A program made the translations under genes and the position numbers. From the NCBI RefSeq assembly GCF_002157205.1, contig NZ_CP021358.1, positions 2,418,001 through 2,482,000 of the forward strand: 64,000 nt of DNA, read 5' to 3'. The notes beneath the pieces are model-generated. The model was not told the origin of the DNA. It saw only the letters and a list, made by a program, of their open reading frames with translations, and did no database searches. This DNA is from Kushneria marisflavi. GTDB lineage: Bacteria > Pseudomonadota > Gammaproteobacteria > Pseudomonadales > Halomonadaceae. Each line of letters begins with the position of its first letter. Position 1 is the first letter of the stretch. Shown piece after piece: positions 1 to 64,000 of the stretch.

Positions 1-96
1 ACACCCAAGTGGTTCGCATCACACGAAAACGTTGATGTAATGATCAGCATGATCCCTATTTTGATCCGCTGCTTTAAAGCAGCCGGTCTGCAGAAT
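1..96 (+). other. 23S-5S rRNA internal spacer
   Basis: The sequence directly upstream of the 5S gene has no open reading frame or tRNA. Its position implies the 3' end of a 23S gene just left of the window. A short inverted repeat (gctgctttaaagcagc, about 68-83) may be a processing stem. The assignment rests on position only. Confidence 0.6.
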
Positions 97-215
97 TGCC
101 TGACGACCATAGCGTGCCGGCACCACCCGATCCCTTCCCGAACTCGGTAGTGAAACGGCTCCGCGCCGATGGTAGTGTGGGGTCTCCCCATGTGAGAGTA
201 GGTCATCGTCAGGCA
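97..215 (+). rRNA. rrf: 5S ribosomal RNA
   Basis: The 5' end TGCCTGACGA and 3' end TCGTCAGGCA are perfect complements and form helix I. The interior carries the standard gammaproteobacterial 5S blocks (CCGAACTC, GTGAAACG, GCGCCGATGGTAGTGTGGGG). Its length of about 119 nt is normal. It is the last gene of an rRNA operon whose 16S and 23S genes lie left of the window, and it is followed directly by a strong hairpin terminator. Confidence 0.97.
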
Positions 216-223
216 CCCCTTCC

Positions 224-254
224 GAACCCCGGTCCAATGGACCGGGGTTCTTTT
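224..254 (+). terminator. Rho-independent terminator of the rRNA operon
   Basis: A 12-bp perfect stem (GAACCCCGGTCC / GGACCGGGGTTC) with a 3-nt loop is followed by TTTT, starting 9 nt after the 5S gene. Confidence 0.92.
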
Positions 255-265
255 ATGTGCGCTTG

Positions 266-324
266 ATAAAAACCGGCCGTGAGCCGGCCGGCCCTGCTCG
301 GTCACTGACGTGACCGGGCAGGGC
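266..324 (-). terminator. Terminator region of hisC (two hairpins)
   Basis: Read on the minus strand, hisC is followed by a 15-bp imperfect stem (310-324 with 291-305). A second hairpin, CCGGCC/GGCCGG with a small loop, then runs into TTTTT at about 266-270. The second is a classical U-tract terminator. Together with the rRNA terminator it insulates the convergent hisC and rRNA units. Confidence 0.75.
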
Positions 325-330
325 GGTGTC

Positions 331-1398
331 TCAGCCCGCCCTGTCCTGTGCGGCGAGGGCGTCGGTCAGGGCCGTCATCTCCGCATCGGTGCCGATCGAT
401 ATACGCAGCCAGTCTGAAAGACCCGGTGTACCAAAATGGCGTACCAGTATGCCGGAAGCGCGCAAATGCGCAGCTACTGACACGGCATCATGCCGTCTGG
501 GTCGAACAAACATGAAATTGGCCTGTGACGGCAGCACTTCGATATCCAGCGCCTCTAATGCCTGAGTAGTGGCCTCACGCGTCGCCATGATGGCATGACG
601 GCACTCCTCATAGTGCCGGGTATCTTCCAGTGCGGCGATCCCCACGGCGCTGGCCAGTGGATCGATGGGGTAAGAGTTGAAAGAGTCCTTGATGCGCTCC
701 AATCCCTCGATCAGTTCCCTTGATCCAATAGCAAAGCCAATGCGCATGCCCGCAAGACTGCGCGACTTTGAAAAGGTGCCTGTCACAAGCAGGTTGGGGT
801 GCTCATCGATCAGCGGCACGACACTTTCACTGCCAAAACCATAATAGGCTTCATCGACCAGCACTACGCGTTCACGCTGACGCTCCAGCAATAACTTGAT
901 GTCTGCACGCGAGTGCGCATGGCCTGTCGGAGCATTCGGGTTGGCAAAGGCGATCCCGGCATGTCCGTTCTCGGGGAAATGTGCCAGTGGCACTTCCCAC
1001 CGCTCGTTCAGAGCAATCTTTTCCAGATCGATGCCATAAAGCTGACAGTAGACCGGATAAAAGCTGTAGGTGTATTCCGGGATGGCCAGTGCTTCGCCTT
1101 CACGCAGGAAGAAGGCGCGAAAGGCAAAGGCCAGTACTTCATCCGAGCCGTTACCCACAAAGACCTGCTCGCGAGTCACGTTATAGGTGCGCGCCAGCAT
1201 GTCGCGCAGTGCGAGCGACTCCGGATCCGGATAGCGTCGCAGCTGCTCACAGGAAAAGTGTCGAAGTACCTCTTCTACGCCGCTGGCCGGCGGATAGGGG
1301 TTCTCATTGGTATTGAGCTTGATCATGCGCTGCCGGGGTTGTTCTCCGGGCACATAAGGTGTCAGTGCTGCTACTCCAGGACTCCAGAACTTGCTCAT
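331..1398 (-). CDS. hisC: Histidinol-phosphate aminotransferase
   Basis: PLP-dependent class II aminotransferase that converts imidazole-acetol phosphate and glutamate to histidinol phosphate in histidine synthesis (cytosol). The protein has 355 residues, normal for HisC. Visible signatures are the N-terminal NTNENPYPP motif, the cofactor loop VGNGSDEVL (about residues 81-89), the FANPNAPTG stretch and the Schiff-base lysine in TFSKSRSLAG (Lys211). I chose the ATG at 1398, preceded by a purine-rich AGAGAG; an upstream in-frame TTG at 1413 is less likely. The gene stands apart from hisBHAF in this window and is convergent with the rRNA operon. Related tyrosine/phenylalanine aminotransferases of the same fold cannot be excluded by eye. 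Confidence 0.93.
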   Translation of the reverse strand: MSKFWSPGVAALTPYVPGEQPRQRMIKLNTNENPYPPASGVEEVLRHFSCEQLRRYPDPESLALRDMLARTYNVTREQVFVGNGSDEVLAFAFRAFFLREGEALAIPEYTYSFYPVYCQLYGIDLEKIALNERWEVPLAHFPENGHAGIAFANPNAPTGHAHSRADIKLLLERQRERVVLVDEAYYGFGSESVVPLIDEHPNLLVTGTFSKSRSLAGMRIGFAIGSRELIEGLERIKDSFNSYPIDPLASAVGIAALEDTRHYEECRHAIMATREATTQALEALDIEVLPSQANFMFVRPRRHDAVSVAAHLRASGILVRHFGTPGLSDWLRISIGTDAEMTALTDALAAQDRAG

Positions 1399-1504
1399 TG
1401 TGGCTCTCTGCAAGGGAATAATACGGTAGGATCATGTTGACCCCTGCCCGTGGCGTTCGCAAGCCTCGCCCATGCGTCTCTGCTAATCTCAGGAGCTTTA
1501 CTGA

Positions 1505-3133
1505 ATGTTGAGGGGCAGACCGGTGTCTGGAAAGATCCTGCGTACCAGTGTCATGGGAGTTACCCTCCTTTTGGGCTATGTCGTGCTGGCCCTCCCCAAT
1601 CAAATCGGCGCGCTGGGCTCACCCGTTGCGTGGTGGCCTCCGCTTGAGCTGCCTCTCATGGTAATGGCGCTGTGGTGCCTGCCATATCGTGTGAGTCGTT
1701 TTCTGGCACCAGTAGTGGCAATTGCTCTTTTGCTGTTGGCGCTGATCAAGCTGGCCGACATGGTGGCGCTTCAGGCGTATTGGCGCATTTTTGACCCCGT
1801 TTCCGACTGGCGTCTTATAGGGCCGGGATGGAATGTCTTCAGCGGCACGGTGGGGGCTGACAAGGCCTGGCTTTTGGCCGGTGTGCTGGTCACGACGCTA
1901 CTACTGATGCTGGGTATCACCATGGCAGGGTGGTCACTTCTGTCGCGCCAGAACACGTCGAATCAGCCTGCAGGTCAGCGCAGATGGCTCCGTTCTCTAA
2001 CAGCAGGGTGGCTTGTGATCTCTCTGGCCGGCCTGGTCTGGCATGACGTGCCACGACCGGCTGGTTCATCGCGCCTGATTGTTGAGCACATTGACCAGTC
2101 CCGCCAGAACCTTCGTGATCTGGCGGCACTGAAAGAATATGCCCTTCACGACCCTGCTGCGCAGATGCCGGCCGAGCGTCTACTCACCGGCCTGAAAGGG
2201 CGCGATGTTCTCTTTGTCTTTATCGAATCCTATGGGCGTACAGCTCTTGAAGATGAGCGCTACGCCGGCGTCATGCGTTCGCGCATGGCCGCCATCGATA
2301 GTGAGCTGGGGCAGGCAGGTTTTGGCGCGCGCAGTGCCTGGCTGGCCTCGCCCACGGTGGGTGGTCAGAGCTGGCTGGCTCATGCCACACTGCAGTCAGG
2401 GCTCTGGATCGACTCGCAGCGGCGCTACAACTGGCTGATGGGCACCGATCGTGTGTCGCTGGCGCGTCTTTTCAATCGCGCCGGATGGAAGACCATGGCC
2501 GTTGAGCCGGCATTGACCCGCGAGTGGCTGGCCAACCGCTACTTCCGATTTGACGAGGTGCTCGATGCCCGAAATCTCGGTTACAAGGGCGACCCCTTTA
2601 ACTGGATCACCATGCCGGATCAGTACACCTGGTCGGTCCTTCAAAGGCTGGCACTGGCTCCCGGAGATCGAGCCCCGGTCATGGCTGAAATCGCGACGTT
2701 AACCAGTCATGCGCCCTGGACGCCCATCCCGCCCATGGTGGCGTGGGATCGGGTCGGTGATGGTCGTATCTTCAATCAGTGGGCCAATGCCGGAGATCCG
2801 CCCGATGTGGTCTGGCAGGATAGTGATCGTGTTCGGGCACAGTATCTCAAGTCCATCGACTACGCGCTTGAGGCCCTGGCTTCCTTCGTGGCCCATTACG
2901 GTGACGATAACCTGGTCGTGATCGCCATGGGAGATCACCAGCCGGCCTCACTGATTACCGGGGAAGGCGCCAGCATGGATGTGCCGGTGCATGTCATGAC
3001 CCGGGATTCAAGCGTGCTGAACCAATTTGCAAAATGGGGCTGGCAGTCAGGCATGTTGCCGAATCAGGACAGTGCACACTGGGGAATGGATGTCCTGCGT
3101 CAGCGATTGATCGAAGGATTCGGCTCGCCCTGA
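1505..3133 (+). CDS. Inner-membrane sulfatase-fold hydrolase/transferase
   Basis: The 542-residue protein has about five hydrophobic segments in the first 180 residues (roughly 10-30, 45-60, 64-85, 121-145 and 165-180). A periplasmic domain of the alkaline-phosphatase/sulfatase superfamily follows. Its first metal-binding region is DVLFVFIESYGR (about 234-245), a candidate nucleophile region is GGQSWLAHATLQSG, and the C-terminal metal site is AMGDHQP. The architecture resembles LtaS-like and phosphoethanolamine-transferase-like envelope enzymes, but the substrate cannot be read from sequence. The start has a good AGGAG site. It is divergent from hisC and followed by an old yellow enzyme gene. 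No operon partner suggests its target. Confidence 0.8.
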   Translation: MLRGRPVSGKILRTSVMGVTLLLGYVVLALPNQIGALGSPVAWWPPLELPLMVMALWCLPYRVSRFLAPVVAIALLLLALIKLADMVALQAYWRIFDPVSDWRLIGPGWNVFSGTVGADKAWLLAGVLVTTLLLMLGITMAGWSLLSRQNTSNQPAGQRRWLRSLTAGWLVISLAGLVWHDVPRPAGSSRLIVEHIDQSRQNLRDLAALKEYALHDPAAQMPAERLLTGLKGRDVLFVFIESYGRTALEDERYAGVMRSRMAAIDSELGQAGFGARSAWLASPTVGGQSWLAHATLQSGLWIDSQRRYNWLMGTDRVSLARLFNRAGWKTMAVEPALTREWLANRYFRFDEVLDARNLGYKGDPFNWITMPDQYTWSVLQRLALAPGDRAPVMAEIATLTSHAPWTPIPPMVAWDRVGDGRIFNQWANAGDPPDVVWQDSDRVRAQYLKSIDYALEALASFVAHYGDDNLVVIAMGDHQPASLITGEGASMDVPVHVMTRDSSVLNQFAKWGWQSGMLPNQDSAHWGMDVLRQRLIEGFGSP

Positions 3134-3253
3134 CCTGGAGAAATGAGCCAATTTGAACCGGGTGACTTGATAAGCAGGCTAACAGTCTCCATATAGGAGG
3201 CTGACTCAAATTCCCTTGCTTTTATCAGAGTCATCGAACAAGGAGGTTCTCGC

Positions 3254-4363
3254 ATGCACGATGTTCTATTCGAACCGCTTCAGCTGGGCTCGCTGGAAAT
3301 TCCCAATCGCGTCATCATGGCGCCGCTGACACGCGCACGCACACCGGATCGCATCCCCGGTCGCCTGCAGGAAATCTATTATGGTCAGCGTGCCGGTGCC
3401 GGCCTGATTATCGCCGAAGCCACCAACATCTCACCGACGGCGGCCGGTTATGTCTATACCCCGGGTATCTGGACCGATGAGCAGGAAGCCGGCTGGAAAG
3501 GCGTGGTAGAAGCCGTTCACGCGCGCGGTGGACGCATTGCGCTGCAGCTCTGGCACGTCGGCCGTGTGTCCAACGAACGCGTCCAGCCTGACGGTCAGCA
3601 GCCTGTCGCCCCAAGCGCCCTGCGCGGTGAAGGCGCTCAGGCCTTTGTCGAATTCGAAGACGGCAGCTCCGGTCGGGAAGATGCCAGTACGCCCCGTGCA
3701 CTGGAAACCGAAGAGATCCCCGAGCTGGTCGAGGATTATCGTCAGGCCGCCATGCGCGCCAGACGCGCCGGTTTTGACATGGTCGAAGTCCATGCTGCCA
3801 ATGCCTATCTGCTGCAGCAGTTCCTGGCGACCGGTTCCAACCAGCGTACCGACCGCTACGGTGGTTCGATCGAAAATCGTGCCCGGGTCGTGCTCGAGGT
3901 CGTTGATGCCGTGGCCAGCGTCTTTGGCTATGACCGGGTCGGTATTCGCATCTCACCGTTTATCGAGATCTTCGGCCTCAAGGACGAGGCGTCCGAGCAG
4001 ATGGCCTTCTATCTGGCCGAACAGCTCAATGTCCGTGAGCTGGCCTATCTGCACGTCAACGAACCTGACTGGGCCGGTGGCGATATTCATTTGACCGATG
4101 ACTTCCGTCGCGCCCTGCGTGCACGCTTTCGTAACGGTGCCCTGCTCTTTTGTGGACACTATACGGCACAGGGCGAAGTGGATCTGATCGAGCGCGGCAT
4201 TGCCGATGCCGCGGTCTTTGGTCGGCCCTTCATTGCCAACCCCGATCTGCCCGAGCGCTTTCGTGTTGGTGCCGAGCTTGCCGAGCCTGACCCGGATACC
4301 TTCTACGGTGGCGATGAGAAGGGCTATACCGATTATCCGTTCCTGCCGGATCAGACACGCTAA
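3254..4363 (+). CDS. Old yellow enzyme family alkene reductase (NemA-like)
   Basis: FMN-dependent NADPH oxidoreductase that reduces activated C=C bonds and often nitro compounds. The 369 residues fit one TIM barrel of this family. Seen: the FMN-binding N-terminus (PNRVIMAPLTRAR), the QLWHVGR motif, the substrate-binding HAANAY motif (His-x-x-Asn-x-Tyr) followed by QQFL, the NQRTDRYGGS motif and the C-terminal GRPFIANPDL phosphate-binding segment. The start has a very strong AAGGAGG ribosome site. The gene is monocistronic, followed by a hairpin at 4411-4449. No NemR-type regulator is adjacent. The physiological substrate is unknown. Confidence 0.92.
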   Translation: MHDVLFEPLQLGSLEIPNRVIMAPLTRARTPDRIPGRLQEIYYGQRAGAGLIIAEATNISPTAAGYVYTPGIWTDEQEAGWKGVVEAVHARGGRIALQLWHVGRVSNERVQPDGQQPVAPSALRGEGAQAFVEFEDGSSGREDASTPRALETEEIPELVEDYRQAAMRARRAGFDMVEVHAANAYLLQQFLATGSNQRTDRYGGSIENRARVVLEVVDAVASVFGYDRVGIRISPFIEIFGLKDEASEQMAFYLAEQLNVRELAYLHVNEPDWAGGDIHLTDDFRRALRARFRNGALLFCGHYTAQGEVDLIERGIADAAVFGRPFIANPDLPERFRVGAELAEPDPDTFYGGDEKGYTDYPFLPDQTR

Positions 4364-4410
4364 AAGGCATTAACCCTGCCGTAGTGACCCTAATCTGCAC
4401 GGGTGTCTTT

Positions 4411-4449
4411 CCGGTGCCCCCGACGAGCAGCTATGCTAGGGGGCACCGG
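4411..4449. terminator. Perfect 11-bp hairpin between the alkene reductase and the lipoprotein gene
   Basis: CCGGTGCCCCC and GGGGGCACCGG form an 11-bp perfect stem around a 17-nt loop. No U-tract follows, so termination is uncertain. The loop contains TATGCT, a good -10 match for a promoter reading into the lipoprotein gene. The element could therefore be a regulatory palindrome instead. Confidence 0.5.
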
Positions 4450-4490
4450 TCGCTTGAGCGGCCAAAAAACAGGCATCAGGAGTAAGCTTC

Positions 4491-4973
4491 ATGCAGATGA
4501 AAACGTTGCTGGCCGGTTCGGCACTGATGGCGCTACTGGCGGGCTGTGCTGGTACTGGGGGTGAGCAGCAGGGTACTGACAGCACAGGTGCCACGGCCTC
4601 GTCTTCACAGGCCCAGACCGAAACGCGCACCTATACGGGTACTCTGCCGTGTCGCAACTGCAGCGGCATCGCACTGACGGTCAATCTGCAGGGCGATGAG
4701 AAGGCGACCAACCCGCAGGATCGGACGTTCGAGCTGGAAGCACAGTACCAGAACCATCCGCAGAATCCGCCGACTGAAACCTACAGCGGCAACTGGGATG
4801 TGATCAGCGGCATGCAGGATGATCCGTCAGCGACCGTGTATGAGCTGACGCCCTCCGGTGAAGGTCAGGTCTACTACTTCGAGCGTGTTAACGACTCCAC
4901 ACTCGAGCTGGTGGATCCGCAGCTGCGTCGTTTTGAAAACGGCCAGACCCTGCGTCTGACCCGACAGCAGTAA
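4491..4973 (+). CDS. NlpE N-terminal-domain lipoprotein
   Basis: The 160-residue precursor has a lipoprotein signal peptide ending in the lipobox LLAGC (Cys19). A Ser/Thr/Gln-rich linker leads to one copper-resistance NlpE N-terminal beta-barrel domain, beginning YTGTLPCRNCSGI with the family CxxC (Cys54, Cys57). Full-length NlpE is longer and has a second C-terminal OB-like domain, absent here. In E. coli NlpE signals surface attachment and lipoprotein defects to Cpx; whether this short form does so is unknown. It has an AGGAG ribosome site and a terminator follows. It is probably outer-membrane anchored because the residues after Cys are AG rather than an Asp sorting signal. Confidence 0.8.
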   Translation: MQMKTLLAGSALMALLAGCAGTGGEQQGTDSTGATASSSQAQTETRTYTGTLPCRNCSGIALTVNLQGDEKATNPQDRTFELEAQYQNHPQNPPTETYSGNWDVISGMQDDPSATVYELTPSGEGQVYYFERVNDSTLELVDPQLRRFENGQTLRLTRQQ

Positions 4974-5009
4974 TCGCGAAAGTGCTGCCCTTTGGGCAGT
5001 ATCAAACAG

Positions 5010-5034
5010 AGGGCGGCGCCAAGCCGCCCTTTTT
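5010..5034 (+). terminator. Rho-independent terminator after the lipoprotein gene
   Basis: The stem AGGGCGGC / GCCGCCCT with a 5-nt loop is followed by TTTTT. A small upstream hairpin (CTGCCC/GGGCAG, about 4984-4998) precedes it. Confidence 0.88.
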
Positions 5035-5070
5035 CATGTCTGAAATCACCAAAGAGGACGGACAGGCAGC

Positions 5071-6447
5071 ATGGCAAAGGCCAAAAGTGCATTTGTGTGC
5101 ACCGAATGCGGTGCCGAGTATTCAAAGTGGCAGGGGCAGTGCAGCAGCTGCCGTGAGTGGAACACGCTGACGGAAATACGCCTTTCGAGTGCTGCTCGTC
5201 CCGGCAGCAGTTCAGGTGGTGCTGCCCGTCAGGGCTATGCCGGCGGGGCCAGCGTGGCGCTGACAGATCTATCAAAGGTCGATCTGAGCGAACTGCCGCG
5301 CTTTTCGACCACTTATGATGAATTCGATCGCGTACTGGGCGGGGGGCTGGTGCCCGGTGGTGCCATTTTGCTGGGCGGTGATCCGGGCGCGGGCAAGTCC
5401 ACGCTGCTTTTACAGACGGCCTGTCACCTCGCTCAGCAGCACCGCGTGGTCTATGTCACCGGGGAGGAGTCGCTTTCTCAGGTAGCCATGCGCGCCCACC
5501 GTCTATCGCTGCCGACTCAGGGGCTTTCCATGCTGGCCGAGACCAGTGTGGAAACCATTCTGAGCATGGCCGAGCGGGAAAAGCCGGCGGTGTTGATCAT
5601 CGATTCCATTCAGACCATGCATCTGGAAGATGTCTCATCGGCGCCCGGCGGCGTGGCCCAGGTGCGTGAATCGGCCGCCGCGCTGACCCGTTTTGCCAAG
5701 CAGACCGGCACGGTATTGATGCTGGTCGGACATGTCACCAAGGATGGCGCTCTGGCGGGACCCCGTGTACTGGAGCACATGATTGATGCCTCGCTGCTGC
5801 TGGAGGGGAGCTCCGATTCACGCTTTCGCACCCTGCGCGGGCAGAAAAACCGCTTTGGTGCGGTCAACGAGCTGGGTGTTTTCGCCATGATGGAGCAGGG
5901 GCTTCGGGAGGTGAAAAACCCCAGCGCGATCTTTCTCTCTCGCGGTGAGGAGATGGCGCCCGGCAGTCTCGTGATGGTGGTCTGGGAAGGCACCCGGCCG
6001 CTGCTGGTCGAGGTTCAGGCGCTGCTGGATGAGTCGGCGCTGGGCAACCCGCGGCGCGTGGCGGTCGGCTTTGATGCCCAGCGTCTGGCCATGCTGCTGG
6101 CCGTGCTGCACCGCCATGGTGGCCTTTTTACCGGCGATCAAGACGTTTTTGTCAACGTGGTCGGCGGTATGAAGGTGCTGGAAACCAGCGCCGACCTGGC
6201 GGTTTTGCTGGCGGTGGTCTCAAGCCTTCAGAACCGCTCGCTGCCGCGCGAGCTGGTGGTGTTCGGCGAGGTCGGTCTTTCCGGAGAAATCCGTCCGGTA
6301 CCCAGCGGGCAGGAGCGCATCATCGAGGCTTCCAAGCATGGCTTTACCCGTGCCATTGTTCCGCGGGGCAACGCGCCCAAAAAATCGCCGGCCGGCATGG
6401 AAGTGATCGCCGTGGATCGTCTCTCCGAGGCGCTCGAGGCCATCTGA
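5071..6447 (+). CDS. radA: DNA recombination/repair ATPase RadA
   Basis: RecA-like branch-migration ATPase that processes recombination intermediates. The 458 residues match the family. In order: N-terminal zinc finger (Cys10, Cys13, Cys24, Cys27), Walker A GDPGAGKS (about 103-110), Walker B VLIIDSIQT, the RadA-specific KNRFG motif (in GQKNRFGAVNELGVF) and the C-terminal Lon-protease-like domain (VNVVGGMKV to GEVGLSGEIRPV). It is followed at about 100 bp by selD on the same strand, so co-transcription is possible. Confidence 0.97.
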   Translation: MAKAKSAFVCTECGAEYSKWQGQCSSCREWNTLTEIRLSSAARPGSSSGGAARQGYAGGASVALTDLSKVDLSELPRFSTTYDEFDRVLGGGLVPGGAILLGGDPGAGKSTLLLQTACHLAQQHRVVYVTGEESLSQVAMRAHRLSLPTQGLSMLAETSVETILSMAEREKPAVLIIDSIQTMHLEDVSSAPGGVAQVRESAAALTRFAKQTGTVLMLVGHVTKDGALAGPRVLEHMIDASLLLEGSSDSRFRTLRGQKNRFGAVNELGVFAMMEQGLREVKNPSAIFLSRGEEMAPGSLVMVVWEGTRPLLVEVQALLDESALGNPRRVAVGFDAQRLAMLLAVLHRHGGLFTGDQDVFVNVVGGMKVLETSADLAVLLAVVSSLQNRSLPRELVVFGEVGLSGEIRPVPSGQERIIEASKHGFTRAIVPRGNAPKKSPAGMEVIAVDRLSEALEAI

Positions 6448-6548
6448 TCAAACCGGATAAAGGGTAATGGCTGGCCGAGAGGCCGGCGGCGGTGCCACAG
6501 CAAAGAGGGCGCCATCGAGTATACTGCAGATCAAAAAGGGAACCGCTC

Positions 6549-7586
6549 ATGACACAGATTCGTCTTACCCAGTACAGCCACGGAGCCGGCTGTGGCTGCA
6601 AGATTGCACCGGATGTGCTGGATAGCATGCTGAAAAACGCAGGCCCCGGCGCTTTCAGTGACAAGCTGATCGTTGGCAACCAGGATCGCGAAGATGCCGC
6701 CGTCTATGATCTGGGCGATGGTCAGGGCCTGATCGCCACGACCGACTTTTTCATGCCGATCGTGGATGACCCCTTTGATTTTGGTCGTATCGCTGCGACC
6801 AATGCCATCAGCGATGTCTTTGCCATGGGGGGCCGTCCGATCATGGCGCTGGGCATTCTGGGATGGCCGATCGACAAGCTCTCACCCAAGGTTGCCGGAG
6901 AAGTGCTGGCCGGTGCCCAGTCCGTATGTCGCGAGCTGGGGCTGGCGCTGGCGGGCGGGCACTCCATCGATGCCCCTGAGCCCATCTTTGGCCTGGCGGT
7001 CAACGGTCTGGTGCAGCTGGCGCATTTAAAGCGCAACAACGGCGCTCGTCCCGGTGACCGCCTCTATCTGACCAAGCCGCTGGGCGTGGGCATACTGACC
7101 ACGGCCGAAAAGCGTGGCCTGCTGGCGCCGGAACATCATGGGCTGGCACGTGACACCATGTTGCGTACCAACGCCATTGGCCAGAAATTGGCGACCGTGC
7201 CGGGCGTTCATGCCATGACCGACGTGACGGGCTTTGGTCTCGCCGGGCATCTGGGTGAAGTCTGCACGGCCAGCAACGTGGCTGCCCGGATCGATTTCAG
7301 ACGTCTGCCGCGTATCCCCGAGGCGGATGGCTATCTTCGTCAGGGCGCCGTCCCCGGTGGTACAGAGCGTAATCATCGCGCGATGGGCAAACTGATGCCG
7401 GCCATGGATGACTATCACTGGCAGTGGCTCTGTGATCCGCAGACCTCCGGCGGTCTGGTGCTGGCGGTCGACCCTGCCTATGAAGATGACGTCGAGCGCA
7501 TCGGTCGCGAGCACGGCCTGACGCTTGAAGCCTTCGGTGAGTGTGTGGCGCGCGAGGGCGAAGCGGTCTTCCATGTCCAGCAATAA
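6549..7586 (+). CDS. selD: Selenide, water dikinase (cysteine form)
   Basis: Makes monoselenophosphate from selenide and ATP, the selenium donor for selenocysteine and selenouridine. The 345-residue protein begins MTQIRLTQYSHGAGCGCK. The catalytic residue is Cys17 rather than selenocysteine, with Lys next to it. The PurM/AIR-synthase fold follows (TTDFFMPIVDDPFDFGRIAATNAISDVFAMGG). I chose ATG 6549, matching the family N-terminus, over an upstream in-frame ATG at 6492. It overlaps the next gene mnmH by 14 nt, so the two are translationally coupled and selenium goes at least to tRNA selenouridine. Confidence 0.97.
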   Translation: MTQIRLTQYSHGAGCGCKIAPDVLDSMLKNAGPGAFSDKLIVGNQDREDAAVYDLGDGQGLIATTDFFMPIVDDPFDFGRIAATNAISDVFAMGGRPIMALGILGWPIDKLSPKVAGEVLAGAQSVCRELGLALAGGHSIDAPEPIFGLAVNGLVQLAHLKRNNGARPGDRLYLTKPLGVGILTTAEKRGLLAPEHHGLARDTMLRTNAIGQKLATVPGVHAMTDVTGFGLAGHLGEVCTASNVAARIDFRRLPRIPEADGYLRQGAVPGGTERNHRAMGKLMPAMDDYHWQWLCDPQTSGGLVLAVDPAYEDDVERIGREHGLTLEAFGECVAREGEAVFHVQQ

Positions 7587-8691
7587 GGGAGAGCAGCTCA
7601 CGCCGACGCTGGACCGGCTCAAGGGGGCATCGCTATTGATCGACGTCCGTGCGCCGATCGAGTTTGCGCAAGGGGCGCTGCCCGGTGCCATCAACCTGCC
7701 GCTGATGGACAACGACGAACGCGCCCTGGTCGGTACCTGCCACCGTGAAAAGGGGGGGGATGCCGCGCTCCGGCTAGGTCATCAGCTGGTTAACGGTGCC
7801 TTGAAGGAAAGTCGCGTCGAGGCCTGGCGCGAGGCACTCTCACGTCATCCCGATGCCCTGATCTACTGTGCCCGTGGCGGTCAGCGCTCAGGCATTGCCC
7901 AGCAATGGCTGGCAGAGACGGGGCTTGAGGTGTCACGTCTGAAAGGCGGATTCAAGGCAGCGCGTCGAACGCTGATGTCGCTCACCGAGCAGGCAGCCGA
8001 GGCGCCGTCGCTGGTGATCGCCGGACTGACCGGCTGTGCCAAGACCGACATGATCAAGGCACTCGACAGTGGCATTGACCTGGAAGGTCATGCGCGTCAC
8101 AAGGGGTCAAGCTTTGGCCGCCAGCCGGGGCAGCCGCCAACGCAGATCAACTTTGAGCACGCACTGGCGATGGATCTGGCCGCACGCCGGGCGCCCTATG
8201 TCTTTGAAGATGAGTCCCGCCGCATTGGTAGTGTCGAGATTCCACTGCCGCTCTGGCAGGGCCTTTGTGCCGCGCCTCGAGTGCTGATCGAGATGCCGCT
8301 GGAATGGCGGCTGGCTCAGATCCGACGGGACTATATCGATGATCTCTGGACGCAATATCGCCAGTCCTATGGCCCGTGGCTCGGCTGGTCGCTGATGCGC
8401 CGTCAATTGATCAGTGCGCTGGTGCGCCTCAGGAAGCGGCTGGGCAATGCGCGTCTCGAGCGGTTGTTGCAGCTTCAGCAGCAGGCTTTCGAGACCCATG
8501 TCACCACGGATGACAGTCAGGCTCATGATGGCTGGTTGTCCCCGCTGCTGAGCGAGTACTACGATCCCATGTATCACTATCAGCTGCGCCAGAACGAGCA
8601 TGAGCCGGCGTTTACCGGGACGTGGCAGGAGGTGCTGGCCTTCGTTCGTGAGGCCGTCGACCAGCAGCGTCGCAGTGGTGATGTCGAATAA
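7573..8691 (+). CDS. mnmH: tRNA 2-selenouridine synthase
   Basis: Replaces sulfur with selenium in the wobble 2-thiouridine of tRNA Lys, Glu and Gln, using selenophosphate. The 372 residues comprise an N-terminal rhodanese domain with active-site loop YCARGGQRSG (Cys99) and a P-loop domain with GLTGCAKT (about 146-153). The start overlaps the selD stop by 14 nt in another frame. Also called selU/ybbB. The gene ends only 3 nt before a convergent amidotransferase-like gene, without a visible terminator. Confidence 0.95.
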   Translation: MSSNKGEQLTPTLDRLKGASLLIDVRAPIEFAQGALPGAINLPLMDNDERALVGTCHREKGGDAALRLGHQLVNGALKESRVEAWREALSRHPDALIYCARGGQRSGIAQQWLAETGLEVSRLKGGFKAARRTLMSLTEQAAEAPSLVIAGLTGCAKTDMIKALDSGIDLEGHARHKGSSFGRQPGQPPTQINFEHALAMDLAARRAPYVFEDESRRIGSVEIPLPLWQGLCAAPRVLIEMPLEWRLAQIRRDYIDDLWTQYRQSYGPWLGWSLMRRQLISALVRLRKRLGNARLERLLQLQQQAFETHVTTDDSQAHDGWLSPLLSEYYDPMYHYQLRQNEHEPAFTGTWQEVLAFVREAVDQQRRSGDVE

Positions 8692-8694
8692 GGG

Positions 8695-9369
8695 TTAAAG
8701 ACGCAGCCAGTCGATCATGACCCGATCCAGTACGGCCGCCTGCTGCGCAAAGCGGCGGCTGTCATCAAGCATCTCGTCGCTCGATTGCACCCAGGGTCCG
8801 GAGGCCGCCAGGCTGCCGGCTTCCTTTTCGACCAGCGTTTTTACCCAGTCATGGGTGGCTTCCAGATGACAGTGCATGGCCACTACCCGGGCGCCGTCCC
8901 AGGTGAACCCCTGCAGGGGGCTGGCCTCGCTGGCCCCGACCGAGATGGCGCCTTCCGGCAGTCCGAAGATACGCCGATGCCAGAGAAAGGCGTCAAAGCG
9001 CTCGGGCAGGTCAAGGTCGCCGTCCTCATTGCCGCGGACGGCGTGCCAGCCAAACTCACCGTGCGTATTGAGCGATACGATGGCGCCCAGCGCCTCGGCG
9101 ATCAGCTCGGCACCATAGCCCAGCCCCATGATCGGTTTTGAGCTTTTGAGCGTACGCTCAAGAAGATGCTGTTCACGTTTGGTCCAGCCGTGTGCCACGA
9201 TCTGTTCCGGGCCGCCCAGCACGATCAGGGCGTCGAAGTCGCCGGGGCGGGGTGGCACTTCGTCGGCATAAAGGCGACAGACGTTGAAACTGTGGCCCAT
9301 GCTGGTCAGCCAGTCCGCCAGTCGGGCCGGTCCAAAATGAGACGCATGCTGCAAAAAATAGATATGCAT
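8695..9369 (-). CDS. Class I glutamine-amidotransferase-like protein lacking the catalytic cysteine
   Basis: The 224-residue protein has the GATase1 fold of GuaA-like stand-alone amidotransferases. It shows the oxyanion-hole-type LIVLGGPEQ (about 48-56) and a C-terminal MHCHLEAT with the expected His168 and Glu170. The nucleophile elbow, normally G-x-C-x-G, reads MGLGYGAE, with Gly84 where the cysteine should be. Glutamine hydrolysis by the usual mechanism is therefore not expected; it may be a binding or regulatory homologue. I chose ATG 9369 (MHIYFLQHAS), which aligns with the family start, over longer upstream starts. It is convergent with mnmH and divergent from the alkyltransferase-like gene. 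Confidence 0.85.
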   Translation of the reverse strand: MHIYFLQHASHFGPARLADWLTSMGHSFNVCRLYADEVPPRPGDFDALIVLGGPEQIVAHGWTKREQHLLERTLKSSKPIMGLGYGAELIAEALGAIVSLNTHGEFGWHAVRGNEDGDLDLPERFDAFLWHRRIFGLPEGAISVGASEASPLQGFTWDGARVVAMHCHLEATHDWVKTLVEKEAGSLAASGPWVQSSDEMLDDSRRFAQQAAVLDRVMIDWLRL

Positions 9370-9442
9370 GATAGGGCCATGATGGATAACGATAATTTGA
9401 TCACTCAGCATACACCGATCTGGACAATCACCGGAAAATCCC

Positions 9443-9736
9443 ATGCGTGACGAGGTACGTGAGCAGGCCACGACCATTATTGCCCGTATTCCCGAAGGGC
9501 GGGTGACCACCTATGGCGCAATCGCCAAAATGACGGAAGGTGCCACAGCGCGTTCGATCGGCGCGTTGCTGCGCCTGCTGCCCGAGGGGCATACGCTGCC
9601 CTGGCATCGAGTCGTTGCTGCCGGCGGTCGCCTTGCCGATCATGACGGGGCCCGCCGGCAGCGCGAGCTGTTGAACGCCGAGGGCGTGGTATTTGACGCG
9701 CGCGGGCGGATTCCGGCGCATTTTTTCTGGCCCTGA
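9443..9736 (+). CDS. Alkyltransferase-like protein (MGMT family, Trp in place of Cys)
   Basis: The 97-residue single-domain homologue of the C-terminal DNA-binding domain of O6-alkylguanine-DNA alkyltransferase shows the helix-turn-helix segment RVTTYGAIAKM and the Arg-finger region ARSIGALLR. The active-site PCHR is replaced by PWHRV (Trp54), the hallmark of ATL/YbaZ proteins. ATLs bind O6-alkylguanine, bend DNA and recruit nucleotide excision repair instead of transferring the alkyl group. It is monocistronic. Confidence 0.93.
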   Translation: MRDEVREQATTIIARIPEGRVTTYGAIAKMTEGATARSIGALLRLLPEGHTLPWHRVVAAGGRLADHDGARRQRELLNAEGVVFDARGRIPAHFFWP

Positions 9737-9847
9737 CGGGCGATCAAACGCATTTTATCGAGCATGCCCGCATTGGCAGGCCATCCCTGAAATCGGGCAG
9801 GTTATGACATCATCAGCAGAATTGATTTCGAGCAGGGAGCACAAGCG

Positions 9848-10450
9848 ATGCCCACCATGATCGCGCAGGGTTTTGAAAAGCGTTTGCGGGCGCTGTCACC
9901 ACGTCAGTCGCTGGCCTTCATGGCCGCATTGAGTGAACGACTGATGCCGAACTATCGCCTCTATGCCGAGATCGGCGACGCGGGAGATGCTCACGGCGTG
10001 GCCAGCCTGCTGGCGCTGATCTGGGAGAGTCTGGGGATTCGCGATGCCCGCATCGATTTCGAGCGCCAGGGTGAAAAGCTCGTGGCCTGTGAACCGCCGG
10101 AAGATGATGACAGCTTCGGGGCGCGTATTGCCCGTGACATGACCCTGGCCCTGTCGGCCTGCGTGGATGTGTTATCAGGCCCGGCAGGTGAGGCAAGTGT
10201 GGACGTCAGTCGCCTCTCCATTGGTGGCGTCGAGCGCTTTATCGAGATGAATGCCGGTGACGCCATCCATGACGATACCGAGCGTGAGGCTCTGATCGAG
10301 GAAAACGAGCTGATGAGCGACGAGCGGGCCTTCCAGCTGGCAGTACTGGAGAGCGTCGAGACGCAGACACTGGATCGTGAAGGATTGCGTGCGCTGCGAA
10401 TGCTGGGGAAAAACGAGGGCGTCAGTAATCTGGGCCTGACGGCTGAATAG
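9848..10450 (+). CDS. DUF416 family protein (YjaG-like)
   Basis: The 200-residue soluble, acidic protein matches the YjaG/DUF416 family in length and its N-terminal pattern (F-E-K-R-L-x-x-L-S-P-R-Q-S-L-A-F), with no membrane segment or known catalytic motif. Function is unknown in the family. The start has GGAG about 9 nt upstream. It is convergent with hisF, separated by a perfect palindrome. Confidence 0.8.
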   Translation: MPTMIAQGFEKRLRALSPRQSLAFMAALSERLMPNYRLYAEIGDAGDAHGVASLLALIWESLGIRDARIDFERQGEKLVACEPPEDDDSFGARIARDMTLALSACVDVLSGPAGEASVDVSRLSIGGVERFIEMNAGDAIHDDTEREALIEENELMSDERAFQLAVLESVETQTLDREGLRALRMLGKNEGVSNLGLTAE

Positions 10451-10472
10451 ACAAGAAGCGGAGCCTGCGGGC

Positions 10473-10498
10473 ACACGGCGTCGAGGTCGACGCCGTGT
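10473..10498. terminator. 12+12-bp palindrome between convergent genes
   Basis: ACACGGCGTCGA and TCGACGCCGTGT form a perfect inverted repeat with only 2 nt between, midway between the stops of the DUF416 gene (10450) and hisF (10510). It has no U-tract on either strand. Position suggests a bidirectional terminator or RNA 3'-end stabiliser. Confidence 0.55.
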
Positions 10499-10509
10499 AG
10501 AGGGCAGCA

Positions 10510-11283
10510 CTAAAGGCGCATCTCGATGCCATGATCGGCCATGTACTGCTTGGCCTGCTCGATGGTGTATTCGCCAAAGTGAAAGATGCTGGCGGCCAGC
10601 ACCGCATCAGCACCGCCTTCCTTCACACCCGCCACCAGATGATCAAGATTGCCTACCCCGCCCGAGGCGATGACCGGCACCGAGACGGCATCGCTGATGG
10701 CGCGTGTCACCCCCAGATCAAAGCCCTCCCGGGTCCCGTCACGATCCATGCTGGTCACCAGTAACTCCCCGGCGCCGTATTCCACCATCTTGCGGGACCA
10801 GTCCACGGCATCCAGCCCGGTCGCCTTTCGCCCGCCATGGGTAAAGATTTCCCAGCGCGGTGGCTCGCCGTCCTCACTGACCCGCTTGGCATCGATGGCC
10901 ACGACGATGCACTGGCTGCCAAAGCGCTCGGCAGCTTCATAGACAAAGTCCGGGTCCGTGACGGCTGCCGTGTTGATCGACACCTTGTCGGCACCGGCAT
11001 TGAGCAGGGCACGAATATTGTCGCAGCTGCGAATGCCACCGCCGACGGTCAGCGGGATGAAGACCTCACCGGCAATCCTGCTGACCATGTCCAGTGTGGT
11101 GCCACGCGCCTCATGGCTGGCGGTAATGTCGAGAAAGGTGATCTCGTCGGCATTTTGTTCGTTGTAGCGCCGTGCCACCTCGACCGGGTCGCCGGCATCC
11201 CGGATGCCCAGAAAATTGACGCCCTTGACCACACGGCCACGATCCACGTCCAGACAGGGGATAATGCGTTTTGCCAGTGTCAT
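10510..11283 (-). CDS. hisF: Imidazole glycerol phosphate synthase cyclase subunit
   Basis: Uses ammonia channelled from HisH to turn PRFAR into imidazole glycerol phosphate and AICAR. The 257-residue TIM barrel begins [24 protein letters not shown] with the catalytic first Asp in CLDVD. The second half shows the conserved [16 protein letters not shown] with the second catalytic Asp, and phosphate loops TVGGGIRS and ASGGVGN. It is the last gene of the hisB-hisH-hisA-hisF run, 16 nt after hisA. Confidence 0.97.
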
Positions 11284-11299
11284 GTGCTTCTCCGAACCA

Positions 11300-12046
11300 T
11301 CAGCCGCGCTGGGCTTCAATGGTGTCACACAGAGTCTGGGCCTCGGCAAGATCAAGCTTGCCTTCGTAGATGGCCCGGCCGGTAATGGCACCGACAATGC
11401 CCGATGCGGACACGTCTGCCAGCTTCTGCACGTCTTCCATGTTGGTCACGCCACCGGAAGCGATCACCGGTACACCGCCATGGCTGGCCATTTCGACGGT
11501 CGCTTCAACGTTGACGCCGTTCATCATGCCATCACGTGAAATGTCGGTATAAATGATGGCGCTGACGCCATCTTCCGCGAAATGGCGGGCCAGATCCACG
11601 GCGCGCATGGTGGACACTTCTGCCCAGCCGTCGGTGGCGACATAGCCGTCACGGGCATCGAGGCCGACCATGATGTGGCCAGGGAATTCGCGACACATTT
11701 CCCGAACAAAGTCCGGGTCGCGCACGGCCTGGGTACCAATAATGACCCAGCTGACGCCGGCATCGAGATAGCTCTGAATCACCTCGCGGGTGCGGATACC
11801 GCCACCGATCTGGATGGGCAGGTCCGGAAAGCGGGCGGCAATGGCCCTGACCGCTTCGGCGTTGACGGGGCGCCCCTCGAAGGCGCCGTTGAGGTCCACC
11901 AGGTGCAGGCGTCGCGCGCCGGCATCCACCCAGCGCTGGGCCATGGCCACCGGGTCTTCACCGTAGGTGGTCGAGTCTTCCATACGGCCCTGCTTGAGGC
12001 GAACACACTGACCGTCTTTCAGGTCGATGGCGGGGATGACCAGCAT
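11300..12046 (-). CDS. hisA: ProFAR isomerase
   Basis: Phosphoribosylformimino-5-aminoimidazole carboxamide ribotide isomerase, an Amadori-type reaction. The 248-residue half-barrel-duplicated TIM fold starts [20 protein letters not shown], with the catalytic Asp in AIDLKDG, the phosphate loop QIGGGIRT and the mid-protein [10 protein letters not shown] with the second Asp. It sits between hisH and hisF in the operon, the usual order. Confidence 0.97.
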
Positions 12047-12093
12047 GGGAATTCCTTTATCCTTGTCGTGAAGGGGCCTGGGCGCAGAGGCTG

Positions 12094-12738
12094 TCAGGGC
12101 GACCAGGCCACAAAGTTTGCCAGCAGTCTGAGGCCGGCATCGGCACTTTTTTCCGGGTGAAACTGTACGGCAAAGACAGCATCACGACCGGTGGCCACAT
12201 GGGCGCGGCTACCGGCGTAATCGATGTAGCCCATCGCATGGGCATCGTCATCGGCCTGTACGAAATAGCTGTGCACGAAATAGAACCGCTCACCGGTCAG
12301 AATGCCTTCCCACAGAGGGTGCATATGATGCTGATGAACACGGTTCCATCCCATATGGGGGACCTTGAGCCGCTGACCCTGTTCGTCCAGAGCCGTGTCG
12401 TCAAAGCGTGTCACCCGGCCGGGCATATAGCCCAGACAGCGTACACCGCCGTTTTCCTCGCTTTTTTCCATCAGCATCTGCTGACCGACACAGATGCCCA
12501 GCAACGGCTTGCTGGCATCTCTCAGGAGTTCCTTGACCAGACCCGTCAGCTCGGTTCGTTCAAGTTCCCCCATGCAGTCACGGATGGCGCCCTGACCGGG
12601 CAGTACCACGCGCGAGGCGCCCTTGATGGCGCGGGCATCCCGCGTGATGGTCACACGCTCATCGGGGCTGACGTGCTCGATGGCCTTGGCCACCGAGTGC
12701 AGGTTGCCCATGCCGTAGTCGATGATGGCAATCGTCAT
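12094..12738 (-). CDS. hisH: Imidazole glycerol phosphate synthase glutaminase subunit
   Basis: Class I amidotransferase that supplies ammonia to HisF. The 214 residues show the catalytic triad: Cys83 in [10 protein letters not shown], and His and Glu in [10 protein letters not shown] near residue 195. I chose ATG 12738, which has AGGAG 10 nt upstream; the in-frame GTG at 12747 is too close to that site. It lies 47 nt upstream of hisA in the same operon. Confidence 0.97.
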
Positions 12739-12789
12739 GCTGGACACACTCCTTGCCGACCGGGTACACGCCGGTCGGATGGTGTTGAA

Positions 12790-13389
12790 TTACAGGCTGC
12801 CCTTGGTCGAGGCAATTCGCCCGGCCATGCGTTCATCCGGGGAAACCGCCATGCGCAGGGCGCGACCGAAGGCCTTGAAGATGGTCTCGACCTGATGATG
12901 GGCATTGTCGCCCTTCAGGTTATCGATATGGACGGTGGCACGCGCGTGGCTGGCGAATCCCTGAAAGAATTCGGAGACCAGCTGGGTCTCGAAGGCGCCA
13001 ATGGTCGCGCGCGTGAACTCGGCATTCATGAAAAGCCCCGGGCGGCCGGAAAAATCGATCACCACCCGTGACAGCGCCTCGTCCAGTGGGACATAGGCAT
13101 GACCGTAGCGATGGATGCCTCGCTTGTCACCCAGTGCCTCGGCAAAGGCCTGGCCCAGGGTGATGCCGGTATCCTCGACCGTATGGTGATCATCGATATG
13201 GCGATCGCCATCGGCATCGATGGTGAGGTCGATCATGCCATGGCGGGCGATCTGATCGAGCATGTGCTCGAAAAAGGGGACGCCGGTATCGGCCTTGAGT
13301 TCGCCCTGACCATCAAGGTCAAGCGAAACGCTGATACGTGTTTCGCTGGTGTGGCGTGAGATGCTGGCGCGTCGCGGCGACTGGGTCAT
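12790..13389 (-). CDS. hisB: Imidazoleglycerol-phosphate dehydratase
   Basis: Mn-dependent dehydratase forming imidazole acetol phosphate. The 199-residue monofunctional form lacks the phosphatase domain of E. coli HisB. Metal-binding repeats are visible: [16 protein letters not shown] and [11 protein letters not shown] in the first half, [12 protein letters not shown] and [20 protein letters not shown] in the second. ATG 13389 gives the family N-terminus ([19 protein letters not shown]). It is the first gene of hisBHAF, 51 nt before hisH. Confidence 0.96.
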
Positions 13390-13651
13390 GAAGGCTCCCT
13401 GCAGAAAGAAGATCATCGCCTCAAGGGCGTCATGGATCATAACGATATCAAAAGCGGCTCACGCCCGCGCGGCTCGATGCGCCAGAATGCTGTGGTCAGG
13501 CATTCGGGCCATGACATCGGCGCGCCATTATAGAGAAGGGCGGTGACCATCCGCTACACTAACGCCCGCCACCGACAGGTCGGCCTCTGGCATGATGTCG
13601 GGGTCTGTTGATGCGATTATCGGGCGGGAAATATCCTGGGGAGAGTATTCA

Positions 13652-15985
13652 ATGAAAGCGTTGTTCAGGATAGTGCTGGCGGCGATCGGGGTTCTGGGGC
13701 TGCTGGCCGTGGCGGTGGTGATCTATGCGACGACCTTTCTTGATCCCAATGATCTCAAGCCGCGTCTGGCAGATGCTGTGCGCGAGCGTACGGGGCTTGA
13801 GCTGTCACTGAACGGTCCGCTCTCCTGGACCTTCTATCCACGCATCGGTGTCACTGTTGAAGATGCTTCGGCCCGTCTTCCCGATCAGAGTAATGATGAG
13901 GCGCCCTTTGCAGCATTTCGACAGGCTGAGGCGCGGCTACGCTTCGCCCCGCTGTTGAGTGGCAATATTGAAGTTGATGGTTTCACGCTGGATGGCCTTC
14001 GTCTCAATCTGGAGCGCGATGCGCAGGGGCATGGCAACTGGGAAACACTGGTCGAGACCGTCGCGCGACAGGGCAACGATCAGCCGGCTTCTCCCTCACG
14101 ACGGCCACAGAGTGTCGCATCGGCCGGCGATCGGCCTCTGGCCATGGACATCGCCAGCGTGCAGGTCAGCGATGGTCAGGTACATTTCGAAGATCATCAG
14201 AATGACCGGAACATGACGCTGTCTTCACTGGCCCTTCAGGCATCCAATGTGACTTCCGGCGGCGCCTTTCCGCTGGAGCTTTCATTCGCTGTCAAGGGCA
14301 GCCAGCCTGAAATGAACGGCACGATCAGCCTGAAAAGCCAGGCCAGCCTCGATCTGAACAGCGCAGTCTACAGTCTCGACAATCTTGCGCTGAAAGGGGC
14401 AATGCATTTGTCCGCTCTGGACGACACTCATGAGCAGAGTTTTGGTTTGAAGGCCGCAAGGTTGGCCGCGGATTTTGATCAGCAGCGCTACAGCGTTGAC
14501 AGCGCAGTTCTTGATGGCACCTTTTATTTACCGTCGCTGGGCGAGCATGCCTTGCCGCTCGGGGTTGAGGCCAGTGGTGAAGTATCGCTGGCGGAGGATC
14601 AGGCCAGCCTGACCTCGTTTGCACTCACAAGCGGCCAGCTGCTGCGGCTGACCGGCAGCGGCAAGGCCAGTCAGTTGAGTAATGATTTGCACTGGCAGGG
14701 GCAGATCGACATGGCGCCTGCCGATCTTCGCAGCTGGCTGGAACGGCTGGGAAAACTGCCGGCTACCGCAGATGCGCAGGCCCTGCAGCGGGTGGGACTG
14801 TCGTCCCGGGTTGAAGGCGACCAGCGCTTGGCAAAATTCACGGATCTAGCGGTCGATATTGATGATACCGCTCTCAAGGGAAGCGTCTCGGTGGGGCTGG
14901 GGTCGCCGCTTCTTCACGCCAGCCTTGAGGGAGACTCGCTGGATCTCGATCGCTATTTGCCGCCGAGTGCGGCCAGTGCGGCATCGTCCGACCAGGCACC
15001 GCAGCCCCGAGCTGATGGCGCACCGCCGGCCGCTAACGCCGGGGCTTCCCTCAATGAAAGTACTCTGGCACTGGCCCGCTCGCTGGACCTTGATCTGAAT
15101 CTGACTCTCGAGACGCTCAAGGCACGAAAATTCCAGCTCGAGAACGTCGTTCTGAAGGCGCAGGGGCGTGAAGGGCATTATCGTCTCTCAAGATTGAATG
15201 CCGATCTCTATGATGGGGCGCTCAAGGCCAACGGCGCCATGAATGTTGCGGCTTCATCGGCATCGCTTTCGTTTGAGCCGCAGCTGACCGGTGTGGCGCT
15301 GCAGCCCCTGCTAAAGGATGCGCTGGGGCGTGACGATCTTTTTCGCGGTACGCTCAATGCCCGCGCTGCGCTGTCATCCACCCTTGAGGGTAATGACACA
15401 TGGCTTGACCATCTTGATGGCAAGGCGTCGTTTACCATCTCTGATGGGGCCATGATGGGCATCAACTTGCCCGGGCAGCTGTGCACGACGGCTGCCATGC
15501 TTCAGGGCAATAACACCTCACATGAATGGGGAAGCGACACCGAGTTTGATCGGTTTGCCGCCAGTGTCGACATTGTGGACGGTGTCATTCAAAACGACGA
15601 TTTGAACGTGGCGCTGCCCGGTGTGGATATTACCGGTAACGGCCAGGTCGATCTGAAAGCACAGGATTTGGATATGGCACTGGCCGCTCGGTTGGTCAAC
15701 ACCGCTGATACCCAAGGGTGCCCGGTCAGTTCGACCTTGAGCCATATACCGCTGCCACTACATTGCTCGGGAAGCCTGAGCGATGCCCCGGCACAGTGGT
15801 GTCGCTTCGATGCCGACGCCTTTAGTGCCATCCTGCAAAAGACTGCGACCAATGAAGGCAAGGAAAAGCTGCGTGAGCATGTAGACCGCCAGCTGGAAGG
15901 CAAGCTGGGGCAGCGGATCGAGGAGAAGCTGGGTGAAGCGTCCGGCAGCAACCTGAAAGATGCCATCAAGGGGCTTTTTCAGTAA
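13652..15985 (+). CDS. AsmA family envelope protein
   Basis: The 777-residue protein has an N-terminal signal anchor (about residues 3-26) followed by the AsmA signature (LDPNDLKPRLADAVRERTGLELSLNGPLSWTFYPRIGVTVEDA). A long periplasmic beta-rich region and a C-terminal AsmA domain (FTISDGAMMGINLPGQLC to DLDMALAARLVNT) follow. AsmA-like proteins are thought to bridge inner and outer membranes for phospholipid transport and affect envelope assembly. The last 60 residues are charged and helical. ATG 13652 is preceded by GGGGAGAG. It lies upstream of mutY and yggX, an adjacency I recall in Pseudomonas-type genomes. Confidence 0.9.
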   Translation: MKALFRIVLAAIGVLGLLAVAVVIYATTFLDPNDLKPRLADAVRERTGLELSLNGPLSWTFYPRIGVTVEDASARLPDQSNDEAPFAAFRQAEARLRFAPLLSGNIEVDGFTLDGLRLNLERDAQGHGNWETLVETVARQGNDQPASPSRRPQSVASAGDRPLAMDIASVQVSDGQVHFEDHQNDRNMTLSSLALQASNVTSGGAFPLELSFAVKGSQPEMNGTISLKSQASLDLNSAVYSLDNLALKGAMHLSALDDTHEQSFGLKAARLAADFDQQRYSVDSAVLDGTFYLPSLGEHALPLGVEASGEVSLAEDQASLTSFALTSGQLLRLTGSGKASQLSNDLHWQGQIDMAPADLRSWLERLGKLPATADAQALQRVGLSSRVEGDQRLAKFTDLAVDIDDTALKGSVSVGLGSPLLHASLEGDSLDLDRYLPPSAASAASSDQAPQPRADGAPPAANAGASLNESTLALARSLDLDLNLTLETLKARKFQLENVVLKAQGREGHYRLSRLNADLYDGALKANGAMNVAASSASLSFEPQLTGVALQPLLKDALGRDDLFRGTLNARAALSSTLEGNDTWLDHLDGKASFTISDGAMMGINLPGQLCTTAAMLQGNNTSHEWGSDTEFDRFAASVDIVDGVIQNDDLNVALPGVDITGNGQVDLKAQDLDMALAARLVNTADTQGCPVSSTLSHIPLPLHCSGSLSDAPAQWCRFDADAFSAILQKTATNEGKEKLREHVDRQLEGKLGQRIEEKLGEASGSNLKDAIKGLFQ

Positions 15986-16078
15986 CCCCGTTTTCAGTCA
16001 CCACGTCGTATGGCCGGCGCCCTGCTCAAGCAGAGCGTCGGCACCTTTCGAGTTTCCTATCCAGGCGAGAGCCAATCC

Positions 16079-17167
16079 GTGAGTACTTTTATCAAGGCCC
16101 CGCAGCCGCTGGATGCCGAATATTTTCGCACCCGGCTACTGGGCTGGTTTGATCAGTATGGCCGCACCCATCTGCCCTGGCAGCAGGACAGAAGCCCTTA
16201 CCGTGTCTGGGTATCAGAAATCATGTTGCAACAGACCCAGGTGACGACCGTCATCAGTTATTTTGAGCGTTTTATGCAGCGCTTTCCGGATGTCGAGACG
16301 CTGGCAGCGGCCGAGCAGGACGAGGTGCTGCACCTCTGGACCGGGCTTGGATATTACGCCCGTGCCCGCAACCTGCATCGTGCCGCTCAATGCGTTGTCA
16401 GCGAGCATGACGGGGTATTTCCGGTCGAGAGCGTGACGGCGCTGAGCGCGCTGCCAGGCATTGGCCGTTCAACGGCCGGTGCCATCATTGCTCAGGCCAC
16501 CGGCCAGCGGGCGCCCATTCTGGATGGCAACGTTAAACGCGTGTTGACGCGTCTGCATGGTGTCGAGGGATGGCCAGGCAAGCCCGAGGTGGAGAAAAGG
16601 CTCTGGCAGCTGGCCGAGCACTATACCCCCCAGTGGCGCTGTGCCGACTTCACTCAGGCCATGATGGACATGGGCGCCACGCTCTGTACGCGTCGGCGTC
16701 CCAGCTGTCTTCTGTGTCCCTTTGAAGCTGACTGCGTGGCACATGCACGAGGGGAAGAGCATCGCTTCCCGGCGTCAAAGCCGAAAAAGGAAAAACCCGT
16801 TCGTCAAACACTGATGCTCATGCTGCGTGATGGCAATGGGCATGTGCTGCTCGAGCAGCGGCCTTCAAGCGGCTTGTGGGGTGGGCTATGGGGGATGCCG
16901 CAGTTTGACGATCATGAGGCGCTCAGGGCCTGGTTGGCCCGGGAGATGCCCGGTAGCATTGTTGGTGAGCAGTGGCCGTGCTTTACGCATGTCTTCACGC
17001 ACTTTCGACTTGAGATCACACCGGTTCAGGCGCACCTGTCTCGACGCGGTGGTCATCCCGCCGTGTCTGGGCGGCGATGGTATGATCCGGACCAACCTGA
17101 CAGCATAGGATTGGCAGCACCGGTCAAGGCGCTGCTGGAATCCCTGTCATCCTCTTCGCTTCTTTGA
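16079..17167 (+). CDS. mutY: Adenine DNA glycosylase MutY
   Basis: Removes adenine mispaired with 8-oxoguanine. Seen: the HhH-GPD domain with MLQQTQVTTV (catalytic Glu just before, in SEIMLQQTQV), LPGIGRSTAGAI with VKRVLTRL, and the [4Fe-4S] cluster ligands in CTRRRPSCLLCPFEADC. A C-terminal Nudix-like domain that recognises 8-oxoG follows. I prefer the GTG at 16079 (362 aa), which has a GGCGAGAG site. An in-frame ATG at 16010 lacks a ribosome site and would add 23 residues. It is followed after 25 nt by yggX, its common partner. Confidence 0.94.
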   Translation: MSTFIKAPQPLDAEYFRTRLLGWFDQYGRTHLPWQQDRSPYRVWVSEIMLQQTQVTTVISYFERFMQRFPDVETLAAAEQDEVLHLWTGLGYYARARNLHRAAQCVVSEHDGVFPVESVTALSALPGIGRSTAGAIIAQATGQRAPILDGNVKRVLTRLHGVEGWPGKPEVEKRLWQLAEHYTPQWRCADFTQAMMDMGATLCTRRRPSCLLCPFEADCVAHARGEEHRFPASKPKKEKPVRQTLMLMLRDGNGHVLLEQRPSSGLWGGLWGMPQFDDHEALRAWLAREMPGSIVGEQWPCFTHVFTHFRLEITPVQAHLSRRGGHPAVSGRRWYDPDQPDSIGLAAPVKALLESLSSSSLL

Positions 17168-17192
17168 AAGCGTCCTGACAAAAGGTATTGCA

Positions 17193-17465
17193 ATGACTCG
17201 TACGGTATTTTGCCGCAAGTATCAGCAGGACATGGAAGGGCTGCAGATGCCACCTCTGCCCGGTGCCAGAGGGCAGGACATTCATGACAATGTTTCGAAA
17301 AAGGCTTGGGAGGAATGGCAGGCACTACAGACGCGGTTGATCAATGAAAAGCGTCTTAACATGCTTGATCCTGAAACGCGTGACTACCTGATGACGCAGA
17401 TGACACGATTTTTTAATAACGAAGAGACCGACAGTGCTGAGGGCTATGTTCCCCCGTCTCAATAG
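17193..17465 (+). CDS. yggX: Iron-sulfur/oxidative-damage protection protein YggX
   Basis: The 90-residue soluble protein begins MTRTVFCRKYQQDMEGL with the family's conserved Cys7, followed by DNVSKKAWEEWQALQTRLINEKRLNML. The family is linked to Fe(II) trafficking and protection of Fe-S enzymes. Directly downstream of mutY, itself an Fe-S protein, so a shared transcript is likely. Confidence 0.95.
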   Translation: MTRTVFCRKYQQDMEGLQMPPLPGARGQDIHDNVSKKAWEEWQALQTRLINEKRLNMLDPETRDYLMTQMTRFFNNEETDSAEGYVPPSQ

Positions 17466-17492
17466 TTTTTTGAAATAATCTCAAAACAGGTA

Positions 17493-17521
17493 TTGACCTG
17501 AGAAGAGGTTTTCGATTTAAT
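17493..17521 (+). promoter_or_regulatory. Sigma-70-type promoter of the tRNA Phe-Gln-Thr cluster
   Basis: TTGACC, a 17-nt spacer and TTTAAT end 17 nt before tRNA-Phe. Spacing is ideal and five of six bases match in each hexamer. Confidence 0.75.
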
Positions 17522-17538
17522 ACGCAGCCGTTGGCAAC

Positions 17539-17614
17539 GGCCAGATAGCTCAGTCGGTAGAGCAGGGGATTGAAAATCCCCGTGTCGGCGGTTCGATTCC
17601 GTCTCTGGCCACCA
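17539..17614 (+). tRNA. tRNA-Phe (GAA)
   Basis: A 76-nt cloverleaf: acceptor GGCCAGA pairs with TCTGGCC, the D-loop has AGCTCAGTCGGTAGAGC, the anticodon stem GGGGA/TCCCC holds loop TTGAAAA with anticodon GAA, and the T-arm has GTTCGATTC. CCA is encoded. It is first of a three-tRNA cluster. Confidence 0.97.
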
Positions 17615-17619
17615 TCTGC

Positions 17620-17694
17620 TGGGGTATAGCCAAGTGGTAAGGCACCGGTTTTTGGTATCGGCATTCCCAGGTTCGAGTCCTGGTACCCCAGCCA
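17620..17694 (+). tRNA. tRNA-Gln (TTG)
   Basis: A 75-nt cloverleaf: acceptor TGGGGTA pairs with TACCCCA, the anticodon loop TTTTGGT holds TTG, the T-arm has GGTTCGAGTCC, and the CCA end is encoded. It starts 5 nt after tRNA-Phe. tRNA-Gln is one of the substrates of MnmH encoded in this window. Confidence 0.96.
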
Positions 17695-17721
17695 CTTTAT
17701 TCCGCATTACTTGCTGAATAA

Positions 17722-17797
<76 letters not shown>

Positions 17798-17835
17798 TTT
17801 CGAGTTGCATTAAACAAATGCAATATCGATAAAAG

Positions 17836-17860
17836 AAACCGCCATCATGGCGGTTTTTTT
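17836..17860 (+). terminator. Terminator of the tRNA cluster
   Basis: AAACCGCCA / TGGCGGTTT stem with TCA loop followed by a run of T, 39 nt after tRNA-Thr. Confidence 0.9.
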
Positions 17861-18222
17861 GTAACTAGGCAGGCCAGACCTGGATCAATCTGAAGTGCAT
17901 GACCGAGTCGTCGATTTATGGCTCAAGTCGATATTTCAGTATCAGAAGTGCCAGTTGTAACGGCAGGCGCTTTGATGCCTACCTTTTCTGTTGACTTTGC
18001 TTCTTATCTGAGTTAAATGTCTTACTTGTAGTGTGCGTATCGCATACCCCTACCAAAGGGTTACTTGACCCGGTAGAGTGATAGGTGCACTATGGTTCGG
18101 GTGGTTAACAAGGCAGTATATCGTCAGTTGTAATCGATCCTGTCGAGAGCATATGAATGGCTATCTTGTTTGTGCCCGCGGTGGGCTAACCATCATTAAT
18201 TTATTGCACAGGTATCAAAAGC
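17861..18222 (+). promoter_or_regulatory. Non-coding region with putative cold-shock gene promoter and long 5' leader
   Basis: This 362-nt gap has no credible gene. A promoter candidate is TTGACT (17991-17996), a 16-nt spacer and TTAAAT (18013-18018). If used, the cold-shock mRNA has a leader of about 200 nt, similar in size to those of cspA-type mRNAs, which fold differently in the cold. Short inverted repeats are present (for example around GGGTTACTTGACCC at 18058), but I do not see the E. coli cold-box sequence. Confidence 0.45.
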
Positions 18223-18426
18223 ATGGCAACTGGCACTGTTAAGTGGTTCAACGACAGCAAAGGCTTCGGTTTCATTTCTCCTGACGATGGTGGCGACGAT
18301 CTGTTCGCACACTTCTCCGAAATTCAGGCAGAAGGTTTCAAATCGCTGCAGGAAGGCCAAAAAGTCTCCTTCAACGTCACTCAGGGTAAAAAAGGTCTGC
18401 AGGCTTCTGCAATCCGCCCCGAGTAA
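18223..18426 (+). CDS. Cold-shock protein, CspA family
   Basis: The 67-residue OB-fold nucleic-acid chaperone begins [18 protein letters not shown] and carries RNP1 (KGFGFI) and an RNP2-like DLFAHF, where CspA usually has DVFVHF. It melts RNA secondary structure, in cold or stationary phase depending on paralogue. The unusually long upstream region suggests leader-mediated control. A strong terminator follows. Which E. coli paralogue it matches cannot be settled by eye. Confidence 0.95.
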
Positions 18427-18452
18427 GTCGGTAGATTAAATTCTGCTGTAAA

Positions 18453-18480
18453 GGGAGCTGCCAATGGCAGCTCCCTTTTT
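18453..18480 (+). terminator. Terminator of the cold-shock gene
   Basis: A 10-bp perfect stem GGGAGCTGCC / GGCAGCTCCC with a 3-nt loop, then TTTTT. Confidence 0.93.
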
Positions 18481-18533
18481 ATTTATCTCCACTACATATT
18501 TTTCAGTTTCATTCCAGGTTTACGCTTCTGAGT

Positions 18534-19127
18534 TTAATAAACCAGATGTGCCCCATATCCCCACAGCAGCACGGCAATGGCAAGAAGTACCTCAAGCACC
18601 AGTACGCCAATGCCCAGCGTTGAGCTGGAAACGATGAAGCCTTCCTTGCGATCTATACCCAGAAAGCCCGGGATGCCCAGATAAAGCAGATATCCCGTAT
18701 AGCAAAGCCCTGCCACACCCGCGACGACACAAAGCCATACCATTGGATACAGGGCAACCAGGCCTGCCAGAAACATTGGGGTGGCCACATATCCGGCAAA
18801 AACGATGCAGCGGTTCAGGTCGGGATGCACGGTATATCGCTGGGCCATGCGATGAATGACGAAGCCCATCAGGGCGATGGCACCCAGGATGGCCAGGTAG
18901 AACAGGATTGCCAATTGCAGGGCGCTTGTGGTCGAAAGCGTTACGACCGCCGAGCGTCCGAAGTCCCAGCCAACGGTTGTGGTGCCAATGAACGCGCTTA
19001 CTACAGGGATGGCAGCCAATAACAGCACATGGCTGGCATACATGTGTGTCGCGGTCTCGTGTTCATCTTCAATATGTTTCCATTCTCGATGAGGGTGAGC
19101 CATCAGGCCCCAGACATGATGAATCAT
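18534..19127 (-). CDS. Yip1-domain inner-membrane protein (YohC-like)
   Basis: The 197-residue integral membrane protein has about five hydrophobic helices (roughly residues 30-50, 65-90, 105-130, 132-150 and 165-190). Its N-terminus, HHVWGLMAHPHREWKHI, is typical of bacterial Yip1/DUF1282 proteins (W-x-L-x-x-x-P-x-x-x-W-x-x-I). Function is unknown in bacteria. ATG 19127 has AGGGAG 8 nt upstream; a longer upstream start is unlikely. It is divergent from the orphan gene at 19398. Confidence 0.82.
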   Translation of the reverse strand: MIHHVWGLMAHPHREWKHIEDEHETATHMYASHVLLLAAIPVVSAFIGTTTVGWDFGRSAVVTLSTTSALQLAILFYLAILGAIALMGFVIHRMAQRYTVHPDLNRCIVFAGYVATPMFLAGLVALYPMVWLCVVAGVAGLCYTGYLLYLGIPGFLGIDRKEGFIVSSSTLGIGVLVLEVLLAIAVLLWGYGAHLVY

Positions 19128-19397
19128 GATGCACTCCCTGGACCGCTTGGGGTCCACAACAGCGTTGATGTCACTGACGAACGAGCCATGCTTCATGTAG
19201 TGGTCGCCAGAATGCGCCCACCTGTCTGGTACTATAGTTGGCATCATCTCCTTGTATGCCTGCTTAAGACGTCTATTGGTCGATAGAGATGCGTATCCGG
19301 GCGGGGAATTGCTTTTTAAGCCATGCTTGTCCGGTAGCTGGCCTGTATCACTGAATGGCCGAAGCGTTATCCGGGGTATTATTTTCAGGGGACAGTA

Positions 19398-20090
19398 GTG
19401 ATTTATTTTTTAAGTAATTTATGGGACTGGATACAGGAAAATGCCACGGTCTTCAGTGGGCTGACCAGTGTCGGCATGCTCCTGATCTGGGGTGTTTATC
19501 TGCAGCTGCTTTTGCATAATTTCAGGATGCAGCGTCGCCCACAGATCATTATCAATCATGGCTACGGGCGTGGGATCGATTCGCGATGCATCGTCAGCAA
19601 CATGAGTCAGTCTGCAGTGTTCGTCGATAGCATCATCGTCAAGCTTGAAACCAGCGATGGGCAGTATGTGACTGACGTTACGGATACTGTTGATGAGCAG
19701 GGCGAAGATGGCAACGAGGCTGATATGAGGGAGTTGCGTCAGGTGACACGACAGGGGCCGTTGGGGTCCGGAGAGTACATGAATGCCGGAACCTTTCGAA
19801 CTCTATTGCAAAAGGTCGCCAGCGAGCATGACATCAGCATTGATAAAAGCTGTCGTCCAACAGGAGAAGAAGGTTTTAGCAGCGTTGAAATTCGTCTGAT
19901 CATGATTTTCGGCGCCGAAACGAGTCCGATAGGAGCCAGTCGACGATTCAACATGAAATATGATGACGACAAAAAATTGAGTCTCATTCCCGAGACGATC
20001 GGGACACAGCAGTTGGGCAAACGTCGTCAACGACTGAAAGTACGCCGATGGCAGCGTGATCTGCGAATGCCGCTGAATCCCGATGCTTAG
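19398..20090 (+). CDS. Orphan membrane-anchored protein
   Basis: I do not recognise this 230-residue protein. It starts with GTG, preceded by AGGGGA. Residues about 18-39 form one transmembrane helix, followed by a basic MQRRPQ stretch and a cytosolic-looking domain of mixed beta character (QIIINHGYGRG, CIVSNMSQSAVFVDSIIVKLET). An acidic segment (DTVDEQGEDGNEAD) and a basic tail (GKRRQRLKVRRWQRDLR) complete it. The N-terminal anchor plus a beta-sandwich-like region with conserved-looking N-x-S resembles small membrane-anchored hypothetical proteins, but no motif points to catalysis. Neighbours give no functional hint. Confidence 0.7.
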   Translation: MIYFLSNLWDWIQENATVFSGLTSVGMLLIWGVYLQLLLHNFRMQRRPQIIINHGYGRGIDSRCIVSNMSQSAVFVDSIIVKLETSDGQYVTDVTDTVDEQGEDGNEADMRELRQVTRQGPLGSGEYMNAGTFRTLLQKVASEHDISIDKSCRPTGEEGFSSVEIRLIMIFGAETSPIGASRRFNMKYDDDKKLSLIPETIGTQQLGKRRQRLKVRRWQRDLRMPLNPDA

Positions 20091-20107
20091 CAGCGAGCAT
20101 GCATGCT

Positions 20108-20135
20108 GACATGGCAACCCGGCGGTTGCCATGTC
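20108..20135. terminator. Hairpin between convergent genes
   Basis: GACATGGCAAC and GTTGCCATGTC form an 11-bp perfect stem with a 6-nt loop, between the convergent orphan gene and the TupA-like gene. There is no U-tract on either strand. Likely a bidirectional 3'-end structure. Confidence 0.55.
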
Positions 20136-20147
20136 GTGCAGGACCGT

Positions 20148-21119
20148 TTAAATGTCGAACAGAGCGCCCCACTGATGATCGGTCTCTCGATCCTTGAATT
20201 TGGTTAGGCCTGCCGTCGGGGTAAAGGTCATTTCGCCAAAATAGATGGCATCACCCACCAGATAGAAATCAACCCGAACGTAAGAGAAACCGTTGGCGAG
20301 CTTGAGTGCCAGATCAAGGGCCTCGTCAAGCTGCTGTGGTCGTGGCATCGCCTGCCCGGTGCTGACCTCGGGACGACGAATTTCTACCAGCTCCCAGTCC
20401 TGATTGTAAAAATCGACCTTGTAGTTGGTGAAGCGGTCATGAGTAACTTCGATGAAAACAACCGGATCTTCACCTTCACGCTGGAAGCAGTGAAATTTGA
20501 AATCCTTCGGAATGTTACCAAGGTCATCCAGAAGCAGTTTTTCAAAGATCAGGCGTGGTTTGATCTGACGATAATGGGCTTCCCGACAAACATCGTAGAA
20601 ATCCTGTCCCAGCCAGTGCTGTCCCAGATTATACACCTGGGGAAACGGGTGGTCGGCCTTGTCACGTACAAGCAGGTTATACCCGAAGCCATGATTGGCC
20701 TTCATGACAAAACTTTCCGGCAGCGCTGCATAGGTGGCCGGCGTCGGCTCGGACTCTATTGCATAGCAGGGCACCAGGTACTGTTCACCAATGGTATGTG
20801 CTACATAGTCGCGCGCCGCAATCTTGTCACTCAACACGGAATAGATCGGTTGAGGGTTAATCTTGCGATAGCAAATTTTTTCGTTAAAGGTGCGCGGGTT
20901 CTTCAGGTCAGGAAATTCGCCAAATACACGTCGATAACGAAGCGCTGTATGCCACTTGTCAGGAAGGACATTCATGATGCTGCGACGCGCCAGGCGCAGG
21001 AACTCATCGATGCGGTCCCTTTTCTCCACATCGACAACCCTGCTGTCCTGCTTCTTCATTTGAGGCTCCGATTCAGCCGTCAGCGAGTCGGCAAACAGGT
21101 TTTTTACGGCCCTGGGCAT
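20148..21119 (-). CDS. TupA-like ATP-grasp polysaccharide biosynthesis protein
   Basis: The 323-residue cytosolic protein is of the TupA-like ATP-grasp family, named after a teichuronopeptide synthesis protein. Visible family blocks: NPRTFNEKICYRK, LSDKIAARDYV, FVMKANHGFGYN (ATP-binding Lys), KPRLIFEKLLLDD, PKDFKFHCF, the acidic YVRVDFYLVGDAIYFGEMTFTPTAG (Mg-binding Asp/Glu) and a C-terminal WG motif. Such proteins usually sit in capsule or O-antigen clusters and probably ligate an amino acid to a sugar acid. Here it is solitary. ATG 21119 has an AAGGAGGG site. Surrounding DNA is AT-rich, consistent with transfer. Confidence 0.78.
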   Translation of the reverse strand: MPRAVKNLFADSLTAESEPQMKKQDSRVVDVEKRDRIDEFLRLARRSIMNVLPDKWHTALRYRRVFGEFPDLKNPRTFNEKICYRKINPQPIYSVLSDKIAARDYVAHTIGEQYLVPCYAIESEPTPATYAALPESFVMKANHGFGYNLLVRDKADHPFPQVYNLGQHWLGQDFYDVCREAHYRQIKPRLIFEKLLLDDLGNIPKDFKFHCFQREGEDPVVFIEVTHDRFTNYKVDFYNQDWELVEIRRPEVSTGQAMPRPQQLDEALDLALKLANGFSYVRVDFYLVGDAIYFGEMTFTPTAGLTKFKDRETDHQWGALFDI

Positions 21120-21720
21120 ATGCCCTCCTTCAGTCTTGGATACCCTGCGATACAGCTGTCCATTAAATCGGAATGCTCTATCGGGCGATGCCCGGTACTG
21201 GCCATGAATAACCCTGCCGGTTAACGAAATAATATATCTTTATATCTCGCTGAACCGTGTATGAAGGTAGTCGTAAATTTTCTTCAGTTTGACCTGAGAA
21301 ATGTTACGGCACCATCCATGGGAAACATCATTCCGATAGTCATTAGCTGCGATAGCGTTATATTGGCAGCGTGTTCACCACCGGTATGTGCCGAAGTGGT
21401 GCTGCAAGTCACTTTGTGTATCTTTTGTTACTTTCTGCATAATTACCGCTGCAAGCCGAGCAGTTAAAAGGCTTGTTAGCGGGGCAGGATATTAAATCGT
21501 GCTGCTTGTCCTGACAGGTAGGCTGGAACGTGCATAATGACAATTATTATAGACTTTCAACTTGATACAAGTATCTATACAAGCTAGCAAACTATTTTTT
21601 GTGGTATGACAGTTACAAATCCTGATCTTTTTATCGAGTATCAAAAACGCTTTTCCATCTCGGTATTTATAAGATTTACATATCTATCTCTATACTTGAT
21701 TGTCAAAAGCGGATGAAATA
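21120..21720. other. AT-rich gene-free segment next to tmRNA
   Basis: About 600 nt between the TupA-like gene and tmRNA is visibly richer in A/T than the surroundings, especially 21540-21720. I find no convincing gene. A 68-codon frame at 21261-21467 has no ribosome site or recognisable content. Small features are a perfect palindrome GATAC-aa-GTATC (21564-21575) and AT-rich -10-like sequences. The 3' side of ssrA is a common integration site, so this may be the scar of a mobile element, but I see no integrase or duplicated ssrA end. Confidence 0.5.
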
Positions 21721-21754
21721 AAAAAAGCCGCTGAAAAAATCAGCGGCTTTTTTT
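21721..21754 (-). terminator. Terminator of tmRNA
   Basis: Perfect inverted repeat AAAGCCGCTGA / TCAGCGGCTTT flanked by A-run and T-run. It works as a U-tract terminator on the minus strand 6 nt after the tmRNA 3' end and could act on both strands. Confidence 0.92.
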
Positions 21755-21759
21755 ATGTT

Positions 21760-22141
21760 TGGTGGAGGCGGGGGGAGTTGAACCCCCGTCCGCCGGCACT
21801 CGTCCATCAGCTCTACATGCTTAGTTTCGTCTTTTGGTTCAACCGCACCGGCTCCGACGAGCAGGATCCGATGCGACGGGCTCTCTAATGTTTAGCGGTT
21901 GACGCGAGAACAAAGCCAACCACGATCCTGTCAGCTGTAGCTCATAGCCCCGTTACGATGAACAGGCACATCGCTTCGGGGTAAGAAGGTTACCAGCAGG
22001 GTTTAAGCTGCCAGCGCGCCCTCTTGAGCATAGTTTTCGTCGTTTGCGACTATTTTAGAGTAACGTGGTATTTACGAGATACGTTACGCTCTCGGCATGC
22101 ACCTCAGGATCTGCAACCGGCGTCGAATCCATAACGCCCCC
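21760..22141 (-). ncRNA. ssrA: Transfer-messenger RNA
   Basis: Trans-translation RNA that rescues stalled ribosomes with SmpB. On the minus strand it begins GGGGGCGTTATGGATTCGAC and ends in the tRNA-like T-arm and CGCCTCCACCA, which pairs with the 5' GGGGGCG (one G-U). The length of 382 nt is normal for a one-piece tmRNA. The tag frame lies at 22047-22003 and encodes ANDENYAQEGALAA followed by TAA. The smpB gene lies immediately upstream on the same strand. Confidence 0.97.
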
Positions 22142-22153
22142 AGATCAGCGTAG

Positions 22154-22182
22154 AGTGTAGCAACAATTGCAGTAAGCGCCAA
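22154..22182 (-). promoter_or_regulatory. Putative promoter of tmRNA
   Basis: On the minus strand TTGGCG (22182-22177), a 17-nt spacer and TACACT (22159-22154) lie 12 nt before the mature 5' end. The extra distance fits a precursor trimmed by RNase P. Confidence 0.55.
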
Positions 22183-22221
22183 TTGCTATCCGCGCCATAT
22201 GACAATGAAGCTTTCGCTCGA

Positions 22222-22698
22222 TCAGCGTTGCTCGCGTACCACGCGTGCCTTCTGGCGCTGCCAGTCCCGCTGTTTCTCCGTTTCGCGCTTGTCATGCTTC
22301 TGCTTGCCGACCACCAGTGCCAGCTCACATTTGACGAGATGACCTTTCCAGTAAAGTCTCAGCGGTACGCAGGTATGCCCCTTGTCCTGCGTGCGCGAAA
22401 AGATTTTGGCAATTTCCTTTCTATGCAGCAGCAGTTTGCGGGTTCGAGCCGGCTCGGCAATCTCATGCGTGCTGGTGGTATTCAAGGGCGTAAAATGGGC
22501 ACCCATGAGCCAGGCTTCACCACGACGTACCAGAATGTAGGTATCCGTCAGCTGCGCCTTGCCTGCGCGAAGGCTTTTTACTTCCCAGCCTGATAGCGCA
22601 AGCCCTGCTTCGAAGCTCTCTTCAATGTGGTACTCATGGCGCGCCTTGCGGTTCTGGGCAATCAGATTGCCTGAGGGCTGATGTTTCTTCTTGCCCAT
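22222..22698 (-). CDS. smpB: SsrA-binding protein
   Basis: Binds the tRNA-like domain of tmRNA and the empty decoding site of stalled ribosomes. The 158 residues show the family order: [67 protein letters not shown] and the basic C-terminal tail ([22 protein letters not shown]) that enters the mRNA channel. It lies 80 nt upstream of ssrA on the same strand, so the pair is physically linked. Divergent from ratA. Confidence 0.97.
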
Positions 22699-22851
22699 CG
22701 AAATGTCATCTCCTTGACGATAAAAATCATGCGATACATCACATGCGCGTGCTCACCTTAAAATGGGGGGAGGCGTGATATCATTCAAGCATGTGTGAAC
22801 AAACGTCAACCATGGTACGCGCTGAGCGTGCCTGCGTCATGGGAGAAGGGC

Positions 22852-23286
22852 ATGCCCACCGTTGATCGCTCCGCGATGGTGCGCCATACCGATCAGCAGA
22901 TGTTTGATCTGGTGAATGATTTTGAACGCTACCCGGAATTTCTGCCCAACTGTCGCAATGCGCGTACGGTCGAAAGGGAAGAAGACCATCTTGTTGGGGA
23001 GCTGACCCTGGGCAAGGGAGGGATTGAGCAGACCTTTCGCACCCACAATGCCCTCAAACCCTTTGATCGTATTGACCTGTCTCTAGCCAGCGGCCCTTTT
23101 AAACGCTTTGAAGGCTACTGGAAATTCGTGGCGCTTGATGACCGATCCTGCCGGGTAGAACTGCATCTCGAGTTTGAGTTTTCCAGTCGATTGCTGGGTA
23201 TGGCTTTCGGACGGCTTTTCAATCAGTTGGCCGGTCAGCTGGTAGATGCCTTTATCGAGCGTGCCGACAAGGTGTATGGCCGTTGA
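22852..23286 (+). CDS. ratA: RatA/COQ10-type START-domain protein
   Basis: The 144-residue SRPBCC/START-fold protein has the family's N-terminal MPTVDRSAMVRHTDQQMFDLVNDFERYPEFLP and the C-terminal helix LFNQLAGQLVDAFIERADKVYG. Homologues are E. coli RatA/PasT (reported to inhibit 70S formation) and mitochondrial Coq10 (ubiquinone binding); which role holds here is open. I chose ATG 22852 with GAGAAGGG upstream. It overlaps rnfH by 1 nt (TGATG), the usual RatA-RatB arrangement. Confidence 0.9.
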   Translation: MPTVDRSAMVRHTDQQMFDLVNDFERYPEFLPNCRNARTVEREEDHLVGELTLGKGGIEQTFRTHNALKPFDRIDLSLASGPFKRFEGYWKFVALDDRSCRVELHLEFEFSSRLLGMAFGRLFNQLAGQLVDAFIERADKVYGR

Positions 23287-23594
23287 TGACTCACGAAGTG
23301 GACGGCATTACCTGTGAGGTTGTCTGGGCCACACCCGAGGCTCAGTACCTGGAGGTCATCACCGTACCTCCAGAGACTACAGTGCTGGGGGCGCTGGAAG
23401 CCTCGGGGCTTTGTGACCGGATCGACGAATTGAAAAACGTGCCTCTGGAGACGTTAAAGCTTGGGATCTTCGGTGAGCATGTTAAATCGCCCGCCAATCA
23501 GCTAGTGCAACAGGAAGATCGCATCGAAATCTACCGGCCGCTTCAGGTCGATCCGAAGCAGGCTCGCCGGGCCCGTGCCCGACGAAAGGTCTGA
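23286..23594 (+). CDS. rnfH: RnfH/RatB family ubiquitin-fold protein
   Basis: The 102-residue small beta-grasp protein of the UPF0125 family shows the core pattern CEVVWATPEAQYLEVITVPPETTVLGALEASG and the end DRIEIYRPLQVDPKQARRARA. Its start codon overlaps the ratA stop. Named for rnf clusters elsewhere, but no rnf genes are here. Function is unproven. Convergent with bamE across a 21-nt tandem duplication. Confidence 0.9.
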   Translation: MTHEVDGITCEVVWATPEAQYLEVITVPPETTVLGALEASGLCDRIDELKNVPLETLKLGIFGEHVKSPANQLVQQEDRIEIYRPLQVDPKQARRARARRKV

Positions 23595-23607
23595 ATATCA
23601 CCCACTT

Positions 23608-23649
23608 TTATAACGCCTTACGGGGTTGTTATAACGTCTTACAGGGTTG
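23608..23649. repeat. 21-nt tandem duplication at the rnfH/bamE junction
   Basis: 23608-23628 and 23629-23649 are adjacent copies differing at 2 of 21 positions. The second copy contains the bamE stop codon, and the first carries an equivalent TAA on the minus strand at the matching position. Confidence 0.85.
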
Positions 23650-24073
23650 GGTCGACCGAATCAGGGCCTGGAGTGGGCTGACCCAGAGGTGAAATCACTT
23701 CTCCTGGACCGGCTGCCGCCGCGGAAGCGGGGGCATCCTCCTGCTGTACCCGAGGGTTGGCATCAATATCGCCGGATGTCTGGATATTGGCCAGTTGATT
23801 GCCATTAAAGACGAGCGAAACCTGCTTTTCAGTGATATTGTCGTCTGCATCCTTCAGCCGATAGACATAGTTCCAGAGTGAATCGTCAAAGGCATTGTAG
23901 AGCAGAGGACTTCCCATGATCTGCACTACCTGCTGACGGCTCATGCCGGGCTGTAGTTGCGATACCATGCCGGGAGTGATCAGATTGCCCTGAGGCAGGT
24001 CGCGCTTATAGACGCAAGCTGCTAAAAGACTGATCAGTAAAGAAAAAACTATAAGCTTGAGCGTATTTTGCAT
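23639..24073 (-). CDS. bamE: Outer-membrane assembly lipoprotein BamE
   Basis: Lipoprotein of the Bam complex that inserts beta-barrel proteins (also SmpA/OmlA). The 144-residue precursor has signal peptide and lipobox LLAAC (Cys20). The BamE fold shows QGNLITPGMVSQLQPGMSRQQVVQIMGSPLL, DDSLWNYVYRL and VSLVFNGNQLANI. An Ala/Pro-rich tail ends the protein. It is divergent from fur, a conserved arrangement in pseudomonads and relatives. Confidence 0.95.
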   Translation of the reverse strand: MQNTLKLIVFSLLISLLAACVYKRDLPQGNLITPGMVSQLQPGMSRQQVVQIMGSPLLYNAFDDSLWNYVYRLKDADDNITEKQVSLVFNGNQLANIQTSGDIDANPRVQQEDAPASAAAAGPGEVISPLGQPTPGPDSVDPTL

Positions 24074-24146
24074 TTGCCTGGGACTTTCCCTATCGTTTGC
24101 CTTGATCGATCATACCCGATACATCCAGAGACTGCGAAGAGCTACC

Positions 24147-24599
24147 ATGGCCGATAGAAATCAGGAGTTACGCAAGGCGGGTCTCAAGGTGACCCTGCCC
24201 CGCGTAAAAATCCTTCAGATCCTCGAGGCGACTCGGGAAGAGGATCTGCACATGAGCGCTGAAGACGTCTATAAGGCGCTGCTGGATTCCGGTGAAGACG
24301 TCGGTCTTGCTACCGTTTATCGCGTCCTGACGCAATTTGAATCCGCAGGTCTGGTAGTACGTCACAACTTTGACGGCGGCCATGCCGTATTCGAGATGTC
24401 TCAGGAAGAGCATCATGACCATATGCTGTGTCTCGAAACGGGTGAAGTCGTCGAATTTTTCGATCGCGATATTGAGCGCCGTCAGCGTGAACTTGCCGAA
24501 GAGCGCGGCTACGAGCTGGTCGATCACGCTCTGGTGCTTTATGTCCGTCCCAAGGGCTCCAGCGCGACGCGTCAGGATGGCGGTGGCAATCGCCGCTGA
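24147..24599 (+). CDS. fur: Ferric uptake regulator
   Basis: Fe(II)-dependent repressor of iron-acquisition genes. The 150 residues show the winged-helix N-terminus (ELRKAGLKVTLPRVKIL), the recognition helix region VGLATVYRVLTQFESAGLV, and metal ligands in HAVFEMSQEEHHDHMLC. It has only one Cys after the dimer hinge (MLCLETGEVVEF), as in non-E. coli-type Fur, and a polar Ser/Gly-rich tail. I chose ATG 24147, giving the canonical MADRNQELRKAGLKVT. A TTGCCT-17-TACATC promoter candidate lies upstream. A Fur-box-like site occurs elsewhere in the window at 34627. Confidence 0.97.
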   Translation: MADRNQELRKAGLKVTLPRVKILQILEATREEDLHMSAEDVYKALLDSGEDVGLATVYRVLTQFESAGLVVRHNFDGGHAVFEMSQEEHHDHMLCLETGEVVEFFDRDIERRQRELAEERGYELVDHALVLYVRPKGSSATRQDGGGNRR

Positions 24600-24628
24600 T
24601 CAAAACGACGAACACTTGGGTGATCACA

Positions 24629-24656
24629 AAAACGCCGCGAATGTTCGCGGCGTTTT
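24629..24656. terminator. Bidirectional terminator between fur and recN
   Basis: AAAACGCCGCGAA / TTCGCGGCGTTTT with a 2-nt loop between convergent fur and recN. U-tracts are available on both strands. Confidence 0.9.
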
Positions 24657-24684
24657 GATGTCAGCAAATTAAAGGCCTTGCCGG

Positions 24685-26358
24685 TTAGTGGGCAGATCGT
24701 TGACTGACGTCCAGCATTTCGCGGGCATGCGCCAGCGTGCGTTCTGAAAGGTGTACGCCCCCCAGCATTCGCGCCAGCTCCCTGACCCGTCCGCCCTCAT
24801 CGAGCAGCGCCATGGTGGTATGCGTGGTGCGCTCATCCGCCTGTTTTTCGATATGCAGATGCTGATGACCCTGTGCAGCCACCTGGGGCAGGTGCGTGAC
24901 ACAGAGAATTTGCCCATGACCGCCCAGCTGGCGCAGCAGTTGACCGACGATTTCTGCGGTAGCGCCTGAAATACCCACATCCACTTCGTCAAACACCAGC
25001 GTCGGGATAGTGCTGTGCTGAGCCGCCACAACCTGGATGGCAAGGCTCACTCGCGAAAGCTCACCGCCCGAGGCGACCCGGGTCAGGGCACGTGCCGGCT
25101 GCCCGGGGTTGGCGCTGATCAGGAAACTGACCCGATCCATGCCGTCGGGCTGAGCGGTATCCCTGCGTGCGACGTCCACGGTGAAGTCCGCCTTTTCCAT
25201 GCCCAGAAAGGCCAGCTGCGATTTTACTTCTGCACTCATGCGGCGAGCTGCTTCGGTGCGCTGCTCGGAAATCTGACGGGCCAGTTCGCGCCAGGCATTG
25301 CGCGCCGCTTCAGTAGCTTCTACCAGGGTATCCATGTCTTCCCCGCCATCCTGAAGCCCGGAGAGTTCTGCCTGCAGGCGCTGATGCAGTGCCGGTACTT
25401 CCTCGGGCATGACGTGATGCTTACGGGCAATGCGATGAATCTCGGCCAGGCGCGACTCGACCGTCATCAGACGATCCGGATCAAGCTCGGTAGCATTGAC
25501 GTAGCGATGCAGTTCATACCCTGCCTCCTGTAACTGGATACAGGCATCACCAAGCATCCCCAGAATGTTGGCCAAGGCGCCATTGTCGCTGCCGGGCAGC
25601 TGCTCCAGACGCTGTCGGGCCTGCGCCAGTCGGGACAGGGCGCCACTTTCATCATCGTCGCAGCAGTCGGCGGCAAACTGTGCCTGAGTGATGAGCTCCT
25701 CAGCATTGGCCAGGCGGGTCTGCTCTTCTTCCAACACTGAAAGCTCTTCTTCGCCCAGGGACAATGCATCGAGTTCTTCAACCTGATAGCGCAGCAGCTG
25801 ACAGCGTGCCTGCTGTTCGTCACCACTTTCCCGGGCGGCTTTCAAGCGTCGACTGGCCTGTTGCCACTGGCGATAGATCTGTGTGAGCTGCTCAACATGC
25901 TCGCTGTGGCCGGCAAAGTCATCCAGCAGACGCAGATGTGTCTCTTCGCGCATCAGGGTCTGATGAGCATGCTGGCCATGGATATCGATCAGGTGCTCGC
26001 TAAGGGCCTTGAGGTCGGCAAGCGTGGCCGGTACACCGTTGATCCAAGCCTTCGAACGCCCATTGGCAGTGACTGAGCGGCGCAACAGGCATTCCGACTC
26101 GTCCAGGTCCCTTTCGGCCAGCCAGGTACGCGCTTCCGGCAGTCCTTCGATATCAAAACGCGCGGCCAGATCGGCACGGGGTGCACCGTGGCGCACGCTG
26201 CCGGCATCGGCTCTTTCACCCAGGCAAAGCGACAGGGCATCCAGAAGAATGGACTTGCCGGCACCGGTTTCACCGGTGATGGCCGTCATGCCATCCCGAA
26301 AATCCAGTTCCAGATGCTCGACGATGGCGTAATTACTGATGGATAGCTGAGACAGCAT
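24685..26358 (-). CDS. recN: DNA repair ATPase RecN
   Basis: SMC-like protein for double-strand-break repair. The 557 residues have a Walker A GETGAGKS (29-36), a central coiled-coil region rich in Glu/Gln/Arg, the ABC signature-like ASGGELSRVSLAI and Walker B PTLVFDEVDVGISG at the C-terminal head. I chose ATG 26358 with GGGAG six nt upstream over a GTG at 26364. Two LexA-like boxes and a good promoter lie upstream, so SOS control is expected as in E. coli. Confidence 0.97.
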   Translation of the reverse strand: MLSQLSISNYAIVEHLELDFRDGMTAITGETGAGKSILLDALSLCLGERADAGSVRHGAPRADLAARFDIEGLPEARTWLAERDLDESECLLRRSVTANGRSKAWINGVPATLADLKALSEHLIDIHGQHAHQTLMREETHLRLLDDFAGHSEHVEQLTQIYRQWQQASRRLKAARESGDEQQARCQLLRYQVEELDALSLGEEELSVLEEEQTRLANAEELITQAQFAADCCDDDESGALSRLAQARQRLEQLPGSDNGALANILGMLGDACIQLQEAGYELHRYVNATELDPDRLMTVESRLAEIHRIARKHHVMPEEVPALHQRLQAELSGLQDGGEDMDTLVEATEAARNAWRELARQISEQRTEAARRMSAEVKSQLAFLGMEKADFTVDVARRDTAQPDGMDRVSFLISANPGQPARALTRVASGGELSRVSLAIQVVAAQHSTIPTLVFDEVDVGISGATAEIVGQLLRQLGGHGQILCVTHLPQVAAQGHQHLHIEKQADERTTHTTMALLDEGGRVRELARMLGGVHLSERTLAHAREMLDVSQRSAH

Positions 26359-26408
26359 GGCCACTCCCGTGTGCGTTGTCGCAGATGACTGGGCTTAGTG
26401 GATAGAAA

Positions 26409-26443
26409 CTGACTTTATATACAGTGAGTGTGTTTTTATACAG
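26409..26443 (-). promoter_or_regulatory. Two tandem LexA-box-like operators upstream of recN
   Basis: Two 16-mers of the CTGT-N8-ACAG type lie 4 nt apart. 26409-26424 reads CTGA-N8-ACAG and 26428-26443 reads GTGT-N8-ACAG. Each has one mismatch, and both interiors are AT-rich as in real LexA sites. The second overlaps the -10 of the recN promoter. Two or more sites are known for E. coli recN. Confidence 0.75.
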
Positions 26444-26463
26444 CGGCTATAAACAGGCTTCAA
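26435..26463 (-). promoter_or_regulatory. Sigma-70-type promoter of recN
   Basis: On the minus strand TTGAAG (26463-26458), exactly 17 nt, then TATAAA (26440-26435). This is a close match to consensus with ideal spacing, about 77 nt before the recN start. Confidence 0.75.
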
Positions 26464-26496
26464 TACCCTGAATTGGTAATTTCATCGTCATTACGC

Positions 26497-26525
26497 CTTG
26501 AGATCGTCCTCGGTATGCCCCATCT
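26497..26525 (+). promoter_or_regulatory. Sigma-32 (RpoH) heat-shock promoter of grpE
   Basis: CTTGAGA, a 14-nt spacer, then CCCCATCT. Compared with the known consensus CTTGAAA / CCCCATNT there is one mismatch, with a permitted spacer. It lies about 115 nt before grpE on the same strand. Confidence 0.82.
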
Positions 26526-26640
26526 GGATAAACAGTTTTCAGCATCAATGTCGCTCTACGGGATGACGCACTGACAGCCGGTACACGCGCAGGATGAGCG
26601 CCATGATCCAACAGTAGACACAGCGAGTCAGGAGTGGGGT

Positions 26641-27267
26641 ATGACCAACAAGCCGCATGATCCAAGGGATGAAGAACTCGAGCGTGCCGAGCGTGAAGCC
26701 GAACCGCAGCCGCTTGAGCCCGACAATACGGATACCCTTGAGGATATCGAAGGCGAGCTGGCGTCAGATGACGATGCCGTCCTGAGCCAGAGTGAACAGG
26801 AAGCAGACGTTCTGGCCGGCCGGGTAGCCGAGCTCGAGCAGGAACTGGCGCAGGCAAAGGACCAGCAAATTCGGGCTGCGGCTGAAGCCCAGAATGTGCG
26901 CCGTCGTGCCGAGCAGGATGCCGAAAAGGCGAAGAAGTTTGCGCTCGAGAAGTTCGTCAAGGAACTGCTGCCGGTCGTGGATAGCCTTGAAAAGGGCCTT
27001 GAAAGCATGAGCGAAGATGTCAGTGAAACGCATCGCGAAGGCGTGTCGATGACGCTCAGGATGCAGCTCGATGTGCTGGGCAAGTTTGGCGTCGAGCAGC
27101 TCGATCCGCACGGTGAGCCCTTTGACCCCCAATACCATGAAGCCATGACGCAGGTGGCCAATCCGGACATGGACCCCAATACGGTCATGGACGTCATGCA
27201 AAAGGGGTACACGCTCAACGGTCGTCTGGTACGCCCGGCCATGGTGGTGGTGAGCAAGCAGGCCTGA
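26641..27267 (+). CDS. grpE: Nucleotide exchange factor GrpE
   Basis: Co-chaperone that releases ADP from DnaK. The 208-residue protein has an acidic, disordered N-terminus (residues 1-55) and a long helix. The conserved [41 protein letters not shown] follows, then the C-terminal beta domain [12 protein letters not shown] ... [16 protein letters not shown]. First of grpE-dnaK-dnaJ on the same strand, preceded by an RpoH-type promoter; a separate RpoH-like site precedes dnaK. Confidence 0.97.
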
Positions 27268-27302
27268 CGGCCCTTTTTCGGATGATTTGTCGGTAACGTT
27301 AC

Positions 27303-27338
27303 GTGTGGGGTCTTGAAAAGCAGCGTAATGCCCACACA
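27303..27338 (+). promoter_or_regulatory. Putative sigma-32 promoter of dnaK inside an inverted repeat
   Basis: CTTGAAA (27312-27318) is a perfect heat-shock -35. About 12 nt later CCCACAC (27331-27337) is a partial -10 match. GTGTGGG (27303-27309) and CCCACAC are exact complements, so the -10 lies in one arm of a 7-bp stem enclosing the -35. Confidence 0.55.
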
Positions 27339-27412
27339 TAGGCAGACATCCACGCAGCGTTGGCTGCGCATCGAAAGCAATTTTGGTTCAGAAGATTTTT
27401 CGAGGTGACACT

Positions 27413-29335
<1,923 letters not shown>

Positions 29336-29356
29336 GGCTTTCCACGCCTGATCTGT

Positions 29357-29391
29357 ACAACGCGGGGGCCTTGCTCCCGCGTTGTTTTTGC
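29357..29391 (+). terminator. Terminator or attenuator between dnaK and dnaJ
   Basis: ACAACGCGGG / CCCGCGTTGT stem with 10-nt middle, then TTTTT. It lies 22 nt after dnaK and 32 nt before dnaJ and would lower dnaJ relative to dnaK. Confidence 0.9.
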
Positions 29392-29422
29392 AGGTGTCAG
29401 ACTTCGGAGGATCCGTTACACC

Positions 29423-30574
29423 ATGTCCAAGCGTGACTACTATGAGGTCCTCGGCGTCGAGCGCGGCGCCGACGACAAGGAAATCAAGAAGGCCTATCGC
29501 CGACTGGCTCAGAAATATCATCCGGATCGCAATCCCGACGATGAATCTGCCGCCGAGAAGTTCCGCGAGGTCTCCGACGCCTATGAAGTCTTGGCCGATA
29601 GCGACAAGCGGGCAGCCTACGACCAGTTCGGTCATGCTGGTGTTGATGGACAGGGCGGTGGCTTCGGTGGCGGTGGCTTTGGTGGCGCCGGTGGCGCGGG
29701 CGGCTTCAGCGACATCTTCGGCGACGTCTTCGGCGATATCTTTGGTGGCGGCGGCGGACGCCGTGGCCCCGGTGGTGCCGCCCGAGGCAGCGATCTGCGT
29801 TATAACCTCGAGATCGACCTGGAAGAAGCCGTTGCCGGCACGACCGTCGATATTCGTGTGCCGCGTCTTGTCGAGTGTGATCGCTGCCACGGTGACTGCG
29901 CCGAGCCCGGCACCAGCAAGCGCACCTGTTCGACCTGTAACGGCATGGGTCAGGTTCGCATGCAGCAGGGCTTCTTTGCCGTGCAGCAGCCCTGCCCGAC
30001 CTGTCATGGCCAGGGACAGACCGTCGATACGCCATGCCGCAAGTGCAACGGCGAGGGACGTGTTCAGGAAACGCGTACCCTGTCGGTCAAGATTCCGCCC
30101 GGCGTTGATACCGGTGACCGCATTCGCCTCAACGGCGAGGGCGAAGCCGGCGTTAATGGTGGCCCGGCAGGCGATCTGTATGTACAGGTGTCGATCAAGG
30201 CGCATGCCATCTTCGAGCGTGACGGGCGTGATCTCTATTGTGAGGTGCCCATCAATTTCGTGGATGCTACTTTGGGCGGCGAGCTCGAAGTGCCGACGCT
30301 GGAAGGTCGCGTCAAGCTGCGCATTCCGCCCGAGACCCAGACCGGCAAGCTTTTCAGGTTGCGCGGCAAGGGCGTCAAGCCGGTTCGAGGCGGTGCTCCG
30401 GGTGATCTGATGTGCAAGGTCGTACTGGAAACGCCGGTCAACCTTGATGAAGATCAAAAGCAGCTGCTGCGCCAGTTCCAGGAAAGTCTGGATGGCACCG
30501 ATACGCGCCATTCGCCGCGTAAAAGCCGCTGGTTTGATGGCGTGAAAAAGTTTTTCGATGACATGCGCCCCTAA
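29423..30574 (+). CDS. dnaJ: Co-chaperone DnaJ (Hsp40)
   Basis: The 383-residue type I Hsp40 has a J-domain with HPD ([11 protein letters not shown], about 31-41), a Gly/Phe-rich linker ([18 protein letters not shown]), a zinc domain with four Cys motifs and C-terminal beta domains. The first zinc motif reads CDRCHGDC instead of the usual CxxCxGxG, adding one Cys; the other three are standard ([24 protein letters not shown]). In Pseudomonas-type genomes dapB follows directly; here about 12 kb intervenes. Confidence 0.98.
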
Positions 30575-30591
30575 GCGCTCGAGTCGATCTC

Positions 30592-30620
30592 AAAACCCTG
30601 TCCGTTGGCAGGGTTTTTTT
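30592..30620 (+). terminator. Terminator of dnaJ
   Basis: AAAACCCTG / CAGGGTTTT stem with an 8-nt loop and T-run, 17 nt after the dnaJ stop. Confidence 0.92.
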
Positions 30621-30696
30621 ATGTCGGTACGCGGGCAGGCGTCCCGGAACGGTATCAGCTACGCTTTGGGCAGGTTTTCAACACAGGGAGAGCATC

Positions 30697-31101
30697 ATGG
30701 CAGTCATGTATGAAACCACTGTTAATGTTTCAGGCGGGCGCAAGGGGCATGCCAGAAGCGATGATGGCATCCTCGATGTCAATCTCGCCATGCCGGGCAG
30801 CGGTGCTGATGCCACTAACCCCGAGCAGCTTTTTGCCGCCGGTTATGCGGCCTGCTTCTCCAGCGCCGCCATGGGTGTTGCGCGCCAGCAGGGCCACAAG
30901 CTTGATGATATTCCGGTCGCAGCGCATGTCACGCTGGATGCGGAAAATCATGACTACAACCTGTCGGTCAAGCTGACGGCTGAAGTGGCGCTGCCTCAGG
31001 CCGAAGCAGAAAAGCTGATCGCTCAGGCCCATGAGATGTGCCCGTATTCCAAGGCCACGCGTGGCAACATTCAGGTCGATATTGAAGTGAAGGGTCACTG
31101 A
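30697..31101 (+). CDS. ohr: Organic hydroperoxide resistance protein, Ohr/OsmC family
   Basis: Thiol peroxidase for organic hydroperoxides. The 134 residues carry both reactive cysteines in family context: Cys53 in AAGYAACFSSAAM and Cys115 in HEMCPYSKATRGNI. The N-terminal Arg-containing block is GRKGHARSDDG. Monocistronic with its own terminator. No OhrR-type MarR regulator is adjacent. First gene of the block that separates dnaJ from dapB. Confidence 0.95.
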   Translation: MAVMYETTVNVSGGRKGHARSDDGILDVNLAMPGSGADATNPEQLFAAGYAACFSSAAMGVARQQGHKLDDIPVAAHVTLDAENHDYNLSVKLTAEVALPQAEAEKLIAQAHEMCPYSKATRGNIQVDIEVKGH

Positions 31102-31120
31102 CGCCACCGTACGCCAGCCC

Positions 31121-31163
31121 AAAAAAACGCACCGCAGCTCTGATAGACTGCGGTGCGTTTTTT
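31121..31163 (+). terminator. Terminator of ohr
   Basis: CGCACCGCAG / CTGCGGTGCG, a 10-bp perfect stem with a 10-nt loop, A-run before and T-run after; could act on both strands. Confidence 0.9.
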
Positions 31164-31180
31164 ATGGAGAGCATGAAGTC

Positions 31181-31588
31181 ATGTCGAGAGCGTCAATGCC
31201 AAACAGAGACTGGTCAAAAGTTCAGCCAATTCTGGCACTGTTGTGTCTGCTCGCACTGGCCGGGTGCGCCGGTCAGCAGATGTCTGACGCGCCGGGGGCG
31301 AGTGCCTCGGGGGAAGCATCCTATTACAGTGACCGACATCAGGGCGCGCGTACTGCCAGCGGTGAGCGCTACAACAGAAGTGCCATGACGGCCGCCCATC
31401 GCACGCTTGCCTTTGGTACTCGGGTGCGCGTCACCAATCTGAACAATCAGCGCCAGACCGTAGTGCGCATCAACGACCGCGGGCCCTTTTCCAGAGGGCG
31501 CATCATCGATCTTTCCCGCGCGGCGGCCGAGCAGATTGGCATGATCCGCAGCGGCGTGGCGCCGGTCAGGGTGGAAGTGCTGAAGTGA
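31181..31588 (+). CDS. Short RlpA-like double-psi-beta-barrel lipoprotein
   Basis: The 135-residue precursor has a signal peptide with lipobox LALAGC (Cys29). One DPBB domain follows: GEASYYSDRHQGARTASGERYNRSAMTAAHRTLAFGTRVRVTN ... INDRGPFSRGRIIDLSRAAAEQIGM. Family RlpA is an outer-membrane lytic transglycosylase at septa. This version lacks the C-terminal SPOR domain that binds denuded glycan, so septal targeting is doubtful. The start may be 31181 or the in-frame ATG at 31196. It ends 31 nt before a convergent ABC transporter gene. Confidence 0.85.
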   Translation: MSRASMPNRDWSKVQPILALLCLLALAGCAGQQMSDAPGASASGEASYYSDRHQGARTASGERYNRSAMTAAHRTLAFGTRVRVTNLNNQRQTVVRINDRGPFSRGRIIDLSRAAAEQIGMIRSGVAPVRVEVLK

Positions 31589-31619
31589 TTCAGGCGCTGA
31601 ACGCCTTGATCAACCGAGT

Positions 31620-32369
31620 CTAAAGCGCGGTCTCGACCACCAGCAGCGGACACCCTCTTGTGCAACTCTCGATGCGGCCATCGACCTGATAGACCTCGCG
31701 CAGAAGCTCGGCGGTCACCACGGCGCGTGTTGGGCCGCATGCCTTGAGCGCTCCCCCTGCCAGTACGATGGACTGGTCGGAAAAGCGCAGGGCATGTCCC
31801 AGATCGTGCAGGGCCACGATGATCAACATCTGGCGCTGTTCGGCCAGTCGACGAAGCACGCTTAAAAGCCCGATCTGGCGATGCAGGTCAAGTGCGGACG
31901 TGGGTTCATCCAGCAGCAGAATGTCAGGAGACTGCACCAGCGCCTGGGCAGCACTGACAAGCTGGCGCTGTCCGCCGCTGAGGTCGCCGATGTCGCGCTG
32001 GGCCAGCGCCTGAAGATTAAGCTCCTCAAGGGCAGCATCCACCTGGGCCAGATCCTCGGGCTGGACCTTGAGACGGCGACCCTGCATGCGTGCCAGCAGC
32101 ACGCTTTCATAAACGCTTAACACTGCATCGATGCGGGTCTCCTGCGGCATGTAGGCCACCGGTCGCTCGGCATGTGTGCCGGCAATCCGGACATGACCGC
32201 TGCCGGACAGCAGGCCCATGATGCGTCGAAACAGCGTGGATTTACCCGCAGCATTGGGGCCCAGCAATGCCACGACCTGACCGCCCGACAGCGTTGGCGT
32301 GGTAATGCTCGAAAGCACTTCGCGCTTGCCGTAGTGGGCGGTCACCTGTTCAAGCGTCAGGCTTACCAT
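31620..32369 (-). CDS. ABC importer ATP-binding protein (FecE/BtuD type)
   Basis: The 249-residue ATPase of a FecCD-type importer shows Walker A GPNAAGKST (37-45), Q-loop in AYMPQETRI, signature LSGGQRQ (130-136), Walker B ILLLDEPTSALD and H-loop VALHDLGHALR. It overlaps the permease gene by 7 nt and is third in the operon (binding protein, permease, ATPase), which reads leftward from a Fur-box-like site. The substrate is probably a ferric siderophore, haem or a similar complex; the sequence does not decide. Confidence 0.93.
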   Translation of the reverse strand: MVSLTLEQVTAHYGKREVLSSITTPTLSGGQVVALLGPNAAGKSTLFRRIMGLLSGSGHVRIAGTHAERPVAYMPQETRIDAVLSVYESVLLARMQGRRLKVQPEDLAQVDAALEELNLQALAQRDIGDLSGGQRQLVSAAQALVQSPDILLLDEPTSALDLHRQIGLLSVLRRLAEQRQMLIIVALHDLGHALRFSDQSIVLAGGALKACGPTRAVVTAELLREVYQVDGRIESCTRGCPLLVVETAL

Positions 32370-33433
32370 GTCGATTTCTTCTGTTTGAGAACAAGAAAGA
32401 GGAAAAACGGAATGCCGACCAGCGAGGTGATGATGCCGATCGGAATCACCGTGCCGGGAATCAGCATCTTGGAAATCACTGACCCTACAGAAAGAATAAG
32501 AGCACCGCACAAAGCCGAGGCCGGCAGGAAAAACCGCTGATCCTCACCCACCAGCATCCGGGCTATATGCGGTCCCACCAGTCCGATAAAACCGATCGTG
32601 CCGACAAAGGCCACCGACACCGACGCCAGTAGCGAGACCAGCATCAGCACCTGGAGACGAAGTCGGCGCGGGCGCACCCCCATGCTCTCTGCCTTGGCAT
32701 CCCCCAGCCGCATGGCCGTCAGCGCCCAGCCGTGTCGTGCCAGCAGCGGAATCGCGATGGCCAGCACGCCCAGCGCGACCCAGACCTTGGGCCAGGTGGC
32801 CTTGGTCAGACTGCCCATGGTCCAGAACACCACCGCCGACAGCGCCTGCTGACTGGCAAAGAACTGAATCAGGGCCATGAGTGCGTTGAAGATAAACACC
32901 ATGGCAATGCCCAGCAGCACGATGGTTTCAATCGTCACACCGCGCCGCATGCTCAAAAGGTGAATCATCAGCGCTGTGAGCATGGCCACCAGAAAGGCAT
33001 TGATGGGTACGACATAATCCACGGCGGCTGGGATGATCGACACCCCAAACGCCAGTGCCAGTGCGGCACCGAATCCGGCGCCGGCGGAAATGCCCAGCGT
33101 AAAGGGGCTTGCCAGCGGGTTGCTCAGGATGGTCTGCATCTGTGCGCCGGCGATCGATAGGCTGGCGCCGACCACAATGGCCATCAGAGCGACCGGCATG
33201 CGGATTTGCCAGACAATGACACTGAGCTGTTCGCTGACCGAGTTCGGTGTCAGCAGTGCACTCAGTACCTGGGTCAGGTCATAACGGGCCGGCCCGAGTG
33301 CCAGGTCAATGCAAAAGCTTAAAAACAGGGTGACCAGAAGCCCCAGCAGGATCAGCTGGCGTCGCAGGACCATGGCACGATAGAAGTTGCGTCCCTGTGC
33401 AGAAGAAGTCACGGCTGCCGTCAACCTATTCAT
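32363..33433 (-). CDS. FecCD-family ABC importer permease
   Basis: The 356-residue polytopic membrane protein has about ten hydrophobic segments. Family motifs include VIVWQIRMPVALMAIVVGASLSIAGAQMQTILSNPLASPFTLGIS near residues 72-116 and FVGTIGFIGLVGPHIARMLVG late in the chain (coupling region). Only one permease gene is present, so a homodimer is likely. It overlaps the ATPase gene downstream and the binding-protein gene upstream by a few nt each, so the three are translationally coupled. Confidence 0.93.
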   Translation of the reverse strand: MNRLTAAVTSSAQGRNFYRAMVLRRQLILLGLLVTLFLSFCIDLALGPARYDLTQVLSALLTPNSVSEQLSVIVWQIRMPVALMAIVVGASLSIAGAQMQTILSNPLASPFTLGISAGAGFGAALALAFGVSIIPAAVDYVVPINAFLVAMLTALMIHLLSMRRGVTIETIVLLGIAMVFIFNALMALIQFFASQQALSAVVFWTMGSLTKATWPKVWVALGVLAIAIPLLARHGWALTAMRLGDAKAESMGVRPRRLRLQVLMLVSLLASVSVAFVGTIGFIGLVGPHIARMLVGEDQRFFLPASALCGALILSVGSVISKMLIPGTVIPIGIITSLVGIPFFLFLVLKQKKSTW

Positions 33434-34556
33434 TTTCTGCCTCGAGTGACACCCAGTACCCTGGCTGATAGCTCAGCGGCAGAAATTGTTCATAAAGTTC
33501 ACGCATGGTGGCATCGGGATCAAGGGTTTTGAAAAGCTCTGGATGGAACCATTTGGCCAGCCGCTGTATTGCCACGAAATAGTAGGGGCTGTTATAGAAC
33601 TGATGCCAGATGGCATGGACCTGGTCATGAGCGACAGCATCGATGCCCGTCATGGCAGTACGATGTGTCAGGGCTTCGAGCTTGCGTCGAGCCTCTGCCA
33701 TGTCGGCGCCAGGTCCGACATCCACCCAGCCACCCCCCGGCACATAAGCCTCCCAGTCACCGCCGGTCACCACAACCTGCTGCGGGTTGGAGGCGATGAT
33801 CTGTTCGGGGTTGAGGGTGCCAAAGGTGCCCGGAATAATATCGTCGGCAATGTTTTTGCCACCGGCGATGCGTACATAATCACCGAAATTGTACGGACCA
33901 AAGCTCATGCAGCAGTCATCGCTATAACCGCCGGCACGATCAATGAACACACGCGGACGTTCAGGGTCGGCCTTCTCGATCACATCAGTGACGCGTGCCA
34001 TCTGTTCGTTGGAAAAGTTGATAAAGCGCTCCGCCTCATCACTTTTGCCCAGAAGTTCGCCCATGAGTCGAATGGAGGCCGGCGTGTCCTTGATGGGATC
34101 TTCTCGAAAATCGACATAGACGATGGGAATGCCAAGGGCCGCGAGCTTGTCCTCGTAACCGGCATCCTCGGTGGCCGTCTGTGACTCGATGTTCATGAAG
34201 ACGACATCGGGTTTGAGTGAAGCGGCCTGCTCCACATCAAAGGTGCCATCCTTGAAGCCCCCAAAGGTGGGGATATTACTGATCTCGGGAAATTTGGCGG
34301 CATAAGCGGCCCAGGTTTCCGGGTCAGCCTGGGAGAGGTCATCGCGCCAGCCCACTACGCCCTTGAAGGGCGTCTTCGGCTGCAGCACGCCCAGCAGATA
34401 GATCTGGCGCCCTTCTCCCAAAATCATGCGTTTGACCGGCGTTTCGATATGAACCTCGCGGCCTGCGATGTCAGTGACCACGGCCTCCTTCGCCTGAGCG
34501 GCGCCGGAGAGCAGGGCGAGTGCCATAAAAGCGCTAAACAGCAGGTTTCTTTTCAT
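33426..34556 (-). CDS. Periplasmic iron-complex-type substrate-binding protein
   Basis: The 376-residue protein has a signal peptide (MKRNLLFSAFMALALLSGAAQA) and a class III (helical backbone) binding fold. It begins VVTDIAGREVHIETPVKRMI, typical of Fe-siderophore, haem or B12 binding proteins. Later blocks include SLKPDVVFMN and NPQQVVVTGGDWEAY. Starts at 34556 or an in-frame ATG at 34562 are both possible; neither has a clear ribosome site. No TonB-dependent receptor is nearby, so the outer-membrane partner must be elsewhere. Confidence 0.88.
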   Translation of the reverse strand: MKRNLLFSAFMALALLSGAAQAKEAVVTDIAGREVHIETPVKRMILGEGRQIYLLGVLQPKTPFKGVVGWRDDLSQADPETWAAYAAKFPEISNIPTFGGFKDGTFDVEQAASLKPDVVFMNIESQTATEDAGYEDKLAALGIPIVYVDFREDPIKDTPASIRLMGELLGKSDEAERFINFSNEQMARVTDVIEKADPERPRVFIDRAGGYSDDCCMSFGPYNFGDYVRIAGGKNIADDIIPGTFGTLNPEQIIASNPQQVVVTGGDWEAYVPGGGWVDVGPGADMAEARRKLEALTHRTAMTGIDAVAHDQVHAIWHQFYNSPYYFVAIQRLAKWFHPELFKTLDPDATMRELYEQFLPLSYQPGYWVSLEAENE

Positions 34557-34626
34557 GATCATTGTAATGGCCAGAGAGGGGGAGACACGCTGTAAATGGG
34601 ATGGCAGACAGCATTCTGTCATGTGA

Positions 34627-34641
34627 TGATAAGGTTTATCA
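34627..34641 (-). promoter_or_regulatory. Fur-box-like operator of the ABC importer
   Basis: TGATAAGGTTTATCA matches 13 of 15 bases of the 7-1-7 Fur consensus TGATAAT-n-ATTATCA and is a perfect 6-3-6 inverted repeat. It lies about 70 nt upstream of the binding-protein start, supporting iron repression by the Fur encoded at 24147. Confidence 0.72.
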
Positions 34642-34775
34642 TTCGCATTTTTTCGGCATTATGCGAGGTTTCAGGCACGACGTCGAGTAGCGGAACACGG
34701 GAAAGTCCGTGACAGACAGATCGGCAACAGCCAGCCTGGCAGGCTGTTCTGGTCCAAGAAATATCAGGGAAGGAA

Positions 34776-34801
34776 ATGGCCCTGCCTGCAGGCAGGGCCA
34801 T
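34776..34801. terminator. Perfect 26-bp palindrome after the formate dehydrogenase operon
   Basis: Each half is ATGGCCCTGCCTG or its exact complement, with no unpaired centre. It sits 35 nt beyond the fdsD stop on the minus strand and is followed there only by a weak U-rich stretch (TTTCCTTCCC). A smaller hairpin (AACAGCC/GGCTGTT, 34726-34748) lies beyond it. Probably the fds operon 3' end. Confidence 0.6.
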
Positions 34802-34835
34802 CGGTAGAGCGGTTCAAAAAAATACGGTGCCGGAG

Positions 34836-35099
34836 TCAACCTGCATCTGAGGTCTCTTCCCAGTCCCTGACCACAACAGACATGGTCTTGAGGCGTGCCA
34901 CGGCGAGTTTCGACAAGGGGTCCAGCTCGCTGCCGTCAGTCTCGGCGTACTTGATGATCTGGCGTTTCATGTCGCGGGCCCAGAACTTCTTGAGATGACC
35001 GGCAATCTGCTCGGCCGCTGCCTCATCGCTGGCATGATGGCGATTATTGAGGCTGATCTGATTGACCATCCTGATCAGCGGAACAACGGGATCGTTCAT
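34836..35099 (-). CDS. fdsD: NAD-dependent formate dehydrogenase delta subunit
   Basis: The 87-residue small soluble protein of the FdsD family shows the pattern VPLIRMVNQISLNNRHHASDEAAAEQIAGHLKKFWARDMKRQII. In related enzymes FdsD is needed for full activity or cofactor insertion, though not strictly a catalytic subunit. It follows fdsA after 40 nt. The usual fdsC (an FdhD-type sulfurtransferase for the Mo cofactor) that precedes fdsD in Cupriavidus is missing here. ATG 35099 aligns with the family; a longer frame overlaps fdsA. Confidence 0.9.
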   Translation of the reverse strand: MNDPVVPLIRMVNQISLNNRHHASDEAAAEQIAGHLKKFWARDMKRQIIKYAETDGSELDPLSKLAVARLKTMSVVVRDWEETSDAG

Positions 35100-35139
35100 G
35101 GCAACCTCGCATGCTGGATGAATTCCGGGATGACGGCGC

Positions 35140-38085
35140 TCATTTGAGCGCCGGTTCCGGTGACTCGGCGTTGGCCAGGTAGCGCTGTTGGCGTTCATCA
35201 AAACGCTGGAACTGCTGCTGCCACGACGAGGGTTGTGACACCTTCTCGACCTGTACTGCGGTCACCTTGTATTCCGGACAGTTGGTCGCCCAGTCCGAAT
35301 TGTCGGTCGTGATCACGTTGGCACCGCTGCCCGGATGGTGGAAGGTGGTGTATACCACGCCCGGCGCCATGCGATCGCTGATCAGACAGCGCAGTACGGT
35401 ATGCCCTACACGGCTGCGAATGCCCAGCCAGTCCCCATCACGCAGACCACGATCCTCGGCATCTGCCGGATGGATCTCCAGCACGTCTTCCGAATGCCAG
35501 CTGCTGTTGGCGGTACGCCTTGTCTGCGCGCCCACATTGTACTGGCTCAATATACGTCCGGTGGTCAGCAGCAGCGGATAGCGTGCGTTGACCCGCTCCT
35601 CGGTCGCCACATACTCGGTGATGGCGAAGTGCCCCTTGCCGATCGGGAAGTCCACTCCGTGCATGGTGGGTGTGCCCAGCGGATAGTCATCATTGCAGGG
35701 CCACTGAATGCTGCCCAGCTGTTCGAGCTTGTCATAGCTGACGCCGGTAAAGGTCGGTGTGAGGCTGGCGATCTCATCCATGATCTCGGACGGATGGCTG
35801 TAGTGCATGGCATAGCCCAGTGCGTTGGCCAGATCCTGAGTCACTTCCCAGTCTTCCTTGCCGGCGACCGGCGGCATGACCCGACGTACACGGTTGATGC
35901 GACGCTCTGCGTTGGTGAAGGTGCCGTTCTTCTCAAGGAAGGTGGCGCCCGGCAGCAGTACGTGAGCGTATTTCGCCGTTTCGTTAAGGAAGATGTCCTG
36001 AACGATCAGGCAGTCCAGCGCCGACAGGGCCGATTCGACGTGCTGAGTATTGGGATCGGACTGGGCAATGTCCTCACCCTGTACATAGAGTGCCTTGAAG
36101 GTGCCATTGATGGCGGCATCGAACATGTTGGGGATACGAAGCCCCGGCTCGTCATCGAGTTTGGCGTTCCAGACAGTTTCAAAGCGCTGGCGGATATCCG
36201 GGTCGGCCACGTGCTGATAGCCCGGCAGCTCGTGCGGGAACGAGCCCATATCGCAGGAGCCCTGCACGTTGTTCTGACCGCGCAGCGGATTGACGCCGAC
36301 GCCTTCGCGACCGATGTTACCGGTCGCCATCGCCAGGTTGGCAATCGCCATGACCGTGGTCGAGCCCTGGCTGTGCTCGGTCACCCCCAGTCCGTAGTAG
36401 ATGGCGCCATTGCCGGCGGTGGCATAGGCGTGCGCGGCATCACGAACCTTCTGGGCAGGTACGCCGGTCTCGGCTTCCACCGCTTCCGGTGCATGGCGCT
36501 GGTCAGAAATAAATTCGCGCCAGCGCTGATAGCCCTCGGTGTCGCAGCGGCGCGCGATGAAGTCAGTGTCCTCAAGCCCTTCGGTGACGACCACATGGCC
36601 GAGGGCATTGACCAGTGCCACGTTGGTGCCGGGCTTGAGCGCCAGATGCAGGCCCTGACCGCCGTGAGGCGTGCTGAGCAGGTCGATGCGGCGCGGATCA
36701 GCGACGATCAGCGTCGCGCCCTGGCGCAGGCGACGTTTCATCTGCGAGGCAAACACCGGGTGGGCATCGGTCGGGTTGGCCCCGATCACGAGAATGGTGT
36801 CGGCCTTCATGACCGAATCAAACGTCTGTGTACCGGCCGATTCGCCCAGCGTGGTCTTGAGGCCGTAGCCGGTCGGCGAGTGGCAGACGCGGGCACAGGT
36901 GTCGGTGTTGTTATTGCCAAGGGCGGCACGGATCAACTTCTGGACCAGATAGGTCTCTTCATTGGTGCAGCGCGACGAGGTGATGCCGCCGACGCTGTCG
37001 CGACCGTACTGGTTCTGGATTTCCTTGAGACGGCGGGCCGCAAAGCCGATCGCTTCTTCCCAGGAGACGGCGCGCCAGGGCTGATCGATCGAGTCGCGAA
37101 TCATCGGCTCGCGAATGCGATCCTTGTGCGTGGCGTAGCCAAAGGCAAAGCGGCCCTTGACGCAGGAGTGACCGTGGTTCGCATCGCCACCCTTGTAGGG
37201 CACCATGCGCACCAGCTTGTCACCCTTCATCTGCGCCTCGAACGAACAGCCCACGCCGCAGTAGGCGCAGGTGGTCACGACGCTGTGTTCCGGCACGCCT
37301 TCCTCAATGACACTCTTTTCCATCAGTGTTGAGGTGGGGCAGGCCTGAACACAGGCACCGCAGGAGACGCACTCGGAATCCATGAAGGGTTCGTTCTGGC
37401 TGGCGGCCACCTTCGAGTCAAAACCGCGCCCTTCGATGGTCAGGGCAAAGGTGCCCTGCACCTCACCGCAGGCACGGACACAGCGTGAGCAGACGATGCA
37501 CTTGCTGGGGTCGAAGCTGAAGTAGGGGTTGGAATCGTCGATTTCGGCGTCGAGATGGTTGGCACCATCAAAGCCATAGCGCACTTCGCGAAGCCCCACG
37601 ACGCCGGCCATGTCCTGCAGCTCACAGTCGCCGTTGGCCGGACAGGTCAGACAATCCAGCGGATGATCGGAGATGTAGAGCTCCATGATATTGCGGCGCA
37701 GCCTGGCGATTTTGGCGTTCTGCGTCGTGACATTCATCCCTTCGGTGACCGGTGTCGTGCACGAGGCCGGCATGCCGCGCCGCCCCTCGATTTCGACCGC
37801 GCAGAGTCGGCACGAACCGAACGCCTCGAGATTGTCCGAGGCACAAAGCCTTGGGATGGTGATGCCGGCCAGCGCGGCGGCGCGCATGACAGAGGTGCCT
37901 TCCGGCACGCGAATGGCAGTGCCGTCGATGGTCAGTTCGACCGGCGTTTCGGACGTGCGCGCCGGTGTGCCCAGATCGCGGTCGAAAAAAGCCGGATTGA
38001 AGGTGTTCTGATAGTCACCGACACCGCCCAGCCCTGCATTGAAGGTATGTGGGTCGGCCTGTTTGGGATCGAAGTAGTTCAGCAT
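35140..38085 (-). CDS. fdsA: NAD-dependent formate dehydrogenase alpha (molybdenum) subunit
   Basis: Catalytic subunit oxidising formate to CO2. The 981 residues begin with a NuoG-like [2Fe-2S] domain (Cys81, 92, 95, 109), then the His141/Cys145-Cys148-Cys154 cluster and two [4Fe-4S] sets (Cys196/199/202/206 and 239/242/245/249). The molybdopterin domain opens with CAYCGVGC (273-280). The Mo ligand is Cys401 in ARVCHSPTGYG, so it is not a selenoprotein. Its start overlaps fdsB by 7 nt. It is cytosolic with no Tat signal, as expected for an NAD-linked enzyme. Confidence 0.97.
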   Translation of the reverse strand: MLNYFDPKQADPHTFNAGLGGVGDYQNTFNPAFFDRDLGTPARTSETPVELTIDGTAIRVPEGTSVMRAAALAGITIPRLCASDNLEAFGSCRLCAVEIEGRRGMPASCTTPVTEGMNVTTQNAKIARLRRNIMELYISDHPLDCLTCPANGDCELQDMAGVVGLREVRYGFDGANHLDAEIDDSNPYFSFDPSKCIVCSRCVRACGEVQGTFALTIEGRGFDSKVAASQNEPFMDSECVSCGACVQACPTSTLMEKSVIEEGVPEHSVVTTCAYCGVGCSFEAQMKGDKLVRMVPYKGGDANHGHSCVKGRFAFGYATHKDRIREPMIRDSIDQPWRAVSWEEAIGFAARRLKEIQNQYGRDSVGGITSSRCTNEETYLVQKLIRAALGNNNTDTCARVCHSPTGYGLKTTLGESAGTQTFDSVMKADTILVIGANPTDAHPVFASQMKRRLRQGATLIVADPRRIDLLSTPHGGQGLHLALKPGTNVALVNALGHVVVTEGLEDTDFIARRCDTEGYQRWREFISDQRHAPEAVEAETGVPAQKVRDAAHAYATAGNGAIYYGLGVTEHSQGSTTVMAIANLAMATGNIGREGVGVNPLRGQNNVQGSCDMGSFPHELPGYQHVADPDIRQRFETVWNAKLDDEPGLRIPNMFDAAINGTFKALYVQGEDIAQSDPNTQHVESALSALDCLIVQDIFLNETAKYAHVLLPGATFLEKNGTFTNAERRINRVRRVMPPVAGKEDWEVTQDLANALGYAMHYSHPSEIMDEIASLTPTFTGVSYDKLEQLGSIQWPCNDDYPLGTPTMHGVDFPIGKGHFAITEYVATEERVNARYPLLLTTGRILSQYNVGAQTRRTANSSWHSEDVLEIHPADAEDRGLRDGDWLGIRSRVGHTVLRCLISDRMAPGVVYTTFHHPGSGANVITTDNSDWATNCPEYKVTAVQVEKVSQPSSWQQQFQRFDERQQRYLANAESPEPALK

Positions 38086-39647
38086 GTCGTACCTCCCGCC
38101 GTGACGGCTTGTCGAGGTGTCAGGTCATCGGGGAAATGCTTCATGACGCTCTGGACCGGGAACGGCGTCATGCCGCCCATGGCACACAGCGAGCCATCGA
38201 CCATGGTGTCGCAGAGATCGGTGAGCAGGGCGAGGTTCTTCTCAAATGACTCGCCGGCGCGAATGCGATCGATCACCTCCACGCCACGCACGGCGCCAAT
38301 TCGGCACGGCGTGCACTTGCCGCAGGACTCCACGCTGCAAAATTCCATGGCAAATCGGGCCTGATCGCCCATGTCGACGCTATCGTCAAACATCACCACA
38401 CCGCCGTGGCCCACCACCCCGCCGAAGGCAGCAAAGCCTTCATAGTCGACTGGATGGTCCCACTGGCTTTCAGGCAGATAGGCGCCCAGCGGGCCGCCAA
38501 CCTGGACTGCCTTGAGTGGCCGTCCGCTCAGGGTGCCGCCACCAAACCCTTCCATTAGTTCTCTCAGGCTGGTGCCAAAGGCAAGCTCCACCAGTCCGCC
38601 GCGCTTGACGTTGCCGGCCAGCTGAATGGCCAGTGTGCCGCGCGAGCGGCCCAGCCCGTAATCGGCGTAGGTCTGACCGCCCTGATCCATGATGAAGGGC
38701 ACCGCCGCCAGTGATAGCACGTTATTGACCACGGTAGGCCGGCCAAAAAGCCCTTCGATGGCGGGCAGCGGTGGCTTGGCGCGCACGAGTCCGCGCTTGC
38801 CTTCAAGACTCTCCAGCAGGGAGGTTTCCTCGCCGCAGATATAGGCGCCGGCCCCCAGACGCACTTCCAGGTGGAAGGCGCGGCCGCTGCCCTGAATGTT
38901 GTCGCCGAGATAGCCGGCGTTGACGGCGCGCTCGATTGCCTCATCAAGGATGGCGTGCGCCAGCGGATATTCGGAGCGCAGATAGATGTAGCCCTGATCA
39001 GCGCCCACGGCGAGGCCCGCAATGGTCATGCCCTCGATCAGCAGATAGGGATCACACTCCATCACCAGGCGGTCAGCGAAGGTGCCTGAGTCGCCTTCAT
39101 CGGCGTTGCAGACCACGTACTTCTGGCCCGGGGGCTGGTCATGCACGGTCTGCCACTTGATGCCGGTAGGAAAGGCCGCACCGCCGCGACCGCGCAGGCC
39201 GGAGGTCTTGACCTCATCGACGACGGCCTGGCTTTCCAGTGCCAGCGTCTTTTTCAGGCCTTCAAAGCCGCGCAGGGCCGTGTAGTCCTCGATCGATATC
39301 GGGTCGGTGATGCCGATACGCGAGAAGGTCAGACGCTGCTGGCGCTTGAGATAGGGAATCTCTTCGGTCAGTCCGAGCGAGAGCGGATGCTTCTGGCGAG
39401 CTTCAAGCAGTCCGGCCTCCAGCAGAGATTCGACATCTGCTGGGGTAACCGGGCCAAACGCAATGCGGCCTTCAGGCGTGTCGATCTCGATCAGGGGCTC
39501 CAGATAGAACAGGCCGCGTGAACCATTGCGCACAATGTTGATATCGACATTGCGAGCCTTCGCGCCGCGCTCAAGACGAGTAGCGACCCGGTCGGCTCCC
39601 AGCGCCAGCGCCGTGGTGTCCCGGGGGACATAAACGGTCACGGTCAT
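38079..39647 (-). CDS. fdsB: NAD-dependent formate dehydrogenase beta subunit
   Basis: NADH- and FMN-binding subunit homologous to NuoF with an N-terminal thioredoxin-like domain fused in front. The 522 residues show the FMN/NAD motif GLRGRGGAAFPTGIKW (about 150-165), ADEGDSGTF, GAGAYICGEETSL and the [4Fe-4S] motif ESCGKCTPCRIG (Cys442, 445, 448 region). ATG 39647 overlaps the fdsG stop by one base (TGATG) behind a GGAGGTGA site. Takes electrons from FdsA and reduces NAD. Confidence 0.96.
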   Translation of the reverse strand: MTVTVYVPRDTTALALGADRVATRLERGAKARNVDINIVRNGSRGLFYLEPLIEIDTPEGRIAFGPVTPADVESLLEAGLLEARQKHPLSLGLTEEIPYLKRQQRLTFSRIGITDPISIEDYTALRGFEGLKKTLALESQAVVDEVKTSGLRGRGGAAFPTGIKWQTVHDQPPGQKYVVCNADEGDSGTFADRLVMECDPYLLIEGMTIAGLAVGADQGYIYLRSEYPLAHAILDEAIERAVNAGYLGDNIQGSGRAFHLEVRLGAGAYICGEETSLLESLEGKRGLVRAKPPLPAIEGLFGRPTVVNNVLSLAAVPFIMDQGGQTYADYGLGRSRGTLAIQLAGNVKRGGLVELAFGTSLRELMEGFGGGTLSGRPLKAVQVGGPLGAYLPESQWDHPVDYEGFAAFGGVVGHGGVVMFDDSVDMGDQARFAMEFCSVESCGKCTPCRIGAVRGVEVIDRIRAGESFEKNLALLTDLCDTMVDGSLCAMGGMTPFPVQSVMKHFPDDLTPRQAVTAGGTTC

Positions 39648-40153
39648 CACTTCACCTCCACGACGGTTGTCGACAGCTCATCTGTCAATTCATCGAACTG
39701 TGCGGGGGTCATGCGACCAAAAATGTCATCGTTGACGCGGATGGAGGGGCCGCAGGCGCAATTACCCAGACAATAGACCGGCTCGAGGGTGAACTCGTGA
39801 TCCGGCGTGGTCTGGTGATAATCGATGCCAAGCGTCTTTAGCGCATGGGCCTCAAGCTGGCGGCTGCCCACCGACTGGCACGCCTCGGCGCGACAGATCT
39901 GAACGACGTTGCGCCCGGCCGGATGCGTGCGGAAGTGGTGATAGAAGCTGATGATGCCGTGCACTTCGGCGCGGGTATGGCGCAGGGCGTCGGCAATCAT
40001 GGGCACCGCCTCGTCAGGAATGAAGCCGAAGCGGTCCTGAATGGCATGCAGCATCGGCAGCATGGCGCCCGGCCTTGAACGGTGGGCGTCAATCACTGCC
40101 TGAATTTGCGCCGGCGTCCAGGCATCGGCGACGGGGGAATGGGTCTGTGACAT
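39647..40153 (-). CDS. fdsG: NAD-dependent formate dehydrogenase gamma subunit
   Basis: The 168-residue NuoE-like [2Fe-2S] protein has thioredoxin-fold ligands Cys87 and Cys92 (QICRAEACQS) and Cys128 and Cys132 (YCLGNCACGPS). It is first gene of the fdsGBA-fdsD operon. The 145-nt gap upstream is shared with the divergent regulator gene and holds a small palindrome at 40218-40229. Confidence 0.95.
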   Translation of the reverse strand: MSQTHSPVADAWTPAQIQAVIDAHRSRPGAMLPMLHAIQDRFGFIPDEAVPMIADALRHTRAEVHGIISFYHHFRTHPAGRNVVQICRAEACQSVGSRQLEAHALKTLGIDYHQTTPDHEFTLEPVYCLGNCACGPSIRVNDDIFGRMTPAQFDELTDELSTTVVEVK

Positions 40154-40217
40154 GGCCGGATCTCATCAGGTCGGAGGATTAAAGCGACAGCGCTCATCCG
40201 ATCGTCTTATAGGAATC

Positions 40218-40229
40218 GTTATTCATAAC
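40218..40229. promoter_or_regulatory. Candidate operator between fdsG and its divergent regulator
   Basis: GTTAT-TC-ATAAC is a perfect 5-2-5 palindrome, about 65-70 nt from both divergent starts. The half-site resembles the CGTTAT/ATAACG halves of known ModE operators, though spacing is shorter. Not proven. Confidence 0.4.
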
Positions 40230-40298
40230 TGCTTTAAGTCAGGGTCACGTTCGCGACCAAATTAGCACTCTCTATACGACGGCAAAATATGAACGAAA

Positions 40299-41396
40299 AT
40301 GCTTAGCAAAAAGTTGAATATCGTCCCGGCCTGGCGCTTTTATCGCGAGCATGGCGAGCTGCTCGATCCGGTGCTGTTTGTGCTGCTGGCCGGTCTGCTC
40401 GAGACCGGCAAGCTCACCCAGGCCGCCAGCCGGGCCGGCGTTTCCTATCGGCATGCCTGGAATCTGCTTAATCGCGCCGAGGCCTTTTTCGGCATGTCGC
40501 TGGTAGAGATGCGCCGTGGCCATGGCACAAAACTGTCCCCATTGGGGGAGAAGCTTTTGTGGGCAGAGCAGCGGGTACGCGCGCGGCTGGGGCCTCAGAT
40601 CGACAGCATGGCCTCCGAACTCAACCACCAGCTGCAGCAGCTGCTGGATGGCGCCCATTCCGTGCTACGCCTGCATGCCAGCCATGGCTACGCGGTTGCA
40701 CTGCTGCCGGATTTCCCGGGGGAGCTTGATCTGCGCTATTGCACCTCAAGAGAGGCGCTTGAAGGGCTCAGGCGTGAGGAGTGCGATCTGGCCAGTCTTC
40801 ACCTGCCGGTGGCGCCGCGGCTGGCCGAGCAGGTCATGGCGGTCTATCGCCCCTGGCTGTCCGGGCAGAACCTGAGCGTCATTCGCTTCGTGACGCGTCG
40901 ACAGGGGCTGATGCTGCGTCATGAGGATCGTCATCGGGTGAGTACCATGAGAGATCTGATGACTGGTGATATCCGGTTCATTCAACGTAATGAACGCTCC
41001 GGCACCCGCATGCTGTTTGATCTACTGCTGGCGGAAGAAGGGATGGATAACACCGATTTTCCGGGTGCCCGACATGAGGAGTTTACGCATACGGCCGTGG
41101 CGGCCTACGTGGCAGCAGGCATGGCAGATGCGGGCTTTGGCGTGGAGGCCGCTGCGGCGCAGTTCGGCCTTGATTTTGTACCGCTGGCCACCGAGCACTA
41201 TCTGTTGATCTGTCATGCCGATCGCCTGGCCCAGGACAACCTTCAGGCGTTGCTGGGCTATATGGCCTCAAAGCGGTTTCTGGCCGGCGTGGACGCTCTG
41301 GAGGGCTACACGCCGGATCGCTGTGGCGAGGTGACGACGCTTGAGGCGCTGATGGCAGAAAACGCTGCTGGTCCTGCAGAATCGCTCTCCGATTGA
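40299..41396 (+). CDS. HTH regulator with periplasmic-binding-protein-like domain (ModE/LysR-like)
   Basis: The 365-residue protein has an N-terminal winged helix of LysR/ModE type (about 20-85: LFVLLAGLLETGKLTQAASRAGVSYRHAWNLLNRAE ... GTKLSPLGEKLL). The C-terminal PBP-like domain (about 100-345) shows the RNERSGTRMLFDLLLAEEGM and HTAVAAYVAAGMADAGFGVEAAA blocks typical of molybdate-type effector domains. Divergent from fdsG, so it most likely controls the formate dehydrogenase operon in response to formate, molybdate or cofactor. It is not a standard LysR protein and lacks ModE's TOBE domains. Confidence 0.82.
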   Translation: MLSKKLNIVPAWRFYREHGELLDPVLFVLLAGLLETGKLTQAASRAGVSYRHAWNLLNRAEAFFGMSLVEMRRGHGTKLSPLGEKLLWAEQRVRARLGPQIDSMASELNHQLQQLLDGAHSVLRLHASHGYAVALLPDFPGELDLRYCTSREALEGLRREECDLASLHLPVAPRLAEQVMAVYRPWLSGQNLSVIRFVTRRQGLMLRHEDRHRVSTMRDLMTGDIRFIQRNERSGTRMLFDLLLAEEGMDNTDFPGARHEEFTHTAVAAYVAAGMADAGFGVEAAAAQFGLDFVPLATEHYLLICHADRLAQDNLQALLGYMASKRFLAGVDALEGYTPDRCGEVTTLEALMAENAAGPAESLSD

Positions 41397-41416
41397 AACC
41401 GTCAGCCAGGCCCGGG

Positions 41417-42391
41417 CTATCTGGCAGACTCCGGGACGTTGAAGCATGCCAGCAGTGATCGCTGCAGCCAGCTGAAGTTGTCGTCGCTGACCATCAGGTA
41501 GCGCTGGGGAGCAATACGGGCCAACCCCTCGAAGTTGTCCAGCCGCCAGCCTTCATCGCTGACCAGCCGCGCAAGGGTGTCGCCCGGTACCACGCCATCC
41601 GGTGTGGCGTTGGAAGGGTGAGCCCGGCGCAGCGAGATGATCAGGGGTCTGCCGATTTTAAAATCGCGTTCCAGCATCAGAAGATCATCGCCCAGCGGTG
41701 CCATGGCCGTCAGGCCGCTGTCATCATCGCTGCGTTGCCAGCGCCACTGGTGGCCCTCAAGGTCAAACAGGCGGCTTTCGCTGTCATCCATGCCTTTTGA
41801 GGCAAATTCGAGTCCGCCAATCAGGCCATGCTCGGGGTGATTGACCAGTGCTTCCAGGCTGCCGTTGTGCTGCGCGCCATTCAGGGCCGACGGTCGCAGT
41901 GCCTCTCCCACGGGTTTCCCTTCAAGCGTGAAGCGCTGCAGCCGATGCTGGCGTTCAAAGCCGATCAAAAGTTCTGTTTCTCCCTGATGGCTCTTGATCA
42001 GTGCCATGGACTCGCTGTCTGCCAAGGGCATTTCAAGCGGTTTGCCATGATGGTCGAGCAGTGGCACCGAATCCAGCAGCTCGAGGCGGGTCAGCTGCTG
42101 TTGATCATCAAAGTGGGGGCGGGCGCGGTAGAGACGGCCCCGGTCGGAAAGCATGTATAGCAGATGGCTTTCCTGATCGAATGCCAGGGCCGACAGACCG
42201 CCCAGCGGCTGCCCATCGGGCATACGGTCCGGCAGCTCCAGCATGCCGCACCAATCAAGGCGCACGGGGCTGGAGCCACCCGGCGGGCCGCCGGGATCAA
42301 CGATGCCCGCTCGGGTGCAGCCGGGCAGCAGAATCAGGCACAGCGCCAGAGTGGCTGCTGCAAGGGAGGGGTGAGTACGTCTGTCCGCCAT
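41417..42391 (-). CDS. Phytase-esterase-like lipoprotein
   Basis: The 324-residue precursor has a lipoprotein signal (LILLPGC, Cys25). It then resembles the 'esterase-like activity of phytase' domain: GGLSALAFDQESHLLYMLSDRGRLYRA, ADSESMALI, GFERQHRLQRF, NGSLEALVNH and NFEGLARIAPQRYLMVSDDNFSWLQRSLL, a beta-propeller-like pattern. The substrate is unknown despite the family name. ATG 42391 is preceded by other in-frame starts up to 42487 that would lack a signal peptide. It is convergent with the regulator and divergent from dapB. Confidence 0.8.
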   Translation of the reverse strand: MADRRTHPSLAAATLALCLILLPGCTRAGIVDPGGPPGGSSPVRLDWCGMLELPDRMPDGQPLGGLSALAFDQESHLLYMLSDRGRLYRARPHFDDQQQLTRLELLDSVPLLDHHGKPLEMPLADSESMALIKSHQGETELLIGFERQHRLQRFTLEGKPVGEALRPSALNGAQHNGSLEALVNHPEHGLIGGLEFASKGMDDSESRLFDLEGHQWRWQRSDDDSGLTAMAPLGDDLLMLERDFKIGRPLIISLRRAHPSNATPDGVVPGDTLARLVSDEGWRLDNFEGLARIAPQRYLMVSDDNFSWLQRSLLACFNVPESAR

Positions 42392-42465
42392 GGCGCCGTC
42401 CGATTGCAAGGTCTGATGGGTTATAGTGGCAGAGAAGCCTGGGAGCAAACGATCAACATGAATAG

Positions 42466-43314
<849 letters not shown>

Positions 43315-43400
43315 TCATTGTGTGATGGCATGCGGGGGTGAAATCCGATATTATCGGCACAATTTGGCCGGGTCGAACCCGCAGACCATGGCGATAAAAC

Positions 43401-43442
43401 AAAAGCGGGATGAAGCCCTTCAGGGTTTCGTCCCGCTTTTTT
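43401..43442 (+). terminator. Terminator after dapB, possibly the carAB attenuator
   Basis: AAAAGCGGGA / TCCCGCTTTT with an inner GCCCT/AGGGT stem, then TTTTTT. It is 87 nt after dapB and 140 nt before carA. A short frame from ATG 43388 runs through the hairpin, and TATTAT with a weak -35 (about 43335-43363) could start a leader upstream of it. Confidence 0.85.
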
Positions 43443-43581
43443 GCAGCCCGGGGGCGTGTCTGTTACCAGGACATACCGGGAGGGCATGGTCGACGGGGTC
43501 GCCAGACGGCCGGTTTTGCGGTCAGCGTTGTGGCATGTCGCTTTCGCTGACAGTTTCTTTTGCCCTGTGGAGGACGTTGCA

Positions 43582-44736
43582 TTGATCAAACCCGCGATTC
43601 TGGCGCTCGAGGATGGCAGCGTATTTCACGGCGTCTCCATTGGCGCCGACGGAGAAACCAGTGGCGAGGTGGTCTTCAATACGGCCATGACGGGCTATCA
43701 GGAGATCCTGACCGACCCTTCCTACTCTCGCCAGATTGTGACCCTTACCTACCCCCATATCGGCAACACCGGCATCAATGAAGAGGATGTCGAATCCCAC
43801 CGCATTCATGCCGCCGGCCTGGTCATTCGTGATCTGCCCCGTCTGGTCAGCAATTTCCGCAGCGTCCGTGCCCTCGACGACTATCTGGCTGCCCACGGCA
43901 TTCTGGGCATTGCCGATATCGATACGCGCCGTCTGACCCGACTTCTGCGTGACAAGGGGGCACAAAACGGTGCCATTGTGGCCGGGGCAGATGCCCAGGG
44001 TGATGAAGCCGTGGCACGCGCGCTGGCGGCTGCGAAAGCCTTTCCGGGGCTCAAGGGGATGGATCTGGCCCGCGAGGCCGGTACCCGCGAGATTCATGAG
44101 TGGCATGACGGTGAGTGGCAGCTGAGCAAGGGTTACGCCGATTTTCGCCAGCGCGAACGCCCCTGGCACGTGGTGGCCTATGACTTCGGTACCAAGCACA
44201 ACATCTTTCGAATGCTGACCAGCCGGGGTTGCCGCCTGACCGTTGTGCCGCCGCAGACGCCGGCCAGTGAGGTGATGGCGATGAATCCGGACGGCGTGTT
44301 TCTGGCCAACGGTCCGGGCGACCCGGAGCCGTGTGACTATGCCATTCGGGCCATCCAGGAAATTCTGGCCACCGGGACGCCGGTCTTTGGCATTTGTCTG
44401 GGGCATCAGCTGCTGGCACTGGCCAGCGGGGCAAAAACCATCAAGATGAAGCAGGGGCATCACGGCGCCAATCATCCGGTGCTGGATATCGATCGCGGCC
44501 ATGTCATGATCACCAGCCAGAACCATGGTTTTGCTGTTGACGAGGCTTCCCTGCCGGCCAACGTGCGGGCAACGCATCGATCGCTTTTTGACCACACCCT
44601 GCAGGGCATCGAGCTGACCGATACGCCGGCCTTCAGCTTTCAGGGGCACCCGGAAGCCAGTCCCGGGCCACATGATGTTTCACCGTTGTTTGATCGCTTT
44701 GTGGCCATGATGGAGGGCCGCCGTCAGGCAGCCTGA
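43582..44736 (+). CDS. carA: Carbamoyl-phosphate synthase small (glutaminase) subunit
   Basis: Hydrolyses glutamine and passes ammonia to CarB for arginine and pyrimidine synthesis. The 384-residue protein starts at TTG 43582 ([21 protein letters not shown]) behind GGAGG; upstream in-frame ATGs would add a non-conserved extension. It shows the N-terminal CarA domain ([15 protein letters not shown]) and the class I glutaminase with [15 protein letters not shown] (catalytic Cys) and [11 protein letters not shown] (His, Glu). It is 88 nt upstream of carB. Confidence 0.97.
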
Positions 44737-44824
44737 CACGGTCCCGGCGGCGACTTCTGCCGTCGTCGGGCCGCCATCGCATCCGACTTGTTCGCATCCC
44801 ATTTTTCGACGCAGTGAAATCGTC

Positions 44825-47800
44825 ATGCCAAAACGTACCGACCTGAAAAGCATTCTGATCATTGGCGCTGGCCCCATCGTTATCGGCCAGGCCTGTGAAT
44901 TCGACTATTCCGGCGCCCAGGCCTGCAAGGCGCTGCGTGAGGAGGGGTACCGGGTCATTCTGGTCAACTCCAATCCGGCTACCATCATGACCGACCCGGT
45001 CATGGCGGATGCCACCTATATCGAGCCGGTTACCTGGGAGACCGTGGCGCGCATCATCGAGCGCGAGCGCCCCGACGCGGTGCTGCCGACCATGGGGGGG
45101 CAGACCGCGCTGAACTGCGCCCTCGAGCTGGACCGTCGCGGTATTCTGGATGAATTCGGTGTCGAGCTGATCGGTGCCAATGCCAGGACCATCGAGAAGG
45201 CCGAGGATCGAGACCTTTTTGACAAGGCGATGAAAAATATCGGCCTTGAATGCCCGAAGGCCAAGGTGGCGCATTCAATGGAAGAGGCGTGGGAGATCCA
45301 GTCCGAGCTGGGCTTTCCCTGCATTATTCGCCCGTCCTACACCATGGGTGGCTCCGGTGGCGGTGTGGCCTATAACCGTGAAGAGTTCGAAGAGATCTGT
45401 CATCGCGGCTTTGAACTTTCTTCCAACCATGAGCTTTTGATCGACGAGTCGCTGCTGGGCTGGAAAGAGTACGAGATGGAAGTTGTGCGCGATAAGAGCG
45501 ACAACTGCATCATCGTCTGTGCCATCGAAAACTTTGATCCGATGGGCGTGCATACTGGCGACTCCATTACGGTCGCGCCGGCGCAGACGCTGACCGATAA
45601 AGAGTACCAGATCATGCGGAACGCATCGCTGGCGGTACTCAGAGAGATCGGCGTCGAAACCGGCGGTTCCAACGTGCAGTTTGGCGTTGATCCGGATACC
45701 GGGCGCATGGTGGTCATCGAGATGAATCCGCGGGTATCACGCTCTTCGGCGCTGGCGTCCAAGGCCACCGGTTTTCCGATTGCCAAGGTCGCAGCCAAGC
45801 TGGCAGTGGGCTATACGCTCGACGAGTTGCAAAACGACATTACCGGTGGCGCCACGCCTGCATCGTTCGAGCCGGCCATCGATTATGTCGTCACCAAGAT
45901 TCCGCGTTTTACCTTCGAAAAATTCCCTCAGGCTAATGATCGTCTGACCACTCAGATGAAGTCGGTGGGTGAGGTCATGGCCATCGGGCGCACCTTCCAG
46001 GAGTCGCTGCAAAAGGCGCTTCGCGGTCTCGAAATCGGTGTGGACGGGCTTGATCCCAAGCTTTCGAATTTTGATGAAGCATCGCGCCAGCTGATGCAGG
46101 GCGAACTGCAGCGTCCGGGCGCTGACCGCATCTTTTTTGTGGCCGACGCCTTCCGGGCCGGCCTCTCACTGGATGAAGTGTTTAACTTCACTAAAATTGA
46201 TCGCTGGTTCTTGATCCAGATTCAGGAGCTGATGGTTCTGGAAGGTCAGATTGCCAAGACCTCCCTGAGCGACCTCAGCCGCAAGCAGGTCTATTTCTAC
46301 AAGCGTCGCGGCTTTGGCGATGCGCGCCTGGCCCGACTGATCGGGGTCAGCGAAAAGGCCTTCCGTGAACACCGTCAGGCGCTGGATGTTCGTCCGGTCT
46401 TCAAGCGGGTGGATACCTGTGCTGCCGAGTTCGCCACGTCCACGGCCTACATGTACTCCACCTATGAGGAGGAGTGCGAGGCCAATCCCAGCGATCGCCA
46501 GAAAATCATGGTACTGGGCGGCGGCCCCAACCGAATCGGTCAGGGTATCGAGTTCGATTACTGCTGTGTCCATGCCGCGCTTGCCATGCGTGAAGACGGC
46601 TATGAGACCATCATGGTCAACTGCAATCCTGAAACCGTCTCGACCGATTATGACACCTCCGACCGTCTCTATTTCGAGCCGGTGACGCTCGAGGATGTGC
46701 TGGCCATTGTCGAAAAGGAAAAGCCGGTGGGGGTCATCGTGCAGTTTGGTGGCCAGACGCCGCTGAAGCTGGCCCGCGATCTGGAAGCCGCTGGCGTGCC
46801 GATTATCGGGACCTCGCCGGATGCCATCGATCGCGCTGAAGACCGCGAACGTTTTCAGCAGATGATCGAGAAGCTCGGTCTCAAGCAGCCCAATAATGCC
46901 ACGGCACGCAGCTTCGAGGATGCCTTCGTCAAGGCATCCAAAATCGGTTATCCGCTGGTCGTGCGTCCGTCCTATGTGCTGGGTGGGCGCGCCATGGAGA
47001 TTGTCTACTCGGCTGATGAGCTCGAGAATTACATGACCCACGCGGTCAAGGTTTCCAACGACTCGCCGGTGCTACTGGATCACTTCCTCAATGCCGCCAT
47101 CGAAGTCGACATCGACGCCATCAGCGATGGCAAGGATGTCGTGATCGGCGGCATCATGCAGCACATCGAGCAGGCCGGCGTGCATTCCGGTGATTCGGCC
47201 TGCTCACTGCCGCCCTATTCGCTGCCGGCGGATGTTCAGGACCGCATGCGTGATCAGGTGCAGCGCATGGCGCTGGAGCTCAATGTCGTGGGGCTGATGA
47301 ACGTTCAGCTGGCCTGGCAGGACGGCGAGGTCTATGTCATCGAGGTCAATCCGCGCGCTTCACGCACCGTGCCCTTTGTCTCCAAGTGCATCGGCCGCTC
47401 GCTGGCCCAGCTGGCCGCGCGCGTTATGGCCGGCAAGACACTGGCAGAGCTTGAGTTTACCCGCGAGCACATTCCGGATTTCTATAGCGTCAAGGAAGCG
47501 GTCTTCCCCTTCAACAAGTTTCCGGGTGTGGACCCGATCCTGACGCCGGAAATGAAATCGACCGGTGAGGTCATGGGGACCGGAACCACCTTTGCCGAGG
47601 CCTTCTACAAGGCTCAGCTGGGCGCAGGCGAGGCGATCCCGGCGCTGACCGGTGACCGTCGGGCGTTCCTGTCGGTTCGTGACCCGGACAAGGAGGGCGT
47701 TATTGACGTGGCGCGTTCTCTGTTAACATTAGGCTTTACGTTGATTGCCACGCAGGGCACGGCGCAGGCACTGGAAGCTGCCGGCCTGCCGGTCGAGGCG

Positions 47801-48055
47801 GTCAACAAGGTGTTTGAAGGCCGTCCCCACATCGTCGATATGATCAAAAACGATGAGGTTGCCTACATCGTGAATACGACCGAGGGGCGGCAGGCCATTA
47901 ACGATTCTTCCATGATTCGCCGTTCGGCGCTGTCACACAAGGTCCCTTATGCCACCACGCTGGCAGGGGCCAGTGCCGTGTGCATGGCGCTTGAATATGG
48001 TAACGAGATTACCGTGCGGCGACTTCAGGAACTCCATACGAGTGTAACGGCATGA
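44825..48055 (+). CDS. carB: Carbamoyl-phosphate synthase large subunit
   Basis: The 1076-residue protein has two tandem ATP-grasp halves (carboxyphosphate and carbamate phosphorylation) from [20 protein letters not shown] and, in the second half, [17 protein letters not shown]. An oligomerisation domain lies between, and a C-terminal MGS-like allosteric domain (from about 935) is where UMP and ornithine bind in E. coli. Its stop overlaps the greA start (ATGA), so greA is translationally coupled. Confidence 0.98.
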
Positions 48056-48531
48056 CCAGGGTTCCGATGACAGTGCAGGGCGAAAAGGCCCTGCGTGAAG
48101 AGCTTAACCAGCTCAAGGGTGTTGATCGCCCGCGCGTGATTGCAGACATTGCCGAGGCGCGAGAGCACGGCGATCTCAAGGAGAATGCGGAGTATCACGC
48201 CGCGCGTGAGCAGCAGGGGTTTATCGAGGGGCGGATTCAGGAAATCGAGTCGCGTCTGTCCAATTCTCAGGTCATTGATGTCACCAAGGTGCCGCATACC
48301 GGCAAGGTCATTTTTGGCACCACGGTCAGGCTCCTGAATCTCGACACCGACGAAGAGGTGGCCTACCGCATCGTCGGTGAGGATGAGGCCAGCATCAAGG
48401 ACGGCAAGATTTCGGTCAATTCGCCCATCGCCCGTGCGCTGGTAGGGAAGTCCGAAGGTGATGTTGTCAATGTGCGCACCCCTGGCGGTGACGTCGAGTA
48501 TGAAATCGATAGTGTCGAGCACGTTGAGTGA
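48052..48531 (+). CDS. greA: Transcription elongation factor GreA
   Basis: Stimulates cleavage of backtracked RNA by RNA polymerase. The 159 residues show the N-terminal coiled coil with tip acidic residues ([34 protein letters not shown]) and the C-terminal FKBP-like domain ([16 protein letters not shown]). The start overlaps carB; an internal ATG at 48067 aligns equally well with [13 protein letters not shown]. Followed by a strong terminator. Confidence 0.97.
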
Positions 48532-48557
48532 TCAGCGTTATCTGATCGGCACGCATT

Positions 48558-48589
48558 AAAAAAGCCCCCGACACTGTCGGGGGCTTTTT
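48558..48589. terminator. Terminator between greA and yhbY
   Basis: AAAAAGCCCCCGACA / TGTCGGGGGCTTTTT with a 2-nt loop. A-run and T-run allow function on both strands between convergent genes. Confidence 0.93.
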
Positions 48590-48631
48590 GCGTTCAGCTC
48601 ACCGGTGCCATCCATCAGCACCATATGATGA

Positions 48632-48943
48632 TTACTGGGTGTAGCGGGCCACGTTTGAGAGCCTGGGGTCTGCCTTGGGGTTGTGGCGATAGAGCAGGGC
48701 TGTCTTGCCGATACTTTGTACCAGCTCGGCGCCGGACTGCTTAAGCAGATGCTGAATGATCTCGGCCCGCTCGTCGCGTTCGGCGCCGGCAATGCTGATC
48801 TTGATCAGTTCGTGGTCGGTGAGTGCTCGCTCGAGCTCACCCATGACACCCTCGGTCAGGCCCTTGTCACCAATCCGGACAACCGGGTTGAGAATATGGC
48901 CGACGCTACGCAGGGTTTTCTTTTGTGCCGCTGTAAGGCTCAT
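48632..48943 (-). CDS. yhbY: CRM-domain RNA-binding protein YhbY
   Basis: The 103-residue single CRM domain associates with pre-50S ribosomal particles. Conserved blocks: MSLTAAQKKTLRSVGHILNPVVRIGDKGLTEGVMGELERAL, HELIKISI and the GxxG-type loop near SIGKTALLYRHN. Encoded opposite greA and divergent from the degraded rlmE, another 50S assembly gene. Confidence 0.95.
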   Translation of the reverse strand: MSLTAAQKKTLRSVGHILNPVVRIGDKGLTEGVMGELERALTDHELIKISIAGAERDERAEIIQHLLKQSGAELVQSIGKTALLYRHNPKADPRLSNVARYTQ

Positions 48944-49099
48944 GATATGTTGAAAACTCTCGATCCCTTTTCATGTGCAATCATCTTACTCCAGACGACG
49001 GCCGTGGCGCCAACGGTTGTCGCATGTCAGGTGTCTTTCCTGAGCAAATGCTGGTGTTTGATCGCTATGGCACGGCAACCCCTTTTTTCGGAAGTTAAC

Positions 49100-49737
49100 G
49101 TGACACGCGCCAAAATGCCCCCTGCCGGCAGTAAGGCTTCAGCCGGTAATGGCTGGATGAAGGAGCATTTTGACGATATCTGGGTAAAGCGCAGCCGGGC
49201 CGATGGCTACCGTTCTCGTGCCAGCTACAAGCTGCCTGAAATCGATGATCGCGATCGTCTTTTTACAACCGGATATGAGTATAGTGGATGTGGGTGTGGT
49301 GGATGGAGTCAGGTCGCCATGGTCCGAGTCGGGGATTAAGGGCATATCGTTGCCACTGATATCCTCGAAATGGATGCCACTGCGGGTGTGGATTTCATTC
49401 AGGGTGACTTTACGGAAGTAAAGCACGCTGCATGCTATGCTCGAGGCGCTGGGCAATCGGCAGATCAACGTTGTGCTATCAGACATGGCCCTCCGTCTGG
49501 GCGGGCAGATGGCCATCGATCAGCCGGGGACCATCTATCCTGTGGAACTGGCAGATGGCCCAGCAGGCACTAATGCCGGTTGGCGATTTCCTGATCCGGA
49601 TCTTCCAGAGCGAGGGTTTTGATCAGTGTCTAAAGGAAATGCGCCTTCGGTTCGATAAGGTAGTGACTCGCAAGCCCTATGTCTCGCGTCCAGAATCGCG
49701 GGAAGTATATCTGCTGGGTCGCGGTTTTTACGCATGA
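49100..49737 (+). pseudogene. rlmE: Degraded 23S rRNA (uridine-2552-2'-O) methyltransferase RlmE/FtsJ
   Basis: The N-terminus from GTG 49100 is normal (WMKEHFDDIWVKRSRADGYRSRASYKLPEIDDRDRLF). A +1 insertion near 49274 and a loss of about 7 nt near 49290 then scramble the SAM-binding VDLGAAPGG region, which now reads YEYSGCGCGG. TAA 49337 stops that frame. Later homologous segments lie in other frames: [15 protein letters not shown] in the first, [17 protein letters not shown] (from 49437) in the second, [30 protein letters not shown] ... [12 protein letters not shown] (49555-49737) in the third. The catalytic Lys of FVVKVFQ is Arg (FLIRIFQ), and SDMAPN has become SDMALR. In place between yhbY and ftsH. 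Confidence 0.9.
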
Positions 49738-49824
49738 GCTTGTAATTGACAGGCCGCGCCCCAAGCTATCCGACACATACCGGGCCACGCCTGGCAGGCA
49801 GAATCACGTAGTGAGGGTGTCCCC

Positions 49825-51804
49825 TTGAACGACATGGCCAAGAATCTGATCCTATGGTTGATTATCGCTGCAGTATTGCTGACGGTATTCAATAATTTCA
49901 GCGTCGATAATTCGCCGCAGGCGATGAACTATTCACAGTTCGTCGAGCAGGTGCAAAATGACCAGATCCGTCAGGTCACCATTGATGGTTACGACATCCG
50001 CGGTGAGCGCGATGACGGGTCAACCTTCCAGACCATCCGTCCTTCTGCGGAAGACCCGCGTCTGATGGACGATCTGCTCAGCAACAATGTAACGGTAATA
50101 GGCAAAAAGCCTGATCAGCAGAGCATCTGGTCACGGCTGTTGATTGCCAGTTTCCCCATATTGCTGATTCTGGGCATCTTCCTGTTCTTCATGCGTCAGA
50201 TGCAGGGTGGGGGTGCTGGAAAGGGTGGTCCCATGAGCTTTGGCAAGTCCAAGGCCAAGCTGCTGTCTCATGAACAGGTCAAGACAACCTTCAAGGATGT
50301 GGCCGGGTGTGATGAGGCCAAGGAAGAAGTCGAAGAGCTGGTCGACTTTTTGAAGGATCCTTCCAAGTTTCAGCGTCTTGGCGGTCAAATTCCGCGTGGC
50401 GTTTTGATGGTGGGCCCTCCGGGTACCGGTAAAACCCTGCTTGCCAAGGCCATCGCCGGCGAAGCCAAGGTGCCCTTCTTCACCATTTCCGGTTCCGACT
50501 TCGTCGAGATGTTTGTGGGGGTGGGTGCTTCACGTGTGCGCGACATGTTTGAGCAGGCCAAAAAGCAGGCACCCTGCATCATTTTTATCGATGAGATTGA
50601 TGCGGTAGGACGCTCGCGTGGTTCCGGCATGGGTGGCGGACACGATGAACGAGAGCAGACCCTGAATCAGTTACTGGTCGAGATGGATGGTTTTGAGGCT
50701 AACGAAGGCATCATTGTCATTGCCGCCACCAACCGTCCTGATGTGCTTGATCCCGCACTGTTGCGTCCGGGCCGCTTCGACCGTCAGGTGACCGTGGGCC
50801 TTCCCGACATTCGCGGACGCGAGCACATTCTGGGTGTACACCTTCGCAAGGTACCGCTGGCCGATGACGTCAAGCCGGAGATGATTGCACGTGGAACGCC
50901 GGGCTTTTCCGGGGCGGAACTTGCCAATGTGGTCAATGAGGCCGCCCTTTTTGCGGCACGAAAGAATCGCCGGCTGATCGGGATGGCCGAGCTTGAAATG
51001 GCCAAGGACAAGATCATGATGGGGGCCGAAAAGCGCTCAATGGTCATGTCCGAAAAGGAAAAGCGCAATACGGCCTATCACGAGTCTGGCCATGCCATCA
51101 TCGGTCTGTTGATGCCTGAGCATGACCCGGTCTACAAGGTCACCATTATCCCCCGTGGTCGTGCGCTGGGTGTGACGATGTTCCTCCCCAACGAGGATCG
51201 CTACAGCTATACACGTCAGCAGATCATCAGCCAGATATGCTCCCTGTTTGGTGGTCGTATCGCCGAAGAGATGACGCTGGGGCCCAATGGTGTCACTACA
51301 GGCGCTTCCAACGATATCAAGCGTGCCACGGAGCTTGCTCATAACATGGTAGCCAAGTGGGGGCTGTCACAGGAGATGGGCCCGCTGATGTATGACGAGG
51401 ATGAGTCACATCAGTTCCTTGGTGGCCCGGGTGGCGGTGGCAGCAAGTTCAGTTCGGCAGAAACATCATCGAGAATGGATCGCGAAATTCGCCGCATCAT
51501 TGATGAGTGCTACAAGCAGGCCGAGCAGATTCTGCATGATAACCGCGACAAGCTTGATGCGATGACCGATGCGCTGATCAAGTTCGAGACCATCGATGCC
51601 GATCAGATCAACGACATCATGGAAGGGCGCGATCCGCGTCCGCCCAAGGAGCCTGGCAGCAGTGGCCCGAGCGGTGGTCTGAGTGCGCCGGATACCAGCT
51701 CTTCTGATGTGCGACCGGTTGAGGACCCGGATGGAGATGCAGACAGCGCTGATGATACACGGCGGCGTCCCTCTGATCCGCTGGGCGGCTCTTCCGGACA
51801 TTGA
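49825..51804 (+). CDS. ftsH: ATP-dependent zinc metalloprotease FtsH
   Basis: Membrane AAA+ protease that degrades sigma-32, LpxC and misassembled membrane proteins. The 659 residues have TM helices at about 7-27 and 108-128, Walker A GPPGTGKT (about 197-204), Walker [12 protein letters not shown], the second region of homology and the zinc site HESGH (about 419-423). The C-terminal tail is Gly/Ser/Asp-rich. I chose TTG 49825 ([12 protein letters not shown]) with TGAGGG at proper spacing; ATG 49834 is the alternative. Confidence 0.97.
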
Positions 51805-51827
51805 TCCCTGTTTTACGTATCATGATG

Positions 51828-51851
51828 ACCGCCCTCCGGGGCGGTTTTTTT
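51828..51851 (+). terminator. Terminator of ftsH
   Basis: ACCGCCC / GGGCGGT stem with TCCG tetraloop followed by a T-run, 24 nt after ftsH. Confidence 0.92.
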
Positions 51852-51902
51852 ATGACCAATGATTACAATGACTGATCAAGCGGTCAGGCTTCAGGAATCA
51901 CC

Positions 51903-52757
51903 ATGTCAAAAGCAGCTACTTTCATGCCGTGCGGTGACCATCATCAACTGTCGCTGGATTGTCCGCAGGTGATGGGCATTCTCAATGTGACGCCGGATTC
52001 CTTTTCCGATGGTGGGCACCATGCCGTGGGTGATGCAGCACTACGTCGTGCTGAAAAAATGCTCCGCGAAGGTGCGAGCATTATCGATGTAGGAGGCGAA
52101 TCCACTCGACCCGGCGCGACGCCTGTCGGTGTACAGCAGGAGATGGATCGGGTGTTGCCGATTGTGGAGCGCCTGACAGATGAGCTTGGCGCACTGGTAT
52201 CAGTGGATACCAGTGCGCCGGAAGTCATGACGGCCGTGGCGAAGGCAGGCGCCGGCATGATTAACGATGTTCGCTCTCTGAAGCGTGACGGGGCTTTAGA
52301 GGCGGCTGCGGCCACGGGGCTGCCCATCTGTCTCATGCATATGGTGGGCGAGCCCGATAACATGCAAAATGACCCGCAATATGCGCATCCTATTGAAGAA
52401 GAGGTGGCGACCTTTCTAGCGAATCAGATTGATCGCTGTCGCAATGCCGGTATCACTGGTGAACGGCTGCTGGTAGATCCGGGGTTTGGCTTTGCAAAGA
52501 CGCTTGCGCACAACCTGCGCTTGATGAATCGCCTAGAGTATCTCCAGCATCTGGGCTACCCCCTGCTGGTAGGCACTTCTCGCAAGGGCATGATTGGTCG
52601 TGCGCTATCTCGTGAAGTCGATGAGCGTCTTTATGGTGGATTGGCGTTGACGACCCTTGCCATCAGCAAGGGCGCCTGGATTATCAGAACACACGATGTC
52701 GCTGCCAGCGCTGATGCTGTTGGCATGACCCGTGCAGTACTCAAGGAAGGCAAATAG
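51903..52757 (+). CDS. folP: Dihydropteroate synthase
   Basis: Condenses pABA with dihydropterin pyrophosphate; the target of sulfonamides. The 284-residue TIM barrel shows [86 protein letters not shown] and a C-terminal IIRTHDV. Two nt separate it from glmM, a conserved pair. The start is ATG 51903. Confidence 0.97.
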
Positions 52758-52759
52758 TA

Positions 52760-54121
52760 ATGGCAAGACAATATTTCGGGACGGACGGGATTCGCGGCAC
52801 AGTGGGACAGGCGCCCATTACGGCAGATTTCATGCTGCGTCTGGGCTGGGCGGCCGGTCGTGTCTTTGCGCGTCAGAACCGGCGTGCACGTGTATTGATT
52901 GGCAAGGATACCCGTATCTCCGGATACATGTTCGAATCAGCACTGGAAGCCGGTTTTTCAGCAGCCGGGGTAGATGTAGCCCTGCTGGGCCCGATGCCCA
53001 CGCCCGGTATCGCCTATCTGACGAGTACGCTGCGTGCCAGTGCTGGCGTGGTCATCAGCGCCTCACACAATCCGTATCAGGATAATGGTATCAAGTTCTT
53101 TTCACAGCATGGCACCAAGCTGCCTGATGCCTTTGAAGACGAGATCGAGCGTGAGCTTGAAGGACTTCAGGAAACGGTCGGTCCGGACAGGCTGGGCAAG
53201 GCAGTGCGCATCGAGGATGCCGCCGGACGCTATATCGAATTCTGCAAGTCGACAGTGCCCAATCGCTTTGGCCTGCATGGCCTGAAAATTGTCATCGACT
53301 GTGCCAACGGGGCAACCTATCACATTGCGCCCAATGTCTTTCGCGAGCTGGGCGCCGAGGTCATCACGCTGGGTGTGACGCCTGATGGCCTCAATATCAA
53401 TCAGCAGGTCGGTTCGACGCATCCGGAAGTGATGCGAGAGAAAGTGCTCGAGACCGGTGCTGATCTCGGCATCGCCTTTGATGGCGATGGCGATCGTGTG
53501 ATCATGGTGGATCATGCCGGACGTATTGTGGATGGGGATGACATCCTCTACATCATTGCACGCGATCGTCATCGTCGTGGTGTGCTGGGGGGTGGGGTTG
53601 TGGGCACCCTCATGAGCAATTTTGGCCTGGCTTCGGCATTTGAGACGCTGGGGATTCCCTTTGAGCGTGCCAAGGTTGGTGACCGCTATGTCATCGAGCA
53701 GATGCAGGCACGTAACTGGCAGCTTGGTGGAGAATCTTCCGGGCACATCCTGTGCGGTCACGCCCAGACGACTGGCGATGGCATTGTTTCTGCCCTGCAG
53801 GTACTGGCCACCATGGTCATCGAAGAGCGTAGCCTTGAAGAGCTTCTGGAAGGCATGGAAAAGGCGCCTCAGGCACTGGTCAATGTGCGTCTGGTGCCCG
53901 GCATTGACAAGACTGCGCTGATGGAAAGCGCTCCGGTGGCCGGGGCCGTCCGAGATGTCGAGCAGACGCTGGGTGAATCCGGGCGTGTGCTGCTCAGGCC
54001 GTCGGGCACCGAACCACTGATTCGCGTTATGGTTGAAGGCCGTCCGCGCTTTGATGTTCAGGCGCTGGCACAGAAAATTGCCGATGAAATCGAGCAGGGA
54101 ATGACATCTGCCCAGGGCTGA
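52760..54121 (+). CDS. glmM: Phosphoglucosamine mutase
   Basis: Converts glucosamine-6-phosphate to glucosamine-1-phosphate for peptidoglycan and LPS. The 453 residues show N-terminal YFGTDGIRG, the phosphoserine loop [18 protein letters not shown], the Mg site [22 protein letters not shown] and the C-terminal [15 protein letters not shown]. It starts 2 nt after the folP stop. Confidence 0.98.
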
Positions 54122-54230
54122 AGAAAACGGGGCGTGGTTGTGTTCACGCCATCGCTCCATTAACATCGCCCTCCTTGCGGAGGCGTCTACCAATACTTTC
54201 CTGTTCCCGACAGGCTAGGGAGAAGTCACC

Positions 54231-54980
54231 ATGCGTAAGCCGCTGATTGCCGGCAACTGGAAGATGAATGGTTCGCTGGCGCTGCTGGAAACCATGAGTC
54301 AGACACTGTCGTCGGCGCGGATTTCCTCCAGTGTTGATGTCACCATTATCCCGCCTTTCACGCTGCTTATGTCAGCAGGGAAGATGCTGGAGGGGAGTGA
54401 TGTCGAACTCGGTGCCCAGACGCTCCACCCTGAAGCATCCGGGGCCTATACCGGTGAAGTCAGCGCCTCTCTGCTGAGCGAGTGCGGTGTCAGCCATGTG
54501 CTGGTGGGACATTCCGAACGCCGTACCCTGTTCAATGAAGATGACCAGGCCGTGCTTGTTCGCGTCAAGGCAGCCCTTGATGCCGGTCTGATTCCCATAC
54601 TGTGTGTGGGTGAGACGCTCGAAGAGCGTGAAGCAGATCAGGTGGAAACGGTGGTGCTGGGTCAGGTTCGAACGGTCATGGATGCGCTTTCACAGGAGCA
54701 GTGCTCACGGCTGGTCATTGCTTATGAGCCGGTCTGGGCCATTGGTACGGGCCGCACCGCCACGCCTGAGCAGGCGCAACAGGTGCATGCCATGATTCGT
54801 TCCTGGCTGTCAGGCAAGGATCCCGCTCTGGGAGAAGGCATGCGCCTGCTTTATGGCGGCAGCATGAAGGCCGACAACGCTGCCGATCTTCTTTCCCAGC
54901 CGGATATCGATGGGGGGCTGATAGGCGGCGCCTCGCTTAAACCCGATGACTTTATTGCGATTTGTCACGCAGCAGGTTGA
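54231..54980 (+). CDS. tpiA: Triosephosphate isomerase
   Basis: The 249-residue glycolytic TIM barrel begins MRKPLIAGNWKMNG with the catalytic Lys. The catalytic His lies in VLVGHSERRTLF and the catalytic Glu in YEPVWAIGTGRTATPEQAQ, with phosphate-binding LLYGGSMKADNA and GGLIGGASL. It lies between glmM and secG, 4 nt before secG, as in pseudomonads. Confidence 0.98.
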   Translation: MRKPLIAGNWKMNGSLALLETMSQTLSSARISSSVDVTIIPPFTLLMSAGKMLEGSDVELGAQTLHPEASGAYTGEVSASLLSECGVSHVLVGHSERRTLFNEDDQAVLVRVKAALDAGLIPILCVGETLEEREADQVETVVLGQVRTVMDALSQEQCSRLVIAYEPVWAIGTGRTATPEQAQQVHAMIRSWLSGKDPALGEGMRLLYGGSMKADNAADLLSQPDIDGGLIGGASLKPDDFIAICHAAG

Positions 54981-54984
54981 TTAA

Positions 54985-55392
54985 ATGTACGTTGCCATCA
55001 TTTTGATTCACGTCCTTCTTGCCATCAGCCTGATTGCGCTGGTGCTCTTGCAGCGCGGCAAGGGAGCCGAGGCTGGCGCTGCCTTTGGAGGCGGTGCTTC
55101 ACAAACGGTACTGGGCTCGCAGGGTGCCTCAAAGACACTTGCCCGTCTGACAGGCGTGCTCGCTGCGCTGTTCTTTGTAACGTCGCTGGGGCTTGCCTGG
55201 CTGGTTGATCGTGGCGGTGATTCACAAAGCGGTATTCCCGATGCCCGCGTGATCGAGCAGCAGCGTACCAGTGCGCCGAGTCTGGATGATGGTGACGACG
55301 CGCCTCAGGCGCCCGCTGCCCAGCAGGACACTGAAAGTGGTAGTGACGATGGGTTGAGCGTCCCTTCTACAGGCAGCAGCAACGATAATTGA
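54985..55392 (+). CDS. secG: Preprotein translocase subunit SecG
   Basis: Small SecYEG translocon subunit. The 135 residues have two TM helices (about 3-23 and 52-72) with the conserved VLLQRGKGAEAGAAFGGGASQTVLGSQGASKTLARLTG between them. An acidic Ser/Asp-rich C-terminal tail follows. It lies upstream of tRNA-Leu as in E. coli and Pseudomonas. Confidence 0.96.
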   Translation: MYVAIILIHVLLAISLIALVLLQRGKGAEAGAAFGGGASQTVLGSQGASKTLARLTGVLAALFFVTSLGLAWLVDRGGDSQSGIPDARVIEQQRTSAPSLDDGDDAPQAPAAQQDTESGSDDGLSVPSTGSSNDN

Positions 55393-55412
55393 TGCATGAG
55401 GTCATGCATCGC

Positions 55413-55441
55413 TTGACGAATCATGTCATGGGATGCATAAT
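55413..55441 (+). promoter_or_regulatory. Strong sigma-70-type promoter upstream of tRNA-Leu
   Basis: TTGACG, a 17-nt spacer and CATAAT are followed by a GC-rich stretch (CTCGCGCC) like stringent-control discriminators of stable RNA genes. It lies about 100 nt before tRNA-Leu. Between them are two perfect hairpins (55490-55505 and 55510-55530). Confidence 0.7.
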
Positions 55442-55539
55442 CTCGCGCCAGTGATGAGGCGCTCGATCCAGCAGGGCTTTGTCACTGGTTCGGCAGAAAT
55501 GCCGAGCAAGACAGAAAGCAGGTTTCTGTCAAACCGAAA

Positions 55540-55626
55540 GCCGAAGTGGTGGAATTGGTAGACACGCTATCTTGAGGGGGTAGTGACCTTATGGTCGTGC
55601 GGGTTCAAGTCCCGCCTTCGGCACCA
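55540..55626 (+). tRNA. tRNA-Leu (GAG)
   Basis: An 87-nt class II tRNA: acceptor GCCGAAG pairs with CTTCGGC, the anticodon stem CTATC/GGTAG holds TTGAGGG with GAG, a long variable arm follows, the T-arm has GGGTTCAAGTCCC, and CCA is encoded. Positional counterpart of E. coli leuU between secG and the initiator tRNA. Confidence 0.96.
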
Positions 55627-55658
55627 TCGGAGCTGCAAGTCGCGACAGACGGATCATG

Positions 55659-55687
55659 TTGATTCGGCAGGACAAAGTCCTTATACT
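55659..55687 (+). promoter_or_regulatory. Promoter of initiator tRNA
   Basis: TTGATT, exactly 17 nt, then TATACT, ending 14 nt before the tRNA. Four of six and five of six matches to consensus with ideal spacing. Confidence 0.75.
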
Positions 55688-55701
55688 GATTGCGCTATTG
55701 A

Positions 55702-55778
<77 letters not shown>

Positions 55779-55810
55779 TCCAAGTGTCAATGGATGGAAA
55801 TTTTTTCCCG

Positions 55811-55839
55811 AAAAGCCCCTTCCATTGAAGGGGCTTTTT
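55811..55839 (+). terminator. Terminator after initiator tRNA
   Basis: AAAAGCCCCTTC / GAAGGGGCTTTT-type stem with a short CATT loop and T-run. In E. coli some metY transcripts read on into nusA; read-through is possible here too. Confidence 0.9.
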
Positions 55840-55930
55840 GTTACAGCGCAACAAGATCGCTCATCAGTCACCTCATCTGCTCTCCTGTATTTTCGCTCAG
55901 GTGCCTGATGCCACTGCAGGAGGCCATGTC

Positions 55931-56392
55931 GTGCCAACCAGGCAAGAAACACTGCATACGCTGATAGAACCCGCCGTCGCAGCGCTCGGCTTCGAGCTCT
56001 GGGGCATCGATTACAGTGCCCAGGGTAAGCATTCCAAGCTGGTTGTCTATATCGAACACGAAAATGGTGTTGGTGTGGATGATTGCGCCGATGTTAGTCG
56101 GCAGGTAAGTGCTCTTCTGGATGTTGAAGACCCTCTCCCCGGACAGTATCAGCTTGAAGTGTCCTCTCCCGGGATGGATCGCCCACTTTATTCCCTGTCA
56201 CATTTTGCCCGGTTTGCCGGTCACACGATTACGTTGAAGCTGCGCGCGCCCTTTGAAGGCCAGCGCCGTTTCAAGGGGCTGCTGGCAGGTGTTGATGGTG
56301 ATGAAGTGCTGCTGCAGTTCAATGACGAAGAGTATGGATTTCCTATCGAGACCATTGAGCAGGCACGTGTCGTGCCCGGGTTTGATAACTGA
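55931..56392 (+). CDS. rimP: Ribosome maturation factor RimP
   Basis: The 153-residue 30S assembly factor shows the pattern LIEPAVAALGFELWGIDYSAQGKHSKLVVYIEHENGVGVDDCADVSRQVSALLDVEDPLPGQYQLEVSSPGMDRPLY and a C-terminal Sm-like barrel. I chose GTG 55931, which has AGGAGG upstream; an in-frame ATG at 55838 lies in the terminator. First gene of the rimP-nusA-infB-rbfA-truB-rpsO-pnp group. Confidence 0.96.
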   Translation: MPTRQETLHTLIEPAVAALGFELWGIDYSAQGKHSKLVVYIEHENGVGVDDCADVSRQVSALLDVEDPLPGQYQLEVSSPGMDRPLYSLSHFARFAGHTITLKLRAPFEGQRRFKGLLAGVDGDEVLLQFNDEEYGFPIETIEQARVVPGFDN

Positions 56393-56432
56393 TGCTTGAT
56401 GACAACAAGGACTTTTCTGGCGAGGCACAGGC

Positions 56433-57917
56433 ATGAGCAAGGATATTTTGCTGGTCGTCGATGCAATATCGAATGAAAAGGGTGTCCCCCGCGACATTAT
56501 TTTCGAAGCCGTCGAGGCGGCGCTGGCCAGCGCCTCCCGCAAGCGCTACGAAGGCAAGGATGTCGACATTCGCGTGCGTATCGATCGCAATACCGGCGAT
56601 TACGACACCTTCAGGCGCTGGACTGTTGTACCTGATGAAGACTACATCACCTCGGCACGTCAGATACCGCTGGGCGCCGCAGAAGAACGCGATGAGCCTC
56701 TGGGGCTGGGCGCCGTGGTGGAAGAACAGATTGAATCGGCCGAGTTTGGTCGAATTGCTGCCCAGACAGCCAAGCAGGTCATCGTACAGAAGGTGCGTGA
56801 AGCCGAACGCGCCGAAATCGTGCGTCAGTACGCCGAGCGTGAAGGCGAGCTGGTAGGCGGAAGTGTCAAGAAAACCACACGTGATGGCCTGATCATTGAT
56901 CTGGGCGACAATGCAGAAGGTTTTCTGCCGCGCGGTGAAATGATTCCGGGCGAGCGCTATCGTCTCAACGAGCGTGTCAGGGCCCTGCTATGGCGTGTGG
57001 ATCCCGAAGCGCGCGGCGCCCAGCTGATTCTGTCCCGTACACGGCCCGAGTTTTTGGTGGAGCTGTTTACCATTGAGGTTCCCGAAATCTCGGAACAGCT
57101 GATTGAAATCAAGGGTGCGGCGCGTGATCCGGGCTCTCGTGCCAAGATTGCCGTCAAGACCAACGACCGTCGTATCGATCCTGTTGGTGCCTGTGTCGGC
57201 ATGCGTGGTTCAAGGGTTCAGGCCGTTTCGAACGAACTTCGCAACGAGCGTGTGGATATCGTGCTTTGGGACGATAATCCTGCTCAGCTGGTCATCAATG
57301 CCATGGCCCCTGCTGATGTGGCTTCCATCCTGGTGGATGAAGACACGCATGCCATGGATGTCGCGGTCGGTGAAGACAATCTGGCGCAGGCTATTGGCCG
57401 CAGTGGTCAGAACGTACGTCTGGCGAGTGAGCTGACAGGCTGGACGCTCAACGTCATGACGGAGGAGGAAGCCGAAGGGCGCCGCGAGCAGGAACTCGAC
57501 AGCTATATCGAATACTTCATCAACCATCTGGATGTTGATGAAGAGATGGCACGACTGCTGGTGGAAGAGGGCTTCACTTCGCTGGAAGAAGTGGCCTATG
57601 TCCCGCTGGAAGAGATGCTGGAAGTCGACGGCTTTGATGAGTCGCTGGTCGAAGAGCTGCGTGCGCGTGCCAAGGATGAATTGCTCAATCTGGCGATCAA
57701 ATCCGAAGAAGAACTGGACGGCACCGCGCCCGCCGAGGATCTGCTCTCGATGGAGGGTATGGATCAGCATCTTGCCTACCGACTGGCCGGGCGAGGAATT
57801 ATCACCATGGAAGATCTTGCCGAGCAGTCCATTGAAGACCTCAAGGATATTGAGGGAATGGATGAAGAACGCGCAGCGGCACTGATCATGACGGCCCGGG
57901 CGCCGTGGTTCGAATAA
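56433..57917 (+). CDS. nusA: Transcription termination/antitermination factor NusA
   Basis: The 494-residue protein has an N-terminal RNAP-binding domain ([24 protein letters not shown]), S1 domain (about 135-200, [19 protein letters not shown]), two KH domains ([21 protein letters not shown] and [18 protein letters not shown]) and two acidic C-terminal repeats (about 365-494) as in E. coli. 40 nt after rimP. Confidence 0.98.
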
Positions 57918-57958
57918 TCCATCGTATCGCGACAGGTCACGGGTTCAGGAGGTCATAA

Positions 57959-60484
57959 ATGGCAGAAACAACAGTCAAGGAATTTGCCGGCAAGGTGGGG
58001 CGTGATGTCAGCCGCCTGCTGGAGCAGATGAGCGAAGCAGGTCTGCCTCACAAGGCAGAAAATGATGCCGTTTCGGAAGAAGACAAGCAGAAGCTGCTCG
58101 ATTATCTCACCAAAAGCCACGGCGGCGCTGGTGCACGCGGTAACAAGAACCGCATTACCATGACGCGCAAGACGCGCAGCAAGATTCGCACCGGCGATGG
58201 TCGCAACAAGACCATCGAGGTGCAGGTTCGTAAAAAGCGTACCTACGTCAAGCGTGGCGACGAGGAAAACGGCGAGCAGGAGTCTCAGGATCAGGCGCCC
58301 GCGGCCGAGCAGACCGGCAATGCCGCGGCACCGACAGCATCTGAAGCGCCTGCACAGGCCGCAACAGAAGCAGCGACTGCCGAGTCGACAGCACCTGTCA
58401 CCGAAACGACCGCGAGCAACGCCGCACCGGTAGAAGCTGCCGTTGTTGCGCCTTCGGAAGATACCGGCGACAGCGCGCCTGCCGTTGAAGCGCCTCCCCG
58501 CGAGCCGCGCAATGACAACAGTCGTCGTACTGCTCGTCGCGGAGAAGGTGGCAAGTCAGCGGGTGGTCGTCGTGACGAACGTCGCGATGATGCCGATGAG
58601 CGTAGCGAGCGCAACGAACGCAAGCGTGGCGGCAAAAAGGTCAAGCGTGCCGAGCAGCGCCGTGGCAGCCGTCGTGGCGGCAGCGGTCGCAGCGACAACG
58701 CACATGGCTTCCAGAAGCCGGTTCAAAATATCGTCCGCGAAGTGCCGATCCCTGAATCCATCAGCGTGGCAGACCTTGCCGACAAGATGGCCATCAAGGC
58801 CAACGAAGTCATCAAGGCCATGTTCAAGATGGGCGCAGCCGTCACCATCAACCAGACCATCGATCAGGATACTGCCGCGATCGTGGTTGAAGAGATGGGA
58901 CATACGCCCAAGCTGGTGAAGGAAGACGCACTCGAGACGGAAGTACTCGAGAACATCTCCTACGAAGGCGAACAGATCACGCGTGCGCCGGTCGTTACCG
59001 TCATGGGTCACGTTGACCACGGCAAGACCTCGCTGCTGGACTACATTCGCCGTACAAAGGTTGCCACCGGTGAAGCCGGCGGTATCACCCAGCATATCGG
59101 TGCCTATCACGTCGAGCATGAAAACGGTGATGTGACCTTCCTCGACACCCCCGGCCACGCTGCCTTTACGGCCATGCGTGCACGTGGTGCACAGGCCACG
59201 GACGTCGTTATCCTCGTGGTGGCAGCCGATGACGGTGTCATGCCGCAGACAGTTGAGGCCATCGAGCATGCCAAGGCCGCGGGTGTCCCGCTGGTCGTGG
59301 CGGTCAACAAGATCGACAAGGCTGGTGCTGATCCGGATCGTGTCCGCAACGAGCTGTCTCAGCGCGGTGTGATTTCGGAAGAGTGGGGCGGTGATACCCA
59401 GTTCGTTCATGTTTCTGCCAAAAGCGGTGAAAACATTGATGGACTGCTGGAAGCCGTTCTGCTGGTCTCCGAAGTTCTGGAGCTCAAGGCGGTTCCCGAG
59501 GCACCCGGCAAGGGTGTTGTGGTCGAGTCCCGTCTGGATCGCGGCCGTGGCCCGGTCGCCACCGTACTGGTACAAAACGGAACGCTCAAAAAGGGCGACG
59601 TGGTATTGGCCGGTCTCCATTACGGTCGCGTACGTGCGCTGGTCAACGAGCTGGGCAAGCAGGTCGATGAAGCCGGACCTTCCATGCCGGTCGAGATTCT
59701 TGGTCTGGGCGGTACGCCGGAAGCCGGTGATGACTTCATGGTCGTGGCCGATGAGAAGAAGGCGCGTGAAGTGGCCAACTTCCGTCAGGGCAAGTATCGC
59801 GAAGTGCGTCTGGCACGCCAGCAGAAGGCCAAGCTGGAGAACATGTTCAGCCAGATGGGTCAGGACGAAACCGCAACGGTCAACATCGTACTCAAGGCCG
59901 ACGTGCAGGGCTCGCTGGAAGCCATTCGCGGCGCACTTGAAGAGCTGTCGACTGATGAAGTCAAGGTGGCTGTGGTTTCCTCAGGTGTGGGCGGCATTAC
60001 CGAAACCGACACCAACCTGGCCGTGGCCTCGAATGCCATCATCGTTGGCTTCAACGTCCGTGCCGATGCCTCTTCACGTGAAATCGTCGAGCGTGAAGGC
60101 CTGGATCTGCGCTACTACAGCGTCATCTATCAGCTTATCGATGAGGTCAAGCTGGCGATGAGCGGTATGCTGGCGCCGGAATGGCGTGAAGACATCGTGG
60201 GTGTGGCCGAGGTTCGTGACGTCTTCCGCGCTCCGAAAATCGGCGCTGTCGCCGGTTGCATGGTAATTGAAGGCAACGTACACCGGAACAAGCGTATCCG
60301 TGTCCTGCGTGAAAACGTGGTGGTCTATGAAGGGGAGCTGGAATCCCTGCGCCGCTTCAAGGACGACGTCAGCGAAGTGCGTAACGGCATGGAGTGCGGC
60401 ATCGGCGTACGTAACTACAATGATGTCCAGGTCGGTGACAAGATCGAAGTCTTCGACCAGATCGAGGTTCAGCGCTCCCTGTGA
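57959..60484 (+). CDS. infB: Translation initiation factor IF-2
   Basis: GTPase that delivers fMet-tRNA to the 30S subunit. The 841 residues comprise an N-terminal IF2 helical domain, an Ala/Glu/Pro-rich linker and an Arg/Gly-rich basic linker (about 80-250), a second N-domain, the G domain with [14 protein letters not shown] (about 347-360), DTPGHAAF and NKIDK, then domains II-IV with the fMet-binding C-terminus. 41 nt after nusA. Confidence 0.98.
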
Positions 60485-60511
60485 GCGCTGCACCCATGAC
60501 GGGAGCGATTC

Positions 60512-60916
60512 ATGCGTGAATTCAGTCGTACGGATCGGGTAGGCGAGCAGCTGGCCCACGAGCTGGCGCAGCTGATCCAGCGTGAAGTCAAGGATCCCCG
60601 GCTGGGCATGGTGACGGTGACGTCGGCCGATGTCAGTCGTGATCTGGGCTATGCCGATGTTCACGTCACTCTGATGGGTGAAAATGATCCGGAGCGCATT
60701 CGTGAGAATCTGGCCGTGCTCAAGCGCGCCAGCGGATTTCTCAGATCCCGCGTTGCCCGGACCATGAAGCTCAGGCATGTGCCCGAGCTTCGCTTTCACT
60801 TTGACGAGTCCGTCAGCCGCGGTCATGCGCTATCAAGTCTGATCGAGCGTGCCGTGCAGTCCGATCGTGATCGTGCCCCGGAAGAGGACGATGAGGATTC
60901 GGAGCGTCGCGACTGA
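60512..60916 (+). CDS. rbfA: Ribosome-binding factor A
   Basis: The 134-residue KH-type 30S maturation and cold-adaptation factor shows RVGEQLAHELAQLIQREVKDPRLGMVTVTSADVSRDLGYADVHVTLMG, FLRSRVARTMKLRHVPELRFHFDESV and an acidic tail. Its stop overlaps the truB start by one base (TGATG). Confidence 0.97.
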   Translation: MREFSRTDRVGEQLAHELAQLIQREVKDPRLGMVTVTSADVSRDLGYADVHVTLMGENDPERIRENLAVLKRASGFLRSRVARTMKLRHVPELRFHFDESVSRGHALSSLIERAVQSDRDRAPEEDDEDSERRD

Positions 60917-61836
60917 TGGCAAGGCGACGTCGCGGGAGGCCTATTGATGGCGTGCTTTTGCTGGATAAAGGCGAAGGTGTGACGTCAAACCGTGCACTGC
61001 AACAGGTGCGCAGGCTCTTCCAGGCACAAAAGGCCGGGCATACCGGTACGCTGGACCCCATGGCGACCGGGCTTCTGCCTATCTGTCTGGGTGAGGCGAC
61101 CAAGTTTTCATCCTGGCTGCTGGATGCTGACAAGCGCTATCTGGCGGATGTTCGTCTGGGCGCCGTGACCGACACCGGTGATCGTGAAGGCGCGATACTC
61201 AAGGAGTGTGCCGTTCCTTCCTTGAGCGATGGTGATATCGAAAGCGCGCTGTCCGGTTTTCTGGGCGAGATCGATCAGGTGCCGCCGATGTATTCGGCAC
61301 TCAAGCATCAGGGACGTCCGCTTTACGAGCACGCTCGTGCCGGAAGAGAGATTGCGCGTGCACCCAGACGTGTGAGCATTTATGATATCGCGCTCACATC
61401 ACGGTATGCGCAGGGCTTCTCGCTGGATGTCAGCGTCAGCAAGGGCACCTACATTCGTACTCTGGCCGAGGATCTCGGTGAGTGGCTCGGTTGTGGCGCG
61501 CATCTTGAGGGGCTGCGTCGGCTGAGAACCGGTCCCTTTGATGACAGCAACATGCTTGATATCGAGGCGCTCGAGTCCATGAGCGATGAGCAGCGTCTTG
61601 AAAGGTTGCTGCCCGTGGATGCGCTGATCAGTCATCTTCCGGCACTGAGTACCGATGATGACGGGGCGCGTCGTATTCTGCAGGGGCAGCCTATTGCTCT
61701 TGAGACGCTTGAGCTGACCGAGGGTAGTGTTGCCAGGCTCTATCATGACCAAAGCCTTCTGGGCGTGGTCACCATCAGCGGGTCGGGGCAGTGTTCGCCT
61801 CGCCGGCTGATCAATACTGCCGACGAGCGTCGGTAG
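60916..61836 (+). CDS. truB: tRNA pseudouridine-55 synthase
   Basis: Makes psi55 in the T-loop of tRNAs. The 306 residues show GVLLLDKGEGVTSNRALQQVRRLF, the catalytic GHTGTLDPMATGLLPICLG (Asp), DKRYLADVRLG, QVPPMYSALKHQGRPLYEHAR and KGTYIRTLAEDLGEWLG, with a short C-terminal PUA-like domain. It overlaps rbfA. Confidence 0.97.
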   Translation: MARRRRGRPIDGVLLLDKGEGVTSNRALQQVRRLFQAQKAGHTGTLDPMATGLLPICLGEATKFSSWLLDADKRYLADVRLGAVTDTGDREGAILKECAVPSLSDGDIESALSGFLGEIDQVPPMYSALKHQGRPLYEHARAGREIARAPRRVSIYDIALTSRYAQGFSLDVSVSKGTYIRTLAEDLGEWLGCGAHLEGLRRLRTGPFDDSNMLDIEALESMSDEQRLERLLPVDALISHLPALSTDDDGARRILQGQPIALETLELTEGSVARLYHDQSLLGVVTISGSGQCSPRRLINTADERR

Positions 61837-61911
61837 GGTTCGCGAAGACTGCAAATATGCGTGGTCTTCGACATTTATCAATGCTTAGGCATATTAAACT
61901 GGAGAAGTAAC

Positions 61912-62181
61912 ATGGCACTGACTGCCGAACGCAAGGCCGAAATCGTCAAGGAATTCGCCACTGCCGAGAACGACACCGGTTCGCCGGAAGTTCAGATTGC
62001 TCTGCTGACTGACAACATCGTCACGCTGCAGAGCCACTTCAAGGATCACAAGCAGGACCACCACTCGCGTCGTGGTCTGATCCGCATGGTTAACCAGCGC
62101 CGCAAGCTGCTGGACTACCTCAAGCGCAAAAATTTTGATCGCTACCAGCAGATCATTTCTCGTCTGGGCCTGCGTCGCTGA
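61912..62181 (+). CDS. rpsO: 30S ribosomal protein S15
   Basis: The 89-residue all-helical protein shows [70 protein letters not shown], a full match to S15. ATG 61912 has GGAGAAG upstream. A terminator separates it from pnp, as in E. coli. Confidence 0.99.
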
Positions 62182-62208
62182 TTGCGTCGCCATTCCGGTA
62201 CGAACTGA

Positions 62209-62243
62209 CAGGCGGCTCCCCTTTCGGGAGCCGCCTGTTTTTT
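62209..62243 (+). terminator. Terminator between rpsO and pnp
   Basis: CAGGCGGCTCCC / GGGAGCCGCCTG, a 12-bp perfect stem with a 5-nt loop and six T, 28 nt after rpsO. E. coli has an equivalent attenuating terminator here. Confidence 0.93.
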
Positions 62244-62336
62244 ATGGTGCCGGTCGGGTGAGAGTGACACCTGGGGCGTTTGATTTTAAGATGGCATTGA
62301 AAGCAGATGAATGGTTTACGAGAAAAGGACAGCGCA

Positions 62337-64000
62337 TTGAACGCGGTTAAAAAGACATTTCAATACGGCAATCACAGCGTCACGCTGGAAACAGGCCGTC
62401 TGGCTCGCCAGGCTACCGGTAGCGTACTGGTCACCATGGACAACACAGTCGTGCTGTGCACGGTCGTGGCCCGCAAGGACCCCAAACCCGGTCAGGATTT
62501 CTTTCCCCTGTCCGTGCATTACCAGGAAAAGACCTATTCGGTCGGCAAGATCCCTGGCGGCTTTTTCAAGCGTGAAGGGCGTCCCAGTGAGAAGGAGACG
62601 CTGACCTCGCGTCTGATCGATCGCCCGATCCGCCCGCTGTTTCCCAAGGGCTTCATGAACGAAGTGCAGGTCGTCTGTACGGTACTCTCGGCAGAGCGGC
62701 ATCAGGATCCTGATATCGCAGCCATGCTGGGGACCTCGGCGGCGCTGGCGATCTCCGGTGTGCCCTTTGCCGGCCCGATCGGCGCGGCACGCGTGGCGTT
62801 TACCAACGAGCGCGGCTATTTCATCAACCCCACTCAGGAAGAGCTGCAGGCATCCGAGCTCGACATGGTCGTGGCCGGTACCGAAAAGGCCGTGCTGATG
62901 GTCGAGTCCGAGGCCAGAGAGCTCTCCGAAGATGAAATGCTTGGCGCCGTCCTGTTTGCTCATGAAGAGATGCAGGTGGCCATCAAGGCCATCAACGAAT
63001 TCGTGAGCGAAGGTGGCAAGGCCAAATGGGACTGGCAGCCGCAGTCCGAAAACGCAGCGCTCAAGGATGCACTGGCCAGCGGATATGAAGCCGGCATCGG
63101 TGAGGCCTATCGGATTACCGACAAGATGGCCCGCCAGGATCGTTTGAGTGAGCTCAAGACTCAGGCGAAGGCCCAGCTCTGTGAAGGCGACGCCGCGCTT
63201 TATAGCAGCGAAGACGTCAGCAATGGCTTTGCCAAACTCGAAAAGCGTATCGTGCGTGAGCGCGTGCTTAACGGCGAGCCGCGTATCGATGGGCGTGATC
63301 ATGCCACCGTTCGCGCGCTTGATATCGAAGTTGGTGCACTGCCCCGCACGCATGGCTCTGCCATCTTCACGCGCGGTGAAACCCAGGCCATCGTCACCAC
63401 AACACTGGGTACCACCCGCGATGCGCAGCTGGTTGAAGGTCTTGATGGCGAGCGCCACGATCGCTTCATGCTGCACTACAACTTCCCGCCCTACAGCGTA
63501 GGCGAAGCCGGCTTTATTGGCTCGCCGAAGCGTCGTGAGATCGGTCATGGCCGTCTGGCGCGCCGTGGTGTTGCTGCCATGCTGCCCTCGGCCGACGACT
63601 TCCCGTATTCGATCCGTGTGGTCTCAGAGATCACCGAGTCCAACGGTTCAAGCTCGATGGCGTCCGTCTGCGGTTCTTCGCTGGCGCTGATGGATGCCGG
63701 TGTACCGTTGAAGGCGCCGGTGGCCGGTATCGCCATGGGTCTGGTCAAGGAAAACGATCGCTTCGCCGTTTTGACCGATATCCTGGGTGACGAGGACCAT
63801 CTTGGCGACATGGACTTCAAGGTAGCGGGTTCCGTTGACGGGATCACCGCGCTGCAGATGGACATCAAGATCGAAGGGATCAACGAAGAAATCATGGAAA
63901 AGGCGCTCGAGCAGGCCTTCCATGCGCGCCAGCATATCCTGGTCGAAATGAATCGCGTGATCGCGCAGAGCCGTGGCGAAGTGGCAGAGCATGCGCCCAC
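62337..64000 (+). CDS. pnp: Polyribonucleotide nucleotidyltransferase (PNPase), 5' part
   Basis: Phosphorolytic 3'-5' exoribonuclease of the RNA degradosome. About 554 of an expected 700 residues are present; the gene runs off the right edge, so the KH and S1 domains are not seen. The N-terminus [26 protein letters not shown] is standard. The first RNase PH domain carries [31 protein letters not shown], a helical domain follows, then the second RNase PH domain ([48 protein letters not shown]). The only plausible start is TTG 62337 behind AAGGAC; there is no in-frame ATG near the N-terminus. Confidence 0.97.

Follow-up and report, generated by a model that had tools for sequence, protein, structure and literature searches.

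A decayed rlmE gene beside ftsH in Kushneria marisflavi and its probable displacement by a foreign RlmE homologue

The 64,000-nucleotide stretch of the Kushneria marisflavi genome analysed here (the window) carries a remnant of rlmE (49100..49737, plus strand) between two intact neighbours, yhbY (48632..48943, minus strand; TIGR00253, 85.8 bits, cut-off 78.5) and ftsH downstream (49825..51804, plus strand; TIGR01241, above cut-off). RlmE, a conserved enzyme of ribosome assembly, is costly for E. coli to lose, and yhbY-rlmE-ftsH is the ancestral gene order, the same as in E. coli K-12. The remnant retains homology from end to end with six intact Kushneria rlmE genes, and two of its pieces, 49100-49339 and 49432-49737, match the Pfam FtsJ family separately. 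Alignment with intact rlmE genes of three Kushneria relatives (G002, G003, and G009), used as the reference for indels, places four frame-changing lesions on the plus strand: insertions of one base at 49267 and at about 49419, and deletions of 7 bases at 49296..49297, within the scrambled SAM-binding motif, and of 5 bases at about 49552 (49552..49553). A TAA at 49337-49339 is in frame with the first piece. The codon at 49597-49599, preceding FQGEG and corresponding to the catalytic Lys K164 of E. coli, is CGG (Arg), and is Lys in the intact copies.

Among sites that do not vary across the three intact relatives, the window rlmE has changed at 16/204, 18/207, and 14/129 of codon positions 1, 2, and 3, respectively, versus 0-2, 0, and 7-13 changes when each intact gene is left out in turn as a control. 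Equal change at all three positions shows an unconstrained sequence, beyond what chance or sequencing error would give, and with a broken frame, an internal stop, and neutral rates the gene is neither open nor constrained as a coding sequence; it is dead. The native rlmE of G007 has a similar pattern, with 18, 16, and 13 changes unique to it at codon positions 1, 2, and 3 versus 0, 0, and 4 in its intact sister G009, and this relic has no indel, only a stop. A preliminary description of the window had recognised a pseudogene in the conserved site upstream of ftsH, with about four frame changes, a TAA at 49337, a scrambled SAM-binding motif, and Arg for the catalytic Lys, and had argued for real decay rather than sequencing error; all of this holds, the four indels mapping close to the positions it gave.

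That description had also left a choice between replacement by a second methyltransferase and tolerance of the loss. A search of the entire genome (one contig, 3,667,185 bases) for FtsJ-family proteins favours the former and leaves no need for the latter, finding an intact RlmE-family protein of 206 amino acids at C1:784780-785397, which we call RlmE2. It scores 296.2 bits on NF008390, the NCBIfam equivalog model for RlmE (cut-off 269), with 302.9 bits for an intact native Kushneria RlmE; the older model TIGR00438 (cut-off 300.15) does not separate the two types, since both fall below its cut-off (254.6 for RlmE2 and 254.9 for an intact native). RlmE2 is 57-59% identical to native Kushneria RlmE, and 81-88% identical to proteins of Pseudomonas and Stutzerimonas, the nearest named species outside Kushneria. 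The K-D-K-E catalytic tetrad of RlmE (K38/D124/K164/E199) is retained in all 53 RlmE2 and all 41 native sequences in our alignment. Two of these residues, K38 and D124, are also named in PMC8854578. No alignment column cleanly separates RlmE2 from native RlmE at an 80% threshold; a looser listing includes P138, F171, T54, and others, with Pro at position 138, after motif IV, in 40/41 native sequences versus Ala or Tyr in 51/53 RlmE2 sequences. A TlyA-like FtsJ protein (C1:3211719-3212276), considered as a substitute, belongs to another family, and RlmE2 fits far better.

Together with genes for a flavoprotein and an RlmP/MRM3-like SPOUT (SpoU-family) methyltransferase, rlmE2 makes up a block of about 3.3 kb that is colinear with genomes of Pseudomonas and Stutzerimonas. 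The FAD protein (L008:7633-9279, plus strand, in G000) matches PF21688, its nearest solved chain is 3NLC (VP0956), and it is a candidate rRNA-modifying flavoenzyme; many genera show it linked to genes for rRNA methyltransferases. An open reading frame with a RelA/SpoT domain is also present near the block in G000 (L008:10814-11983, minus strand). The methyltransferase partner has an N-terminal, L30-like MRM3-like substrate domain (PF22435, 53.9 bits over a cut-off of 27) and a SpoU domain (PF00588, 90.6 over 29.7), and scores 53.3 bits on the RlmB model, far below the cut-off of 160.15. Its nearest solved relative is 7QIU (E 4.5e-25), followed by 2I6D, MRM3, and RlmR, and so, judged by score alone, the partner appears nearer to the A-loop enzymes than to RlmB or the tRNA enzymes. 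The structure 7QIU is listed in Table 1 of PMC12123411 as that of Bacillus subtilis RlmP, the Gm2553 enzyme.

Among ten Kushneria genomes, RlmE2 is present in four (G000, G004, G005, and G007), and the same four have a broken native rlmE, whereas in all six others the native rlmE is intact and RlmE2 is absent (Fisher p 0.005). The indels and stops differ among the four relics. The four carriers do not form a clade on four core genes (AU p 4e-38), nor on rlmE itself (p 0.011), and thus the block was either gained repeatedly, or acquired a single time with later loss in some lines. The surroundings of the block in G005 differ from those in the other three carriers. In G000 the block has 148-base direct repeats of a nudK-like gene on either side, the gene being broken there and duplicated in part (L008:6482-6629 and 10143-10498); in G003, which has no block, the gene is single and uninterrupted (L345:5966-6562, minus strand). 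Such repeats would also allow clean excision. Fourfold-site divergence of the block is 0.17-0.24, versus 0.29-0.45 for four core genes in the same genome pairs, which suggests transfer within the genus, although the higher GC3 of the block may depress its figure.

The same displacement is seen in many other genera. We read the ftsH locus in 75 RlmE2 genomes (four Kushneria, 59 from a survey, and 12 further named genomes, with G023 and G024, which duplicate G410 and G390, counted once), and the native rlmE is intact in none, being broken or missing in 75/75. In 58 of the 59 survey genomes yhbY still adjoins ftsH, at a distance of 276-759 bases; the gap is 866-913 bases in Kushneria with an intact rlmE. 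A native remnant is detected at about 1e-4 or better in ten of the survey genomes and at 0.006-0.009 in two, and is undetectable in the other 47. An RlmE match is present in 384 of 391 Pseudomonadales genomes; nine of these have multiple matches, in each case RlmE2 together with a broken native copy. RlmE2 is carried by at least 61 of the 391, a lower bound because weaker-scoring loci were only sampled for synteny. There is no RlmE match at 1e-8 in the remaining seven (G261, G302, G342, G428, G486, G529, and G585), and the function can thus be lost in some lineages; six of these seven belong to one family, f34. Within the host family (201 genomes), multiple RlmE matches are confined to the four Kushneria, and a class-wide sample of 281 genomes yielded no added clear RlmE2 carriers, with multiple matches only in G000, G004, and G234.

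Gene neighbourhood and phylogeny agree on the separateness of the two types. We used tblastn to class 192 RlmE loci by their neighbours, and none is linked to both ftsH and the partner genes. In 80 named loci, some of them incomplete, FtsH was found in none and a FAD or SpoU partner in 77; in a further 112 (L161-L272), for which weak partner matches below fixed bit scores were discarded, 53 are ftsH-linked, 53 are FAD- or SpoU-linked, and six have neither. Five of these six (G220, G463, G407, G390, and G576) have the partner genes several kilobases away on the same contig, and the sixth, G534, lacks both. In an RlmE tree of 94 sequences (201 thinned at 90% identity), RlmE2 forms a single clade (SH-aLRT 99), with one change of linkage type if four unlinked sequences, which lie inside that clade, are omitted. 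Native Kushneria RlmE groups among the Halomonadaceae. Kushneria RlmE2 falls not with its host family but within a set of nine (SH-aLRT 96) whose named members are Pseudomonadaceae, as expected of a xenologue. Two genomes of another genus in the same family (G029 and G052) have RlmE2 in a different gene order, grouping with an Alteromonadaceae genome (96), and their copy would, from its position in the tree, derive from a second donor. On an FtsH tree of 106 sequences (46 from RlmE2 and 60 from native genomes, after omission of 29 RlmE2 genomes represented by no more than a short FtsH fragment), RlmE type changes at least 14 times, eight of these changes being forced by well-supported branches. 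Displacement of the native rlmE by RlmE2 is recurrent across related bacteria.

The RlmP-like partner is closely associated with RlmE2. Among 80 chosen genomes it is found (E 1e-78 or better) in 39/40 with RlmE2 versus 3/40 with the native type (Fisher p 8e-18, uncorrected for relatedness), 15 of the 40 native genomes being confirmed as ftsH-linked and the remainder classed by score; one additional weak match among the natives, in G300, has 37% identity. The partner accompanies RlmE2 in eight of the nine families holding both types, and in the ninth, f33, it is present in natives too. Association of the FAD gene is looser (31/40 RlmE2 versus 8/40 native genomes). Three f33 genomes (G301, G411, and G248) combine an RlmP-like gene with a native rlmE, whose linkage to ftsH is confirmed in G301 and G411, and in G411, which lacks RlmE2, the FAD gene is directly next to the RlmP-like gene.

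We conclude that the native, ftsH-linked rlmE is very probably dead because a foreign RlmE2, acquired in a three-gene block from a Pseudomonadaceae-like donor, took over. The block of rlmE2, flavoprotein, and RlmP/MRM3-like methyltransferase genes would have entered Kushneria as a unit, with RlmE2 then making Um2552 during late 50S assembly and its partner perhaps methylating the A-loop next to U2552, at G2553. With Um2552 supplied by RlmE2, the native gene would lose constraint and decay, probably through missense changes, stops, or frameshifts and later through deletion, with yhbY and ftsH staying in place. Either redundancy or incompatibility with the modified A-loop after the arrival of RlmE2 may drive this decay, and the lack of any examined genome with both copies intact is compatible with redundancy, with incompatibility, or with traceless loss of the cassette.

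An alternative is that the SPOUT partner itself makes Um2552, freeing the native rlmE to decay while RlmE2 acts on some other target. Enzymes of this class can make Um2552, as RlmR does in Thermus according to PMC12123411, and the near-constant presence of the partner with RlmE2 would fit; however, RlmE2 retains the fold family, catalytic tetrad, and equivalog score of RlmE, G534 has RlmE2 and neither the partner nor a native rlmE, and in G301 and G411 the partner coexists with a native gene still beside ftsH, all of which make this reading improbable. We consider it still less credible that the lineage simply tolerates loss of Um2552 and that the second RlmE copy is a coincidence; Thermus without RlmR is described in PMC12123411 as having no phenotype, and seven Pseudomonadales genomes manage without an RlmE match, but coincidence does not account for a native gene that is broken or missing in every RlmE2 genome read and intact in the six Kushneria without RlmE2. 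That the native rlmE is functional, its lesions being sequencing error or programmed frameshifting, is refuted by the neutral substitution pattern, and comparison of the locus among relatives, which the preliminary description had proposed, gives four distinct lesion sets in four genomes with the catalytic Lys replaced in all of them.

Displacement by RlmE2 resembles known cases of xenologous gene displacement in that a foreign homologue is present and the native copy has decayed in situ; it differs in that the same swap is repeated often, with relics at various stages and a linked partner gene. RlmE2 shares family and catalytic tetrad with E. coli RlmE (FtsJ/RrmJ, b3179), which like the native Kushneria gene occupies the ancestral place between yhbY and ftsH, but it belongs to a separate clade, is not linked to ftsH, and is 55% identical to the E. 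coli protein. In the literature searched, most subscription papers lying outside its coverage, we found neither a displaced rlmE nor the RlmE2 block described. The relics form a natural series of the swap, beginning with a single stop (G007) and ending with full removal of the gene, as a divergent RlmE and an RlmP-like enzyme take over, and they carry a warning for annotation, as rlmE missing beside ftsH does not mean that RlmE is missing from the genome.

The partner's closeness to RlmP (B. subtilis YsgA), MRM3, and RlmR, seen in 7QIU as its best solved relative and in a PF22435 score over the cut-off, leads us to propose that RlmE2 and the partner methylate adjacent A-loop nucleotides; unlike those enzymes, this putative one adjoins rlmE2 in gammaproteobacteria. 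In human mitochondria, according to PMC8854578, the modifications made by MRM2 (RlmE type) and MRM3 (RlmP type) are interdependent. The bacterial pair would likewise join an RlmE-type to an RlmP-type enzyme, but it is genetically linked and moves between genera. We tentatively raise the further possibility, which we think rather doubtful, that the two constitute a mobile interdependent A-loop module (Um2552 plus Gm2553) with which native RlmE becomes unneeded or incompatible, its catalytic Lys being knocked out before decay, as the Lys-to-Arg change shared by the Kushneria relics would illustrate, and that the flavoprotein is a further rRNA-modifying enzyme. If the pair does modify neighbouring A-loop nucleotides, it would provide a genetically tractable model of mitochondrial MRM2/MRM3, and a means of asking why enzymes of core rRNA modification are replaced.

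Only one rlmE column has one base common to the four Kushneria relics and another common to G002, G003, and G009. It is the middle position of the catalytic Lys codon, and all four relics read Arg there; the other three intact Kushneria copies share the base of G002, G003, and G009. Since the relics are not a clade, the shared Lys-to-Arg change looks convergent. In a test made post hoc, a simple neutral model that fixes the ancestral states predicts 0.02-0.06 columns of this pattern per gene, and 0.0004-0.0013 at the eight catalytic-codon positions, which is suggestive of convergence at the catalytic Lys.
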